A DNA stretch of 64,000 bases from a bacterium (GTDB lineage: Bacteria > SZUA-79 > Acidulodesulfobacterales > Acidulodesulfobacteraceae): the NCBI GenBank assembly GCA_027318865.1, contig DAHVOJ010000002.1:16986-80985 (forward strand). The letters run 5' to 3'. Below are positions 1-64,000 of the stretch, piece by piece. The notes beneath the pieces were generated by a model. It did not search any database. It worked only from the letters and a program-made list of their open reading frames with translations, and had not been told where the DNA came from. Made by a program: the position numbers and the translations under genes. The stretch's first letter is position 1. Each line of letters opens with the position of its first letter.

Positions 1-1814
1 TTCCGCGATAGTTTAAATATTAACTTTACGGCTTTTAAAAACGCTTCTACGACTTTAGGGTCAAACTGCGTTCCCGAATTTTTCTTAATCTCCTCTAAAG
101 CGGTTTCTACGGGCAGAGCCTTTCTATAGGGTCTATCGGTAGTCATGGCGTCGAAAGTATCGACTACGGATATTATCCTGGAAACTATCGGAATATCTTC
201 GCCGGAAAGACCGGAGGGGTAACCTTTTCCGTCGTATCTCTCCTGATGATGCAGGACGTCGTTCGCTACGCGGCTTAAAAATTTTATTTTTTTAAGCATA
301 TTGTAACCTATTTCCGGATGTTTTTTGATTTCTTCGTATTCTTCGTCCGTCAATTTTCCCTGTTTATTTAATATCGAATCTTTTATGCCTATTTTCCCGA
401 CGTCGTGCATTGCCGCCGAATATCTTATATTTTTTATTTCGTTTGCGCTTAACCCCAGTTCTTTTGCCACGATAATGCCGTAGTCTATAAGCCTGTCGCC
501 GTGCGTCCTCGTATAAGTATCTCTTGCTTCTATCGCCTCCGATATAGAGCTTATAGTCTCGAAATGTTCTTCTTCGATATAATTAAGGGTCTGGACGTTA
601 TACGCCGCAACCGAAATTATACTCGAAATATTCGATATAAAATCTATGGTTTCCATAGAATATTCGGTTTTTGTTCCGCCGAAAAGAAAAATAATTCCAA
701 GAAAATCTTTATTGGTTTTCACGGGAATAACAATACACGTCTTTTTTGGTACACCGGCAAAAAAATAGGTGCAGATAGCGTCTTTTTTGATTTGAAACGC
801 GAAAGTCGTCTCGCCGGCATCTCCGCCGCTGTTTTCTTCATAGTAATTTATAGTCGGATAATCGGAACTGATGGCTTTTAAACATTTACAATCATTTAAA
901 TGTAAAATATCGTGTCCGGAAAAAGAAGCATCCATATTGTATGCTTTGAATAATGCCAATGATATACTTTTGAAAAAATCGCAATCGGTGCATTTTTGTA
1001 ATATTCTGGTCGCCTTAGGACATTTTACGAAAGGACACTCAAATTCTGTTATATTATAGCAGTTTGTATTGCCGCCGTATATAGAACATCCCGTCATATT
1101 GCAGTTAAAAAATTCGTAACAAAATTTATTTGTTTCTTTGTCGGCGTCTTTTAGATATACAAGAGCAGAATCGGTTTTTGTATAGTTCGTCAGTCTTTTT
1201 ATGGAATATTCCATAATGCTGAAAAGATCTAAAGACGATGAAACAAGTTTGGAAATTTCAAGAAGATCCGCTATTTTCCGGCTTTCTTCTTTCTGCCTTA
1301 AATATAAAAGATTGGCATTTTCATAAAGAGTAAGGCTGTATATGAAAATGCCGCCGAGCATGGCGATAAATTTTGCAATCTTTACTTCTTCTTCGGAAAA
1401 CCGGTATTCTTCTTTGCTATAAATATTTAAGGCGCCCAGAATAAGCGACCCTGCATAAATAGGAACGCTCAGCAAAGACGACATTCCGGTAAACTGCTTT
1501 TCAAGTTCGTAATATATATCGGACAAATCCTTTTTGAGGTTTGCGCTTGCCAACGATTCGCCGTTTTCTATAACCGAGCCTATCAATCCTTCGCCGAGCG
1601 ATATTTCTAAATCTTTTTTTATAAATTTTCCGTCCCGATAATATTTAACGCAGTTTATCTTTTCCGTATCCTCGTTAAGCATAAAAATAGTAATAAGGTC
1701 GCTTTTTATAAATTTAGACGCGGTTATCGAAATTTTTTCGTAAATTTCGTCTCTGGAATTTTTGGAAATCAGGTCTTTGGATAAAAAATATGCTATGTCC
1801 GGATACTCTGCCAT
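1..1814 (-). CDS. GAF-domain / HD-GYP signalling protein (3' end beyond window)
   Basis: Not in the ORF track because it runs off the left edge. Reverse translation from ATG at 1814 (MAEYPDIAYFLSKDLISKNSRDEI...) stays open to base 1. HD-GYP signatures AAMHDVGKIGIKDSILNK, HHQERYDGKGYPSGLSG, DTFDAMTTDRPYR; GAF-like N-terminal half. Confidence 0.88.
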   Translation of the reverse strand, partial: MAEYPDIAYFLSKDLISKNSRDEIYEKISITASKFIKSDLITIFMLNEDTEKINCVKYYRDGKFIKKDLEISLGEGLIGSVIENGESLASANLKKDLSDIYYELEKQFTGMSSLLSVPIYAGSLILGALNIYSKEEYRFSEEEVKIAKFIAMLGGIFIYSLTLYENANLLYLRQKEESRKIADLLEISKLVSSSLDLFSIMEYSIKRLTNYTKTDSALVYLKDADKETNKFCYEFFNCNMTGCSIYGGNTNCYNITEFECPFVKCPKATRILQKCTDCDFFKSISLALFKAYNMDASFSGHDILHLNDCKCLKAISSDYPTINYYEENSGGDAGETTFAFQIKKDAICTYFFAGVPKKTCIVIPVKTNKDFLGIIFLFGGTKTEYSMETIDFISNISSIISVAAYNVQTLNYIEEEHFETISSISEAIEARDTYTRTHGDRLIDYGIIVAKELGLSANEIKNIRYSAAMHDVGKIGIKDSILNKQGKLTDEEYEEIKKHPEIGYNMLKKIKFLSRVANDVLHHQERYDGKGYPSGLSGEDIPIVSRIISVVDTFDAMTTDRPYRKALPVETALEEIKKNSGTQFDPKVVEAFLKAVKLIFKLSR

Positions 1815-1846
1815 ATAATCCTAAAATGTTTTTTTAAAAAAATATC

Positions 1847-2812
1847 TTAAAATTTGGAAAATTTTTCTATTCTTTGATTTCTTAAATCTTCCCTTCCGTA
1901 TTTTTTGAGTTCTTCTATGTTTTCTAAAATAGCTTTTTTCAAGTTTTCCGATGAAAGTTTTAGATCTCTGTGCGCTCCGCCGGGAGGCTCGGGTATAATG
2001 CCGTCTATGACCTTAGAATCGTTAAAGAGGTCTTTTGCGGTAAGCTTTAAAGAATTGGCGGCATCTTCCGTTTTCGAAGTATCTTTATAAAGGATAGAAG
2101 CGCATCCTTCAGGCGATATTACAGAATAAACCGAATATTCCATCATTAAAACACGGTTTCCGGTTCCAAAAGCAAGAGCGCCTCCGCTTCCTCCTTCTCC
2201 TATAATTACCGATACCACGGGGACGTTAACATTTAATAAAGTATATATAGTTTCTGCAATAGCCGCAGATTGCCCTCTTTCTTCGGCGCCGAGACCGGGG
2301 AAAGCGCCGGGGGTATCTATCAGCGTTACTATAGGAACCCCGAATCTGTCCGCCAGTTTAAAAAGCCTCTGCGCCTTTCTGTAACCTTCCGGATGAGGCA
2401 TACCGAAATTTCTGCACATTTTATCCTTGGTATTGCGTCCTTTCTGATGGCCCACTATAAGCGCCCTCTGTTTTTTACCGTCCGGAACGCCGCTTTTAAT
2501 AAAACAAAACCCTCCTATAACCGCCTTATCTTCCATAAAAAGCCTGTCTCCGTGCAGTTCGGTAAAATTTTCTGCAATCAGCTCTATATAATCCATAGCA
2601 TAAGGTCTTAACGGATGCCTCGACAACTGCGTAATCTGCCAGTTATTTATATTTTTAAAAATATCTTTTATGAGCCTTTCTTTTTTAGCTTCGAGGTTTT
2701 TTATTTCGTCGTCGACGTTGGTAAAACCGCCAAGATTAAAAGTTTTCAGCTCCTCTATCTTTTGTTCCAGTTCTATAATAGGTTTTTCGAATTCGAGATA
2801 CTGTACGGCCAT
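1847..2812 (-). CDS. accA: Acetyl-CoA carboxylase carboxyltransferase subunit alpha
   Basis: RHPLRPYAMDYIE, GDRLFMEDKAVIGG, DTPGAFPGLGAEERGQSAAIA motifs; full length. Confidence 0.97.
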   Translation of the reverse strand: MAVQYLEFEKPIIELEQKIEELKTFNLGGFTNVDDEIKNLEAKKERLIKDIFKNINNWQITQLSRHPLRPYAMDYIELIAENFTELHGDRLFMEDKAVIGGFCFIKSGVPDGKKQRALIVGHQKGRNTKDKMCRNFGMPHPEGYRKAQRLFKLADRFGVPIVTLIDTPGAFPGLGAEERGQSAAIAETIYTLLNVNVPVVSVIIGEGGSGGALAFGTGNRVLMMEYSVYSVISPEGCASILYKDTSKTEDAANSLKLTAKDLFNDSKVIDGIIPEPPGGAHRDLKLSSENLKKAILENIEELKKYGREDLRNQRIEKFSKF

Positions 2813-2896
2813 AAAAATATTTAATAATTTATTTATCTATTTATCTATTTATTTAAATTCAACTATTATGTTCCGGTTTTTTTATTATATCAAAGG

Positions 2897-5800
2897 TTAA
2901 ATAATATTCAAGTAGCGGGGCAACGGTTTTGATTTTAAAATGGCTTTATCAACTGCAATATTTTCTCCGAGGATAATATTATAGCCTGAAATTTTTAATA
3001 TTACCCTGGTGCCTCCTCTCGCGCCCGAAAGGCTGTTTTTTATTTCGGACAGCATATTTTTAAATTCGCTGCCGTCAAGCATAAAGACATTTTCTTGTAT
3101 TTCTAAAATACATGTTTCTTCCGCCGGTTTTACAGCCTGCACGACTTTAACCGCGTCTAAAAGCTCTATGCTTTCGCCTATAATTTTTATGCCTGAATCC
3201 GTATCTCCATTAGCCGAACCGTATTCGGAACTTCCGGCGGAATTCTTATCGTCCGGCTTATCTGCATAGCTTTCCGCGGAATACCCTTCCTGCAAATCCG
3301 AGCCGCCCGGCGTATTGACGGCTGACGCCTGCGCAATGGTCAGGTCTAAGCCCGAAAAATCTATTTTCCCCGTAACGATTACAGGCTGGTTCGTCGATAA
3401 AACATCTTCATATTTTAAGAAATTTTTCGGAAAAAAAACCGTTTCTACGTTTGAATTTTTATCGTTCAATATAAACGATGCCATTTTATCGTTATTTCTC
3501 GTTTTATGCACTTTAAGCTGATTTATTACGCCGGCAAGTTTATATAAAGCGTCTGGAGCGGTTTTGCCTTTTGAGTCTATATATTCGGATACGATATCGG
3601 CAACGGGCCTTATTTTAAGAAGTTTTATTTTTTCTTCATAACCGTCTAAAGGATGACCGGACAGATAGAAACCAAGCGATTCTTTTTCAAAAGCAAGGAT
3701 AGATTTTTTATCGTCCTTTTCCCCCGTGAGCATTAAATAAGACTCGTCTTTTCCGTCGTCATAATTAATATCTCCGCCGAACGACGCAAATAAATCCGCC
3801 TGTCCCGAATCTTCTTTTTCTCTTTTACGGACGGATTCTTCCATTACCGCCTCAAGGTTGTCGAGCATCCATTTTCTCGATTCTCCGCCGATATCTAAAG
3901 CTCCGCTTTTTATAAGGTTTTCTATAGTTCTCTTATTGACTTTTCTCGTATCGACCCTCGAGCAAAAATCAAACAAATTTTTGAAAGATTTATTCGTGCG
4001 TACCTGCAAAATAGAATCTATAGCCGCTTTTCCCACGTTTTTAACGGCTCCCAGACCGGTTCTTATAGCTAATTTCCCTTTGTTTTCGGCATCTTCTTTG
4101 TTTTTATTTTCAAAAGTTTCTCCGCGACATCTTTTTTCTACTATAGCAAATCTTTCCGCAGATTCGTTAACCGACGGCGGCAGTATCTCGCATGCGTTAA
4201 CGCCTGATTTTGCTTCGTTTATTATTTTTGCTAATTTATCGGTGTTCGACATTTCGCTCGATAAAAGAGCCGCCGTGAAATGTTCCTTGTAATTGGCTTT
4301 TAAATATGCCGTCATATATGCAATATAGGCATAAGCGGTCGAATGCGATTTATTAAAACCGTATTCGCCAAATTTTACTATAAGGGAAAAAATTTTTCCC
4401 GATTTTGCCGCTTCTATGCCGTTTGCCTTACAGCCGGCAATAAATTTGTCTTTCATCCGGTTAATAAGTTCCGCCTGTTTCTTGCCGACGCCTTTTCTTA
4501 AAACATCCGCCTCTCCCATAGAAAACCCCGCAAGATTGGTGGCTACTTTCATTATCTGTTCCTGATAAAGCATCACTCCGTATGTGTCCTGCAAAATATC
4601 CTTAAGGGACGGATGAATATAATGTATTCTGGCCTTGCCGTGCTTCGCCTTAATGAAATCGTCAACCATGCCGCTGCCGAGCGGTCCCGGTCTATACAGC
4701 GCTACAAGAGGTATTAAATCTTCGAACGAGTTCGGAACGAGTTTTTTTATCAATTCTTTCATACCCGAACTTTCGAGCTGAAAAACTCCGGTGGTATCGC
4801 CTGCCGCCAAAAGTTTAAACGTCGTCCTGTCGTTTAAGTCTATATCGTATATATTAAACGTTCCCCGACCGCGGTCCCTTCCCGAATTTTCCGCTCCTGT
4901 ATCGTTTATAAGCCTTATGGCTTCGTTCATTACCGTAAGGGTTTTTAATCCCAGAAAGTCGAACTTGATAAATCCCAATTTTTCCAGATCGGTTCCGGTG
5001 TACTGCGTAGTAATAACATCCGTTTCTTTGGTGCCTTTATACAGGGGCATGTAATTATGAATAGGTTCGTTCGATATAACCACTCCGGCGGCATGCGTGC
5101 TTGCATGCCTTGCAAGTCCCTCTAATCTTTTTGCTATTTCTATTAATTTTTTTACCTTAGGGTCAGTTTCTATTAAACCGCGAAGTTTAGGTTCTTCTTT
5201 GACAGCGTTATCTAAAGTAATGCCGGGGGTATTCGGAACAAGTTTCGCTATTTTATCGACTTCCGCATAAGGCATATTTAACGCCCTTCCGGTATCCCTT
5301 ATTACGGCTTTTGCAAGCATAGTCCCAAACGTTATTATCTGCGATACCTGTTCTTCCCCGTACTTATGGGCTACATATTTAATTACCTCGTCCCTTCCGT
5401 TTATACAGAAGTCCGAGTCTATATCGGGCATACTTATTCTTTCGGGATTAAGAAACCTTTCGAACATCAAATCGTATTTAATAGGGTCTATTTCCGTGAT
5501 TTTCAAGCAGTAGGCGGCTAAACTTCCCGCCGCCGAACCCCTGCCCGGTCCTACCGGAATATTGCGTTCTTTTGCATATTTTATAAAATCCGAAACTATT
5601 AAAAAATATCCGGCAAAATTGGATTTTTTAATTACGTCTATTTCCATATCCAATCTTGCTTTATATTCTTCTGTTCTGTTTAAGTAGGATTCTGCGGCGG
5701 CTTTTGTGGGATTTTTTATAAAGGCTTCTTCGAACCCTTCTCTTGTTTTTTGTTCAAAATAATCTGCGACGTCCGAACCTGCAACCTGTAAATCCACCGC

Positions 5801-6766
5801 CGTTCTTTCCGTTATCGTTCCTTCCGTTACTGTTTCTATGATACGAGTATCTGCCGCGGTCCTGCCTGTTCCGGCTTTTTTAAGCATTCCACGTTCGTCC
5901 TCCGGCTTAAACTGAGGGAAATAATGCCCGCCTTTTAACTTGAACGAAAAATTGCATTTATCTGCTATCAGTAAAGTATTGGATATCGATTCCGCCGGAT
6001 AACCGCTAAAAATTTCTTTCATTTCTTCCTGCGACCTGAAATACAAGTCTTTGGTAGAAAACTTTAATCTGTCTTTATCCTCTACCGTTTTTCCGGTCTG
6101 TATGCAAAGAAGTACGTCGTGGGCTTCGTAGTCTTCTTTAAGAAGATAATGACAGTCGTTAGTAGCCACTAAAGGCACCCCGTATTTTTTAGACAATTCG
6201 ATAAGTCCGTTGTTTGCGGCAAGCTGTTCTTCCATTCCCTGAACCTGCATCTCTAAATAAAAATCGTCTTTAAAAATATCTAAGTAAAACTTAAGGCTTT
6301 CTTCGGCGGTATCATATTTCCCGCGGACGATCTCATAAGGTATTTCCCCTTTAATACAGGCGGACATAGCGATTAAACCTTCGCTATGGTCTTTTAAAAT
6401 ATTTTTATCTATTCTCGGTTTATAATAAAATCCGTCTATATATGATTTCGACACCAATTTAGAAAGGTTGCGGTAACCTTCGTCGTTTTTTGCAAGAAGT
6501 ATCAGGTGACTATAAAATTTTTCGTTTGCGTTTTTCAGCTTCATATCGGATTTAGAAATATACATTTCACATCCGATTATAGGCTTTACGCCTTTTTCTA
6601 CGGCTTTTTCATAAAATTCTATTGCTCCGAACATATTCCCATGGTCGGTTACCGCGACAGACGGCATATTAAATTCGATAGCTTTATTTACGACATCGTC
6701 GATTTTAATAGCGCCGTCTAAAAGACTGTAATGCGAATGTAGATGCAGATGAACGAATCCGCTCAT
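2897..6766 (-). CDS. dnaE: DNA polymerase III subunit alpha
   Basis: PHP N-terminus (FVHLHLHSHYSLLDGA), GPGRGSAAGSLAAYCL, PDIDSDFC, YQEQIMKVA; 1289 aa. Confidence 0.97.
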   Translation of the reverse strand: MSGFVHLHLHSHYSLLDGAIKIDDVVNKAIEFNMPSVAVTDHGNMFGAIEFYEKAVEKGVKPIIGCEMYISKSDMKLKNANEKFYSHLILLAKNDEGYRNLSKLVSKSYIDGFYYKPRIDKNILKDHSEGLIAMSACIKGEIPYEIVRGKYDTAEESLKFYLDIFKDDFYLEMQVQGMEEQLAANNGLIELSKKYGVPLVATNDCHYLLKEDYEAHDVLLCIQTGKTVEDKDRLKFSTKDLYFRSQEEMKEIFSGYPAESISNTLLIADKCNFSFKLKGGHYFPQFKPEDERGMLKKAGTGRTAADTRIIETVTEGTITERTAVDLQVAGSDVADYFEQKTREGFEEAFIKNPTKAAAESYLNRTEEYKARLDMEIDVIKKSNFAGYFLIVSDFIKYAKERNIPVGPGRGSAAGSLAAYCLKITEIDPIKYDLMFERFLNPERISMPDIDSDFCINGRDEVIKYVAHKYGEEQVSQIITFGTMLAKAVIRDTGRALNMPYAEVDKIAKLVPNTPGITLDNAVKEEPKLRGLIETDPKVKKLIEIAKRLEGLARHASTHAAGVVISNEPIHNYMPLYKGTKETDVITTQYTGTDLEKLGFIKFDFLGLKTLTVMNEAIRLINDTGAENSGRDRGRGTFNIYDIDLNDRTTFKLLAAGDTTGVFQLESSGMKELIKKLVPNSFEDLIPLVALYRPGPLGSGMVDDFIKAKHGKARIHYIHPSLKDILQDTYGVMLYQEQIMKVATNLAGFSMGEADVLRKGVGKKQAELINRMKDKFIAGCKANGIEAAKSGKIFSLIVKFGEYGFNKSHSTAYAYIAYMTAYLKANYKEHFTAALLSSEMSNTDKLAKIINEAKSGVNACEILPPSVNESAERFAIVEKRCRGETFENKNKEDAENKGKLAIRTGLGAVKNVGKAAIDSILQVRTNKSFKNLFDFCSRVDTRKVNKRTIENLIKSGALDIGGESRKWMLDNLEAVMEESVRKREKEDSGQADLFASFGGDINYDDGKDESYLMLTGEKDDKKSILAFEKESLGFYLSGHPLDGYEEKIKLLKIRPVADIVSEYIDSKGKTAPDALYKLAGVINQLKVHKTRNNDKMASFILNDKNSNVETVFFPKNFLKYEDVLSTNQPVIVTGKIDFSGLDLTIAQASAVNTPGGSDLQEGYSAESYADKPDDKNSAGSSEYGSANGDTDSGIKIIGESIELLDAVKVVQAVKPAEETCILEIQENVFMLDGSEFKNMLSEIKNSLSGARGGTRVILKISGYNIILGENIAVDKAILKSKPLPRYLNII

Positions 6767-6781
6767 AATTTTACTCCTTTC

Positions 6782-8323
6782 TTACTCCCATTCTATCGTC
6801 GAAGGCGGTTTAGAGGTAATATCGTAAACCACCCTGTTTATTCCTTTTATTTCGGAAATTATCCTCGAAGAACATATCCTTAAGATATCGTAATCGAGTT
6901 TTGCAAAATCAGCCGTCATTCCGTCCGCGGAAGTTACCGCGCGAAGCGCTACGACCGATTCGTAGCTCCTTTTGTCTCCCATTACCCCTACCGTTTTTAC
7001 GGGAACAAGCACCGGAAAAGACTGCCATACTTGAGCGTATAATCCTGCCGCCCTTATCTCTTCGGTTACTATCGCATCGGCTTTTCTTAAAATATCGAGC
7101 CGCCTTTTATCTACTTCCCCGATTATTCTTATAGCCAGTCCCGGTCCCGGAAACGGCTGCCTGTTGATTATTTCGTCCGGAATTCCTAAATTTTTTCCTA
7201 TTATGCGGACTTCGTCCTTAAATAATTCCCTTAAAGGTTCGATTAATTTTAAATTTAATTTTTTCGGAAGACCGCCTACGTTATGATGGCTCTTAATGAT
7301 GCTCGAAGCTCCGAATACCTTGACGGATTCGATAACGTCGGGATAAAGGGTTCCCTGAACCAAAAAATTCACGCCTTTGAGCTGCTTTGCTTCTTTTTCG
7401 AATATTTTTATAAAAAGCTTTCCTATAATTTTACGCTTTCTTTCAGGGTCGGTTACACCCTTAAGTTCCTTTAAAAACAAAGCCGAAGCATCCACGAGTT
7501 TTACTTTAAGATTAAGGTTTTCTTTATAATACTTCATAACGGATTTTGCTTCCGCTCCTCTTAAAAGCCCGTTATCTACAAATATGCACTTAAGATTGCC
7601 GCCGATAGCCTTGTTGGTAATAACCGCCGCTACGGTAGAATCTACCCCTCCCGAAAGAGCGCATATAGCTTTTGCTCCACCCGTTTTTTCCTTTATTTCC
7701 CTAACTTTATCGGATATAAAGTCTTCCAGTTCCCAGTCGCCTTTAACGCCGGCTATACCGAATAAGAAATTATTCAATATATCGGCGCCGCATTCCGTAT
7801 GAACGACTTCGGGATGGAACTGAAGCCCGTACATTTTTTTTTCGGGACATTCAAACGCCGCCGTATCGCAGGTCCCGGTCTGCGCCGTTATTTTAAAACC
7901 CTGCGGCATTTTTACGATGACGTCGCCGTGGCTCATCCAGACGAGGCTTGACTTTTCACACCCTTTTAAAAGACCGCTCTTACCGGTTATTTCAAGTTTA
8001 GAATACCCGTATTCCCTGTTTTTGGCGGGTTTGACTTCTCCGCCCAGAAGATGCGCCATAATCTGCATGCCGTAGCATATGCCGAGAAAAGGAATATTTA
8101 ATTCAAATAAATCTTTAGATATTACGGGAGCGTTTTTGTCGTAAACCGAAGAAGGTCCTCCCGAAAGTATAACGGCGTCGGCATTATACTCTTTTATTTT
8201 GCTTAACGGCGAATTAAAAGGATATATCTCGCAATAAACCTTGCTTTCCCTGATTTTTCTAGCTATAAGCTGTGTATATTGCGAACCGAAATCGATTATC
8301 AGTATTTTAGAATGTATTCCCAT
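6782..8323 (-). CDS. guaA: GMP synthase (glutamine-hydrolysing)
   Basis: Class I amidotransferase ([11 protein letters not shown]), [15 protein letters not shown]-terminal [13 protein letters not shown]. Confidence 0.98.
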
Positions 8324-8326
8324 TGA

Positions 8327-9805
<1,479 letters not shown>

Positions 9806-9809
9806 TTAA

Positions 9810-10739
9810 CTACCTTATCAGTCCTTCCAGCAATCCGCACTCGGAAACGGTAAAGCCGGAAACCTCGAAAAAATCCATACTTTTTAACATTATAGCCGCT
9901 CCGGCAAGCACAAGATCTTCCCTTCCTGCTTCTACGCCTGCGATTTTCAATCTGCCCGCAGTTTTTACAGCCGCAAACCGTCTATAAATATCTGCGGTTT
10001 TTTCTTTGCTTACGAAATATCCGTGAACTTTCAGCCTGTCGTACCGGTTTATATTTAAATCCACCATTGCAAGCGTAGTAGCCGTTCCCGCCGTTCCAAA
10101 AAGAGTCATGGGCTTGAACCCGAAACCGCTTCCGGTTATTTTCGCTTTTAGCGAACTTAAGTTTTGCTCTATTCGGTTTTCCAATTTTTTTAAATCTTCT
10201 TTAGACGCCGGATCGGATTTTATAATTTCTTCGGTCAAATGAACAACGCCCATATTCAGGCTGTATTTCCATAACGGCAGACCGTTTTTAACGCATGCGT
10301 ATTCGGTGGAGCCGCCTCCTATATCTATGGAATAAAATTCGTTAATATCGTTAAAACATCTTGAAATACCCTTTAATGTTATTAGCGCTTCTTTTTCGCC
10401 GCTTATAATATCGAGTTTAAGTCCGAATTCTCTATAAACAAAATTTTTTACTTCTACCGCATTCGGCGCATCCCTTAAAACGCTGGTACCGGTAATAACG
10501 ACGTTTTCCGGTTTTATGCCGTATTTTTTAACTTTTTCTGTATAAATCCTTAAAGCATCTTTTAATCTGCTTATAGATAGAGGCGTTATGATTCCTTCTT
10601 TTTTAAAATTTTCCCCCAGCCTGATAATTTTCATATCGACATAATCCGGACTTAAAACATTACTTTTTGAATCGGTTATCAGACATCTTATAGTATTAGT
10701 TCCTATGTCTATCGAAGCTTTGAAAGGCATCTGAACCAC
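9810..10739 (-). CDS. Ppx/GppA family exopolyphosphatase/phosphatase
   Basis: SIDIGTNTIRCLI, SIDIGGGSTEY, GTAGTATTLAMVDL. Confidence 0.9.
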   Translation of the reverse strand: MVQMPFKASIDIGTNTIRCLITDSKSNVLSPDYVDMKIIRLGENFKKEGIITPLSISRLKDALRIYTEKVKKYGIKPENVVITGTSVLRDAPNAVEVKNFVYREFGLKLDIISGEKEALITLKGISRCFNDINEFYSIDIGGGSTEYACVKNGLPLWKYSLNMGVVHLTEEIIKSDPASKEDLKKLENRIEQNLSSLKAKITGSGFGFKPMTLFGTAGTATTLAMVDLNINRYDRLKVHGYFVSKEKTADIYRRFAAVKTAGRLKIAGVEAGREDLVLAGAAIMLKSMDFFEVSGFTVSECGLLEGLIR

Positions 10740-10740
10740 G

Positions 10741-11253
10741 CTATTCTCCTGTATATTTTTTAACGTATTTAACGTAATTATCTGCAGACTCTCTTATAGA
10801 ATCGATTTCTTTTTCGCCGAGATTCTTTTTTATTACTCCCGGGAGTCCCGCTACCAAAGAACCGTCAGGTATAACGGCATTTTCCTTAACTAAAGCGCCG
10901 GCGGCTATTATGCAGTTTTTACCGATTTTTGCTCCGGTTAACACTATTGCGCCGATACCTATAAGGCAGTTATCGCCTATTTCGCATCCGTGCAAATTAA
11001 CGCTGTGTCCTATGGTAACGCCGTTGCCTATTACTAAGGGGCCGGTATCGTGCTGAACGTGAAGAACGCTGTTATCCTGAACGTTGGTATTTGTCCCTAT
11101 CCTTATATAATTAACGTCGCCTCTTATAACGGAGCCGAACCAGACGCTCGAACCTTTTCCTATTTCTACGTCACCCACGATAACGATATTGCCGCACAGA
11201 TATACCGATTCGTCTATCTTGGGATATTTACCAAGATAAGATTCTATGACCAT
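10741..11253 (-). CDS. Gamma carbonic anhydrase-like left-handed beta-helix protein
   Basis: Hexapeptide repeats; SVWFGSVIRGD, VQDNSVLHV, GHSVNLHGCEIGDNCLIG. Confidence 0.9.
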   Translation of the reverse strand: MVIESYLGKYPKIDESVYLCGNIVIVGDVEIGKGSSVWFGSVIRGDVNYIRIGTNTNVQDNSVLHVQHDTGPLVIGNGVTIGHSVNLHGCEIGDNCLIGIGAIVLTGAKIGKNCIIAAGALVKENAVIPDGSLVAGLPGVIKKNLGEKEIDSIRESADNYVKYVKKYTGE

Positions 11254-11388
11254 AACCCCTCCCCCCGCAACTTGCCGATCTTAAATTTATTTTATCGTTT
11301 ATTATTTATTTTGATTTCTTTTGTTTTAATTGTATATTATATAACAATTTTGACTCAAACGGCAGAATTTTATTTGGAATTTTTATAA

Positions 11389-12543
11389 TTATATAAGCTT
11401 TTTCGAAAGCGATTCCGCCTGTTTTTTTGCTTCCAATACGTCTTCTATCGTTTTCAATTCGAACGGCTTATGCTTTTGCATAACCGACTCTACATTTTGG
11501 GCGATTTTGTTAAAAGATATTCTTTTATTCAGAAACGAATTTACAAAAATTTCGTTTGCCTCGCAAAAAACTGCGGGCATGCTTTTTCCTGCTCTCAAAG
11601 ATTGTCTTGCAAGATTTAAAAACGGAAATTTTGAGTTATCCGGATTAAAAAACTCCAGTTTTCCAATTTCGGCAAGGTTCACCGGATTCATAAGTTTATG
11701 CAGCCGGCGCGGATACGACAGCGCATAACCTATTGGACCTTTCATATCGGCGTCTCCCATCTGCGCTATTATCGAACCGTCCATAAACTCTACCATGGAA
11801 TGAACTACCGCCTGAGGATGTATTAAAACGTCTATTTTATTTTCTTCTATATCGAATAAAAAAGAGGCTTCTATTATCTCCAATCCTTTATTTGCAAACG
11901 TCGAAGAATCTATAGTTATCTTTTTTCCCATTTTCCATTTAGGATGGTTTAACGCCATATCGACCGTAATATTTTTAAAATAGTCTTTATCCTTGTCGTA
12001 AAACGGGCCTCCGGACGCCGTGAGTATCAATTTTTTAACGTCGGAGTTAACTCCGCTTCTAAGACACTGAAACAGGGCGGAATGTTCGGAATCGACGGGA
12101 ATTATTTTGGCTTTGCCCGCTTTCGCGGTCCTGTTGAGAATATCTCCCGCCATAACCATAGATTCTTTGTTTGCGAGAGCCAGGTCTTTTCCTGCGGCAA
12201 GACTTTCGTAAGACAGCATAAGACCTGCAGAACCGCTTATAGCGTTTAACACGGTATCGAAAATATCGTCGGAAACAACTTCACATAGGCCTTCTTCTCC
12301 GAAAGTAAATTTCGTCTTAACGCCGTCAACGTTGTTTAATTCGTTTTTCGCTTTAATCGATTCGGCTCTTGAAGAAAGAACGCAATATAAAGGATTAAAC
12401 TGCGTAATCTGTTCCTTTAATTCCGCGGTAAAATGTCCCGCGGCTATGCCTTTTACCGCAAACTTATCCGGATATGCAAGAGCCACTTCTAAAGCATTTC
12501 TGCCTATAGACCCCGTGGAACCGGCAAGAAATATATTACGCAT
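11389..12543 (-). CDS. dxr: 1-deoxy-D-xylulose 5-phosphate reductoisomerase
   Basis: GSTGSIGRNALEV, LANKESMVMAG, PVDSEHSALFQCL, ASGGPF. Confidence 0.97.
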   Translation of the reverse strand: MRNIFLAGSTGSIGRNALEVALAYPDKFAVKGIAAGHFTAELKEQITQFNPLYCVLSSRAESIKAKNELNNVDGVKTKFTFGEEGLCEVVSDDIFDTVLNAISGSAGLMLSYESLAAGKDLALANKESMVMAGDILNRTAKAGKAKIIPVDSEHSALFQCLRSGVNSDVKKLILTASGGPFYDKDKDYFKNITVDMALNHPKWKMGKKITIDSSTFANKGLEIIEASFLFDIEENKIDVLIHPQAVVHSMVEFMDGSIIAQMGDADMKGPIGYALSYPRRLHKLMNPVNLAEIGKLEFFNPDNSKFPFLNLARQSLRAGKSMPAVFCEANEIFVNSFLNKRISFNKIAQNVESVMQKHKPFELKTIEDVLEAKKQAESLSKKLI

Positions 12544-12583
12544 ATTAATTTAACCCGTCCGTTTCGAAATTATTTTTTCTGGA

Positions 12584-13399
12584 TTAACGCTTTAAATAAT
12601 AGGACGCCGTATAATAAAAAAAAGGGGCGGCAAGTATGAGGCTGTCTATCCTGTCTAAAATACCGCCGTGACCAGGAATCAAATATCCGGAATCTTTTTT
12701 CCCGCCCATTCTTTTGATTAACGATTCGGTTAAGTCCCCGAACATCCCTGCTATAACCGTAACGGACGATAAAATTATAAATGAAACAGCTGTAAATCTT
12801 TTATAATCGTTTATAAAAATTCTAAAAATAAGAGCTATGAGAACCGCCGATAAAAAACCTATTAATGCGCCTTCCACGGTCTTCTTAGGGCTTAGCGAAA
12901 CGATAAGCTTATGCCTGCCGAAATGTCTTCCGCCGTAATACGCAAAAATATCGGACGCCCATACAAGTATAAATAAAAGTAAAAGGAGAAGTCTGCCGCT
13001 GGAAATCGCAAAAATTTTCAGAAGGAAAGATATGAGAAAGCCTGCATAAAGTATAGAAAATAGGTCTATAAATATACTTCTGCCCGAATCGGTTTTAAAG
13101 GAAAGCACGTTTTTGAAAAAAATCAAAAAAACCGATAAAAATAAGATAAATATAAAAGCATCCGGTTTTAGAAAAGCAAATGAAAATGCAGTTAATATAG
13201 CAAGAATTTCCGGCAGTATAAAATATCTATATCCGGATAAATCGAAAATGGAGTATATTTCATAAACGGAAAACGCCGTTATAACGGCGGATACTATAAA
13301 AAATTCGTATATATTCAGCAGGAATACAGATAAGATTATAACAGTTCCAAATATAATGCCGGACATAAATCTTTTAGGGTCAAAATTAGGTTTTTCCAA
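12584..13399 (-). CDS. cdsA: Phosphatidate cytidylyltransferase
   Basis: Multi-TM; SPKKTVEGALIGFLSA, GDLTESLIKRMGGKKDSGYLIPGHGGILDRIDSL. Confidence 0.94.
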   Translation of the reverse strand: MEKPNFDPKRFMSGIIFGTVIILSVFLLNIYEFFIVSAVITAFSVYEIYSIFDLSGYRYFILPEILAILTAFSFAFLKPDAFIFILFLSVFLIFFKNVLSFKTDSGRSIFIDLFSILYAGFLISFLLKIFAISSGRLLLLLLFILVWASDIFAYYGGRHFGRHKLIVSLSPKKTVEGALIGFLSAVLIALIFRIFINDYKRFTAVSFIILSSVTVIAGMFGDLTESLIKRMGGKKDSGYLIPGHGGILDRIDSLILAAPFFYYTASYYLKR

Positions 13400-14093
13400 A
13401 TCTTCTTATCCTTTTTTCATAATTTTTTAACGCCGCTATTAAGTTTTTCTTTCTAAAATCAGGCCATAGAGTTTTGGTAAAATAAAGTTCGGCATAGGCG
13501 GTCTGATAAAGCATAAAATTAGAAAGCCTAAGTTCGCCGCTTGTCCTTATGAGAAGATCGGGATCGGGAGTTCCTGCCGTGTATAGATAAGACGAAAAAA
13601 GTTTATCGTTTATATCTGTAAATTCTATCGCGCCTTTTTTTACGTCTTCGGCAATTTTACTTACCGCGTTTAATATTTCTTCCTTCGAGCCGTAACTTAA
13701 CGCAAGCGTTAAAGTTAATTCGCCGCCGTTTTTTGTTTTCTCCGCCGCCTTCGACACGGCAGTTTTCGATTTATCAGGCAATCTTCCGATATCGCCTATA
13801 AAATTAAGCCTGATTTTATTTTTAATAAGATACGGAAGTTCTAATTCGATATATTCGTCAAGAAGTTCCATTAAAGAATCTACTTCGTTTTCCGGTCTCT
13901 GCCAGTTTTCGGAAGAAAAAGCATAAACCGTAAGATATTTGATTTTATATTCTATAACTCCCTCGACAACGGATTTTAAAGATTTTATTCCCTCTATATG
14001 TCCGTAAATTCTGTCTAAATTCCTTTTCTTTGCCCATCTGCCGTTTCCGTCCATAATAACCGCAATGTGGCGGGGGAGATTTTTAAAAGTCAT
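13386..14093 (-). CDS. uppS: Isoprenyl (di-trans,poly-cis-undecaprenyl) diphosphate synthase
   Basis: PRHIAVIMDGNGRWAKKR, YAFSSENWQRP, DPDLLIRTSGELRLSNF; overlaps cdsA by 14 bp. Confidence 0.97.
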   Translation of the reverse strand: MTFKNLPRHIAVIMDGNGRWAKKRNLDRIYGHIEGIKSLKSVVEGVIEYKIKYLTVYAFSSENWQRPENEVDSLMELLDEYIELELPYLIKNKIRLNFIGDIGRLPDKSKTAVSKAAEKTKNGGELTLTLALSYGSKEEILNAVSKIAEDVKKGAIEFTDINDKLFSSYLYTAGTPDPDLLIRTSGELRLSNFMLYQTAYAELYFTKTLWPDFRKKNLIAALKNYEKRIRRFGKT

Positions 14094-14653
14094 ACTTCGG
14101 ATATTTCTTTCTCTTTGCGTTTTGTGATTTCGTCTATTTCCCTAATAAAATTATCGGTCAATTCTTGAATTTTTTTCTGGATTTTAAAAGACTGGTCTTC
14201 CGATATTTCTTTAGATTTCTCCGACGACTTTATTTTTTCGTTTGCCAATCTCCTGAAATTTCTCACTTCCTGTTTTATAGATTCGGATAATTTGCCTACC
14301 TGCTTTATGATTTCTTTGCGCCGCTCCTGCGTCAAAGCGGGTATGGCGATACTGATGCTTTTGCCGTCGTTTGAAGGATTTAAAGACGGGTCGTATTTTT
14401 GTATGGCTTTTTCTATTGCCGGAAGCGAACCTGCATCCCACGGATTTATCGTTATCGTCCTGCTGTCCGGAACCGAAATCGAAGCAAGCCTTATTATAGG
14501 GGAAACCGAACCGTAATATTCGACGTTAACCGCATCTATTAGTCCGGTCGATGCCCTTCCCGTCCTTATCCTCGCAAGTTCGCTTTTAAAAGCCGAAACC
14601 GCATGCAACATTTTCGATTTAGTTTCGTTGACAAATTCCGGTTCGTTCATCAT
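14090..14653 (-). CDS. frr: Ribosome recycling factor
   Basis: ELARIRTGRASTGLID, WDAGSLPAIEKAIQ, IPALTQERRKE. Confidence 0.97.
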   Translation of the reverse strand: MMNEPEFVNETKSKMLHAVSAFKSELARIRTGRASTGLIDAVNVEYYGSVSPIIRLASISVPDSRTITINPWDAGSLPAIEKAIQKYDPSLNPSNDGKSISIAIPALTQERRKEIIKQVGKLSESIKQEVRNFRRLANEKIKSSEKSKEISEDQSFKIQKKIQELTDNFIREIDEITKRKEKEISEV

Positions 14654-14670
14654 ATAAAGCTCCTCGAAAA

Positions 14671-15405
14671 TTAAGAATTAGAATTTGTAATTACCGTACC
14701 TATGGATTCGCCCCTAACGACTTTTAACAGATTGCCTTTGACGAGCAGGTTAAAAACGACTATAGGCAGTTCGTTGTCCATACATAAAGATATAGAAGTA
14801 GAATCCATAACTTTTAAATTTTTGTTTAGAACGTCTATATAAGAAAGTCTTTCAAATTTAACGGCTTCCCTGTTTACGAGAGGGTCTTCGGTATAAACGC
14901 CGTCTATTCTCGTGGCTTTCAGTATGACGTCCGCGTGAATTTCCATAGCCCTTAGAGAAGCGGCGGTATCGGTAGTAAAATATGGATTACCGGTTCCCGC
15001 GGCAAATATAACCACCCTCTTTTTTTCTAAATGGCGCAATGCCCTTCGGCGTATATAAGGTTCGGCAACCTGCTGCATTGCAATAGCCGTCTGCACCCTC
15101 GAAATTACGCCGTTATCCTCCAGGCTTGCCTGAAGGGCAAGAGCGTTTATAACGGTAGCAAGCATACCCATATAATCGCCCTGCGTGCGTTCTATCCCAA
15201 GCCCTTTGGACGAACTGCCGAATCCCCTGAAAATATTGCCGCCGCCTATGACGACCGCAACTTCGGCGCCCTCGGAGGTAACGGATTTTATTTCCTGCGA
15301 TACGAAATTTATAATCGCCGGATCTATTCCGCATTTGCTTCCGCCGGCTAAAGCCTCGCCGCTGACTTTCAGCAGTATTCTTTTATAATTAAGCCCCTGC
15401 ATCAT
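14671..15405 (-). CDS. pyrH: UMP kinase
   Basis: [38 protein letters not shown]. Confidence 0.97.
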
Positions 15406-16007
15406 TCTCCCAGCTGATAACGGACGAATCTTTTTAAAATAATATTTTCTCCAAGTTTAGCTATATCGTTGTCTATTACGGCAGAAATATTTTTAGACGG
15501 GTCTTTTATGAAAGCCTGTTCGAGCAGACAGACGTCCTGATAATATTTTTCGAGCTTGCCTTCTATTATTTTTTCTTTAACAGCCTGCGGTTTATCCATA
15601 GTTGCAAGCTGTTCCCTGTATATTTCTTTTTCCTTCGCTATAATTTCGGGCTGAACCGCTTCTCTTTTAATATAAAGAGGGTTCGAAGCGGCTATATGCA
15701 TAGCGATATTTTTTGCGAGCTCCTGAAATTCCGCCGTTCTTGCGACAAAATCGGTTTCGCAGTTTATTTCTAAAAGCACTCCTATCCTGCCGCCTGCATG
15801 TATATAGGAATAAATTAAACCTTCTTTCGCTTCCCTGCCTGCTTTCTTCTGAGCTTTTGCAAGTCCTTTTTTTCTAAGGACTTCCACGGCTTTTTCCAAG
15901 TCGCCGCCCGTTTCTACGAGAACGTTTTTACAATCGACGAAACCTGCTCCGGTCATCTGCCGCAGATTTTTTACAAGTCCGGCGCTTATATTCTGTGCAT
16001 TATCCAA
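15402..16007 (-). CDS. tsf: Translation elongation factor Ts
   Basis: [43 protein letters not shown]. Confidence 0.97.
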
Positions 16008-16045
16008 TTATTTTTTCCTCCCTTCCATCTCTTTTATAATTTGTT

Positions 16046-16867
16046 TTATATGGAAATATCTTCTTCTTCGCCGGCAGTTTCCGCGTTTCCGGCTGAAGCA
16101 GATACCGCTGCGGCAAAAATCTCTTCGGTGATAACTCCTTCCGGTAAAGGCTGTCCTTTCCCTTTGCCCGTCTTTTCTTCGTAAATCTTTCTTCCTTCGA
16201 TAATAGCATCGGACATCGTGCTTAAAATCAGCTTTATGGCTCTTATAGCATCGTCGTTTCCGGGTATTATCCAGTCCACCAATTCCGGGTCCGCATTGGT
16301 ATCGGTAACGCCTATAACCGGAATGCCAAGCCTTTTTGCCTCTTTAGCGGCTATAATTTCATGATGGACGTCCACTATAAAAATAGCATCCGGTATTTTA
16401 TACATATCCCTGAGGCCATTAAGAACTTTCTGGTGTTTAACGATTTCTTTTTCCATCCTTGCCATCTCTTTTTTGGTAAATCTGGAAAATTCTTCCGATT
16501 CTTTTAAGGCTTCGAGTTCTTTTAATCTCTGTATGGAAAGTTTAATAGTGGCAAAGTTGGTAATCATTCCGCCGAGCCATCTTTCGTTTACGTACGGCAT
16601 ACCGCACCTTTTAGATTCTTCCACCACGATAGGATTAGCCTGCTTTTTCGTACCTACGATAAGAATAACCCCTCCTTCTCCGGCTATACTTTCGAGCTTT
16701 TCGTAAGCCGCCGCGATATAAGGCAGGGCTTTTTGAAGATCTATTATATGGACACCGTTTCTCGCCCCGTAGATATATGGCCTCATTTTAGGGTTCCATC
16801 TTTTTGTCTGGTGTCCGAAATGGACGCCTGCTTCCAACAACTGCTTAATTGTAACGTTAAACGGCAT
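16046..16867 (-). CDS. rpsB: 30S ribosomal protein S2
   Basis: LLEAGVHFGHQTKRWNPKM, HIIDLQKAL, VTDTNADPELVDWIIPGNDDA. Confidence 0.98.
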   Translation of the reverse strand: MPFNVTIKQLLEAGVHFGHQTKRWNPKMRPYIYGARNGVHIIDLQKALPYIAAAYEKLESIAGEGGVILIVGTKKQANPIVVEESKRCGMPYVNERWLGGMITNFATIKLSIQRLKELEALKESEEFSRFTKKEMARMEKEIVKHQKVLNGLRDMYKIPDAIFIVDVHHEIIAAKEAKRLGIPVIGVTDTNADPELVDWIIPGNDDAIRAIKLILSTMSDAIIEGRKIYEEKTGKGKGQPLPEGVITEEIFAAAVSASAGNAETAGEEEDISI

Positions 16868-17053
16868 TTTAGTCTCCTTTTGCGCTTTTTTCTCCCCGCC
16901 TATAAAAACACTTCAAGCACAAATTAATAAGCGGGTACGATTTAGTTAAAGTTAAATTAAATTAAATTAAATTAAATTTAAATCTGCTTTATTTTTCTTT
17001 GAATTAACATATCTTTTTATCATTTTTAGACATTTATTGCAAGAAAAAAATCT

Positions 17054-17755
17054 TCAAAAGAAAATCTTCAAAAGAAAATTTAAAATATTATTATATCCGT
17101 TAACCGGAATCCTTTTTAACTCGAATGAGTTGTCGCCGACTTCTATCCTGCCGCTTGCGGTTGTAAACGCCGCGGTATAACCGGCGTTTTTAACCGCCCT
17201 CATAACGATTGGGTTATAAGCGCCGAAAGGATAAGAAAAAAAATCGACGGGAGCGTTAATAATATGTTCTAAATAAGCTTTCGAAGCGATAAGCTCGCCT
17301 ATTAAAACTCCTTCTTCGAGCCTGTCCAAATAATAATGGTTTATACCGTGCGAACCTATAAAAAACCCGTTTTTAAACATTTCTTTTATTTCGTTTTTAT
17401 TTAGAAAGTTTTCCTTAACCCTTTCTCTTTCGTCGGAAACGACGCTTTTCTTCCCGATGAAACCGCTGCTTACGAATATTATCGAGGAAAAACCGGCAGA
17501 CTTCAGTATCGGATAGGCGTTAAGATAATTATTTTCGTATCCGTCGTCGAACGTTATCAACAAAGGTTTTTTTACCGGCGGTTTATGCCCTTTTATAAAA
17601 GACAAAATTTCTTTGGGATTTACGGTATCGTATCCTAAAAATTTAAGCAGGGATACCTGCCTTTTAAACTGTTCCGGCGTAACGTATAAACCTTTATATA
17701 CGGCGTCTTTTTTAGGATAGTCTATTTTATGATAGTATAGAACGGGGATTTTCAT
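17054..17755 (-). CDS. Polysaccharide deacetylase family protein
   Basis: LLITFDDGYENNYLNAYPIL, GSHGINHYYL, FSYPFGAYN (NodB homology motifs). Confidence 0.92.
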   Translation of the reverse strand: MKIPVLYYHKIDYPKKDAVYKGLYVTPEQFKRQVSLLKFLGYDTVNPKEILSFIKGHKPPVKKPLLITFDDGYENNYLNAYPILKSAGFSSIIFVSSGFIGKKSVVSDERERVKENFLNKNEIKEMFKNGFFIGSHGINHYYLDRLEEGVLIGELIASKAYLEHIINAPVDFFSYPFGAYNPIVMRAVKNAGYTAAFTTASGRIEVGDNSFELKRIPVNGYNNILNFLLKIFF

Positions 17756-17767
17756 AAGATAAACCCG

Positions 17768-18944
17768 CTAACTTCTGTAAGATGCGTTTATATCGATATA
17801 CCCATAAGTAAGGTTGCACGTTAAAACCGACCTGCTTTTACTTCCGGCTTTCAAATCTATTTTGACATCTATTTCTTTTGGAGATAATACGGTTTCCTCG
17901 ATGCTTTTGCTCAATTTTTCTGAAGCGGTCGAATTTTCCACTATAATTTTTCCGTTTATGTAGATATCTATTCCGCCGCGGTTAAAAGGAACACCTGCTC
18001 TTCCCACCGCCGCCACTATTCTGCCCCAGTTTAAATCTTCCCCCGTTATCATAGTTTTAAACAGAGGAGAATTTGCAACCGTTAAAGCCGCTTTTTTAGC
18101 GCCGGATTCGGTGGAAGCATTCATAACGGTAACATTGATAAGCTTTGTAGCCCCCTCTCCGTCGAGAATTATCATTTTTGCAAGTTCGTAACAAACTTCG
18201 AAAAGAGCTTCTTTTACGATATTATAATTATCGATTCCACGCTTATTGCGAGCCGTTAAATCGATTAACGGCTCGTCCGCCGGGTAAAAAAAAGCGGCTG
18301 TATCGTTTGTGGAAGTATCGCCGTCGACGGTAATCGAATTAAACGATTTTTCGACGCATTCTTTAAACATTGCGTCCGCGGTTTCTTTTTTTAAAGGAAT
18401 GTCCGTAAATATAAACGCAAGCATCGTCGCCATATCAGGCATAATCATACCCGACCCTTTAGCGGCTCCTTCTATTTTATAGTTTGCGCCGCCGAACGAA
18501 ACATTTTTGGAAACAGCCTTAGGAAACGTATCGGTGGTCATAATCGCCATTGTAAAATCGCCGAACCCGTTTTTGCCCGCCGATTTAATTAATCCGGGAA
18601 CGGCGCGTTCTATAAGAGAAACGTTAAGCCTTTCGCCTATTACGCCTGTAGAACATACAAAAACGCCGCTTTCCTCGATACCGGCTTCTTTTGCAACCGA
18701 CCGGACGACTTTCTTTGCATCCGCTATTCCGTACTTGCCGTTGCATGCATTGGCATTTCCCGAGTTTACGATCAACGCCCTTATAATATTCTTAGAATTT
18801 TTCTTAGATATAATTACCGGAGCCGCTTTAACCTTATTGCGCGTAAAAACGGCGCTGACCCTTAGAGGAATTTCGGAAATCATTAATCCTACGTCTAAAC
18901 CTTTATTTTTTTTCAGTCCGCAGGCTTTACCCGAAAATAAGAAA

Positions 18945-18961
<17 letters not shown>
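17768..18961 (-). CDS. argJ: Bifunctional ornithine acetyltransferase/N-acetylglutamate synthase (start moved from ORF start 19015 to MGKINNF at 18961)
   Basis: [36 protein letters not shown] (autocleavage region), [11 protein letters not shown]. The 19015 start overlaps secA by 71 bp; 18961 reduces this to 17 bp. Confidence 0.93.
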
Positions 18962-21587
<2,626 letters not shown>

Positions 21588-21604
21588 AGTAAATATTCTC
21601 CTTT

Positions 21605-23020
21605 TTATTTTCCCGAAACCCGAATGTTTTCGAACAGTATCGAAGGCGAACCTATCGAACCGAAAAAACGTATATCGTCCGCTATTTTCGATATATCGTT
21701 AAATAACCGCATAATATTTCCGCTGACCACTATTCCTTTAACGGGAAAATCAATTTTTCCGTTTTTGACGTAAAATCCCGATGCCCCCAGAGAAAATTCT
21801 CCGGTATAAGGCTTTGCCATGTGCAAACCCATTAATTCGTTTATATATAAACCTTCTTTAACAGAGCTAATTATGTCGAGAATATTAGTTCCGCCGTTTT
21901 TTATAAAAAAATTTGTGGAGCCGACGTCGGGCGGAAGAGTAAAAGATCGCCCCGCAGAATTTCCGGTCGATTTTACTCCGTACATTTTCGCATATTCTAT
22001 ATCGTAAAGATAGGAATTTATCGTGCCGGACGAACATAAATCTTTTTTCCGCATCTTTACGCCTTCTCTGTCGAATAAATCCGTCAGCGCTCCTCCGTAT
22101 AACAGACCGTCGTCTATTATGTTTAATTTATCCGAAAATACTTTTTCCCCTATTTTACCTTCCAGCAAAGATTTCTTTTTATAAACGCTGTCGGCGTAAA
22201 AGGATTGCTTCAGAATTCCGAGAATTTCGGAAGAAGTATAGTTATCGAACACAATGTTATAATTCCTGCTCGCGACGGTTTTGGCTCCAAGCTGGTCAAC
22301 GCCTTTTTTGGCGGCGTTCATAGCAACTTTTTTAAATTTTAAATCTCCGAAATTATGCGAGAAATCAAAATCGAATCCCGAACCGGTATCTTCGCCGTCG
22401 CGTGATGCCGCCGATAAAAATATCTCGTAAAACGTTTTCCTCGAAGATACGTCGATTCCGTTGGAATTATAAAACCTTTTTGTAATTAGGGTTTCGGAAT
22501 ACGACGGCTTATCTACTTTATATATTTTTTTATCGTAAGAATAAGCGGTTTCTTCCATTTCCAGCAGTAAAGATTTCTTTCTATCTATATCTATATCTTT
22601 GCCGTTGTCAGAATAAATGCCTAATTTTTCCGGAGCATCCGCATCGTTATCGGGATTTTCGCCTTTTTCGGCAAATCCGGCATATTCGTTTGCATCCATA
22701 TATTTTAAAAGGGAATATGCCCCGCCTAACGCGTTTAAAATTTTACTATCTTCCAATCCAAGACAATATGAAAAACTCATTTTCTTTTTGTCTAAAAGCC
22801 TTATATTAAGACCGTTGGTTTCGGCATTTACGTAATTAGATATGCCGCCGTCTTCGGACTCCATTTTTAACACCTTTGAATTAAACATATAAAGCTCGAA
22901 TTTTACGCCTTTCTTTCCGCAATAATCGCTTGCGATCGAAACCGCGGAATCGAAAGACGAATTCCCGTCTCTATCGTAAAGCAAGGCTCCGCCGGACTTT
23001 TTTTTATTTAAAGCCGTCAT
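21605..23020 (-). CDS. TldD/PmbA (TldE) family metalloprotease component
   Basis: [71 protein letters not shown]. Confidence 0.85.
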
Positions 23021-23073
23021 ATGTATGTTTTCCTTTTTTAATTTAATTTAGCTGAATTACGAATATTGTTTGT

Positions 23074-23898
23074 CTATTTATTATTTACACGGGATATTAT
23101 ATCCGCGGCAACTTCCTCTATAGATTTCTCGGTAATATCTATGACGTATGCGTTTAATCGGGAGTATATAGACAGCGAATGGGAAAGCTCCTTTTCTATA
23201 GATTCTTTCGACACGTAATCCTGGGAAAGGGGAAGCCCCATTCTCTTTAATCTTTCTTTTCTCAGGTTCGAAATTCTAAGCGGATCGGAGATAAGCCCGA
23301 ATATTTTTCCTTTAGGAACTTCGTAAACCGCTTCGTCGATAACCTGGGAATCTATTATAGGAATATTTGCCGCTTTAAAGCCTCTCTGGGCAAGAAAGAG
23401 ACACAGAGGGGTCTTCGATGTTCTGGAGACTCCCAGTATAAGAGCATCGGCTTCGGAAATTTCGTCTATCCTCTGTCCGTCGTCGTGTTTTACCGCATAT
23501 TCCAGCGCATCGATTCTTTTGAAATATTCGTCGTTGACCCTGTGGATTAATCCCGGCTTTCTTTCGGGGGACAGATTTAGGATATTTGCTAATGAATTTA
23601 ATACCGGACCAATGATATCTATGCTTATTATGCCTTTTTCGGCCGATTCCTGAAGCATAATGTTTCTGAGACCGTCCTTAACAAGCGTAAAAATAACTAA
23701 GGCATTTTTATCGGCGGCTTCCGTAATTATTTCTCTTAATTTTAGTTCCGAGTCGATTAATAAAAACCGCTTGAGCCGGACTTCCGGAATAGAAAACTGA
23801 GATATTGCCGCCCTGGCTACCTTTTCGGCGGTTTCTCCCGTCGAATCCGATACCACGAAAACTTGAAAATCTTTGCTTTTTTCGTTTTTATTATTCAT
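23074..23898 (-). CDS. PEP synthase / pyruvate phosphate dikinase regulatory protein (PSRP, kinase-phosphorylase)
   Basis: VFVVSDSTGETAEKVARAA, ILGVSRTSKTPLCLFLAQRGFKAANIPI. Confidence 0.94.
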   Translation of the reverse strand: MNNKNEKSKDFQVFVVSDSTGETAEKVARAAISQFSIPEVRLKRFLLIDSELKLREIITEAADKNALVIFTLVKDGLRNIMLQESAEKGIISIDIIGPVLNSLANILNLSPERKPGLIHRVNDEYFKRIDALEYAVKHDDGQRIDEISEADALILGVSRTSKTPLCLFLAQRGFKAANIPIIDSQVIDEAVYEVPKGKIFGLISDPLRISNLRKERLKRMGLPLSQDYVSKESIEKELSHSLSIYSRLNAYVIDITEKSIEEVAADIISRVNNK

Positions 23899-23925
23899 AG
23901 TTCTGCCCTATATAATATATATTAT

Positions 23926-24297
23926 TTACATATGAGTTTTTAAGCCCATTTTTTTCCACATAAGCATACCGCCCTTCAGATTATAAACATTATTAAAACC
24001 GTGCCTTTTAAGCATGGCACAGGCGGAATAACTTCTTACGCCGCTGCGGCAGACCGCAATTATTTCTTTTTCTTTATGCGGTTCTAATTCTTTAATTTTT
24101 AAAGGTAAAAGTTTTATAGGGATTAATTTCGAATTTTCCAGGTGTCCCAAATTACCGCTATATTCATGCGGGTCCCTTACGTCTATTACAATAGTATTTT
24201 TACCTTCTTTATCTTCCGATAATTTTTTAAAAGCTTCTTCGGGGGTTATCTGACTAACGTCTTTCGAACAGCCTTCCCCTTTAAAAATGTTAAACAT
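23926..24297 (-). CDS. Rhodanese-like domain protein
   Basis: VIDVRDPHEYSGNLGHLENSKLIPI, IIAVCRSGVRSYSACAMLKRHGFNNVYNLKGGMLMWK; active-site CRSGVRS. Confidence 0.94.
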   Translation of the reverse strand: MFNIFKGEGCSKDVSQITPEEAFKKLSEDKEGKNTIVIDVRDPHEYSGNLGHLENSKLIPIKLLPLKIKELEPHKEKEIIAVCRSGVRSYSACAMLKRHGFNNVYNLKGGMLMWKKMGLKTHM

Positions 24298-24383
24298 TGC
24301 TTGGTTCCCCTCTTCTTTATATTTTTATGCAAATTGTATTTATTATAATACATCGTTCAGGTTTTGTCTATATTTTTACAGTT

Positions 24384-24549
24384 CCCAAAATTGCCGATAG
24401 AAAATTATTTTTCTGGATTCCTGCTTACGCAGGAATGACTTCGCAGGTTTTAAGGTCTTCACCCAACGGGTGTCATTCCCGCGTAGGCGGGAATCCAGTA
24501 TTTATTTAACTTTAAAGCCATTTTAATGGTTTCTATCGGCAATTTTGGG
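24384..24549. mobile_element. MITE-like element: perfect 20-bp terminal inverted repeats enclosing two inverted dRS3-like palindromes
   Basis: Left TIR CCCAAAATTGCCGATAGAAA (24384-24403), right TIR TTTCTATCGGCAATTTTGGG (24530-24549), exact reverse complements. Confidence 0.7.
24413..24498. repeat. Inverted pair of 27-bp dRS3-like repeats, CTGGATTCC[T/C]GC[T/C]TACGC[A/G]GGAATGAC
   Basis: Copies at 24413-24439 and 24472-24498 (reverse complement) differ at 3 positions; right copy contains ATTCCC-N8-GGGAAT. Confidence 0.85.
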
Positions 24550-24589
24550 GGGCGCGTTTCGAATCCGCCCGACTCTATTTTTATAATTT

Positions 24590-25219
24590 TTATAATTTAA
24601 GCATTACGGCAGTTTCGTCGCAATCGGGAAATTTGACACAGTTTATGCAGTCGCTCCATATCTTATGCGGTAATTCCGATTTGTCTATAATTTTAAAACC
24701 GGATTTTTGAAAAAATTGCGGTTTATAAGTAAGGGCAAAGATATTTGTTATTTTAAAAAATTTCGCCTCTTCGATACATTTTTTTATAAGTTCCGTTCCG
24801 ATAAGTTTTCGCGTATAAGGTTTTTTTACCGCTAAAGACCTGATTTCCGCAAGGTCTTCCCATACTATTGTAAGAGCGCAAGCTCCTATAACATCAGGCG
24901 CGCGGCCCGCTCCGCCGGACCCTTCTTCGCCTTCTTCGCCTTCGTTTTCTATTTCCGCTATATAAAAATCGCGCAGATGTTCATATATATCGCTCATAGA
25001 ACGCGGAAGCATTTCTCCCGCCCTGGAATATTCCAAAAAAAGATTATAAAGATGTTTGACGTCGCACATTAGAGCCTTTCGCAATACCGCTTTAACGGTC
25101 CTGGTATTCTCCTTTGCGGGTTTAATTTTTTCCGCCGTTTCTATTTCAATTTCTATTTCGGTAGGATAAAAAATAGTTCCTCCGCCTTTTTCGTATCTCT
25201 GTCTGCCCGTCTTATACAA
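24590..25219 (-). CDS. GNAT acetyltransferase, short ArgA-like N-acetylglutamate synthase candidate (start uncertain, possibly TTG at 25219)
   Basis: EIRSLAVKKPYTRKLIGTELIKKCIEEA, TYKPQFFQKSGF, LPHKIWSDCINCVKFPDCDETAVML. The track ORF start (25414) would lie inside recN on the same strand. Confidence 0.75.
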   Translation of the reverse strand: MYKTGRQRYEKGGGTIFYPTEIEIEIETAEKIKPAKENTRTVKAVLRKALMCDVKHLYNLFLEYSRAGEMLPRSMSDIYEHLRDFYIAEIENEGEEGEEGSGGAGRAPDVIGACALTIVWEDLAEIRSLAVKKPYTRKLIGTELIKKCIEEAKFFKITNIFALTYKPQFFQKSGFKIIDKSELPHKIWSDCINCVKFPDCDETAVMLKL

Positions 25220-26915
25220 TGATTCCTCTCTTCTTAAGAATTTCTTTAGCATGCCGCAGAGCCGCTTCTCCTTTTGAATCGCCCGACAGCATCCTTGCCG
25301 TTTCGACCGCTCTTTCGTAGGTAGAAAGCCCTTTAATTCTCGTATATGTTTTCCCGCAGTCAACTTCTTTATAGACAAAAAAATGTTTATCGGCAAAAGA
25401 AGATACCTGCGCAAGATGAGTTACGAGAATCACCTGATTTGCCTCCGATATGGCTTTAAGAGCCGACCCTACAAAATTTGCTACGTCTCCCCCTATTCCA
25501 ACGTCTATTTCGTCGAATATAAAAGATGCGATATCTTTCTTTTTATTCAAAATCTTTAATATGCAAAGGCTTACGCGGGAAAGTTCGCCTCCGGATGCGA
25601 CCTTGGAAAGAGGCTTAGGTTCTTCGCCGGGGTTTGCCGAAAACAGAAAAATACATTCATCTAATCCGGTTTCCGAAAAACTCTTTTCAAAATCTAACTT
25701 AGAAATACTTATTTTAAATACAGGTTTAATACCTAAAAATAAAAGTTCTTTTTCTATTTCTTTTTCTAAAATAGAAGCGTAATTCAGTCTTTTGAGATGC
25801 AATTCTTCCGCAGATTGCAAAAATTTTTTCTTCAGATTTTCGTATTCGGCGTCTATTTCGGAAATTCTCTGCTCAAGCTCGGTTATACCGCTTAATTCTT
25901 TTTTTGCTTCGCCGTAAATTTTTAACAGCTCTTCGAGATTATAAACGTCATATTTGTTTTCTATGCCTATAATAGCGTCTATTTTAAGGCGTATTTCGTT
26001 CAATCTTTCTTCGTCTAACTCTAAAAACGAATATTTTTCTAAAAATAAAAGAATGTCCTCAATTTCTATTTTTGCGGTTTCCGCGTTTCTTAACCCGTCT
26101 TTCTTTTTAAAATCGGAATCTAATTCCGACAATCCGGAAAGATTGGAAATCAATAACGTCAAATACTTTAAAATTCCGTATTCTTCGTTGTCTATCAAAT
26201 CTATGGAATTTAAAATTAATTCTTTTATCCCATTGACGTTCTCAAGTTTCTTAAGCTCCTCTTTTAAAATTTCTTCATCGTTTACGGATTTAATATCTAA
26301 TTTTTCTACATCGTTTACTATATAAGAATTTATGGTTTTTATACGCGATATACCGTCTATTTTTTTTGCTATATCTTCTTTTTCGGCTAAAATTTTCTTA
26401 ATATCGTTATAAATTTTACCGCTTTCCGCCGACAAATCTTTGTTCCCCGCAAAGTCGTCTAAAAAAGCCAGTTGACTGACCGGGTCTATTAAAAATCTTC
26501 TGTCGTTCTGTCCGAATATTTTGACTAAATTTTCGCTGAGCCGTTCGAGCACACTTTTATTTACCTGTTCGTTATTTATAAAATATTTGCTTTTTCCGGT
26601 TTCCGTAACAGTTCTCTTGAGAATTAAATCGTCGGAATTTAATATATCGCCGTCTATTCCGCTTTCCGTAAATAAATCCGTTAAATCGATTTTTAAGCCG
26701 CCGCTAAAATCAAACACCGCGCTTACGGAACCCTCCTTTTCTCCTGTTCTTACGACATCAGGCCCTTTGACCTTTCCGAAAAGGAAATTTATCGATTCGA
26801 TTATTATGCTTTTGCCGGCTCCTGTCTCTCCGCTCAGGACGTTCAACCCTTCGCAGAAATTTATTTCTAAATAGTCTATTGTGGCAAAATTTTTTATATT
26901 TATCTTTTTTAACAA
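25212..26915 (-). CDS. recN: DNA repair protein RecN
   Basis: SMC-like: LNVLSGETGAGKSIIIESINFLFG, ASGGELSRVSLCILKI, IFDEIDVGIGGDVA. Confidence 0.97.
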   Translation of the reverse strand: MLKKINIKNFATIDYLEINFCEGLNVLSGETGAGKSIIIESINFLFGKVKGPDVVRTGEKEGSVSAVFDFSGGLKIDLTDLFTESGIDGDILNSDDLILKRTVTETGKSKYFINNEQVNKSVLERLSENLVKIFGQNDRRFLIDPVSQLAFLDDFAGNKDLSAESGKIYNDIKKILAEKEDIAKKIDGISRIKTINSYIVNDVEKLDIKSVNDEEILKEELKKLENVNGIKELILNSIDLIDNEEYGILKYLTLLISNLSGLSELDSDFKKKDGLRNAETAKIEIEDILLFLEKYSFLELDEERLNEIRLKIDAIIGIENKYDVYNLEELLKIYGEAKKELSGITELEQRISEIDAEYENLKKKFLQSAEELHLKRLNYASILEKEIEKELLFLGIKPVFKISISKLDFEKSFSETGLDECIFLFSANPGEEPKPLSKVASGGELSRVSLCILKILNKKKDIASFIFDEIDVGIGGDVANFVGSALKAISEANQVILVTHLAQVSSFADKHFFVYKEVDCGKTYTRIKGLSTYERAVETARMLSGDSKGEAALRHAKEILKKRGIIV

Positions 26916-26923
26916 TTTTACTT

Positions 26924-27772
26924 TTACCAGTTTAATTTTGTTCTTAATATATTCCAGTAATCGTAATCTAAAGACGTCGAGAGATAAACTTTAAAGGTAT
27001 GTTTTTTAATTACTACTTCGTCGTAATCATAAAGCTGTAACCCGTCTCTTCCGTCTGCGGATATAAAAATATCCCTTTCCTGAGGCATAATTTTTATTTT
27101 AAGTTCGCAAGGGCTGATTATAAGCGGTCTGTTTGAGAGGGTATGAGGACATATGGGGGTAAGAATGAAAGCATCTATGCCCGGCTGAACGATGGGGCCG
27201 CCCGCCGACAACGAATATGCCGTAGAACCGGTAGGAGTAGCTATTATAAGTCCGTCCGCCCTAAAGTCGTTTAACCATGCGTCGTTAACGGAAACAGTCA
27301 AATTAATCACCCTTGCATGGATACTTTTTTCTCTTGCGACGGTCGCTTCGTTTAACGAAACTAATTTTTCGATAGATTTGCCCTGTCTAAATACCTCGAT
27401 GTCCAGAGCCATTCTCGGGATAAATTCCAAAGAACCGTCAAAGAATCTTTCGACCGCCTCTTTTTTTTTGTATTCCGGAATTTCGACTAAAAAACCTAAC
27501 TTCCCAAAATTTATTCCTATTATCGGAACTTCAAACGGAAAAATCTTTCCCAAAGTAATTAAAAGAGTCCCGTCTCCTCCGCATACTACGATGAGTCCAA
27601 CCCCCTTGGTATCGGACGGCGCAATATCCATGCTGGGTCTTACTATTCCTTTTATGCCGTTTTGCTCAAACAATCCGCAGATATAGTTTGCGGATTCCAT
27701 AGCGGGAGCAAAGTCTTTCTTATAGGAAACAAGAACCCTTTCGATGTTTTTATTAAATTCGGATGAAAGCAT
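26924..27772 (-). CDS. nadK: NAD kinase
   Basis: VCGGDGTLLITLGK, GINFGKLGFLVE, DGLIIATPTGSTAYSLSAGGPIVQP. Confidence 0.96.
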   Translation of the reverse strand: MLSSEFNKNIERVLVSYKKDFAPAMESANYICGLFEQNGIKGIVRPSMDIAPSDTKGVGLIVVCGGDGTLLITLGKIFPFEVPIIGINFGKLGFLVEIPEYKKKEAVERFFDGSLEFIPRMALDIEVFRQGKSIEKLVSLNEATVAREKSIHARVINLTVSVNDAWLNDFRADGLIIATPTGSTAYSLSAGGPIVQPGIDAFILTPICPHTLSNRPLIISPCELKIKIMPQERDIFISADGRDGLQLYDYDEVVIKKHTFKVYLSTSLDYDYWNILRTKLNW

Positions 27773-27787
27773 TAAATCGCCTTAACG

Positions 27788-29716
27788 CTAATGAAGGGCT
27801 TTTGTTTCATTTAATAATCCGCCCTCTTTTATTATTTTAACCTGCCTGCCGGTTAAATTATATTTGAACTTATATTCCGCGTTCCCTTTAGTTTTGTTTA
27901 TAAAAGTTACCGGCTTGCGTTCGTCTAATTCCTTTAAAATATTCGGGGCGTTAAGCTCGTCTCCCTGCTCTATTTTATCATAATCGGCAGTGTTTTCAAA
28001 AGTCAGTGGCAATATTCCGAAATTGATAAGATTCGCAAAATGAATTCTAGCGAAGGATTTAGCTATTACCGCTTTTACTCCCAGATACATAGGCGCAAGC
28101 GCGGCATGCTCCCTGCTTGAACCCTGTCCGTAGTTTTCCCCGCCTATTACGAAACCGCCCTTTTCCTTTAAAGCTCTTTCGGAGAAAGAAGGGTCGATAG
28201 ATTCAAAAACATACTTGGATATCGCCGGTATATTGGAACGAAGCGGAAGTATTTTGGAACCTGCCGGCATTATATGGTCGGTAGTTATATTGTCGCCTAC
28301 TTTAAGGAGAACCTTCCCGCCCATAGATTCGGAAAGTTTTTGCTGCACCGGAAGCGGCTTAATATTCGGCCCCCTGTAAACTTCCACTTCTTCGGGTTTA
28401 GTCGAAGGCGAAAGTATCATGGAATCGTCTATATCGAATTTCTCCGGCACTTTAATTTTCGGCGCCTTTCCGAGAGTTCCCGGATCCGTTATGTATCCGG
28501 TAAGAGCCGAAGCCGCCGCCGTCTGAACGGAAACAAGATAAATTTTTGCGTCTTTGGTTCCGCTCCTTCCTTCAAAGTTGCGGTTGAACGTCCTCAAGGA
28601 AACTGCGCCGGACCGCGGAGCCTGACCCATTCCTATACATGGTCCGCAGGTAGATTCGAGAATTCTTGCGCCTGAAGCTATTAAATCAGCCAGCGCGCCG
28701 TTTTTTGCGAGCATTTCGAATACCTGCTTGGAACCGGGCGATATTACGAGGCTGACGTCCGGATGCACTTTTTTGCCTTTCAATATATTGGAGGCGGTCA
28801 TCAAGTCCGCATAGGAAGAGTTGGTACAGCTTCCTATCGCGACCTGGTCGACTTTTATTTCCTTTAATTCGCTTACTTTTGCAACCTGGTCCGGCATATG
28901 AGGTTTGGCGGCAAGCGGTTCCAAAGAGCTTAAATCTATTTCTACGACTTCGTCGTAAACCGCGTCCGCATCGGCTGAAAGCGGGGTATAATCGCCTATT
29001 CTTCCTTCCGCCTTTAAAAACTCCATAGTTCTTTCGTCGCTCGGAAAAACCGAAGTAGTCGCTCCGAGTTCCGCGCCCATATTGGTAATAACGGCTCTTT
29101 CCGGCACGGTCAGCGTTTTTACGCCTTCTCCGCCATATTCGAAAATTTTCCCTACGCCGCCCTTAACCGTAAGCCTTCTTAAAAGTTCGAGAATAACGTC
29201 TTTTGCGGAAACCCAATCTGGCAGTTTTCCTGAAAGTTTAACTAAAACGACTTTCGGAGCCGTCATATAAAATGCCCCTCCGCCCATTGCCACGGCTACG
29301 TCTAATCCGCCCGCGCCGATAGCTATCATTCCCACGCCGCCCGCCGTAGGCGTATGGCTGTCGGAACCTAAAAGCGTCTTTCCCGGAACGCCGAATCTTT
29401 CCAGATTAACCTGATGGCATATGCCGTTTCCGGCTTTAGAATAAAATATGCCGTATTTAGCGGCTACCGTCTGCAAAAACTTGTGGTCGTCCGCATTTTC
29501 AAAGCCGGTCTGAAGGGTATTGTGGTCGATATAGCTGACGGATAAATCAGTTTTAACCTTAGGCACGCCGATAGCTTCAAACTGCAGATAAGCCATCGTA
29601 CCGGTCGCATCCTGCGTGAGCGTTCTGTCGATTTTTACCGCGATTTCTTCCCCCTGCTTTAAATTGCCGTTTACAAGATGCGCGCTTAAAATTTTGTACG
29701 TTAAACTTTGCTTCAT
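27788..29716 (-). CDS. Aconitate hydratase
   Basis: HLVNGNLKQGEEIAVKIDRTLTQDATGTMA, SDSHTPTAGGVGMIAIGAGGLDVA, GSCTNSSYADL, STCGPCIGMGQAP, GENYGQGSSREHAA. Confidence 0.94.
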   Translation of the reverse strand: MKQSLTYKILSAHLVNGNLKQGEEIAVKIDRTLTQDATGTMAYLQFEAIGVPKVKTDLSVSYIDHNTLQTGFENADDHKFLQTVAAKYGIFYSKAGNGICHQVNLERFGVPGKTLLGSDSHTPTAGGVGMIAIGAGGLDVAVAMGGGAFYMTAPKVVLVKLSGKLPDWVSAKDVILELLRRLTVKGGVGKIFEYGGEGVKTLTVPERAVITNMGAELGATTSVFPSDERTMEFLKAEGRIGDYTPLSADADAVYDEVVEIDLSSLEPLAAKPHMPDQVAKVSELKEIKVDQVAIGSCTNSSYADLMTASNILKGKKVHPDVSLVISPGSKQVFEMLAKNGALADLIASGARILESTCGPCIGMGQAPRSGAVSLRTFNRNFEGRSGTKDAKIYLVSVQTAAASALTGYITDPGTLGKAPKIKVPEKFDIDDSMILSPSTKPEEVEVYRGPNIKPLPVQQKLSESMGGKVLLKVGDNITTDHIMPAGSKILPLRSNIPAISKYVFESIDPSFSERALKEKGGFVIGGENYGQGSSREHAALAPMYLGVKAVIAKSFARIHFANLINFGILPLTFENTADYDKIEQGDELNAPNILKELDERKPVTFINKTKGNAEYKFKYNLTGRQVKIIKEGGLLNETKALH

Positions 29717-29808
29717 AAATTAAATTTCTCCCGATTTATATAAAGTTTCCAATAATTTTAATATATTTTTTTTAGAAAGTAAAAATATTTTTAATTTAAT
29801 ATTTTAAT

Positions 29809-31209
29809 TTACAGGGCCCCCTTCGCGAATAAAACGGCGGGGACGGTCTTCAAAAGGATTATCAGGTCTAATTTTAAAGACCACTCGTCGATATATTTCA
29901 AGTCTAACTCGACTCTGTCCTCAAAACTCAGCATGCTTCTGCCGCTTATCTGCCAGAGACATGTAATGCCGGGCTTCATAGAAATCCTGCGCCTCTGTTT
30001 TACGGAATATTTTTTTACTTCGTCGGGCATAGGCGGACGCGGACCGACAAGACTCATATCGCCCTTTAAAACGTTATAAAACTGCGGAATTTCATCGAGA
30101 CTCGCCTTTCTGAGAATTTTGCCTATTTTAGTAATCCTCGGGTCGTTTTTAAGTTTTATTTCGATGCCGTCCCTGCTGAAATCCTTTATTAATTCATCCC
30201 TTAGTTCGTCGCTTCCCGGATACATCGTCCGGAACTTGTAAAAAGTAAAAAGCCTCCCGTTTTTTCCTATTCTTTTGCTCTTATATAAAACGCTCCCTTT
30301 AGAATCGAGCTTAATCAATACTCCTATGATTAAAGCGGGCATTAAAAATATTATCATCGCAAAAGCCGAACCGGCTATATCTATGAGTCTTTTAGCAAAA
30401 AGCCTTATGTCGTCTTCCGGCGCCGTATAAAACGAGATAACCGGAAAATCGCCGACTTTTTCGAATGAAACCTTCGAATATTTAAACGGTATAAAATTCG
30501 TCGGTATTTTAACGGTTATACCCTTTTCCTCCAGCAGTAAAGTCGCTTCTTTTATATCGGCTATTTCGTCTCCTTTAATATCGAATATTACTTCATCTAC
30601 GGGATTATTCAGGACAAAATCTATGAGACCGTTCAAATCGTTTTTACTAATTTCCCCGACTAATTTTATGCCGAGATATTCGCTTGAAAGGATTATATCT
30701 TTTACGTTTCCTTTGCCTTCGGAAATATCCGTTATTCCCGAACTGTCCCCTTTTACCAGAACGATATTTCTGATAGAATATCCGCGCCTTTTTAATTTTA
30801 CAGTAAGTTTCCTTCCCGTATAATCGGCAAAAATAAGCGACAAAAAAGAATAAATAGAAAAATATCCTATGAAAAGCCTCGAAACATAAGTAACTTTAAA
30901 CATAAAAAGAACGGCGTAAATCAAAAATACGGATATTGCGGTTATTTCAAAAAGTTTTATTATATCCGATTTAAAACTTTCCGCGTTCAGGTTTAAATAC
31001 ATTCGGAATAAAAAAAGCAGAAAATAAAAAACAAAGGCTATCGGGACTAAAAGCCACAGGTAATAGAGGATAGAATAAAGCTTATATCCTATAATTATAG
31101 GGGTTATCAGATTATAAGTTATAAAGGCAAGGAAAAAACCGCCGCAGACAAAAATAACCGAAAATATGTAAAAATACTGGGCAAGAATTTTACTTCTTTG
31201 AGATAACAT
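29809..31209 (-). CDS. Exopolysaccharide biosynthesis polyprenyl-phosphate sugar-1-phosphotransferase
   Basis: N-terminal TM segments; KRLIDIAGSAFAMI, FYKFRTMYPGSDE, LRKASLDEIPQFYNVLKGDMSLVGPRPPMPDEV. Confidence 0.95.
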   Translation of the reverse strand: MLSQRSKILAQYFYIFSVIFVCGGFFLAFITYNLITPIIIGYKLYSILYYLWLLVPIAFVFYFLLFLFRMYLNLNAESFKSDIIKLFEITAISVFLIYAVLFMFKVTYVSRLFIGYFSIYSFLSLIFADYTGRKLTVKLKRRGYSIRNIVLVKGDSSGITDISEGKGNVKDIILSSEYLGIKLVGEISKNDLNGLIDFVLNNPVDEVIFDIKGDEIADIKEATLLLEEKGITVKIPTNFIPFKYSKVSFEKVGDFPVISFYTAPEDDIRLFAKRLIDIAGSAFAMIIFLMPALIIGVLIKLDSKGSVLYKSKRIGKNGRLFTFYKFRTMYPGSDELRDELIKDFSRDGIEIKLKNDPRITKIGKILRKASLDEIPQFYNVLKGDMSLVGPRPPMPDEVKKYSVKQRRRISMKPGITCLWQISGRSMLSFEDRVELDLKYIDEWSLKLDLIILLKTVPAVLFAKGAL

Positions 31210-31221
31210 AATCGGAAGTTA

Positions 31222-32628
31222 TTATGATTTTAAGGTATGCGAAGTTTCAGCGAAACTTTCCCGTCCCGCTCCCTGCAATAAACCTGCGGCGGCGAATAAC
31301 GCCAGAAAAAAAAGCCATAAATTCGTCAGTTCGTCGTTAGACATATTGGATACGCCCGCAAAAGAGCCGTAAAATATTATGCTCGTCCCTGCGGTCATTG
31401 CGGCTATTTTGCGCTTAAACTTATCCGATGAACTTCTGAAAAGCTTTGCCGGATTTTTTAACGCAAGAAAAAAAAGCCACATAAGCGACAGAAAGCCGAA
31501 TATTCCGGTTTCGGCAAGCGTCTGCATATAGCCGTTTTCAGGCCAGTTATCATATAAATCGTAAAATTTTTTGCCTGTTTTACGATTATAATACCACGGA
31601 AATCTAATCCCTTTATGCGCGTCGAAATATTTTGAAAACGCGCCTACCCCCACGCCCGTCAAAGGATGTCTTTTAAAAACCGTCCACGCCGATTCTATTA
31701 AAGCTATATGGCTTTCTATATCGCCGTGGTTTTTCAGTTCGAGTTTATAGATTTTAGGATTAAACATCGAAAATATTCTGCTTTTAAACGTTTTTGAAAC
31801 CGAAAAAATGCCTAAATTTAAAATAAAGAGCAGAATTACCGCCGCTAAAAAAAGCTTTTTCGATTTTAAATACATTAAAACAAAAATTGCAGGTATAATT
31901 CCGAGCCATGCGGACCTTGCTTTAGCAAATACTATATCGAAAATCCCCAGAAGAAGCATCATTCCAAAAAAAATAAAGGATGCCGCTTTCGGTATTATCT
32001 CTAACAAATTTATCCCGTTTTTATCGTCAAGTTTTTTAAAATTAAGCAGATAATAAGCTATAATTACGACTAAGCCGTAAGATACCTGCACCGGAAAACC
32101 GACCCAGTTTCCGATTAATCCCGTAAGCCTGTTTTGCGAGTAAAGCGCATTTATAGAAATTCCTTGAATAAATCCGTAAACTATTGCGGCGCAAATCGAA
32201 AATGTAAAAGTATAAATCATCAATTTTATTCTATTTTTTGTATTTAAAAGTTCCGCCGCCGCAAAAAAGAACAAAATAAAATAAATTATTTCTCCGCCTT
32301 CGTTAAAACTGTCTAAAAGACTATAAGTCCAGAAAAAAGAAGCTATTACTATAACCGCATAAATAAGAAGAGGCGCATTAAAGCCTGTTTTTGGAATAGA
32401 AGCATCCCTTTTTGCTATCTTATAGGCGATAAAAAATGCAATAGCAATAACTATTCCGAAAACGGCAAAACCGTCTTTAACGGGTATAAAAAGCGCAAAT
32501 AAAAATATTCCGAAAAGACCCGCCTTTTCAAAAAATCCGCTTAATTCCGGTTTCTTGACGCCAAGCGCAATTAAAACGGCGGCGGAAAGTATTATAGATA
32601 CGATTTTAACCAATAACAAAATGTCCAA
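31222..32628 (-). CDS. O-antigen ligase (WaaL/Wzy_C) family membrane protein
   Basis: Many TM segments; HPLTGVGVGAFSKYF and NGYMQTLAETGIFGFLSLMWLF. Confidence 0.85.
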   Translation of the reverse strand: MDILLLVKIVSIILSAAVLIALGVKKPELSGFFEKAGLFGIFLFALFIPVKDGFAVFGIVIAIAFFIAYKIAKRDASIPKTGFNAPLLIYAVIVIASFFWTYSLLDSFNEGGEIIYFILFFFAAAELLNTKNRIKLMIYTFTFSICAAIVYGFIQGISINALYSQNRLTGLIGNWVGFPVQVSYGLVVIIAYYLLNFKKLDDKNGINLLEIIPKAASFIFFGMMLLLGIFDIVFAKARSAWLGIIPAIFVLMYLKSKKLFLAAVILLFILNLGIFSVSKTFKSRIFSMFNPKIYKLELKNHGDIESHIALIESAWTVFKRHPLTGVGVGAFSKYFDAHKGIRFPWYYNRKTGKKFYDLYDNWPENGYMQTLAETGIFGFLSLMWLFFLALKNPAKLFRSSSDKFKRKIAAMTAGTSIIFYGSFAGVSNMSNDELTNLWLFFLALFAAAGLLQGAGRESFAETSHTLKS

Positions 32629-32684
32629 TATAATTTACCCGTTTTACGCAATAAATACCTTATGATATTTAAAACGCCGCGATG

Positions 32685-34277
32685 CTATTTTATAATATCA
32701 TAGTAAAGGCTTTCGTAAACCTTCGCGGAATCGTCCCATCCAAAGTGTTTATCGGCGGAGTTAACGACAAGATTGCGCCATTCGGCGCCGTCCGATATAT
32801 AGCGGTTATACAATTCGTTCAGCGCCCATGCAATACCGTCGGGATTTGTATGCTTAATAAGAATGCCGGACGGGTTTTTTACGCCTGAGTCCATAATATC
32901 GGAAACGGTATCGTGAAGACCCCCGGTATCTCCCGCCGCAATGACGCAGCCGTATCTCATGGCTATCATCTGAGATAATCCGCATGGCTCGAACTTTGAA
33001 GGCATTACGAAAATATCCGCCGCCGCATATATTTTATGGGACAGCGCTTCGTCGTATTTTCCGGTCTGCGTAAAAACCTTATCTTTAAAAATTTCCGAGA
33101 GATAATTTGCTTTTCTCTCTATATAATCTTTGCCGCTCCCAAGGATTGCCACCTGAAAAGGAAAATCGTTCCAGTTAAAAAGCGCGTCTAAAAATTCGTT
33201 TATGCCTTTTTCTTCCGTCAATCTACTGACGACGCCTATGAGCGGAAGTACTTTTCCATTTTTACCGGTTTTTAGCGGCAAAGAAATTTGCGAAAAGAGC
33301 GCTTTTTTATTATTAAATTTAAATTTTTCCCATTCGCCGTAATCTTTAAGACTATATCTGCCGGCTTTTAAATTTAAATTATAACTTATAAATCTGTCAA
33401 CCGCCGGATTCCAGTAATCCAGGTCTATTCCGTTAAGTATCCCTTTAAGCCTGCCGTCATCGCGAAGATTTTTAAGCTCGCCGTCGAGACCGAAGCCGAA
33501 TTCAGGAGCAGTTATTTCGTCTGCGTATGTGGGACTTACCGTAGTAACGATATCCGATAATTTTATTCCCCCCTTCAAACTGTTAAAAGTTCCAAAATGT
33601 TCATACGCGGCCGAAGAATTATACCTAAAATCAAGTCCTATATCGTAAAAATCGTCTATGCCGTAAACTCCTTGATAACCCAGATTATGAATAGTAAAGG
33701 CAATAGCCGGTCTCAATCCCTTTGCGCTAGCGCTCCTGCTTAATTTGCCGTTAAATATACCTTCGGCTGGACCGTTTATATAGACTTTTTTATCTCCAAA
33801 CGCCTGTCTTATAACGGCGGGAACTATACCTCCCGACCAGTCGTGCGTATGAACTACAAGGGGGATTCCCAGCGCCCTCATAGCATATGCGGTCCCGTGC
33901 GCAAGCATAGCATAACGCCACAGGTTATCTTTATAGGCGCAAACTCCTCCATGCGAACCGTAAACGTCTTCCCTGTTAAAAAAATGATTCTGTTCTATCA
34001 GGACGAGCGGAATATCGCCCATGGCAAATCCGGTTTTTATTCCAAATTCAAAAGGAATTTCCCCAAAATTCACCTGCCCCGCAGGATAAACCCGTTTTAT
34101 ATCTATAAAATTTTTTGAAATTATATTTTTATAATATGGAATCACGACGCGCACGTTCATTCCGGCTTTTAACAAAACTTTAGGAAGGCTTCCCATTACG
34201 TCGCCAAGACCGCCGGCTTTAACCAACGGAGACATTTCCGCGCCGACAAACCATATTTCGTTATTAAATTCGCTCAT
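32685..34277 (-). CDS. glgA: Glycogen/starch synthase (GT5)
   Basis: EMSPLVKAGGLGDVMGSLPKVL, HTHDWSGGIVPA, FTIHNLGYQG, PSKFEPCGLSQMIAMRYG. Confidence 0.96.
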   Translation of the reverse strand: MSEFNNEIWFVGAEMSPLVKAGGLGDVMGSLPKVLLKAGMNVRVVIPYYKNIISKNFIDIKRVYPAGQVNFGEIPFEFGIKTGFAMGDIPLVLIEQNHFFNREDVYGSHGGVCAYKDNLWRYAMLAHGTAYAMRALGIPLVVHTHDWSGGIVPAVIRQAFGDKKVYINGPAEGIFNGKLSRSASAKGLRPAIAFTIHNLGYQGVYGIDDFYDIGLDFRYNSSAAYEHFGTFNSLKGGIKLSDIVTTVSPTYADEITAPEFGFGLDGELKNLRDDGRLKGILNGIDLDYWNPAVDRFISYNLNLKAGRYSLKDYGEWEKFKFNNKKALFSQISLPLKTGKNGKVLPLIGVVSRLTEEKGINEFLDALFNWNDFPFQVAILGSGKDYIERKANYLSEIFKDKVFTQTGKYDEALSHKIYAAADIFVMPSKFEPCGLSQMIAMRYGCVIAAGDTGGLHDTVSDIMDSGVKNPSGILIKHTNPDGIAWALNELYNRYISDGAEWRNLVVNSADKHFGWDDSAKVYESLYYDIIK

Positions 34278-34301
34278 TTTTTTGTCCGGTTTTGCTTGAA
34301 T

Positions 34302-36443
34302 TTATATTTGTTTGTATAATATCTTTTCTATATCTATAGATATTATACTACTAAAATCTTCTCCCGTCGTTAAATTAAAATTATATTTTAATTCTATCCC
34401 CTGGAAGATCCTCTCATATCCGCTTTCCGAAAGCGAAATAGTAGTTATAGGTTTAGAAACTATATCGTAATTTTTTAAAAATCCGGTTTCCGTCCGCTCT
34501 TTTATGCTCATTTTGCCGCCCCAGAAAGAATCGTTTAAATATACAAAATTATCGCATCCGGTTTTAATTTCTTTTCTAATATTATTATTTATTCCTTTTA
34601 TATCTCCGGCAATATCGACGTTTACCGACGGACCGTCTCCGCCGGGAAAGGCAAATCTAAAAACAACGTCTAAACTTCCGGATGATTTCGGTTTAGATTT
34701 TATAAAAAACGATACAAATTTATCTATCTTTATTTTTAAATCTAAATATAAATTTTCTTTAAGATAGCCTGCCGTTTGAATATCGATGCAATTTTTATCT
34801 CTATTGTCTATACATTTGTTTATAATTTCGTCTCTAAAACAAACCCGCTCTCCGTCGAACATAATTTCAAAAGAGGGAAGAATGTCCGGATGCATTGTCA
34901 AATCGTCCTCCGACATATCCCGAGGATATTCGGCTTCTTTATGTATGGTCTTTGGCGGTTCGTCTGCGCCGTTTCCGGCATTTTCTGAAATACCTGAAAC
35001 AACGGTTTTTTCTTCCCCGCCTTCTTTCTTTATACTATTTTCCTTCAGTTTTAAAATATCGTATTCTTCATGAAGACAAAATACGTCTCCAAGCGAATGC
35101 ATCAAATCTTTTTTTATGTAATCTATAGCCATAAAAGAAGCCGACGACGGTTTATATATTATACACCAGCGGTCGTTGGAGAGCAAAACCTCGTTTTCTC
35201 CGTCGGAATCGAAATCGTAGCGCTCTATTTCTACCTTCTCTTTGATCGCGTCTTTATAAAACGCGTAAGAAGATATAAGCGCCCTATGAATTCCTCTTCT
35301 GAGATGAGGGAGATAAATGCCGCCGAACACGCCGTGCCAGTATGCATCATTAGCCTGAGATTTAAGAAGCTCGTCCGTAGCCTCTTTAAGATGTTCGTCG
35401 CGCATTTTTTTTGCGTAATCTATTTTACGGCTCAAATTAAGCATTCTTTTATGATGAAGATTTGCCTCGGGATATCTCGTCAAAAAATTATGCCATATGC
35501 CTCCGCTTAAAGGAGCCGCGGAATTTTGCAATCTTATTTTTTCATAGGCGTCTCTTTTTTCGGGCGGAAGCGTCCATTCGCCCATTTCTCTGTAACTTGA
35601 TATGGGCAGATATACCGGGACCCTTTTTTGAGAATCGGCATTATTTACGTTATTTATTAAATTTGACGGCAGTTCGAAAATTATGTCGGAATAACAATCA
35701 TTATTATTTTTATAATTAGCTATGCGGATAAAATTTTCTAACCATCCTTTGTCTCCGTCCTTGCCGTAAACCCATTCGTAAGTATCGGGCCAGCCGCCCA
35801 TTTTTTCGCCGTCGTCGAACATCACCGACAGGCTGGAACGCCTTCCGTTTAAATATAATATTTCATTTAAAGACTCGGAAGGTTCTGCAAAAGGAATCTT
35901 ATATCTCAATCTTTCGTGTATAGGAAAAATGTCGAAATATTCGCCCCCGTATTCCGTTCTGAAAACGGAATCTATACAATCGGGCGAGATGCCTGCCTGA
36001 AAAAATTGAAAATCGTCCAAAAAAGCGTAATTTAATCCGGCAGATTTTAAATCCCCGATTATATCCGGCTGCCATATTCTTTCCGTTATCCATGCTCCCG
36101 AAGGATATATGCCAAAAAGTCTTTTTAAAGCAACGTTGAGCATTTCAAGCTGTTTCAATCCATCTTTCGCGGGAACCGCCGCAAGTATAGGCTCGTAATA
36201 ACCGCCGCCTATAAGCTCTATAATGCCGGCATTTGCGCCTTCGGCTATTATTCTTATTAATTCGGGGTCGTTTTCTTCCCACCATTCGAGAAGTACGCCG
36301 GATGCATGAAGACAGAACTTTACGTTAAGCGCAAAAAGAGTTCTTATGAGGGGACTGTAAGATTTTTGATGCACTTCTTTAAAAACGAAATCAAAATTTC
36401 CGACAGGCTGATGGCAATGAAAGCCTAAAATAAATTTAGTCAT
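34302..36443 (-). CDS. GH57 alpha-amylase / 4-alpha-glucanotransferase-like (start moved from 36635 to MTKFILGFHCHQPVGNFD at 36443)
   Basis: FHCHQPVGNFD, WITERIWQPDI, FDDGEKMGGWPDTYEWVYG. The 36635 start lies inside the upstream same-strand gene; the new start falls 6 bp after its stop. Confidence 0.88.
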   Translation of the reverse strand: MTKFILGFHCHQPVGNFDFVFKEVHQKSYSPLIRTLFALNVKFCLHASGVLLEWWEENDPELIRIIAEGANAGIIELIGGGYYEPILAAVPAKDGLKQLEMLNVALKRLFGIYPSGAWITERIWQPDIIGDLKSAGLNYAFLDDFQFFQAGISPDCIDSVFRTEYGGEYFDIFPIHERLRYKIPFAEPSESLNEILYLNGRRSSLSVMFDDGEKMGGWPDTYEWVYGKDGDKGWLENFIRIANYKNNNDCYSDIIFELPSNLINNVNNADSQKRVPVYLPISSYREMGEWTLPPEKRDAYEKIRLQNSAAPLSGGIWHNFLTRYPEANLHHKRMLNLSRKIDYAKKMRDEHLKEATDELLKSQANDAYWHGVFGGIYLPHLRRGIHRALISSYAFYKDAIKEKVEIERYDFDSDGENEVLLSNDRWCIIYKPSSASFMAIDYIKKDLMHSLGDVFCLHEEYDILKLKENSIKKEGGEEKTVVSGISENAGNGADEPPKTIHKEAEYPRDMSEDDLTMHPDILPSFEIMFDGERVCFRDEIINKCIDNRDKNCIDIQTAGYLKENLYLDLKIKIDKFVSFFIKSKPKSSGSLDVVFRFAFPGGDGPSVNVDIAGDIKGINNNIRKEIKTGCDNFVYLNDSFWGGKMSIKERTETGFLKNYDIVSKPITTISLSESGYERIFQGIELKYNFNLTTGEDFSSIISIDIEKILYKQI

Positions 36444-36448
36444 ATCGG

Positions 36449-38263
36449 CTATTGTTCGCTGCCTCTTTTCATCATTCCGCCATGTTCGGCTATAAGATTT
36501 TTTGTAGAAGACAGCGATTCGAACAGCCGCTCCGGAACAGGCTTGCCTGCTTTTAAATAAATATTTTTTAAAAAATTCCTGAAAATTTTTTCCATAGACG
36601 ATTGGGAAAATAAGGGGCTTTCCGGACCGAGCCACCAGAACCAGTCGGAACCTTCTGCCGCCATAAGATTTTTTAAAGCGGTTTCAAAATCGTCTTCGTT
36701 TATCGTTCCGGCTTTAACCGAATCAAACAAGGCATTTTTTGCATCGTTAAGCATCAACCATGCTTTATTTTTCTGTTCTTCGCCGACCCACATTCTTAAA
36801 TTTCCGTTTACCCACGAACCCGGCATAATATAATCGAGTTTAATACAACCGCCGCCGCCGCCGCCGCCGCAATACGCGGCGGCTTCGCTTAACAGCGCGG
36901 GATTAATTTTAACGGAGGAAGATATTAAAGAATACAGATCGTTTAAAAAATAAAAGCCGTTTTCGTAATAATATTCCCATGGATTTTCACCGTCTAATAT
37001 AATCGAAACCACTGCGTCTTTATCGAAATCGTCTATAGAATGAAGTTTATCGACAAGGTCGTTTGCCGCATCGTCGCCTCTCCATTTTGCATAAGTAAAA
37101 CCGATAAGATCCGAAAGCCCCGAATCCCTAAAAATAATTTTGACGCCGGTATCTTTCCATTTATAAACCCTGTATAACGGTATAATGTTTTTCCCCTGTG
37201 AAAAGACGGGTTTATGAGCGTCGATGCCGAGCGAGGAAGATAAAAGCTCTTCGCCGCTTGCGCATATATCTATTCCGTATCCGCCGAATAGTTCGAGCGA
37301 TTCCCGGGAAACCGCTCCTTCGGAAGGCCATAGAGCTTTTGTCGTATTTTTTTCCGGTCTGTAATTATAATATTTTTCTAATGAATCCATATGTCTTTTT
37401 GCGCTTTTAAGCCCGCCGTCATATTTTTCGAGTTCGACGGGTTCATAATATATGCCGGTCATCTGGGCGGAAATTCCGCCGCAGTTAATATCTAAAAGCA
37501 GAGGAATTATAGGATGATAATGCGGCGAAAAACTTACTTCGTATTTCCCTTTTTTTTTGGTTTTTAATTCTTCGAGTTTACTTTTTTCAATCATATCGGG
37601 ATATTCCGGAAAAACGGCGGGAGGTTCTCCGCCTTTCACTGCCGGAAATCCATATAAAGAAAGACCGTATTTCATCCACTCTAAAAGCCTTTTAAGGAGC
37701 AGTCTTCTGTCGTTTTCGGTAAAATCAGACCCTTTCCTTATTAAATAATTTATTATAGGATCGTATCTTTTCATATACTCGCCGCACCACGAAAGATGAA
37801 ACCATACGCACAAATCGAAATAAAAAGCATCGTTTAAGTACCTTCGCGGAGAATCCGCCTCGGCAAGGTCGTAAAGAACCTTATAGTCGTCGAACCTGCA
37901 TACCATCTGTTCATAGTTCGCCCACCTGTAACGGTCGCACATCCATCTGCGTATTTCATTTCCGCCTTCGTCTATGGTTTTAAAGAGGAGCGGTTTTAGA
38001 AATTTGTCCGGCAAATATCTGACGGCTTTACTCGATTTTTTTTCGCCGAGAGCCTTTTCTATGCGGAGATTATAATCCTGCCACTGATCAATTAAAACGG
38101 GGGTGATGTTAATATTGGCTTTCATACCGGGGTTTGAAACGACGGTAAGCGGCATATCTATATAATCTTTTAACACGTGAAGATAAACCCACGGCAGCAT
38201 AAATTCGCCGTTAGCATCTCTGTATTCCGGCTGATGCATATGCCACCACAGTATAAGATTCAT
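36449..38263 (-). CDS. Glycoside hydrolase family 57 protein
   Basis: LILWWHMHQPEYRD, HYHPIIPLLLD, LWPSEGAVSRESLELFGGYGID, DGENPWEYY. Confidence 0.9.
   Translation of the reverse strand: MNLILWWHMHQPEYRDANGEFMLPWVYLHVLKDYIDMPLTVVSNPGMKANINITPVLIDQWQDYNLRIEKALGEKKSSKAVRYLPDKFLKPLLFKTIDEGGNEIRRWMCDRYRWANYEQMVCRFDDYKVLYDLAEADSPRRYLNDAFYFDLCVWFHLSWCGEYMKRYDPIINYLIRKGSDFTENDRRLLLKRLLEWMKYGLSLYGFPAVKGGEPPAVFPEYPDMIEKSKLEELKTKKKGKYEVSFSPHYHPIIPLLLDINCGGISAQMTGIYYEPVELEKYDGGLKSAKRHMDSLEKYYNYRPEKNTTKALWPSEGAVSRESLELFGGYGIDICASGEELLSSSLGIDAHKPVFSQGKNIIPLYRVYKWKDTGVKIIFRDSGLSDLIGFTYAKWRGDDAANDLVDKLHSIDDFDKDAVVSIILDGENPWEYYYENGFYFLNDLYSLISSSVKINPALLSEAAAYCGGGGGGGCIKLDYIMPGSWVNGNLRMWVGEEQKNKAWLMLNDAKNALFDSVKAGTINEDDFETALKNLMAAEGSDWFWWLGPESPLFSQSSMEKIFRNFLKNIYLKAGKPVPERLFESLSSTKNLIAEHGGMMKRGSEQ
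36849..36870. repeat. (GCC)n trinucleotide microsatellite in the GH57 CDS (Gly tract)
   Basis: ccgccgccgccgccgccgccgc, encodes CGGGGGGGC. Confidence 0.9.
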
Positions 38264-38280
38264 CTATAATTTATAACCCT

Positions 38281-39987
38281 TTAACATATATCCTTTCCGT
38301 ATAAACTTACAGCGTTTAGTCCCGGAAACAGATTATCCTTGTTAGAAATGTCTTCAAACCAGTCTTTATCTATGGGTTCTTCTCCGAGCGCCATTAAAAT
38401 ACATCTTTTTGCCCTGACCATGTGGGCTTTAATCCTTCTTTCGGCATAACTAACCGCCTGTCCGGTCGTAAGCATAAAAGGCCAGTCGCTGGATTGAGCC
38501 AGTATAAGTTCCCTTGCCGCCTGATTTAATACTTGGGGATATTTTACACGATTGGTCCCGTTTTTGCAAATACCTATAAGAGTAGATGCAAGATCCGATA
38601 AAAAGGGCTGTATTATGTCGTTTTTTCCGTTGAGCCAAACTTCCGCATATCCGCCTCCGCCCCAGGACGACGTAGCGGGCTGGGCAATAAATACGCCGTT
38701 TCTAGCATTATTTTTATTTATTTCTTCGAGAATAAATGAAGAAAAAGCAAAATCTCCGCCGTTGCCGTTGCCGTATTTTTTTAATATACCTTTCAGTTTA
38801 TAAATAGTTTTGTCGGAAATATCGACCGCTTTTATCGACTTTACGGAATTATTTTCGTTCATTCTTCTAAAAACAGCCTCAAGCCACCACGGTCCTTCAA
38901 ACCACCAGTGTCCAAACAATTCGGCATCGTACATAGACACCACGACCGGTTCTTCGAGAAACTCTTTTAAATATTGCGTCTGTAATTCTCTGTGATAAAC
39001 AAACTGCATGCCGTGTTCATATGCCTGACGCTTTGCGGCAGACGGCCTATAAGCTTCTTTATAATTGCCCCGTCCCGTAATCGCGTAATATTTAAGCCCC
39101 GTAAACGTCTTAAGGCTTCCGTGCCTTAAAGGCGTAAGATGGGGCAGGTCTAAATCGAATCCTACGTCTCTATAAAATTCTCTATAAACCGGAGTTCCGG
39201 GATACCCCTCTTTTGACGACCAGACCTGCCTCGAACTTTCGGGGTCCCTGCCGAACATTACGACGTTGAAAGGCGTTACTATAGGGGAAAAACAGCCGTT
39301 AACGGGATTCGGGGTTGCCGAATCGATGCCATGCTGGTCTAAAAAAGTATAATATAATCCATATTTATTAAGAATCGCGTCAAACCCTTCGGTATAACCG
39401 CATTCGGGAAGCCAGATACCTCCGGGTGCAATACCGAGAATATCTTTGTGCGTTTGTATGCCTACTTCTATCTGCGCCGTTATCGCCTCCGGTTCTCCTA
39501 CCATAGAAATTAAGAATGCATGCGTGGCCGCCGAAGTTATTATATCCAGCCGTCCTTTTTTAAAATGTTTTAAAAACTCGACGATAAGATATTTTCCGCC
39601 GTCATTTTTAATCTTTTCATACCAGTTTTTGTATCTTTGCCTGTAAAATAAAGTAACGGGGTGAAATTCGGGGTCTCCTTCCGTCCTGAAAGCCTCTTCG
39701 TCTAATACTTTAAGTCTTAGTTTTATATAATCTTTCAGCCGCTCCGAGAGCAAATCGTCGTTCATCATGCTTAAAAGCGTAGGCGTTAAAGATATAGTCA
39801 GATTAAAATCGATATTGTCGTTTTCAAGGTTATCGAAAGACTCGAGTAATGGAAGGTATGTTTCGGTAACAGCCTCAAAATACCATTCTTCTTCTAAATA
39901 TTTGGAACTTTCCGGATGTCTTACGAACGGAAGATGAAAATGCAAAACGGGCAGCCATTTGCCCGTAATATTTTTCTCGTCATACAT
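38281..39987 (-). CDS. GH57 1,4-alpha-glucan branching enzyme-like (DUF1957 family)
   Basis: PVLHFHLPFVRHPE, GIWLPECGYTEG, VVSMYDAELFGHWWFEGPWWLEAVF, ATSSWGGGGYAEVWLNG, QSSDWPFML. Confidence 0.9.
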   Translation of the reverse strand: MYDEKNITGKWLPVLHFHLPFVRHPESSKYLEEEWYFEAVTETYLPLLESFDNLENDNIDFNLTISLTPTLLSMMNDDLLSERLKDYIKLRLKVLDEEAFRTEGDPEFHPVTLFYRQRYKNWYEKIKNDGGKYLIVEFLKHFKKGRLDIITSAATHAFLISMVGEPEAITAQIEVGIQTHKDILGIAPGGIWLPECGYTEGFDAILNKYGLYYTFLDQHGIDSATPNPVNGCFSPIVTPFNVVMFGRDPESSRQVWSSKEGYPGTPVYREFYRDVGFDLDLPHLTPLRHGSLKTFTGLKYYAITGRGNYKEAYRPSAAKRQAYEHGMQFVYHRELQTQYLKEFLEEPVVVSMYDAELFGHWWFEGPWWLEAVFRRMNENNSVKSIKAVDISDKTIYKLKGILKKYGNGNGGDFAFSSFILEEINKNNARNGVFIAQPATSSWGGGGYAEVWLNGKNDIIQPFLSDLASTLIGICKNGTNRVKYPQVLNQAARELILAQSSDWPFMLTTGQAVSYAERRIKAHMVRAKRCILMALGEEPIDKDWFEDISNKDNLFPGLNAVSLYGKDIC

Positions 39988-40062
39988 AACAATCCTCTTT
40001 TTTTAATAATATTAATAATATTAATTTATGCCGCAATCTATATCATCATTGTTTTAACTGTT

Positions 40063-41376
40063 TTATTTCTGCGCGCCGGATGTGTCGATACCCGCTCCGG
40101 AACCGGAAAATCCGGCTCCCGAACTTGTAATATTAACGGGAAGCCGTCTGCCGCCTGGTATATTTTCGGTAGCGCCGATAAGAACCGTATCTTTGGGCAA
40201 TTTTCTTTCTAACTTTAATTTGGGTAATTTTTTCCGCAAACAAACCGGCGGCCAGGCAGGACTTCTCGCTATAAAGATAAAGTCTCCTTTATCCGTCAAA
40301 TATCCTATTTCTACCCAGGTCTGCGCAAGTTCGAGCCCTTCCGGAAAAATAATATACCTGCTTCCAAACGGACCGTCGAGAACTTCGTACCAGAGCATAT
40401 CGTCGTCTCTATAAACCCTCAATATCGCTTTTGAACTTTCAAATTCCGATTTTTTTCTGAATCTCCATGTCACCTGTCTGACGCTCGGTTTTTGAAAATA
40501 AATTCTGACCGAGCTTTCTGCGCCTATCTCTACCGGTTCGCCGGTTTCAAGCACCGGAACGCTTTCGGCCGGACTGAGAAGTCTCCAGTTCAGAGAAATC
40601 ATACCTATCTGCTCGCCGATATTTTTTACGGCGTCGGTCGATTCTACGGCGCATATTCCGGAAATTTCTCCCGTTGAAATTTCTTCCCGCGGAACCGGTT
40701 TTTTTAATTTGGATTTCGCCGTCCTTGTTTTTGCAGGTTCTGCATTAAATCCTGCATTCCCGCTCTTTTTAATTACGGCGGTTTTTATACCGGCGGTTTT
40801 TTCTTTGCCGCTCGATTTCTCTTTAACAAGCTTTGCAGTTTTTTTAACAGGCTTAAGCGCCGGCGAAGACGCCTTTTTTTTCATAACGGCTTGGGCAATC
40901 TCGTTCAATTTTTTAATACGGGGTATTTTTACGAATTCGCTTTTTACTGCTTTATGCGTGTCAAAGTTATAATTAAAAATTTCGAAATCAAAAAAGTTAG
41001 GCATATATTCTGCCGCTCCAGCCTTTTTTTTAAAATCTATCAGATTGTAATTAACGACGCTTATACCGAAATACTTCTCAATCTCTCCAAAAAACAAATC
41101 TCCAAAATCGATAAACTCTTCGACATCTTCCGTGATTAAATCAGTTTCGCCGGGGAATAATATACAGCCGCCGAAAACGGGGGTAAATAAACTCGAAAGC
41201 CGCCTGCGGTTAAATTTTAGACTGTCTTCCGCCGCTTTTTTTTCTAATTTTTCGATAATTTTTGTTTTCTTTTTTTCATCGGGATTTTTGGAATAAATAA
41301 TTTTATGGGCTTTAAATTTGGTTTCGAGTATTATTTTGGGGTCGAACACGACGAGAATTTGAAAATCGTCTCTCAC
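40063..41376 (-). CDS. DUF4912 domain-containing protein
   Basis: C-terminal RIYFQKPSVRQVTWRFRKKSEFES...LRVYRDDDMLWYEVLDGPFGSRYIIFPEGLELAQTWVEIGYLT; Lys/Ala-rich middle. Confidence 0.75.
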   Translation of the reverse strand: MRDDFQILVVFDPKIILETKFKAHKIIYSKNPDEKKKTKIIEKLEKKAAEDSLKFNRRRLSSLFTPVFGGCILFPGETDLITEDVEEFIDFGDLFFGEIEKYFGISVVNYNLIDFKKKAGAAEYMPNFFDFEIFNYNFDTHKAVKSEFVKIPRIKKLNEIAQAVMKKKASSPALKPVKKTAKLVKEKSSGKEKTAGIKTAVIKKSGNAGFNAEPAKTRTAKSKLKKPVPREEISTGEISGICAVESTDAVKNIGEQIGMISLNWRLLSPAESVPVLETGEPVEIGAESSVRIYFQKPSVRQVTWRFRKKSEFESSKAILRVYRDDDMLWYEVLDGPFGSRYIIFPEGLELAQTWVEIGYLTDKGDFIFIARSPAWPPVCLRKKLPKLKLERKLPKDTVLIGATENIPGGRRLPVNITSSGAGFSGSGAGIDTSGAQK

Positions 41377-41493
41377 TTTAGCCTCCTTTTTGTTATGTTT
41401 GCGGATTTTATGCCGAAACTTTAAATAAATAAAATAAAACCGGGGATATAAAATTTAAAATATTTAGCCTTATATTAATAATATCATATAAAT

Positions 41494-42330
41494 TTACTTT
41501 TTCAATAAAAAAATATTGTCTAAAAGCCTGACCCCTTTAAACCTGACTGCGGCAAGCAAAATATCGCCATTTAGGGCGGTCTGTTTTCTGTTCTTTAAAT
41601 CGGCATCCGTTATTTCCGCATAATCTACTTTAAAACCGTTCCGGATGAGTTCTTTTATAACGAAGCCGTTTAATTTTTCCGCGGAACTTTCGCCTGCATT
41701 AAATAAACCGGCGGCGGCAGATAAGACTTTATAAAAAGCGCATGCGGCTTTCTTTCCGTCTTCGTCGAAATACGTATTTCTGGAACTCATCGCCAGTCCG
41801 CATTTTTCCCTGACCGTTTCGACGGGAATAATCTTTACGTTTAAAAAGAAATCTTCAGCCATTTTTTTTACTAAAACATATTGTTGATAATCTTTTAACC
41901 CGAAAAACGCAAAATCCGGTTCGATTATACCGAAAAGTTTCATAACTATCGTAAGAACGCCCTTAAAATGGGACGGCCTGAAAAGTCCTTCGAGTTTTTC
42001 GGAATATTCGGGATTAATTAAAAACGTTTCGGTACCGCTTACGATATCCGATTTTGGATAAAAAAGAACGGGTACGGCTAAGTCGGATAAAATTTTTTCG
42101 TCGTTTTCAAAATCTCTCGGATAATCGTTAAAATCCTCGCCTTGACCGAACTGCAACGGATTTACGAAAATAGAAACCGCCGTTTCGCCGTATTTTTTAG
42201 CGGATTCGATGAGTTTTATATGACCCAGGTGAAGTTTGCCCATGGTCGGCACGAAAGAAATTTTTTTCGAGGATTTCTTCAAATTCCGCGAAAACTCTTT
42301 CATTTCTTCTATGTCCGTTATAATTTTCAT
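41494..42330 (-). CDS. panC: Pantothenate synthetase
   Basis: SFVPTMGKLHLGHIKLI, VSIFVNPLQFGQGEDFNDYPR, FGLKDYQQYVLVKKMAEDF, MSSRNTY. Confidence 0.97.
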   Translation of the reverse strand: MKIITDIEEMKEFSRNLKKSSKKISFVPTMGKLHLGHIKLIESAKKYGETAVSIFVNPLQFGQGEDFNDYPRDFENDEKILSDLAVPVLFYPKSDIVSGTETFLINPEYSEKLEGLFRPSHFKGVLTIVMKLFGIIEPDFAFFGLKDYQQYVLVKKMAEDFFLNVKIIPVETVREKCGLAMSSRNTYFDEDGKKAACAFYKVLSAAAGLFNAGESSAEKLNGFVIKELIRNGFKVDYAEITDADLKNRKQTALNGDILLAAVRFKGVRLLDNIFLLKK

Positions 42331-42367
42331 TGCAATTCTCCCGTATAACTAATAAATATATGTATGA

Positions 42368-43675
42368 TTATAAGTTATTTGCATAGAAACCGCAGGCGCG
42401 ACTGTCGTAAACTATATTGCCTCCTATAGCGACGCTCATTATATCCGTTTCTTTAAGTGAAATAACTAAATCGTAAATATTTTCTTCGTTTAAAATCACG
42501 TTTTTATCTATTCTAAAAACGATAAAATCCGCAAAAGAATCCGGTTCGATGGTTCCGGTAACTCCGCTTATCGATAACGCCTTGGCGCCTCCTACGGTAG
42601 CTGCCGCAAGCAAATTTGAAGGCGGAATTTCCGGATGGATTTTTCCTGCATATTTTAATTCGTCTAAAATGCTTAGCGATTCGTTCGAAAAAAGACCGTC
42701 TGTTCCTATAGAAACCTGAATTCCTTTTTCGAGTATTTTTTTTAAAGGAAGTTTTCTAGAATTGAAAAAAGCGTTGCTTCTGGGGCAGTGAATAATATCG
42801 GCGCCGTTTTGTTTTATAATATCTATATCTTCTTCGTCTATTTCGTTGGCATGTATTAAAGAAGTACCTGCGCCTAAAACTTTTAAATAATCAAGATAAA
42901 AAACCGGCGACCTGAAACATACCGGAGGTCTGGAAAATTTTGAAAGCATTAGCGCGGGTAAAAGATTTTCGGCAATGTCTCCCCCTTTTCCTTTAATAAA
43001 ATCCGTTTCGGAACTATGCTCCGCGGCATGTACGGCTATTTTCAGTTTTAATTTTTCGTTTAGTTTTAATATTTCTTCAAATAAATTTTCCGATACCGAA
43101 TATATGGAATGAGGCGAAATTCCGGTAGAATCGAAACTGCTTTTTTGTAAAAAAGTTTTAAATTCTTCTATTTTTTGAACAGCGCACGCAGGGTCAAGTC
43201 CTCTTAATTCAATAAATCCCTTAATTCTTGGGGCAAATCCGGTATGCGCCTTTATATCTTTTATATCGTAAAACGAAGCTGGATCTATAATATCGGATAC
43301 GGTAGTAATTCCGCTTTTGATAAAACTTTTAAAGGCTTTAACCCGCAAGCCTATTTTTTCTCCGGCGGTAAGATTTTTGCGCTTTTCTATAAGAGACAAA
43401 ACCCATTTGGAAAAAATATGCGGGGTTTCGGTATTATGATTAAAAGTAAGGTCGGTATGCGCATGGGCATTTATAAATCCCGGAATTATTAATCTTTTAT
43501 TTTCCTTTTTTTTAGAGTTTCCGTTTCTTGTTGTTTTGAAAGAGGGACGGCTTTTTATACCGAGGACTCTGCCGGATATTTCATCGACCGTAAATTCTCC
43601 GTCTTTTAAAAATACCGGAAACGACCGCGAAGAATGTGCCGAGGTCAATATATAATCGGCATAATATTTTTTCAT
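42368..43675 (-). CDS. Amidohydrolase (MtaD / aminodeoxyfutalosine deaminase-like)
   Basis: IPGFINAHAHTDLTFNH, AVHAAEHSSE, HANEIDEEDIDIIKQNGADIIHCPRSNAFF, VSIGTDGLFSNESLSILDEL. Confidence 0.88.
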   Translation of the reverse strand: MKKYYADYILTSAHSSRSFPVFLKDGEFTVDEISGRVLGIKSRPSFKTTRNGNSKKKENKRLIIPGFINAHAHTDLTFNHNTETPHIFSKWVLSLIEKRKNLTAGEKIGLRVKAFKSFIKSGITTVSDIIDPASFYDIKDIKAHTGFAPRIKGFIELRGLDPACAVQKIEEFKTFLQKSSFDSTGISPHSIYSVSENLFEEILKLNEKLKLKIAVHAAEHSSETDFIKGKGGDIAENLLPALMLSKFSRPPVCFRSPVFYLDYLKVLGAGTSLIHANEIDEEDIDIIKQNGADIIHCPRSNAFFNSRKLPLKKILEKGIQVSIGTDGLFSNESLSILDELKYAGKIHPEIPPSNLLAAATVGGAKALSISGVTGTIEPDSFADFIVFRIDKNVILNEENIYDLVISLKETDIMSVAIGGNIVYDSRACGFYANNL

Positions 43676-43692
43676 TACGATATTATTTTATT

Positions 43693-44052
43693 TCATTTGA
43701 CTATATCGACGGCGTGATTCTTTCCGTCCACGTAAACCAAGACGGGCCTAAAACCCTCGAGTTCTTTTTCGTCGTAAATCCCAAAGGTGGCGATAATTAT
43801 AATATCGCCGAGCTGCACTAAACGCGAGGCGGCGCCGTTGACGATTATATCGCCGGAATGTTTAGGCGCGGCAATAGCATAGGTTTCGAATCTTGCGCCG
43901 TTATTTATGTCCCAGACGCTTACTTTTTCGTACGGTAAAATTCCGGCCTGTTCCATAAGTTCTTCGTCTATGGAAATAGAACCCTCGTATTCGAGGTTCG
44001 CATCGGTTATTTTGACTCTGTGAATTTTAGACTTAAGTAAAATTTTTTGCAT
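43693..44052 (-). CDS. panD: Aspartate 1-decarboxylase
   Basis: LKSKIHRVKITDANLEYEGSISID (YEGS cleavage site), NGAASRLVQLGDIIII. Confidence 0.97.
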   Translation of the reverse strand: MQKILLKSKIHRVKITDANLEYEGSISIDEELMEQAGILPYEKVSVWDINNGARFETYAIAAPKHSGDIIVNGAASRLVQLGDIIIIATFGIYDEKELEGFRPVLVYVDGKNHAVDIVK

Positions 44053-44078
44053 ATTTATATTTTATTTATCCTAATTTA

Positions 44079-44924
44079 TTATAACATACTAATTATTTTT
44101 TTAAAACAGGCTTCTTTTTTACATATATCCATAATATCTTTTTCTACCTCCGGCTTTATCTTAACAAGTTCGGATTTTACCGATTCCTCTTTAGAAATTA
44201 AAGTTTGGCATAAACCTGCGATGTTTTCCGTTTTTTTATTTATAATATCCAAATAATAATTTTTTGATATTTTATGAGCGTTTATATCGTTCATATAAAT
44301 TTCGAACTCTTCGTAAACGGGATTTTGTTTTACCGTAAAAGAAAATTCCCCCGTTTTTATATAATTTTCTAATAAAAAGGATAACCTCAGGGAATTAATC
44401 GCCTCTTTAATATCATAGCCGTATAAATCTTTATATCTTAAGGTGTTAGACGTATATAATCCTTTTTCTATATTTAATTTTTTATTTTTTATTATTCCAG
44501 AGATAGCGTCGAAATTTTTTTTGAAATTAATAAGAATAAATTTTTTGATTTTTTCCATTAATGTTGAAACTTTAGAAAATCGGTTCGAATTATTTACGCC
44601 AAAGGCGAAGGTATCGCAAACAATAGGTTCGATAAATTTTATATTTCCGTTCATGGCGTGTTTGAAATATTCATGAAAGGGAGTAATAAAATAATCGTAA
44701 TCTTTTTCTATAACCGAAAATCTCGTAAAATTATGAGTATAAAAATTTTCGAAAACCGGATAATAAACTATAAAAAAATCGTAATCGCTTTTGTCTGTTT
44801 CTAGATTATAATTCCTTGACCCGTAAAAGCAGACAAAAGCAATATTGAGACTCAAAGCCTCTTTTTTTATGATATTTTCAAAAACCGAAGATTTTGCGAA
44901 GACGTCGAATCCATTATAAATCAT
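44079..44924 (-). CDS. Predicted nucleotidyltransferase (pol-beta superfamily)
   Basis: FVCFYGSRNYNLETDKSDYDFFIVY (GSR-x-DSDYD-type motif). Confidence 0.75.
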   Translation of the reverse strand: MIYNGFDVFAKSSVFENIIKKEALSLNIAFVCFYGSRNYNLETDKSDYDFFIVYYPVFENFYTHNFTRFSVIEKDYDYFITPFHEYFKHAMNGNIKFIEPIVCDTFAFGVNNSNRFSKVSTLMEKIKKFILINFKKNFDAISGIIKNKKLNIEKGLYTSNTLRYKDLYGYDIKEAINSLRLSFLLENYIKTGEFSFTVKQNPVYEEFEIYMNDINAHKISKNYYLDIINKKTENIAGLCQTLISKEESVKSELVKIKPEVEKDIMDICKKEACFKKIISML

Positions 44925-44933
44925 TTATAAATT

Positions 44934-45305
44934 TTATCTTCTTGGAGAGGCAAGATATTTTTTTAATTTAATTCTTGCCCACTCGATGTCCGGGTTATAT
45001 TTTAACGCTTTCTGAAGGCTGACTATGCCGAGAGAAGGGAATCCAAGCCTGTGCAATGCTACCCCCATATGCGCCCATGCAAGCGCGAAATGCGGTTTAA
45101 TGAGAATTGCTTTTTGAAAATGCTGTATCGCGTCATAATAATATTTACCCTTCATAGCGCCTAAACCTTTATTATACTGAAATTTTGCGCTATGGACGTT
45201 AACCGCGGGCGTTTTAGCGGCAAAAGAGTTTTTTGAAAATGCTATCAAGGACAGCATTAAAATTAAACCTAGAATAATACTTTTTTTCACTTTTTCGACC
45301 TCCAT
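44934..45305 (-). CDS. TPR-repeat protein with N-terminal signal
   Basis: Signal-like IILGLILMLSLIAFSKNSFA; TPR-like YYDAIQHFQKAILIKPHFALAWAHMGVALHRLG. Confidence 0.75.
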   Translation of the reverse strand: MEVEKVKKSIILGLILMLSLIAFSKNSFAAKTPAVNVHSAKFQYNKGLGAMKGKYYYDAIQHFQKAILIKPHFALAWAHMGVALHRLGFPSLGIVSLQKALKYNPDIEWARIKLKKYLASPRR

Positions 45306-45354
45306 TTTTTTGTTTTTATTTTATTATATCATAAAAGACTAATTATATTAAACC

Positions 45355-46839
45355 TTAAAGAAGCCATTTTAAAGATTTCTCCGCCGCTTTCCGCCATAGC
45401 GCATAGCTTTTCTTTCTCGTTCCTTCGTCCATTTTGGGAGTATAAATTTTTTTTATCTTTTTAACGCCGTTAAATTCCGCCGGCGTCCAGAAACCGGATG
45501 CAATTCCGCTGAGTCCCGCTATTCCGAAAGCCGTCATTTCCGTTAAAGCCGTTTTTTCTACCGTCATATTTAAAATATCGGATTGAAACTGCATTAAAAA
45601 ATCGTTTTCGCTTGCCTTCCCGTCAACCCTCAACTTGCATCCCGAAAAATCAAACCCGTCTTTTAAGGTATTCTCGAACTCCGCGACTACGTCTTTCGTC
45701 TGGTAGGCTAAAGATTCTAAAGCCGCCCTTACTATATGGTTTTTGGTAGCCGCTCCGGTTAATCCCCCGATAAGCCCTCTCGCAAACGGATCCCAGTATG
45801 GAGCGCCGAGACCGGAAAGAGCGGGAACAAAATAAACGCCGGCGCTGTCCGTTACGCTTTTTGCCGCTTTATCCGATTCCGAGGCAGACTTTATTAAACC
45901 TAAATTATCCCTGATAAACCTGATGACTTCGCCTCCGGTAAAAATGCTTCCTTCTAGAGCGAAATAAGCATTTCCGCCTAATTTCCAAGCCACGGTGCCG
46001 ACCAATCTTTCGGATGCATAAATACGGTTTCCCGTCTCTATCATTACAAAAAGTCCGGTTCCGTAAGTATTTTTTATAATCCCTCGTTCAAATCCCGCAT
46101 GGGCAAAAAGAGAAGCCTGCTGATCGCCTAAAATTCCGGTAACCGGAATAGCTCTGCCCGCAATCGTTTTATTTATCGACCCGAAATTATAATCGCTGTC
46201 GCAAACTTCCGGCAAAATTATTTTTTTAACGCCGAAAATTTCAATAAGTTCTTCGTCGTATTTAAGAGTATTTATATTATACAAAAGAGTTCTCGAGGCG
46301 TTGGTAGCATCTGTGGCATGAACGGCGCCGCCCGTCAAATTCCATAAAACCCAGCTGTCCACGGTTCCAAAAGCCAGTTCGCCTCTTTCCGCCTGTTCTT
46401 TTGCGCCCTCTACGTTATCCAGAATCCATTTTATTTTAGTAGCCGAAAAATAAGGATCTAAAAACAAACCTGTCTTTTCTTTTATCAAGGCGCGGTATTC
46501 CGACAACTCTTCGCATGTTTCCGCGGTCCTTCTGCACTGCCATACAATTGCGTTATAAACCGGTTTTCCGGTTTTTTTATTCCAGACCGCCGAAGTTTCT
46601 CTCTGATTTGTAATGCCGAGAGAAACCACCTCATACGAACCGCACTTTTCCATGGTTTCTCTTAAAACTTTAACTGCCGTATTTAATATATCGTACGGAT
46701 TTTGTTCGACCCACGCCGGCTTAGGATGTATTTGCGGAAATTCGCTATATGAAGAATGTATAATGCCACCGTTTTTATCGAACGCTATTGCCCTGTTGCC
46801 GGTAGTTCCCAAATCAAGCGCTATAACCGCCTTTTCCAT
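45355..46839 (-). CDS. glpK: Glycerol kinase
   Basis: ALDLGTTGNRAIAFD, GITNQRETSAVWNKKTGKP, DQQASLFAHAGFERG, KNTYGTGLF, FVPALSGLGAPYWDPFARG. Confidence 0.96.
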   Translation of the reverse strand: MEKAVIALDLGTTGNRAIAFDKNGGIIHSSYSEFPQIHPKPAWVEQNPYDILNTAVKVLRETMEKCGSYEVVSLGITNQRETSAVWNKKTGKPVYNAIVWQCRRTAETCEELSEYRALIKEKTGLFLDPYFSATKIKWILDNVEGAKEQAERGELAFGTVDSWVLWNLTGGAVHATDATNASRTLLYNINTLKYDEELIEIFGVKKIILPEVCDSDYNFGSINKTIAGRAIPVTGILGDQQASLFAHAGFERGIIKNTYGTGLFVMIETGNRIYASERLVGTVAWKLGGNAYFALEGSIFTGGEVIRFIRDNLGLIKSASESDKAAKSVTDSAGVYFVPALSGLGAPYWDPFARGLIGGLTGAATKNHIVRAALESLAYQTKDVVAEFENTLKDGFDFSGCKLRVDGKASENDFLMQFQSDILNMTVEKTALTEMTAFGIAGLSGIASGFWTPAEFNGVKKIKKIYTPKMDEGTRKKSYALWRKAAEKSLKWLL

Positions 46840-46890
46840 AAAAACCTACCCGATTTTAAGAACAACCCGACCAAATATAAATTATATGCG

Positions 46891-46952
46891 TCCCTAATTT
46901 TGCAGTAGAATTTTCTGCGACGATTATAACTTTTCTAATGCAAAATTAAGGA
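46891..46952. repeat. 62-bp imperfect palindrome upstream of glpK
   Basis: TCCCTAATTTTGCAGTAGAA (46891-46910) pairs with TTCTAATGCAAAATTAAGGA (46933-46952) with 2 mismatches, 22-nt loop. Confidence 0.75.
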
Positions 46953-47008
46953 TATGCATCTGTTTTTGCTTTTTAATTGCCTTGGGGTTTTATCTTTCAA
47001 ATCGATTA

Positions 47009-47245
47009 TTATTTAAAGAAATAGTAATAACCACTTTTAAAATTAACGTTTTCTTTAAAACTGACGGCAATATCTATGTCTGAATTTTTGCCGGCTTCGC
47101 CCCTTACAATAGAGCCGAATATTTTGACGCTTGTAAGTCCGTATTTATCGGCTAAATCAAGTATAATACTTTTTTGATTCAATAAATCGGTAAGATTTAC
47201 GATTTCACCACTATCACGAGTGATTTTATCAATTATCTTTTCCAT
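47009..47245 (-). pseudogene. MNT-type nucleotidyltransferase (antitoxin-like) lacking its usual C-terminus
   Basis: VKIFGSIVRGEAGKNSDIDIAVSF conserved core; ends abruptly SGYYYFFK at 78 aa. Confidence 0.6.
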
Positions 47246-47255
47246 AATAATTAAA

Positions 47256-47465
47256 TTATAACATAAAAACGGTTAATTGATAAAATAGCGGCTTACGCCT
47301 TCTAAATCTTTTAAAAGCGTGCCGGCATTGAAATGCTTTATATAAAGGAGATAAAAACTTTTCAAACGCATCCTTGTTTTTGGCGGGATATTTACTGTTT
47401 TCGGCACCGTAAAATAGTTCGGATGTAGTTATCGAAGAAATACATATATCAACCGGGCTAAACAT
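47256..47465 (-). pseudogene. VapC-like PIN toxin fragment lacking N- and C-terminal catalytic parts
   Basis: ICISSITTSELFYGAENSKYPAKNKDAFEKFLSPL matches the mid-region of VapC PIN proteins; the rest does not fit. Confidence 0.65.
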
Positions 47466-47498
47466 AGTATATATTATACAATAAATTTTTGCAATATT

Positions 47499-48365
47499 TT
47501 AAACATCTTGCCGCGAAGCTAAATATTTATCGTATTCCCTGCCGGAGGCAACAAGCTCCGCCGTGGTTAGTTCCTGCGGTCTTTTGTTAAGGTCGATGCA
47601 TGCTTTTTCGACGAAAATGTGCTCCTTAACGTCCGGAGGCACCCCAAAAAACGAAGCATAGATAGAATTTTTTAGTTTTTTTCTTCTTAATTTAAAAAGC
47701 TGGTGGACAAAATAATTGAAAAACTGCGAGCCTGCGGCCCATACATAATCGGTATCCTCGAAATATTTGGGCGTAAGCCTCAAAACGGTCGAGTCAACCT
47801 TAGGCGCGGGGTTGAAATTCGATTTTCCTACGTCGAAAAGTTTTGTTATTTCGAAATTTAAACCGGCAATGACGCTTAAAGCGCCTCTTCCCGAATCGTT
47901 TTCCTTCGAGTAAAGCCTCTCGGCAAACTCTTTTTGAAACATAAGAGTCAAATCAGAAAAAGCGTCTTTTTCTTTTATAAATTTATCTATGACGGGGCCG
48001 GAAATCTCGTAGGGAAGATTGGAAATAACCCTTATTTTAGAGGAGAGGCTTTTGCTTAAAACCGCGTAATCGAATTTTAGGGCGTCTTCGTTTACGAAGT
48101 TAGGCGCCGGATTAAATTTATTAAATTTTTCTTTAGTCAGGTTATAATAAAAGGGGTCTATTTCTATTACAGTAAAAGTTTTAACCCTGCCGGCAATAAG
48201 GCCGGTCAATACGCCTTCTCCGGGACCTATTTCTACGACGTCGTCTGCGGCGGAAAAATTGCAGGAATCCACGATATCGACGGCTATTTCTTTATTCGTC
48301 AAAAAATTTTGGCCAAAGACTACTTTATCTTTCTTTCTTCCATTGTCCATATAAATACGCCGCAT
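47499..48365 (-). CDS. rsmA: 16S rRNA (adenine1518/1519-N6) dimethyltransferase
   Basis: FGQNFLTNKEIAVDIVD, VVEIGPGEGVLTGLI, ISNLPYEISGPVIDKFI. Confidence 0.96.
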   Translation of the reverse strand: MRRIYMDNGRKKDKVVFGQNFLTNKEIAVDIVDSCNFSAADDVVEIGPGEGVLTGLIAGRVKTFTVIEIDPFYYNLTKEKFNKFNPAPNFVNEDALKFDYAVLSKSLSSKIRVISNLPYEISGPVIDKFIKEKDAFSDLTLMFQKEFAERLYSKENDSGRGALSVIAGLNFEITKLFDVGKSNFNPAPKVDSTVLRLTPKYFEDTDYVWAAGSQFFNYFVHQLFKLRRKKLKNSIYASFFGVPPDVKEHIFVEKACIDLNKRPQELTTAELVASGREYDKYLASRQDV

Positions 48366-48404
48366 CCATATAGCCTCAGGTATATCGACATATCGGTCCG
48401 GTTT

Positions 48405-49454
48405 TCACAGTTCCCACGACGGGTCGGCGTTAATATTTAAAAATTCGGAGCGCAGGGCGGACGGATCGACGGAATTTTTAAAAAACCCTGCATACCCTAT
48501 CATAGCAGCGTTATCCGTAGCATATTTAAGAGAAGGAAAAATTATTTTCAAACCGCTTTTTTCTCCATTTTCTTTAAAAATCTTTCTTATTCTGGAATTT
48601 GCCGAAACGCCTCCCGAAACCGTCACCGTTTTCACTTTATAAAGCGAGCAGGCTTCCGAAGTTTTTTTGTAAAGAAGTTCGGCAGCCGCTTCCCTGAGCG
48701 AAGCAAAAATATCGTAAACGGTATTTTCTTTTATCTTACCGGGACCGCCGAATCCGCCTATCGTCGTTACTACGGCAGTTTTGAGTCCGCTGAAACTCAT
48801 ATCCAAATTTTTGCTGTGCATCATCGGAAGAGGAAATTTAAATGCGTCTTTATCGCCTTTTTCCGCAAGTTCGTCAACAATCCTGCCCCCCGGATAACCA
48901 AAACCCAGATAATTCGAAATTTTGTCAAAAAGTTCGCCGCTGGCGTCATCCCTCGTTTTTCCAATTAATTTTATATCGCTGTGCGATTTAACTAAATAAA
49001 GATGGGTATGCCCCCCTGAAATCACGAGAGCGACGAACGGAAACATTTCCTCGGTTTCCGAAATTTCTAAAAAAGGACTGAAAATATGCCCTTCGATATG
49101 ATTAACCGGCGCAAGCGGAATATCTAAAGCGTAAGATATGGTCTTTGCGCACATAAGCCCTATAAGAAGGGACCCGACAAGACCCGGTCCCGCGGTTGCC
49201 GATATAAGATTAACGTCTTTCAGGGTTATACCCGCTTCCGAAAGGGCAATTCTAAAAGCAGGCAGAAAAGCCTTTACGTGATTTCTCGAGGCAAGTTCCG
49301 GAACTACGCCGCCGTATATTCCGTGAACGTAGTCCTGGGAATAAACAATATTGGATAATATTTGTACGTTTCCGTTTTCTAAGACGGCGGCGTCTTTTGA
49401 AAGAACGGCGCAGGAAAAATCGTCGCAGCTTGACTCAAATGCTAAATTAATCAT
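48405..49454 (-). CDS. tsaD: tRNA N6-adenosine threonylcarbamoyltransferase
   Basis: AFESSCDDFSCAVL, GGVVPELASRNHVKAFLP, VNHIEGHIFSPFL, VISGGHTHLYLV, VSGGVSANSRIR. Confidence 0.97.
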   Translation of the reverse strand: MINLAFESSCDDFSCAVLSKDAAVLENGNVQILSNIVYSQDYVHGIYGGVVPELASRNHVKAFLPAFRIALSEAGITLKDVNLISATAGPGLVGSLLIGLMCAKTISYALDIPLAPVNHIEGHIFSPFLEISETEEMFPFVALVISGGHTHLYLVKSHSDIKLIGKTRDDASGELFDKISNYLGFGYPGGRIVDELAEKGDKDAFKFPLPMMHSKNLDMSFSGLKTAVVTTIGGFGGPGKIKENTVYDIFASLREAAAELLYKKTSEACSLYKVKTVTVSGGVSANSRIRKIFKENGEKSGLKIIFPSLKYATDNAAMIGYAGFFKNSVDPSALRSEFLNINADPSWEL

Positions 49455-49463
49455 CCGGCATCT

Positions 49464-50297
49464 TTATTTTGAAAGTTCGTTTATAGCCTTTTTTGAAAGT
49501 TCGGCTGCTTTTGTTCCGGGATATTTTGCTATTACCTGACGGAAAAGAATCGAAGCGTCTGAAGGGTCCGAAACTTTTAAAAATCCTGCGCCTTGGAGAT
49601 AAATTGCCATAGGAACGTTTGGATTTTTAGGATATAATTGCGAAAACTTATGAAATTCCAGTATAGAAACCGGATATTTTTTAAGATTAAAATTAGAGTA
49701 AGATTTATAAAACATGGCATCTGCGGCGTATTTAGACTGAGGATATTTGTCTAAAAATTTATGAAAAGCGGCCGCGGCCGCCGGATATTTTTTTTTGTCA
49801 AACAAAGATAATGCTTTCTTAAAACCGTATTCCATAGCGCTTTCTTTTTTGACTACTGCGGCTCTTATGCTTGTTTTTTTCTTTGCCGCCTTCTTGTAAG
49901 AAGGACTTGGAACGCCCGTTTTCACTAATTTTAACAGTTTCACAAGCTGTTTGTTCACCATTAAACGATATTCTCTGAATCTCTTGTTTAGAAGATTCAG
50001 CTTATGATTTTCAACCTCATATTTTCCATAAATATCTCTTATTTTGGCATCCAACGATGAAATCGAAACTCCGCTATTTGCCGTATTTAACTGCATCTGG
50101 CTCAGTTTTTTTTCCATATATGTTTGATTTTGCGATAATTTAGCGGTTTTTTTATTCAGTTTTCTAACCTGAACTTTTAAACGGTGGACGGAATTGGATT
50201 CGAGCGGAGCGCAACCCGCAAGCATCGACGAAACGAAAAATAATATAATCGAACTAAAGATAAAAACCTTAAAAAACTTTTTATTGTTTATAGCCAT
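49464..50297 (-). CDS. Tol-Pal system protein YbgF/CpoB-like
   Basis: Lipoprotein-type signal (SSMLAGCAP), coiled coil, C-terminal TPRs AMEYGFKKALSLFDKKKYPAAAAAFHKFLDKYPQSKYAADAMFY. Confidence 0.88.
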   Translation of the reverse strand: MAINNKKFFKVFIFSSIILFFVSSMLAGCAPLESNSVHRLKVQVRKLNKKTAKLSQNQTYMEKKLSQMQLNTANSGVSISSLDAKIRDIYGKYEVENHKLNLLNKRFREYRLMVNKQLVKLLKLVKTGVPSPSYKKAAKKKTSIRAAVVKKESAMEYGFKKALSLFDKKKYPAAAAAFHKFLDKYPQSKYAADAMFYKSYSNFNLKKYPVSILEFHKFSQLYPKNPNVPMAIYLQGAGFLKVSDPSDASILFRQVIAKYPGTKAAELSKKAINELSK

Positions 50298-50409
50298 AAC
50301 TTTTACGCTCCTATTTTACAAATCTTGCGTAATTTAATTAATTAATTATATATCTTTAATCCAAAATATCCTATTAATAAATTTAATTTATCATATAAAT
50401 ATCAATTTT

Positions 50410-51753
50410 TCAATAAGAAGACTTTAACGTCCACTGCGCATCGTAATAATTTTGCATTTCCGGAAATATCCTCGGCATAAGCCTCATCATACCGCTTTCG
50501 TTTACGTCTATCATATAAAGTTCCTGCCTTCCCGCAATTTCCGTATCGAACGTAATAATTCTGGAATCTCTCGTCCATGCGGGATGTTGGGAACTGTACG
50601 GGGTATCCGTAACCTGTCTTTCGTCCGAACCGTCGGCATTCATAATGCATATTTCTAATGCGCCGTTTATAAAAGACGAAAACGCTATTTTTTTTCCGTC
50701 CGGGGACCATGCAGGACTCGTATTATAAAATCCCTCGTTAAACGTCAGTCTGCGCTTATCGCGACCGTCCGTCTTCATCACATAAATCTGCGGACTTCCG
50801 CCTCTGTTAGACACAAATGCGATCCTGTTTCCATTTGGAGAAAATGTCGGAGAGGTATTGATTCCGTCTGTAAAAGTCAACTGTTTGACGCCGCCGCCGT
50901 TTACGTTAATAGTGTATATTTCCGTATTAATATGGTCCGGGGTAAGCGCCAAGGCTAATTTTTTACCGGTCGGCGACCATGCTATATAGTCTGCCGGACC
51001 GGGAAGATTAAGTTTTATGGTTTCTCCGGTTTTTAAGTTTTTTATAAAAGCTTCCGGACCCCCGTCTTTAAACGAGATATAAGCTAATTTGTTACCGCGG
51101 GGCGATGGATAAGGAAAAATATTTATAGAATCGTTATCGGTAACCCTCTTAACTCTGTGCCCTCCAAAATCCATTACGAAAATATTTTTTGACCCGTCCC
51201 GTTCACCGACGAAAAATACTCTTGTCGTAAAAGGTCCTTTTACCCCTGTCAAAAATTTCAATATATCGTCGGCAAATTTATTTGCGAGAAATCTGTACTG
51301 GCTGTCCATTCCTTCGAGTTTTTCCGAAAAAAGCAGTTTTTTTGTGAATATGCTTATAAGATTAATCTTCATTCTAATAATGCCGTTTGACGTTGCATAC
51401 TCTCCGGTTATAAGATACTGGGCATTAAGAACGCTCCAGTTGGAATAGTGGATGCGCTCAGGACTAATCGGGGCATATTGCGGATTTTCAAGATACGAAA
51501 GCGGATTTACTATATGGAAATATCCTATGACCGAAAGGTCGTGCCGTATAACGCGTGCGGCATTTTTTTCGATTTTTTTATGCTGTCCGTATGCAGAAAT
51601 ATTTTTAAAATCGGGGATCGCAACCCTTATTTTCTTTATCCTCGCCGCATAAATATTTATATAGACTTTTGCATGGGAATTTACAGGAAATAAGACTGAA
51701 ATACCCGTTAAAACGCAGGCGGATAAAAGCAGGTTAATTAATATTTTTTTCAT
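50410..51753 (-). CDS. tolB: Tol-Pal system protein TolB
   Basis: [10 protein letters not shown] N-domain; WD40-like propeller repeats ([44 protein letters not shown]). Confidence 0.93.
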   Translation of the reverse strand: [447 protein letters not shown]

Positions 51754-51789
51754 AGTCGTTATAATTATAAATTAAATTAATAAGAAATA

Positions 51790-52575
51790 TCAAGGTCTGT
51801 CTTTGAGTATTTCTCTGGGATTAAAGTTCATCAGCACTCCTTCGCCGGCATTGTTGGAATTTACGAACCGCATAAAACCGGACGGAGGAGGCGGCAGGGG
51901 ACTGGACAGCTTGACCGCTTCTACCGACTGGGAATCGAAGTACCCGTTTCCGGAAGATTTAACCAACCTGACCGCGTAAATGCGCCCCGACTTGGATATT
52001 TGAAAAGCCACCACCGATTTATAATTCAAATATTTATTGAGGGATATACTAAAATTAGAAGTTATGACCGAAACTATTTTGTTTACGTAGCCCTGAAATC
52101 TGTGGAGGTTGCCTCTTATCAATGACCGGCTCAGTTTTCCGTAGGCGCTGTTAAGACTGACTTTATTTTGCAGATCTGCATAAACGTTAGAAGACAGGGT
52201 CGGAACATAAGGATGCGGCGGCGCGTATTTTCTTGCCGGCGCCTTTTGCCGCACCGTTTTTTTAGGATAAACCATAGATGATGGCGCCTTAGTAAGCGGA
52301 ACGGAAACCGGCTTTACGGTTTTTACAGGAGTCTGGGCCGGTTCGCTTGGCGGACGCTTCACGGTTTTAGGCTTTGGCGGATAAAGTATGGATTTGACGG
52401 AAGCAAGAGGTCCCGGAACTCTGCTTACAACGCTTACTACGACTTTTGAGCCTATCGACTGAATTTCGGGTCTGTATCTTATAGAAAGATATACGATTAA
52501 TCCTATCAATAATATATGAAAAATTGCGGAATATACAATATACGGTCCTATACCTTTATTATTTTCGTTAAACAT
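51790..52575 (-). CDS. TonB/TolA C-terminal domain protein
   Basis: N-terminal TM, Pro/Lys-rich spacer, C-terminal VVAFQISKSGRIYAVRLVKSSGNGYFDSQSVEAVKLSSPLPPPP. Confidence 0.87.
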   Translation of the reverse strand: MFNENNKGIGPYIVYSAIFHILLIGLIVYLSIRYRPEIQSIGSKVVVSVVSRVPGPLASVKSILYPPKPKTVKRPPSEPAQTPVKTVKPVSVPLTKAPSSMVYPKKTVRQKAPARKYAPPHPYVPTLSSNVYADLQNKVSLNSAYGKLSRSLIRGNLHRFQGYVNKIVSVITSNFSISLNKYLNYKSVVAFQISKSGRIYAVRLVKSSGNGYFDSQSVEAVKLSSPLPPPPSGFMRFVNSNNAGEGVLMNFNPREILKDRP

Positions 52576-52583
52576 AATACTTT

Positions 52584-53039
52584 TTATCTGCCTGCCGCAC
52601 CGGTCAATTTAGGATTAGCCGTTACCATTCCGATTTTAGTAATTCCCGATTCTTTTATAGCCGCCATAACTTTTATAACGTATCCGTAAGGCAAAGAAGA
52701 GCTTGCCTTAAGAAATATCTGCTTGTCGGTCCTGTGCCTGTATATTGCCGAAAGTTTTTGGGTTAAAACAGGCAGCCCGACCCTGAATTTATTTATATAA
52801 ACGGCTCTGTTCGACGTTACCGACACTACTATCGTTTTTTCCGGCGCTTTCAATGCATGCGCCGAGGCGGAAGGCAAATGTACCTTTATACCGTGGACTA
52901 ATATAGGAGCCGTTACCATAAAAATAACCAAAAGCACCAGCATAACATCTACAAACGGCGTAACATTAATCTCGGACATAAGCCTATAGCCCGAAGTTCC
53001 GCTTTTCTTATCGCTTTTGTCGTCAAAAGGCGTAAACAT
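52584..53039 (-). CDS. ExbD/TolR family biopolymer transport protein
   Basis: MSEINVTPFVDVMLVLLVIFMVTAPIL, VHLPSASA. Confidence 0.94.
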   Translation of the reverse strand: MFTPFDDKSDKKSGTSGYRLMSEINVTPFVDVMLVLLVIFMVTAPILVHGIKVHLPSASAHALKAPEKTIVVSVTSNRAVYINKFRVGLPVLTQKLSAIYRHRTDKQIFLKASSSLPYGYVIKVMAAIKESGITKIGMVTANPKLTGAAGR

Positions 53040-53111
53040 AATCGTATAAATATAAACCGTTTAATTTATTAATCTATCCATAGCCATTCCCGCATAGGCG
53101 GAAACCTGCGC

Positions 53112-53849
53112 CTATAAAATCTGTCTTTCTATAATAGTCATAAACTCATAAGCAAAATCTACCATTTCGTTTACTATTATTCTTACCTTGTTTGAATAAT
53201 AATTATATGCGATAACGGCGGGTATAGCCGCAAAAAGTCCAGCCGCCGTAGCAATTAAAGAATCGGCTATGCCGGGAGCTACTACCGCGAGTCCGGCGGT
53301 GCCCGCTCTCTGAATGCTTTCGAATGAAGTCATAATGCCCCATACGGTTCCGAAAAGACCGATAAAAGGAGCGGTAGAACCGACGGTGGCAAGAAAAGGA
53401 AGAGAAACTTCTAATTTTGCGATAGAAGTAAGTTGAGATTTTTTTAATGCCCTTTCGACATATGCCAAATTTTCTTCATTTCGTTCTTTATCGCTCTTTT
53501 GCTCTCCGTCCGCAGATTTTTTTCTGATATTCAGCAATTCTTTATATGTAACGTTAAACATAAAAGCTATCGGACCGTAATCCAAACTTTTGGAGGCGGT
53601 GTAAACGTAATCAAGCCTTTTTGATTCCCAGAACAGATCGAGGAATTCCTTGTCCTCTTTCCTTGCTTTGCCGAGATAACGAAGTTTGTAAAATATAATA
53701 GCCCACGATATTAACGAAAAAATAAACAGGAGCAATAAAACTAATTTTACTACGATATTGGTGGTAAGAATATGCGACAGTATATTCATAGTACCGGCGC
53801 TTCCTGCCGCAATACCGCCCACAGCTCCGCCGCCAAGATTATTCAGCAT
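53112..53849 (-). CDS. MotA/TolQ/ExbB proton channel family protein
   Basis: FLATVGSTAPFIGLFGTVWGIMTSFESI, VAPGIADSLIATAAGLFAAIPAVIAYN. Confidence 0.95.
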   Translation of the reverse strand: MLNNLGGGAVGGIAAGSAGTMNILSHILTTNIVVKLVLLLLFIFSLISWAIIFYKLRYLGKARKEDKEFLDLFWESKRLDYVYTASKSLDYGPIAFMFNVTYKELLNIRKKSADGEQKSDKERNEENLAYVERALKKSQLTSIAKLEVSLPFLATVGSTAPFIGLFGTVWGIMTSFESIQRAGTAGLAVVAPGIADSLIATAAGLFAAIPAVIAYNYYSNKVRIIVNEMVDFAYEFMTIIERQIL

Positions 53850-53934
53850 TATCGATACTTATTCCTCCGGATTCTAAAATTTTCGATGAATTTATTATAT
53901 TTTTAATTATAAATCTTTTTATAAAAAAAATCTA

Positions 53935-53963
53935 TTGACAAAAAAATAATTACAATATATTGT
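53935..53963 (+). promoter_or_regulatory. Putative sigma70-type promoter for nrdJ (-35 TTGACA, weak -10 TATTGT, 17-nt spacer)
   Basis: TTGACA at 53935-53940; the -10 region overlaps NrdR-like box 1. Confidence 0.5.
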
Positions 53964-53965
53964 AT
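53950..53965. promoter_or_regulatory. NrdR-box-like palindrome 1
   Basis: ttaCAATATATTGtat fits the core of acaCwAtATaTwGtgt (CwATATATwG). Confidence 0.75.
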
Positions 53966-53980
53966 ATAAATAAAAAATAT

Positions 53981-53996
53981 CATCTATATATTGAGG
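53981..53996. promoter_or_regulatory. NrdR-box-like palindrome 2
   Basis: catCTATATATTGagg, same core, 31 bp from box 1, just upstream of the nrdJ RBS/start. Confidence 0.72.
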
Positions 53997-54003
53997 AGAA
54001 GTT

Positions 54004-57000
54004 ATGAAAAAACAAAATTTCGAACTTTTGCATGACGACCCGCTTGCCGAAAAATTTTCCGAAAATGCCGTTACCGTTTTAAAAAAAAGGTATCTGGCGA
54101 AAGACGAAAAAGGCGAAATTATCGAAACTATAACCGGACTCTTTAAAAGAGTTGCGGAAAATATATCCTCGGCAGATTTAAATTACGGTAAAACGGGAAA
54201 ATATATAGATAATACCGCAAACTCCTTTTTTGACGAGATGTCGTCTCTCCGTTTCCTGCCGAATTCCCCTACTTTAATGAATGCAGGCAGACCGCTTCAA
54301 CAACTTTCGGCTTGTTTTGTACTTCCCATAGAAGACTCGATGGAATCGATATTCGAAACCATAAAAAATACGGCCCTCATCCACCAGAGCGGCGGCGGAA
54401 CCGGTTTTTCTTTTTCGTCATTAAGACCTAAAAACGACACCGTCCATTCCACAAAAGGCGTTTCGAGCGGACCGGTTTCGTTTATGCAGGTATTTAACAG
54501 CGCCACGGAAGCGATTAAACAGGGCGGAACGAGAAGAGGCGCAAATATGGGGATTCTGAGAATAGACCACCCTGACATAATAGATTTTATAACCTCTAAG
54601 AAGGACACTTCCAAGCTTAATAATTTTAATATTTCCGTCGCGATAACGGAAGATTTTATGGAACACGCGTTAAAAAACGAAGACTACCCTTTAATAAATC
54701 CGAGAAATAACGAAATAGTAAAATATCTCAACGCCAAAGAAGTTTTCGATTTAATCGTCGAAACGGCATGGTCGAGCGGAGAACCCGGAATTATCTTTAT
54801 CGACAGAATCAACAAACTCAATCCCATACCCAAAGCCGGAAAAATCGAAGCAACTAACCCGTGCGTAACGGGGGATTCCTATATATCTACCGAATTCGGC
54901 ATGGTAAAAATAAAGAAATTATATGATAAATTCGTTAACGGCGGGATTAAAATATATACCGACGACAGGACGTTTGGCGGCAGTCAGGTCGTTAACGGCG
55001 AACCCGTTTTCGACGTTCCAAACGTAAGCCAAGAATTTAACGGCGTATCTTTAAATTCAATAACGGCCGTTTATAATAACGGCGAAAAAAACGTAGCAAA
55101 AATAGTTACTGAATCGGGGTATGAAATAAAAGCTACTTACGACCATCAGTTTTTAACTCTTGAAGGATGGAAAAAACTTAAAGATATTACCACGGAAGAT
55201 AAAGTTTTAATTCAATCGGGGAACGGTAGTTTTTCAAAAACGGCAAAACTTCCAGTTAAAATAGAAAACGTAACAAACGGTAAAAACGGTAAAATTTACA
55301 GGTTTAACCTGCCGGCCGTTTGGTCTAAAGAGTTAGGACAAGTATTAGGCTGGCTGATAGGCGACGGCCGGCTGATAGATAATAATTCCAAAAATAAAAG
55401 AGTAGGTTTTACTTTTGGAAAAAATGACTTAGAAGTTATGCGATACCTAAAACCTATATTAAATAAAATGTACAATAATGAAATAGAAGAAGTTAAAAGA
55501 ACGGACAATTTATATCACCTTTCATACCACAGCAAATTTTTCGTAGATTATTTTAAAAACTTAGGGGTCAAACCTGTAAAAGCAGACAAAAAAGAGGTGC
55601 CTTCCGGTATTTTTACCGCTACGAAAGAAGCGGTTATAGGTTTTTTACAGGGAATATTTTCTTCCGGCGGGACTATAAGAAACGGTAAAAATCCATCCGA
55701 TTCAGGAATAGTTTTATCTTCAAAAAGTTTAAATTTATTAAAAGAGATCCAAATACTTTTAATAAACCTTGGAATAAAAAGCGTTATTATGGACAGAGCG
55801 CGGAATCCGCGTAAAGATACTTTCGCATATACGACTATTTTAGGAGAGGAAAAACATTATGACACCGACGGAGTTTTGTTTGAAATAGGAATTTACGGAG
55901 TTTCTAAACTAAAATTTTTTGAGCAAATCGGTTTTATGCAAGAGTATAAACAAAGCCGTTTGAAAAATATCGTCGAGAATCAGATATTTTGCAAAGAGAA
56001 ATTCTACGATAAAGTCGAACGCATAGAATATACGGGAAAAGAAACGGTTTACGATTTGACGGAGCCTTCGACTTTCACGTTTATCGCAAACGGCTTTGTA
56101 GTTTTGGATTGCGGGGAACAGCCCTTAGTCGCTTATGAATCGTGCAACTTGGGATCAATTAACATCGGGAAATTTGTAAAAGAAAATAAAATTAAAAAAG
56201 ATATGGTTAATCTTGCGGAATATCTGAAAAAACTCGAAAATAATCCAGACAATATCATTGGCGGCTATCTTAGCTACATAGACTTCGATAAACTTAAAAA
56301 AACAGTACATACCGCAGTCCATTTTTTAGATAACGTAATAGATAAAAATCATTATCCTTTAGAAAAAATTAAGCAGATGACGCTTTCCAACAGAAAAATA
56401 GGTCTGGGCATTATGGGTTATGCCGATACTCTTATAAAGCTCGGAATACCTTACGACAGCGAAATTGCCCTTAGAGTAGCCGAAAATATAATGGGTTTCA
56501 TAGATAAAGAATCAAAGGTAAAATCGGAGGAATTAGGAATAGAACGCGGCAGTTTTCCGAACTTTAAAGGCTCTATCTGGGAAGAAAAAGGATTTAAGGC
56601 TATGAGAAACGGCACGACTACCACCATAGCGCCTACCGGCACTATAAGTATGATAGGCGGGGCTTCGAGCGGCATAGAACCTCTGTTTGCGCTGGCTTAC
56701 GAAAGACGCGTTCTCGACAAGCAGACATTAATAGAAACGGATAAAAATCTTAAAGCCATTTTGGAAGCAATGGGCGTCTATTCCGATAAATTAATAGATT
56801 ATATAGCAAAAAACGGTAGTCTCGGAAAAACATATAAAAAAGATATAGCGGATTTATTGACCGAAAAAGAATATGAATACCTAAGCAGAATATTTATAAC
56901 CTCCCATGATATTGCGCCGAAATGGCACGTTATGACGCAGGCGGCTTTTCAAAAATTTACCGATAACGCCGTAAGTAAAACCGTTAATTTTCCTAATCCG

Positions 57001-57642
57001 GCAAAAAAAGAAGATATAGAAGAGGTCTATACGCTTGCCTATAACCTTAATTTAAAAGGCATAACGGTATATAGGGACGGTTCGAGGGAGCAGGTATTGA
57101 CCGCAGGTTCTTCCGTAAGTTCTAAAGAAAAAGAGGGAAAAGAATTATCAAATCAAAAAAGAGGCGGACAGATAGAACCCAGAAAACGTCCGGATATAAT
57201 AAGGGGGGTAACTGTTAAAACAGTTACAGGATGCGGTCCTCTTTACGTTACGATAAACTACGACGAAAACGGAAATCCTTTCGAAATATTTAACTCTATC
57301 GGTAAATCCGGCGGGTGCGCGCAGTCGCAAACCGAGTCCACCGGAAGGATGGTAAGTTTAGCTTTAAGGTCGGGAATAGGAGCGGAAGAGATAATAAGCC
57401 AGCTTAAAGGTATAAGATGCAATATTCCCTATGGTTTCGGCAGCAATATCATATATTCGTGCGCCGATGCTATAGGCAAAGCTCTCGAAAAAAGCCTTAA
57501 CGAAAAAATTACGCTGCCGAATAACCGCTTAACCCGCACCGTTCAGGGCAGAGGCGCCTGCCCTTCATGCGGCGGCTCAAATCTAAAACATGCGGAAGGC
57601 TGCACGGTATGCCTTGACTGCGGATATTCCGACTGCGGATGA
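54004..57642 (+). CDS. nrdJ: Adenosylcobalamin-dependent (class II) ribonucleoside-diphosphate reductase, intein-containing
   Basis: LRFLPNSPTLMNAGRPLQQLSACFVLPI, ATNP^CGEQPL split by intein, ESCNLGSINI, NGTTTTIAPTGTISMIGGASSGIEPLFAL, C-terminal Zn ribbon CPSCGGS...CLDCGYSDCG. Confidence 0.96.
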   Translation: MKKQNFELLHDDPLAEKFSENAVTVLKKRYLAKDEKGEIIETITGLFKRVAENISSADLNYGKTGKYIDNTANSFFDEMSSLRFLPNSPTLMNAGRPLQQLSACFVLPIEDSMESIFETIKNTALIHQSGGGTGFSFSSLRPKNDTVHSTKGVSSGPVSFMQVFNSATEAIKQGGTRRGANMGILRIDHPDIIDFITSKKDTSKLNNFNISVAITEDFMEHALKNEDYPLINPRNNEIVKYLNAKEVFDLIVETAWSSGEPGIIFIDRINKLNPIPKAGKIEATNPCVTGDSYISTEFGMVKIKKLYDKFVNGGIKIYTDDRTFGGSQVVNGEPVFDVPNVSQEFNGVSLNSITAVYNNGEKNVAKIVTESGYEIKATYDHQFLTLEGWKKLKDITTEDKVLIQSGNGSFSKTAKLPVKIENVTNGKNGKIYRFNLPAVWSKELGQVLGWLIGDGRLIDNNSKNKRVGFTFGKNDLEVMRYLKPILNKMYNNEIEEVKRTDNLYHLSYHSKFFVDYFKNLGVKPVKADKKEVPSGIFTATKEAVIGFLQGIFSSGGTIRNGKNPSDSGIVLSSKSLNLLKEIQILLINLGIKSVIMDRARNPRKDTFAYTTILGEEKHYDTDGVLFEIGIYGVSKLKFFEQIGFMQEYKQSRLKNIVENQIFCKEKFYDKVERIEYTGKETVYDLTEPSTFTFIANGFVVLDCGEQPLVAYESCNLGSINIGKFVKENKIKKDMVNLAEYLKKLENNPDNIIGGYLSYIDFDKLKKTVHTAVHFLDNVIDKNHYPLEKIKQMTLSNRKIGLGIMGYADTLIKLGIPYDSEIALRVAENIMGFIDKESKVKSEELGIERGSFPNFKGSIWEEKGFKAMRNGTTTTIAPTGTISMIGGASSGIEPLFALAYERRVLDKQTLIETDKNLKAILEAMGVYSDKLIDYIAKNGSLGKTYKKDIADLLTEKEYEYLSRIFITSHDIAPKWHVMTQAAFQKFTDNAVSKTVNFPNPAKKEDIEEVYTLAYNLNLKGITVYRDGSREQVLTAGSSVSSKEKEGKELSNQKRGGQIEPRKRPDIIRGVTVKTVTGCGPLYVTINYDENGNPFEIFNSIGKSGGCAQSQTESTGRMVSLALRSGIGAEEIISQLKGIRCNIPYGFGSNIIYSCADAIGKALEKSLNEKITLPNNRLTRTVQGRGACPSCGGSNLKHAEGCTVCLDCGYSDCG
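54862..56109 (+). other. Intein (416 aa) with LAGLIDADG-type homing endonuclease domain inside nrdJ
   Basis: Starts CVTGDSYISTEFGMVKI; block B ATYDHQFLT; P1 LGWLIGDGRL; P2 FLQGIFSSGGTI; ends VYDLTEPSTFTFIANGFVVLD|C. Excision restores EATNPCGEQPLVAYE. Confidence 0.94.
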
Positions 57643-57815
57643 TATAAAAAAACAATTATAAAATTATTAATATATCTTAATTATTATATATATTTTTATA
57701 TAAAATAGTTAAAAATTATAATTGATTTATTTATTTTAATATGTTAAAACGATAAATAATAATTTTTCAAATTAACGTTTTAAGAAAATTTACAAAAAAT
57801 GAGGAGGCAAGGTTT

Positions 57816-58811
57816 ATGGAAAAAGTTAAATTAAAATTTTTGTTGTTATCCGTTTCTGCGTTTCTATCTACATTTTTAATCGCAGGAAGCGTATTTGCCG
57901 CAAATTATGGGGTATTTACGAAAGTTGCGGTTAATGTCCACGGAAACATTTCATCCGTAGCGCAAAAAGTTGAATCTGCTTTGAACGGTCATAACTGGAA
58001 GGTAATAGGAAAATTCAATACCTCTTTGCCGTCGGGAGATACTTACAATTCAACGGTAATAGTCGCCACCGACAGCGTTTATGACAAATATATGGTAGAT
58101 AACGGAAATTACCCTCTCGGCGCTTTTGGACTGCCCTTAAGAGTAGCCGTTTACTCCACGCCCAATCAGGGAATCGTCGTCAGTATGGTTAATTTGCCGG
58201 CGCTTGCAAGAACTTTTTCGGGACGCTCCTATGTGCATTACGCCGTTGAGGTTAATAATCTTTTAAAACACTGGATAAGAGAGGCGGTCGGAGGGACGCC
58301 TTCCAATACTCAATACGGTCCTATGAGAACAGGCCGGTTTCCCGGCGGAATCGGCGGCGGCTCATTTCCGGGAAGCGTTGTTCAAATAAGCAACTATTCG
58401 GGCAGCACCGATTCGAACCTTTTAGGCGTGGCGGATTTAGTATTAAAAGGCATAGAGCATAATAACGGCAGTTGGCATCTGGTTTACAAGATAGAAAAAC
58501 CGTCCATAGGTTTTATAGAAATAGGGGTTACTAGAAATTCTACGGAAAGACATTCGATTGAAATCGACAGCGGTGCAAGAGCGACTTCTACATATAAATT
58601 TCCCGGCATAGACCATGGTCCCTCCTATCCCATTGAAATACTCGTATATAGAGACGGAAACTACACCGATGTTTCTATACTTGGAGAAATGTGGAGAATG
58701 AAATATTATTTTGCAGACGCAGGTATGATGGCTTTTATGACCCATATGGGCATGCCCGGTTCCGTTCAAGGGTCGCTTAAGCAGATGATTTTATACGGAT
58801 TAGCATATTAA
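57816..58811 (+). CDS. Exported protein of unknown function (weakly DUF302-like)
   Basis: Signal peptide LKFLLLSVSAFLSTFLIAGSVFAAN; RBS gaggagg upstream; 331 aa. Confidence 0.75.
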   Translation: MEKVKLKFLLLSVSAFLSTFLIAGSVFAANYGVFTKVAVNVHGNISSVAQKVESALNGHNWKVIGKFNTSLPSGDTYNSTVIVATDSVYDKYMVDNGNYPLGAFGLPLRVAVYSTPNQGIVVSMVNLPALARTFSGRSYVHYAVEVNNLLKHWIREAVGGTPSNTQYGPMRTGRFPGGIGGGSFPGSVVQISNYSGSTDSNLLGVADLVLKGIEHNNGSWHLVYKIEKPSIGFIEIGVTRNSTERHSIEIDSGARATSTYKFPGIDHGPSYPIEILVYRDGNYTDVSILGEMWRMKYYFADAGMMAFMTHMGMPGSVQGSLKQMILYGLAY

Positions 58812-58858
58812 CACGTTACGTTATTTCCAAAAAGCGAAATGCCGATGGAAATTATTCT

Positions 58859-58897
58859 AAAAAAGAGGTTTGATTTAAAATCGGACCTCTTTTTTTT
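58859..58897. terminator. Bidirectional intrinsic terminator
   Basis: AAAAAAGAGGT-N15-ACCTCTTTTTT, perfect 11-bp stem with A and U tracts, between convergent genes. Confidence 0.85.
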
Positions 58898-58906
58898 ATC
58901 TGTTTT

Positions 58907-59098
58907 CTATTTTACAAAATTTTCCGCAGGTTTTCCGGTATAAAAACCTTGGGCATAATCGACTTTCGGTTCCTTCGATTCGTTTAAAACTTCTTCCGAC
59001 CCTATAAATTCTGCAATCTTTTTAATCGCCGTTTCTTTTGCAACCGAAATAGAGCCGGCTACAACCGCCCCATCCGCTTTATCTTTAAAAATTCCCAT
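58907..59098 (-). CDS. Small protein of unknown function (63 aa)
   Basis: Intact ORF MGIFKDKADGAVVAGSISVAKETAIKKIAEFIG...; its 3' end abuts the terminator. Confidence 0.5.
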   Translation of the reverse strand: MGIFKDKADGAVVAGSISVAKETAIKKIAEFIGSEEVLNESKEPKVDYAQGFYTGKPAENFVK

Positions 59099-59192
59099 AA
59101 TAAATTATCCGCCTATTTTAAGAAAGTCTATGGGAAACCCTTTTTGATTATAGCATAATGGTTTCAAAGATTTACATTTATATTTTTTACAT

Positions 59193-59210
59193 TTGTGACA
59201 TTAGTCACTG
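59193..59210. promoter_or_regulatory. CRP/FNR-family (HcpR/CRP-like) operator upstream of the hemerythrin gene
   Basis: tTGTGAcattagTCACTg; -10-like TATGATAAAAT about 25 bp downstream of its centre. Confidence 0.5.
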
Positions 59211-59276
59211 CAATAAATTAATTTTATGATAAAATAAAATAAAAACATATTAAATAAATTTAAAGGAGACTTTAAC

Positions 59277-59786
59277 ATGAATGCAAAAGATAACGATCTT
59301 AATCCTCTTGACGCTTTAAGATCCGAACATGAAGAAATAAGAGCCGTTTTAAATAAACTTGAAGGTTTTTTAAAAAAGCAGTCTCCTGCCGGAAAAGGCG
59401 GAACGAATGGAGCTGCAGAAAACGAAAATGACTTGGCGGCCGGTCTTAACGAGATAACCGCTTATTTCGATAAAGATCTGGAGGCGCATTTTAAGAGAGA
59501 AGAAGAGGCTTTATTTCCGGTTCTCGGAAACTATATCGGCATAGAAACAGGTCCTATCAACGTTATGATTATAGAACATAATAATTGCAGGGAGCTTTTT
59601 AATGATTTTAAGAAAAAAATAGCCGGCAAAGATTATAAACCGGTCGTGTCCGCCGGAAACTCTTTAAGACAGCTATTATCCGAACATGAAGATAAGGAGG
59701 ACAGCATATTGTTTCACATTGCGGAAATGCAGCTTACTAAGGACGAGAAACGCAGTATTATGGAAAAGATGCTTACCATTAATTAA
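59277..59786 (+). CDS. Hemerythrin HHE cation-binding domain protein
   Basis: LRSEHEEIRAVL, HFKREEEALFPVL, IIEHNNCRELFNDF, LLSEHEDKEDSILFHIAE. Confidence 0.92.
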   Translation: MNAKDNDLNPLDALRSEHEEIRAVLNKLEGFLKKQSPAGKGGTNGAAENENDLAAGLNEITAYFDKDLEAHFKREEEALFPVLGNYIGIETGPINVMIIEHNNCRELFNDFKKKIAGKDYKPVVSAGNSLRQLLSEHEDKEDSILFHIAEMQLTKDEKRSIMEKMLTIN

Positions 59787-59874
59787 TATAAATATAATAA
59801 TAGACTTACACTGAATAATAACAGCAATAATAAGTAAAATTAACCAAACTAAACCAAAAAAAGAGGAATAAATC

Positions 59875-60414
59875 ATGGAAAATATAATCGATTCGAAAAA
59901 AATAAAACTTGACGTAAGAGAAGACATTAAAAATGGAGCCGACCCGTTTAAAAAAATTATGGAGGCGGTAAATCAATTAAAAGACGGCGAAGCGCTGGAT
60001 TTAATAAACAGTTTCGAACCTTTCCCGCTTTATTCGGTTTTAAAAAATAAAGGATTTGAACACATAACCGATAAAGTACCGGAGGGCTTCGAAATAATCT
60101 TTTTCAGAAGTAATGCGGCGGCAAAACCTGTAAAAGTTTCCGAAGAAGCCGACGAAAATCAATTCGGCGACGAAGATCTAAAAAACCTTGCCCACAAGCG
60201 GAATATCGTGGAACTCGACGTAAGAGGACTCGAACCGCCTCAGCCGCTTCTCAAAATATTCTCCACGCTCGAAAATTTAGGCAACGATGCCGCTCTTCAT
60301 ATAATACACGAAAGAAAGCCGATACATTTATATCCGAGATTAAAAGACGCGGGATATAAATTCTTAACGGAAGAAACCGCCGACGACCTTTACACGATAA
60401 AGATTTGGAGATAA
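59875..60414 (+). CDS. Tandem DUF2249 domain protein
   Basis: Two repeats: KLDVREDIKNGADPFKKIMEAVNQLKDGEALDLINSFEPFPLYSVLKNKGFEH and ELDVRGLEPPQPLLKIFSTLENLGNDAALHIIHERKPIHLYPRLKDAGYKF. Confidence 0.85.
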   Translation: MENIIDSKKIKLDVREDIKNGADPFKKIMEAVNQLKDGEALDLINSFEPFPLYSVLKNKGFEHITDKVPEGFEIIFFRSNAAAKPVKVSEEADENQFGDEDLKNLAHKRNIVELDVRGLEPPQPLLKIFSTLENLGNDAALHIIHERKPIHLYPRLKDAGYKFLTEETADDLYTIKIWR

Positions 60415-60501
60415 GAAAAAGATGTAAAAAGAGGAACGTATATGAGGCAATAACGGCGTTAGATTTGAAATATTGATAATCACCAAATAACTATATGTTA
60501 A

Positions 60502-60558
60502 TTCCCCTCCTTTCCTAAGGAGGGGTGTCAGGCTTTGCCTGACGGGGTGGTTTGCCTT
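60502..60558. repeat. Double-hairpin repeat element (CCCCTCCTT-AAGGAGGGG plus GTCAGGC-GCCTGAC)
   Basis: Perfect 9-bp stem 60504-60512/60517-60525 and 7-bp stem 60527-60533/60537-60543, followed by ggggtggttt; between convergent genes. Confidence 0.75.
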
Positions 60559-60560
60559 TT

Positions 60561-61808
60561 TTACCAGCCTATAGAAAATATATGAAACAGAAGCAGTAAA
60601 GATGCGATAAAAAGAAATATGGCGGCAATCTGTATTAAATAAAATATCCACAGAATCGAACCCGATAGAAATAGTCCGAATACTGCATATTCGAAATATT
60701 TAGTTTTTAAATCCGAAGACAGTTTTCCATAAGCGCCTTTCTTGGCTTTTTCAAATACTTTAAGGCTTATTAGAAATGGATATATTTTATGCAGGAAACC
60801 GATTATTACCATTCCCGCAAAACCGAACAGCCCCAAAAATCCGAATACGTAATATACGCCGTTTATACCGCCGAACATATTTAATTTTTCCTGCGGAATA
60901 GTAATTATAAACAGACCGATAAGCACAGTCATTACTAAAAATATAATGCCCGCAAATAGATAAAAAGTGGTAATATCAAACTTTTTCTTAAGCCTTTTCA
61001 GCATAAGACCAAAAAATATATAACAGTATAAAAGGATGCCTAATCCCAACAACCACCCGCCGGCGCCGTTAAGATAAATATAGGCGTCCGACCCGTTTCC
61101 AAAGAACGAAGATGCAAGCATTGCGATAATTCCTGCGTTAATAACGGTTAAATCGGTTTTCCAGTATAGGCCGTCCGGGGTCTTGGTCATATAAAACATG
61201 GGGAGCAGCCTGTATGAAACAGCTATAAAAAGCATGGCGGCAAAACCTATAAACATAACATAAATATGGTCCTGCAATATATCGTAAATATTGAGCCCTA
61301 TTTTAAAATAAAACGACAAAGCCAAATATAGTCCTATCGACAACCCTATGAAAAGATACGAATATGCGAAAGCGATTCCTGCGGCGGAATAATCCCACTT
61401 TTTTACCTTTTTCAAACTTAAAAGCATGTTTAGGTTATAAGTTAAAACCGAAACAAAAAGCAGAATACCGCCGGAGGCAATCATTAAATTTATAAGATAA
61501 TGCATTCCGACGACAAATATCAATAAAGATATTGAATATGCGTAATAAACCGGAAAGAAAAGCTTTTCGTAAGCGATTTTAACGCCAAGCGCCACGGGCA
61601 AAAGCATGTATGACGCCCCCATAATTATCATCAGCAAAAATCCAAGCGTAAACACGTGCGTTAAAGCGATTATTTTATAATTCATAAAAAAATATTCGTT
61701 AAAACTTTTAGAATCAAAAAACATTAATATAAAAAAAACCGGCAAAAAAATAAGTGCGGTTTTTATATGTTTCAAAGATATTTCGATTGAACTGTCTGTT
61801 GCGTTCAT
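60561..61808 (-). CDS. Multi-TM protein resembling heme-copper oxidase subunit I / NnrS-like families
   Basis: About 12 hydrophobic segments; ALTHVFTLGFLLMIIMGASYMLLPVALG, LQDHIYVMFIGFAAMLFIAVSYRLLPMF. Confidence 0.6.
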   Translation of the reverse strand: MNATDSSIEISLKHIKTALIFLPVFFILMFFDSKSFNEYFFMNYKIIALTHVFTLGFLLMIIMGASYMLLPVALGVKIAYEKLFFPVYYAYSISLLIFVVGMHYLINLMIASGGILLFVSVLTYNLNMLLSLKKVKKWDYSAAGIAFAYSYLFIGLSIGLYLALSFYFKIGLNIYDILQDHIYVMFIGFAAMLFIAVSYRLLPMFYMTKTPDGLYWKTDLTVINAGIIAMLASSFFGNGSDAYIYLNGAGGWLLGLGILLYCYIFFGLMLKRLKKKFDITTFYLFAGIIFLVMTVLIGLFIITIPQEKLNMFGGINGVYYVFGFLGLFGFAGMVIIGFLHKIYPFLISLKVFEKAKKGAYGKLSSDLKTKYFEYAVFGLFLSGSILWIFYLIQIAAIFLFIASLLLLFHIFSIGW

Positions 61809-61857
61809 ATGCTAACCGTCCTTTTTGTTTTTATACTTTCATTCCCGCATATCTTTT

Positions 61858-61937
61858 GCACGCGTTTATCAAAGCATTTCGTTTAGCATAAAGCCTTTGG
61901 CTTTATAAGCGCTAAACTCCATATCTTTGATGCGTGC
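61858..61937. other. 80-bp compound inverted repeat (hairpin) upstream of the COX1-like gene
   Basis: Paired arms GCACGC/GCGTGC, ATCAAAG/CTTTGAT, GTTTAGC/GCTAAAC, ATAAAGCC/GGCTTTAT (28 bp) with asymmetric bulges. Confidence 0.75.
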
Positions 61938-61978
61938 TGGGGATGGCATAGCGTTAATCCGGCCTTTATAAAATTAAC

Positions 61979-62287
61979 TTAATAGGTTTTAAGTCTTTTT
62001 AGGGCTTCGGATTTTATCATCGAGGGGTTCCATTCCGGCTCCCAGACGAAATTTACCGTCACGCCGTTAATGCCCGGAATGCTTTTTAAAGCTTCCTCGA
62101 CCTCGTATTTTATGACATTGCTTATCGGACAACCCTTTGCGGTTAGCGTCATATCGAGAACTACACCGCCGTTTTCGTTTAAATTTATTTTATATACCAG
62201 CCCCAAATCTACGATATTTACTTCAAGTTCGGGGTCTATAATATTTCGTAATTTTTCTATAACGTCGTTTTCGTTAAATTTTGCCAT
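61979..62287 (-). CDS. DUF59/MIP18 family Fe-S assembly-type protein
   Basis: KLRNIIDPELEVNIVDLGLVYKI, DMTLTAKGCPISNVI, VTVNFVWEPEWNPSMI. Confidence 0.93.
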   Translation of the reverse strand: MAKFNENDVIEKLRNIIDPELEVNIVDLGLVYKINLNENGGVVLDMTLTAKGCPISNVIKYEVEEALKSIPGINGVTVNFVWEPEWNPSMIKSEALKRLKTY

Positions 62288-62434
62288 GATAAACTCCTAA
62301 TATTAAATTTAATAAATCTTCCCTTTTGTTTCCTTTTAATATAAAGTTTATCAAATTTAAAATTAAATTAAATTGATTTAAATCACAATTTCCGTTTTAT
62401 TCATCGATTCAATTAATTTATCATATCTATTTAT

Positions 62435-63127
62435 CTATAGCATTTTTCTGGATTTTTGCAGAAGTTCCGCCACTTCATGGTCGGTAGTCTGGCTAAAATC
62501 TTCGTAAAACTCCCCTACCGCATAAAACTCTTCCGGAGCGCTTAAAACAACAACTTTATCTACCGTATTTTTTAATTCTTTCAAAGTATCTGCCGCAATA
62601 ACCGGAACGGCAACGATTATCTTAGACGGCTTTTCTTCTTTCACGGCTTCTATAACTACCATAACCGATGCGCCTGTGGCAATTCCGTCATCCACTATTA
62701 TGGCAGTCTTACCGAAGGCGCCTATCTTTTCTCCTTCACGCCTGTATATTTTTTCTCTTTCCCTTATCTCTTTAAGTTTGACCCGCTCTATCCGTTCTAA
62801 ATACCCTGCCGGCATATTAATGCGGGATATAAGGGATTCATTAAGATAAATCTTGGGCGATTTCCCGTCGACTATCGCCCCTATGGCTAACTCTTCCTGA
62901 TTCGGAGCGCCTATCTTTCTTACCAGCGCCACGTCTAACGGCGATTTTAAAGCCGCCGCAATTTCATAAGCAACGGGGATCCCGCCTCTCAATAAACCTA
63001 TTACTACGGTATTTTCGCCGCCAAACCCGCCCGCGGACAACTTTTCTCCCAACATCTTTCCCGCTTCCCGCCTGTTTTTAAATATCATATAATTTGTTCG
63101 GATGATGCTTTTATCCGCCTCCGGCAT
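62435..63127 (-). CDS. Phosphoribosyltransferase family protein
   Basis: VIGLLRGGIPVAYEIAAAL, AIIVDDGIATGASVMVVIEAVK (PRPP-binding motif). Confidence 0.93.
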   Translation of the reverse strand: MPEADKSIIRTNYMIFKNRREAGKMLGEKLSAGGFGGENTVVIGLLRGGIPVAYEIAAALKSPLDVALVRKIGAPNQEELAIGAIVDGKSPKIYLNESLISRINMPAGYLERIERVKLKEIREREKIYRREGEKIGAFGKTAIIVDDGIATGASVMVVIEAVKEEKPSKIIVAVPVIAADTLKELKNTVDKVVVLSAPEEFYAVGEFYEDFSQTTDHEVAELLQKSRKML

Positions 63128-63252
63128 CAGGTTAAATTAAGACAAAAGACAAACGGCGCCGTTATCCTCTGCTACAATACCTTACTCTACATATAATATA
63201 TATATAAGTATATCATTAATAAAAAATATTGACTATAAAACCTCAAAAAAAA

Positions 63253-63282
63253 TTGACTATAAAAATAAAAATAGTATATAAT
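63253..63282 (+). promoter_or_regulatory. Promoter of tRNA-Lys
   Basis: TTGACT (63253-63258), 18-nt spacer, TATAAT (63277-63282); second copy of TTGACTATAAAA at 63229. Confidence 0.65.
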
Positions 63283-63329
63283 TGATAGGCATAAATAATT
63301 TTCCCCTGCATTTTTAACGAAATTCATCC

Positions 63330-63405
63330 GGGCTGTTAGCTCAATTGGTAGAGCAACTGACTCTTAATCAGTAGGTCGCCGGTTCGATCCCGGCACAGCC
63401 CACCA
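63330..63405 (+). tRNA. tRNA-Lys (anticodon CTT), CCA encoded
   Basis: GGGCTGT...ACAGCCC acceptor stem; ACTGA-CTCTTAA-TCAGT anticodon arm; GGTTCGATCCC T-arm; ACCA end. Confidence 0.96.
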
Positions 63406-63572
63406 TCTAAAACCGCATATATAGTAAAGGTTTCCGGTTTTTCAACCCTTCGTCGATTTTAATTAAACATTATCATTTTTGACCCATTTTTGCCTTTTTT
63501 ATGGCGAGATTTTCACATAGGTGTATAATATCCTAAAGCGCTTAAAACGCTTGTAAAATAAGGAGGTATTCC

Positions 63573-64000
63573 ATGTCTATCGTGAAAAACGGCAAATATT
63601 ACTTCTATGACTTCGTCCATGAAGGAAAAAGATATAGAAAAAGTTGCCGAACTGCCGATAAAAAACTTGCCGAACAGGTGGAAATATCCGTTAAAAATGA
63701 CATAATCAAACAAGAACATAACCTGCCGTCGGCAAGAAATAAAAACTTGCTTTTTCAGGCGGCATGGGAAAGTTACCTGAAAAATAGCGGCAATACCGAA
63801 AAAACCATAAAAAGCAAAATCGACTCCAGTAAGCATATCCTGCCCGTTTTTAAAAATAAGAACCTAGGCAGGATTTCCTCCGCCGATATTAAAAACTATC
63901 AGCTTGAAAGAAAATTGGAAGTTAGAAACAAGCCAAAAAACACGGACAAAAGAGAGGGCGAAATAAATTACCGTTCGGTCAATATAGAACTTGCAACTCT
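63573..64000 (+). CDS. Tyrosine-type site-specific integrase, N-terminal part (truncated by window end)
   Basis: RBS aggagg; MSIVKNGKYYFYDFVHEGKRYRKSCRTADKKLAEQVE...FQAAWESYLKNSGNTEKTIKSKIDSSKHILPVFKNKNLGRISSADIKNYQLERK; phage-integrase N-terminal layout, 168 bp after tRNA. Confidence 0.8.
   Translation, partial: MSIVKNGKYYFYDFVHEGKRYRKSCRTADKKLAEQVEISVKNDIIKQEHNLPSARNKNLLFQAAWESYLKNSGNTEKTIKSKIDSSKHILPVFKNKNLGRISSADIKNYQLERKLEVRNKPKNTDKREGEINYRSVNIELAT

Follow-up and report, generated by a model that had tools for sequence, protein, structure and literature searches.

In the window (the whole 64,000-nt stretch of DNA that was analysed), an inserted 166-bp sequence lies in the gap separating two minus-strand genes, one for an acetyltransferase and one for a rhodanese. 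This raises the question of what kind of element it is, which transposase could have moved it, and how the palindromes in its interior relate to its ends. The preferred answer, with a probability of roughly 0.88, is a non-autonomous IS1380-family MITE whose cargo is a pair of CGTC-type REPs, with a core that has been exchanged among classes of ends. Copy number, TIRs, TSDs, the empty site, the class-A ISs of relatives, the shared core and the hybrid ends were read from sequence comparison.

Anatomy of the element and its REP pair

Features of the element and its immediate flanks were assigned as follows.

24342-24370, minus strand: upstream of the rhodanese gene, a putative sigma-70-like promoter, TAGACA-17-TATAAT (11/12 consensus matches)
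24384-24549, plus strand: complete 166-bp MITE with TIR-A at both ends (direct sequence reading and genome copies)
24384-24403, plus strand: left TIR-A, CCCAAAATTGCCGATAGAAA; its tip also occurs on the IS1380-A element in L115, at the end distal to the transposase
24404-24412, no strand: short AT-rich arm (alignment of elements)
24413-24439, minus strand: REP 1, CGTC-1-like, with 8-bp stem ATTCCTGC/GCAGGAAT, loop of 4 and tail CCA; the tag points to the element centre
24440-24471, no strand: spacer between the REPs, ending in ACCCAACGGGT and belonging to the shared core (AA/BB/BA alignment)
24472-24498, plus strand: REP 2, with TGTC tag, stem ATTCCCGC, loop of 4 and tail CCA; fits dRS3 ATTCCC-N8-GGGAAT
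24499-24529, no strand: long AT-rich arm (alignment of elements)
24530-24549, minus strand: right TIR-A, matching the left TIR perfectly in inverted orientation (direct sequence reading)
24550-24577, plus strand: right flank of the insertion, which can also be recognised where relatives G009 and G011 have the empty site

The first-pass annotation had described perfect 20-bp TIRs around two inverted 27-bp palindromes, and this was borne out: the two ends are exact reverse complements, the palindromes (CTGGATTCCTGCTTACGCAGGAATGAC at 24413-24439 and GTCATTCCCGCGTAGGCGGGAATCCAG at 24472-24498) are mutually inverted, and ACCCAACGGGT lies at 24461-24471. The size and ends are those of a MITE (length about 70-300 bp, TIRs perfect or nearly so), no ORF of at least 90 aa was found inside the element, and 166 bp is too short for a transposase gene. 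Folded as a single strand, the element reached −82.6 kcal/mol versus −36.4 ± 4.0 kcal/mol for shuffled sequences (z = −11.5). The palindrome pattern gave 61 matches versus 0 in controls, and the TIR pattern, allowing up to 3 mismatches, gave 41 matches in the element's own genome versus 1 for the reversed control. Given this fold and these matches far above controls, the structure of the element is not due to chance.

The palindromes had also been likened to dRS3; the match is exact in REP 2 only, as REP 1 reads ATTCCT...AGGAAT. The interior is a head-to-head dimer of CGTC-type REPs. Using the class definition in a survey of such repeats (PMC3733652), both palindromes fit CGTC-1, which includes Neisseria dRS3, in their 8-bp stem starting with AT, 4-nt loop, GTC-type tag, CCA tail and head-to-head dimer arrangement. 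Neither tag is CGTC itself: REP 2 has TGTC, listed in that survey as a common variant, and REP 1 has AGTC, which is not listed there. The GTC-type tags distinguish the pair from REPIN/RAYT systems, in which a GTAG-tagged REP pair is accompanied by a RAYT transposase. Neisserial intergenic mosaic elements are organised as dRS3-RS-dRS3; likened by description, they share inverted dRS3-like palindromes flanking a spacer, but that description is without IS-type TIRs or TSD. The CGTC-1 dimers of Halothiobacillus neapolitanus are set in 41-bp palindromes, where outer inverted repeats likewise enclose a REP dimer; the passage on them (PMC3733652) mentions neither a TSD nor a transposase, and no alternative outer repeats. 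Unlike the CGTC-1 REPs described in that survey, the REPs here lie inside MITEs that bear TIRs and TSDs. QMITE2 of Coxiella burnetii (PMC5896051) is also a MITE (150-190 bp) containing a REP, but its REP is of the GTAG class and its direct repeats are 7-11 nt, whereas the present element has a CGTC dimer and IS1380 ends. Elsewhere in the window, a palindrome at 53086-53105 has 3 mismatches to the REP pattern and is perhaps a decayed REP.

Copies, target duplications and the insertion site

The element is dispersed and multicopy, as the definition of a MITE requires. In its own genome assembly (1.46 Mb, 121 contigs, 87% complete), a DNA search recovered seven full-length copies identical over 166/166 bp, the window copy counted, and two full-length copies at 99% on contig C25, together with several half copies cut short where a contig stops, as well as relatives that are more divergent. 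One stretch of that contig (L041, G000 C25:9000-27000) has three MITE copies with starts 4035 bp apart; the first interval between copies is a 3914-base N run and possibly a scaffolding artefact.

In other genomes, at least 101 stretches contain the exact TIR. Among the matches listed, carriers include Candidatus Acididesulfobacter diazotrophicus and many MAGs, with Nitrospirae, Aminicenantes and Thermodesulfovibrionales MAGs represented as well. In Aminicenantes MAGs (L073, L080, L099, L140 and L147) the same ends surround REP-free elements, of which two have an exact 5-bp duplication, and the ends therefore range well beyond the window's own lineage. No exact TIR was found in viral contigs and no match to the 166-bp sequence among phages and plasmids, and a phage or plasmid origin was rejected on these grounds.

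Target duplications were scored over all fetched loci. Among 82 distinct elements with class-A ends (those of the window copy) on both sides, 41 had an exact 5-bp TSD and 8 more a 6-bp TSD, versus about 0.8 expected by chance; about 60% of class-A elements therefore have a TSD and about 40% have no exact 5- or 6-bp one. Five own-genome copies read by eye have the 5-bp duplications GCGAT, CAAGT, TATTG, CTAAA and TCAGG. The window copy itself belongs to the remainder, with flanks ACAGTT (left) and GGGCGC (right) and no TSD.

The orthologous site is empty in two relatives, G009 and G011 (G009 reads TTTGTCTATACTGTGC GGGCGCGTTTCG), and in G001 it is occupied by a related hybrid element. Flanking genes are 94-97% identical among G001, G009 and G011 and 79-86% identical between these and the window. 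Because G001 has a hybrid at the site while its nearest relatives are empty, the site has either an old insertion, lost in G009 and G011, with the window copy later homogenised to its siblings, or two separate hits.

Insertion is mostly intergenic: among the 41 elements that have both a duplication and long flanks, 37 lie outside any ORF of at least 100 aa in the joined empty site, and the cost to neighbouring genes would probably be low. At the window locus the putative promoter is intact, 13 bp from the MITE, and much the same sequence is present at the empty sites of relatives; its assignment is a consensus match and not proof of function. The 28 bp adjoining the MITE (24550-24577, GGGCGCGTTTCGAATCCGCCCGACTCTA) resemble the 3' end of a tRNA gene, and another tRNA-3'-like stretch occupies the same gap in G013 (L168). 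ARAGORN found no tRNA at the insertion site, and a tRNA there was rejected.

A strong fold beside a promoter-like site could also be expected if the rhodanese or acetyltransferase gene had a conserved leader, terminator or structured RNA here, and a unique sequence conserved in this way in relatives was what the first-pass annotation had set against a mobile element. The many copies elsewhere, the orthologous site empty in two relatives, the lack of a terminator-like site, and an Rfam search of the element in which no family reached threshold make this reading so improbable that it was rejected. A sub-threshold Rfam similarity of window 24400-24514 to FtrB (Francisella sRNA B) scored 27.8 bits, where the gathering score is 66, and may reflect the palindromes only.

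Class-A ends and IS1380 transposases

The first-pass annotation had called for a transposase with matching TIRs, and such a partner was identified in sister species, where TIR-A forms the ends of complete IS1380-family ISs (L115/L212, L213 and L214). The class-A IS at L115 4098-5729 is 1632 bp long, has the TSD TTTAC and encloses a 425-aa transposase that scores above the NCBIfam IS1380 cut-off and matches Pfam PF13701 (DDE_Tnp_1_4). Relatives of this transposase at 77% identity, also with class-A ends, are in G006 and G002. Class-A ISs have the transposase-proximal tip CTATAATTTG or CTGTAATTTG and the distal tip CCCAAAATTG or close variants. The MITE shares with IS1380-family ISs (NF033539) its 20-bp ends and its 5-bp, in some copies 6-bp, TSDs, but at 166 bp it has no transposase gene and it carries the distal tip (CCCAAAATTG...) at both ends, whereas the IS has a differing proximal tip.

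Since TIR-A matches the ends of these complete elements, the MITE was most probably moved in trans by a class-A IS1380 transposase. Its own genome assembly (87% complete, 121 contigs) yielded no intact class-A transposase; the transposases recovered there were a frame-disrupted class-B one and a truncated class-C-like one only. The own-genome class-B IS on contig C77 was rejected as a partner, having class-B ends and a broken frame. Candidate autonomous elements at L081 136-1723 and L060 5067-7021 were rejected given that no transposase lies between their TIRs, as were the spans in L146 and L084, which contain ordinary genes. The annotation had offered a non-autonomous transposon with captured dRS3-like repeats or a composite repeat mobilised in trans; each alternative holds in part.

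One core behind four classes of ends

The REP-pair core, roughly 80 bp, is common to MITEs with four classes of ends, A to D. Alignment gave the same interior in class-A, class-B (CCCAAATCCCGATTTAGAAA) and B/A hybrid elements, and the cores lacking A or B ends revealed class C (CCTTAATCCTGCAATAGAAA) and class D (CCTTAACTCACCGTTAGAGA). Target duplications were found in 23/47 class-BB elements (5-bp, plus 4 of 6 bp), 4/7 class-CC elements (plus 1) and 3/6 class-DD elements (plus 1); shuffling of the (right) flanks gave expectations of 0.5-0.8, and an earlier count across classes gave 40/84, with a maximum of 5 in 2000 shuffles. IS1380-type elements match each set of ends: L115, L213 and L214 for A, L215 and the own-genome element on C77 for B, L221 for C (3 mismatches at each end), and L216 and L226 for D. 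Against NCBIfam IS1380 (NF033539, cut-off 180 bits) their transposases scored 228 and 211 (A), 291 (B), 189 (C) and 225 (D). They form separate clades that the TIR class tracks, the class-A query sharing 38% identity with B and about 32% with C and D. The core common to four TIR classes, the IS1380 family as cognate, and the palindromes as a CGTC-type REP dimer refine the original description of the locus.

Two elements of the element's own genome, L014 (AA) and L024 (BB), agree at 81/82 positions in the core, 39/52 in the long arm and 27/32 in the short arm. In the B/A hybrid of G001 the long arm matches the A arm at 52/54 positions and the short arm matches the B arm at 28/31. This is best read as arm exchange between co-resident MITEs via the shared core, as far as a handful of elements can indicate. 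The main rival holds that one ancestral MITE diversified vertically, its TIRs co-diverging with four transposase lineages, while gene conversion kept the core and no arms were exchanged. Such a history would agree with the common geometry of all four classes (a short arm of 29-34 nt including the TIR and a long arm of 50-55 nt; typically about 30 nt for the short arm, 80 for the core and 53 for the long arm) and with long arms of A, B and C that are weakly alike by eye. Against it stand the 81/82 core identity beside type-specific arms within one genome and the two-class hybrids (B/A in G001, D/A at C77:5613-5810), all of which call for exchange or conversion halting close to the edges of the core; we consider this history rather unlikely.

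The TIRs and REPs are separable, with 34 TIR-B matches and no REP in G013, and 7 REPs and no class-A or class-B TIR in G009. REP singletons and dimers also occur in the element's own genome without a surrounding class-A or class-B TIR. These REPs outside recognised ends would fit dimers that are mobile by themselves and entered MITEs of different classes independently, but a conserved spacer that includes ACCCAACGGGT, a spacing of 56 bp and a position from the ends that hardly varies point to a single shared core, and independent entry is improbable.

In L045 (G000 C77), the span 5613-8409 begins and ends with MITEs, one with D/A hybrid ends (5613-5810) and one class-A-like (8212-8409), which flank a class-B IS1380 element whose transposase frame is disrupted; both MITEs have the REP core and apparently the same extra insert.

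Under the preferred reading of a non-autonomous IS1380-family MITE with exchangeable arms, the 20-bp ends are those of a class-A IS1380-type IS from the same bacterial genus, whose transposase would move or copy the MITE in trans into mostly intergenic sites with a 5-bp (sometimes 6-bp) target duplication. The head-to-head REP pair and its conserved spacer would travel as cargo. Arms would be swapped between classes, most simply by recombination of co-resident copies within the repeated core, and REPs with no known transposase of their own would thereby be carried by several IS1380 transposases. A broader proposal, which we offer tentatively, is that the REP-dimer core is an exchangeable module to which recombination in the palindromes repeatedly brings new arms, giving access to at least four IS1380 transposases and accounting for the spread of CGTC REPs.

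Literature searches for MITEs of the IS1380 family and for transposases linked to CGTC REPs returned only PMC3733652 and PMC5896051 as relevant, and a paper on the order Acidulodesulfobacterales has no mention of transposable elements. MITEs, and a REP within a MITE for the GTAG class (QMITE2), are already known; a shared core behind four sets of ends was not found described in the literature searched. According to the 2013 survey (PMC3733652), no transposase had been found associated with CGTC-type REPs, the class that includes dRS3, and their spread was left open, with a broad range of transposases suggested. Here CGTC REP dimers lie within elements that have TIRs, TSDs and named transposase partners, with one core behind four sets of ends, and the question of how CGTC REPs spread therefore becomes directly testable. 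The shared core would offer a MITE a modular way to switch transposase, and it suggests how such palindromes may spread without a transposase of their own.
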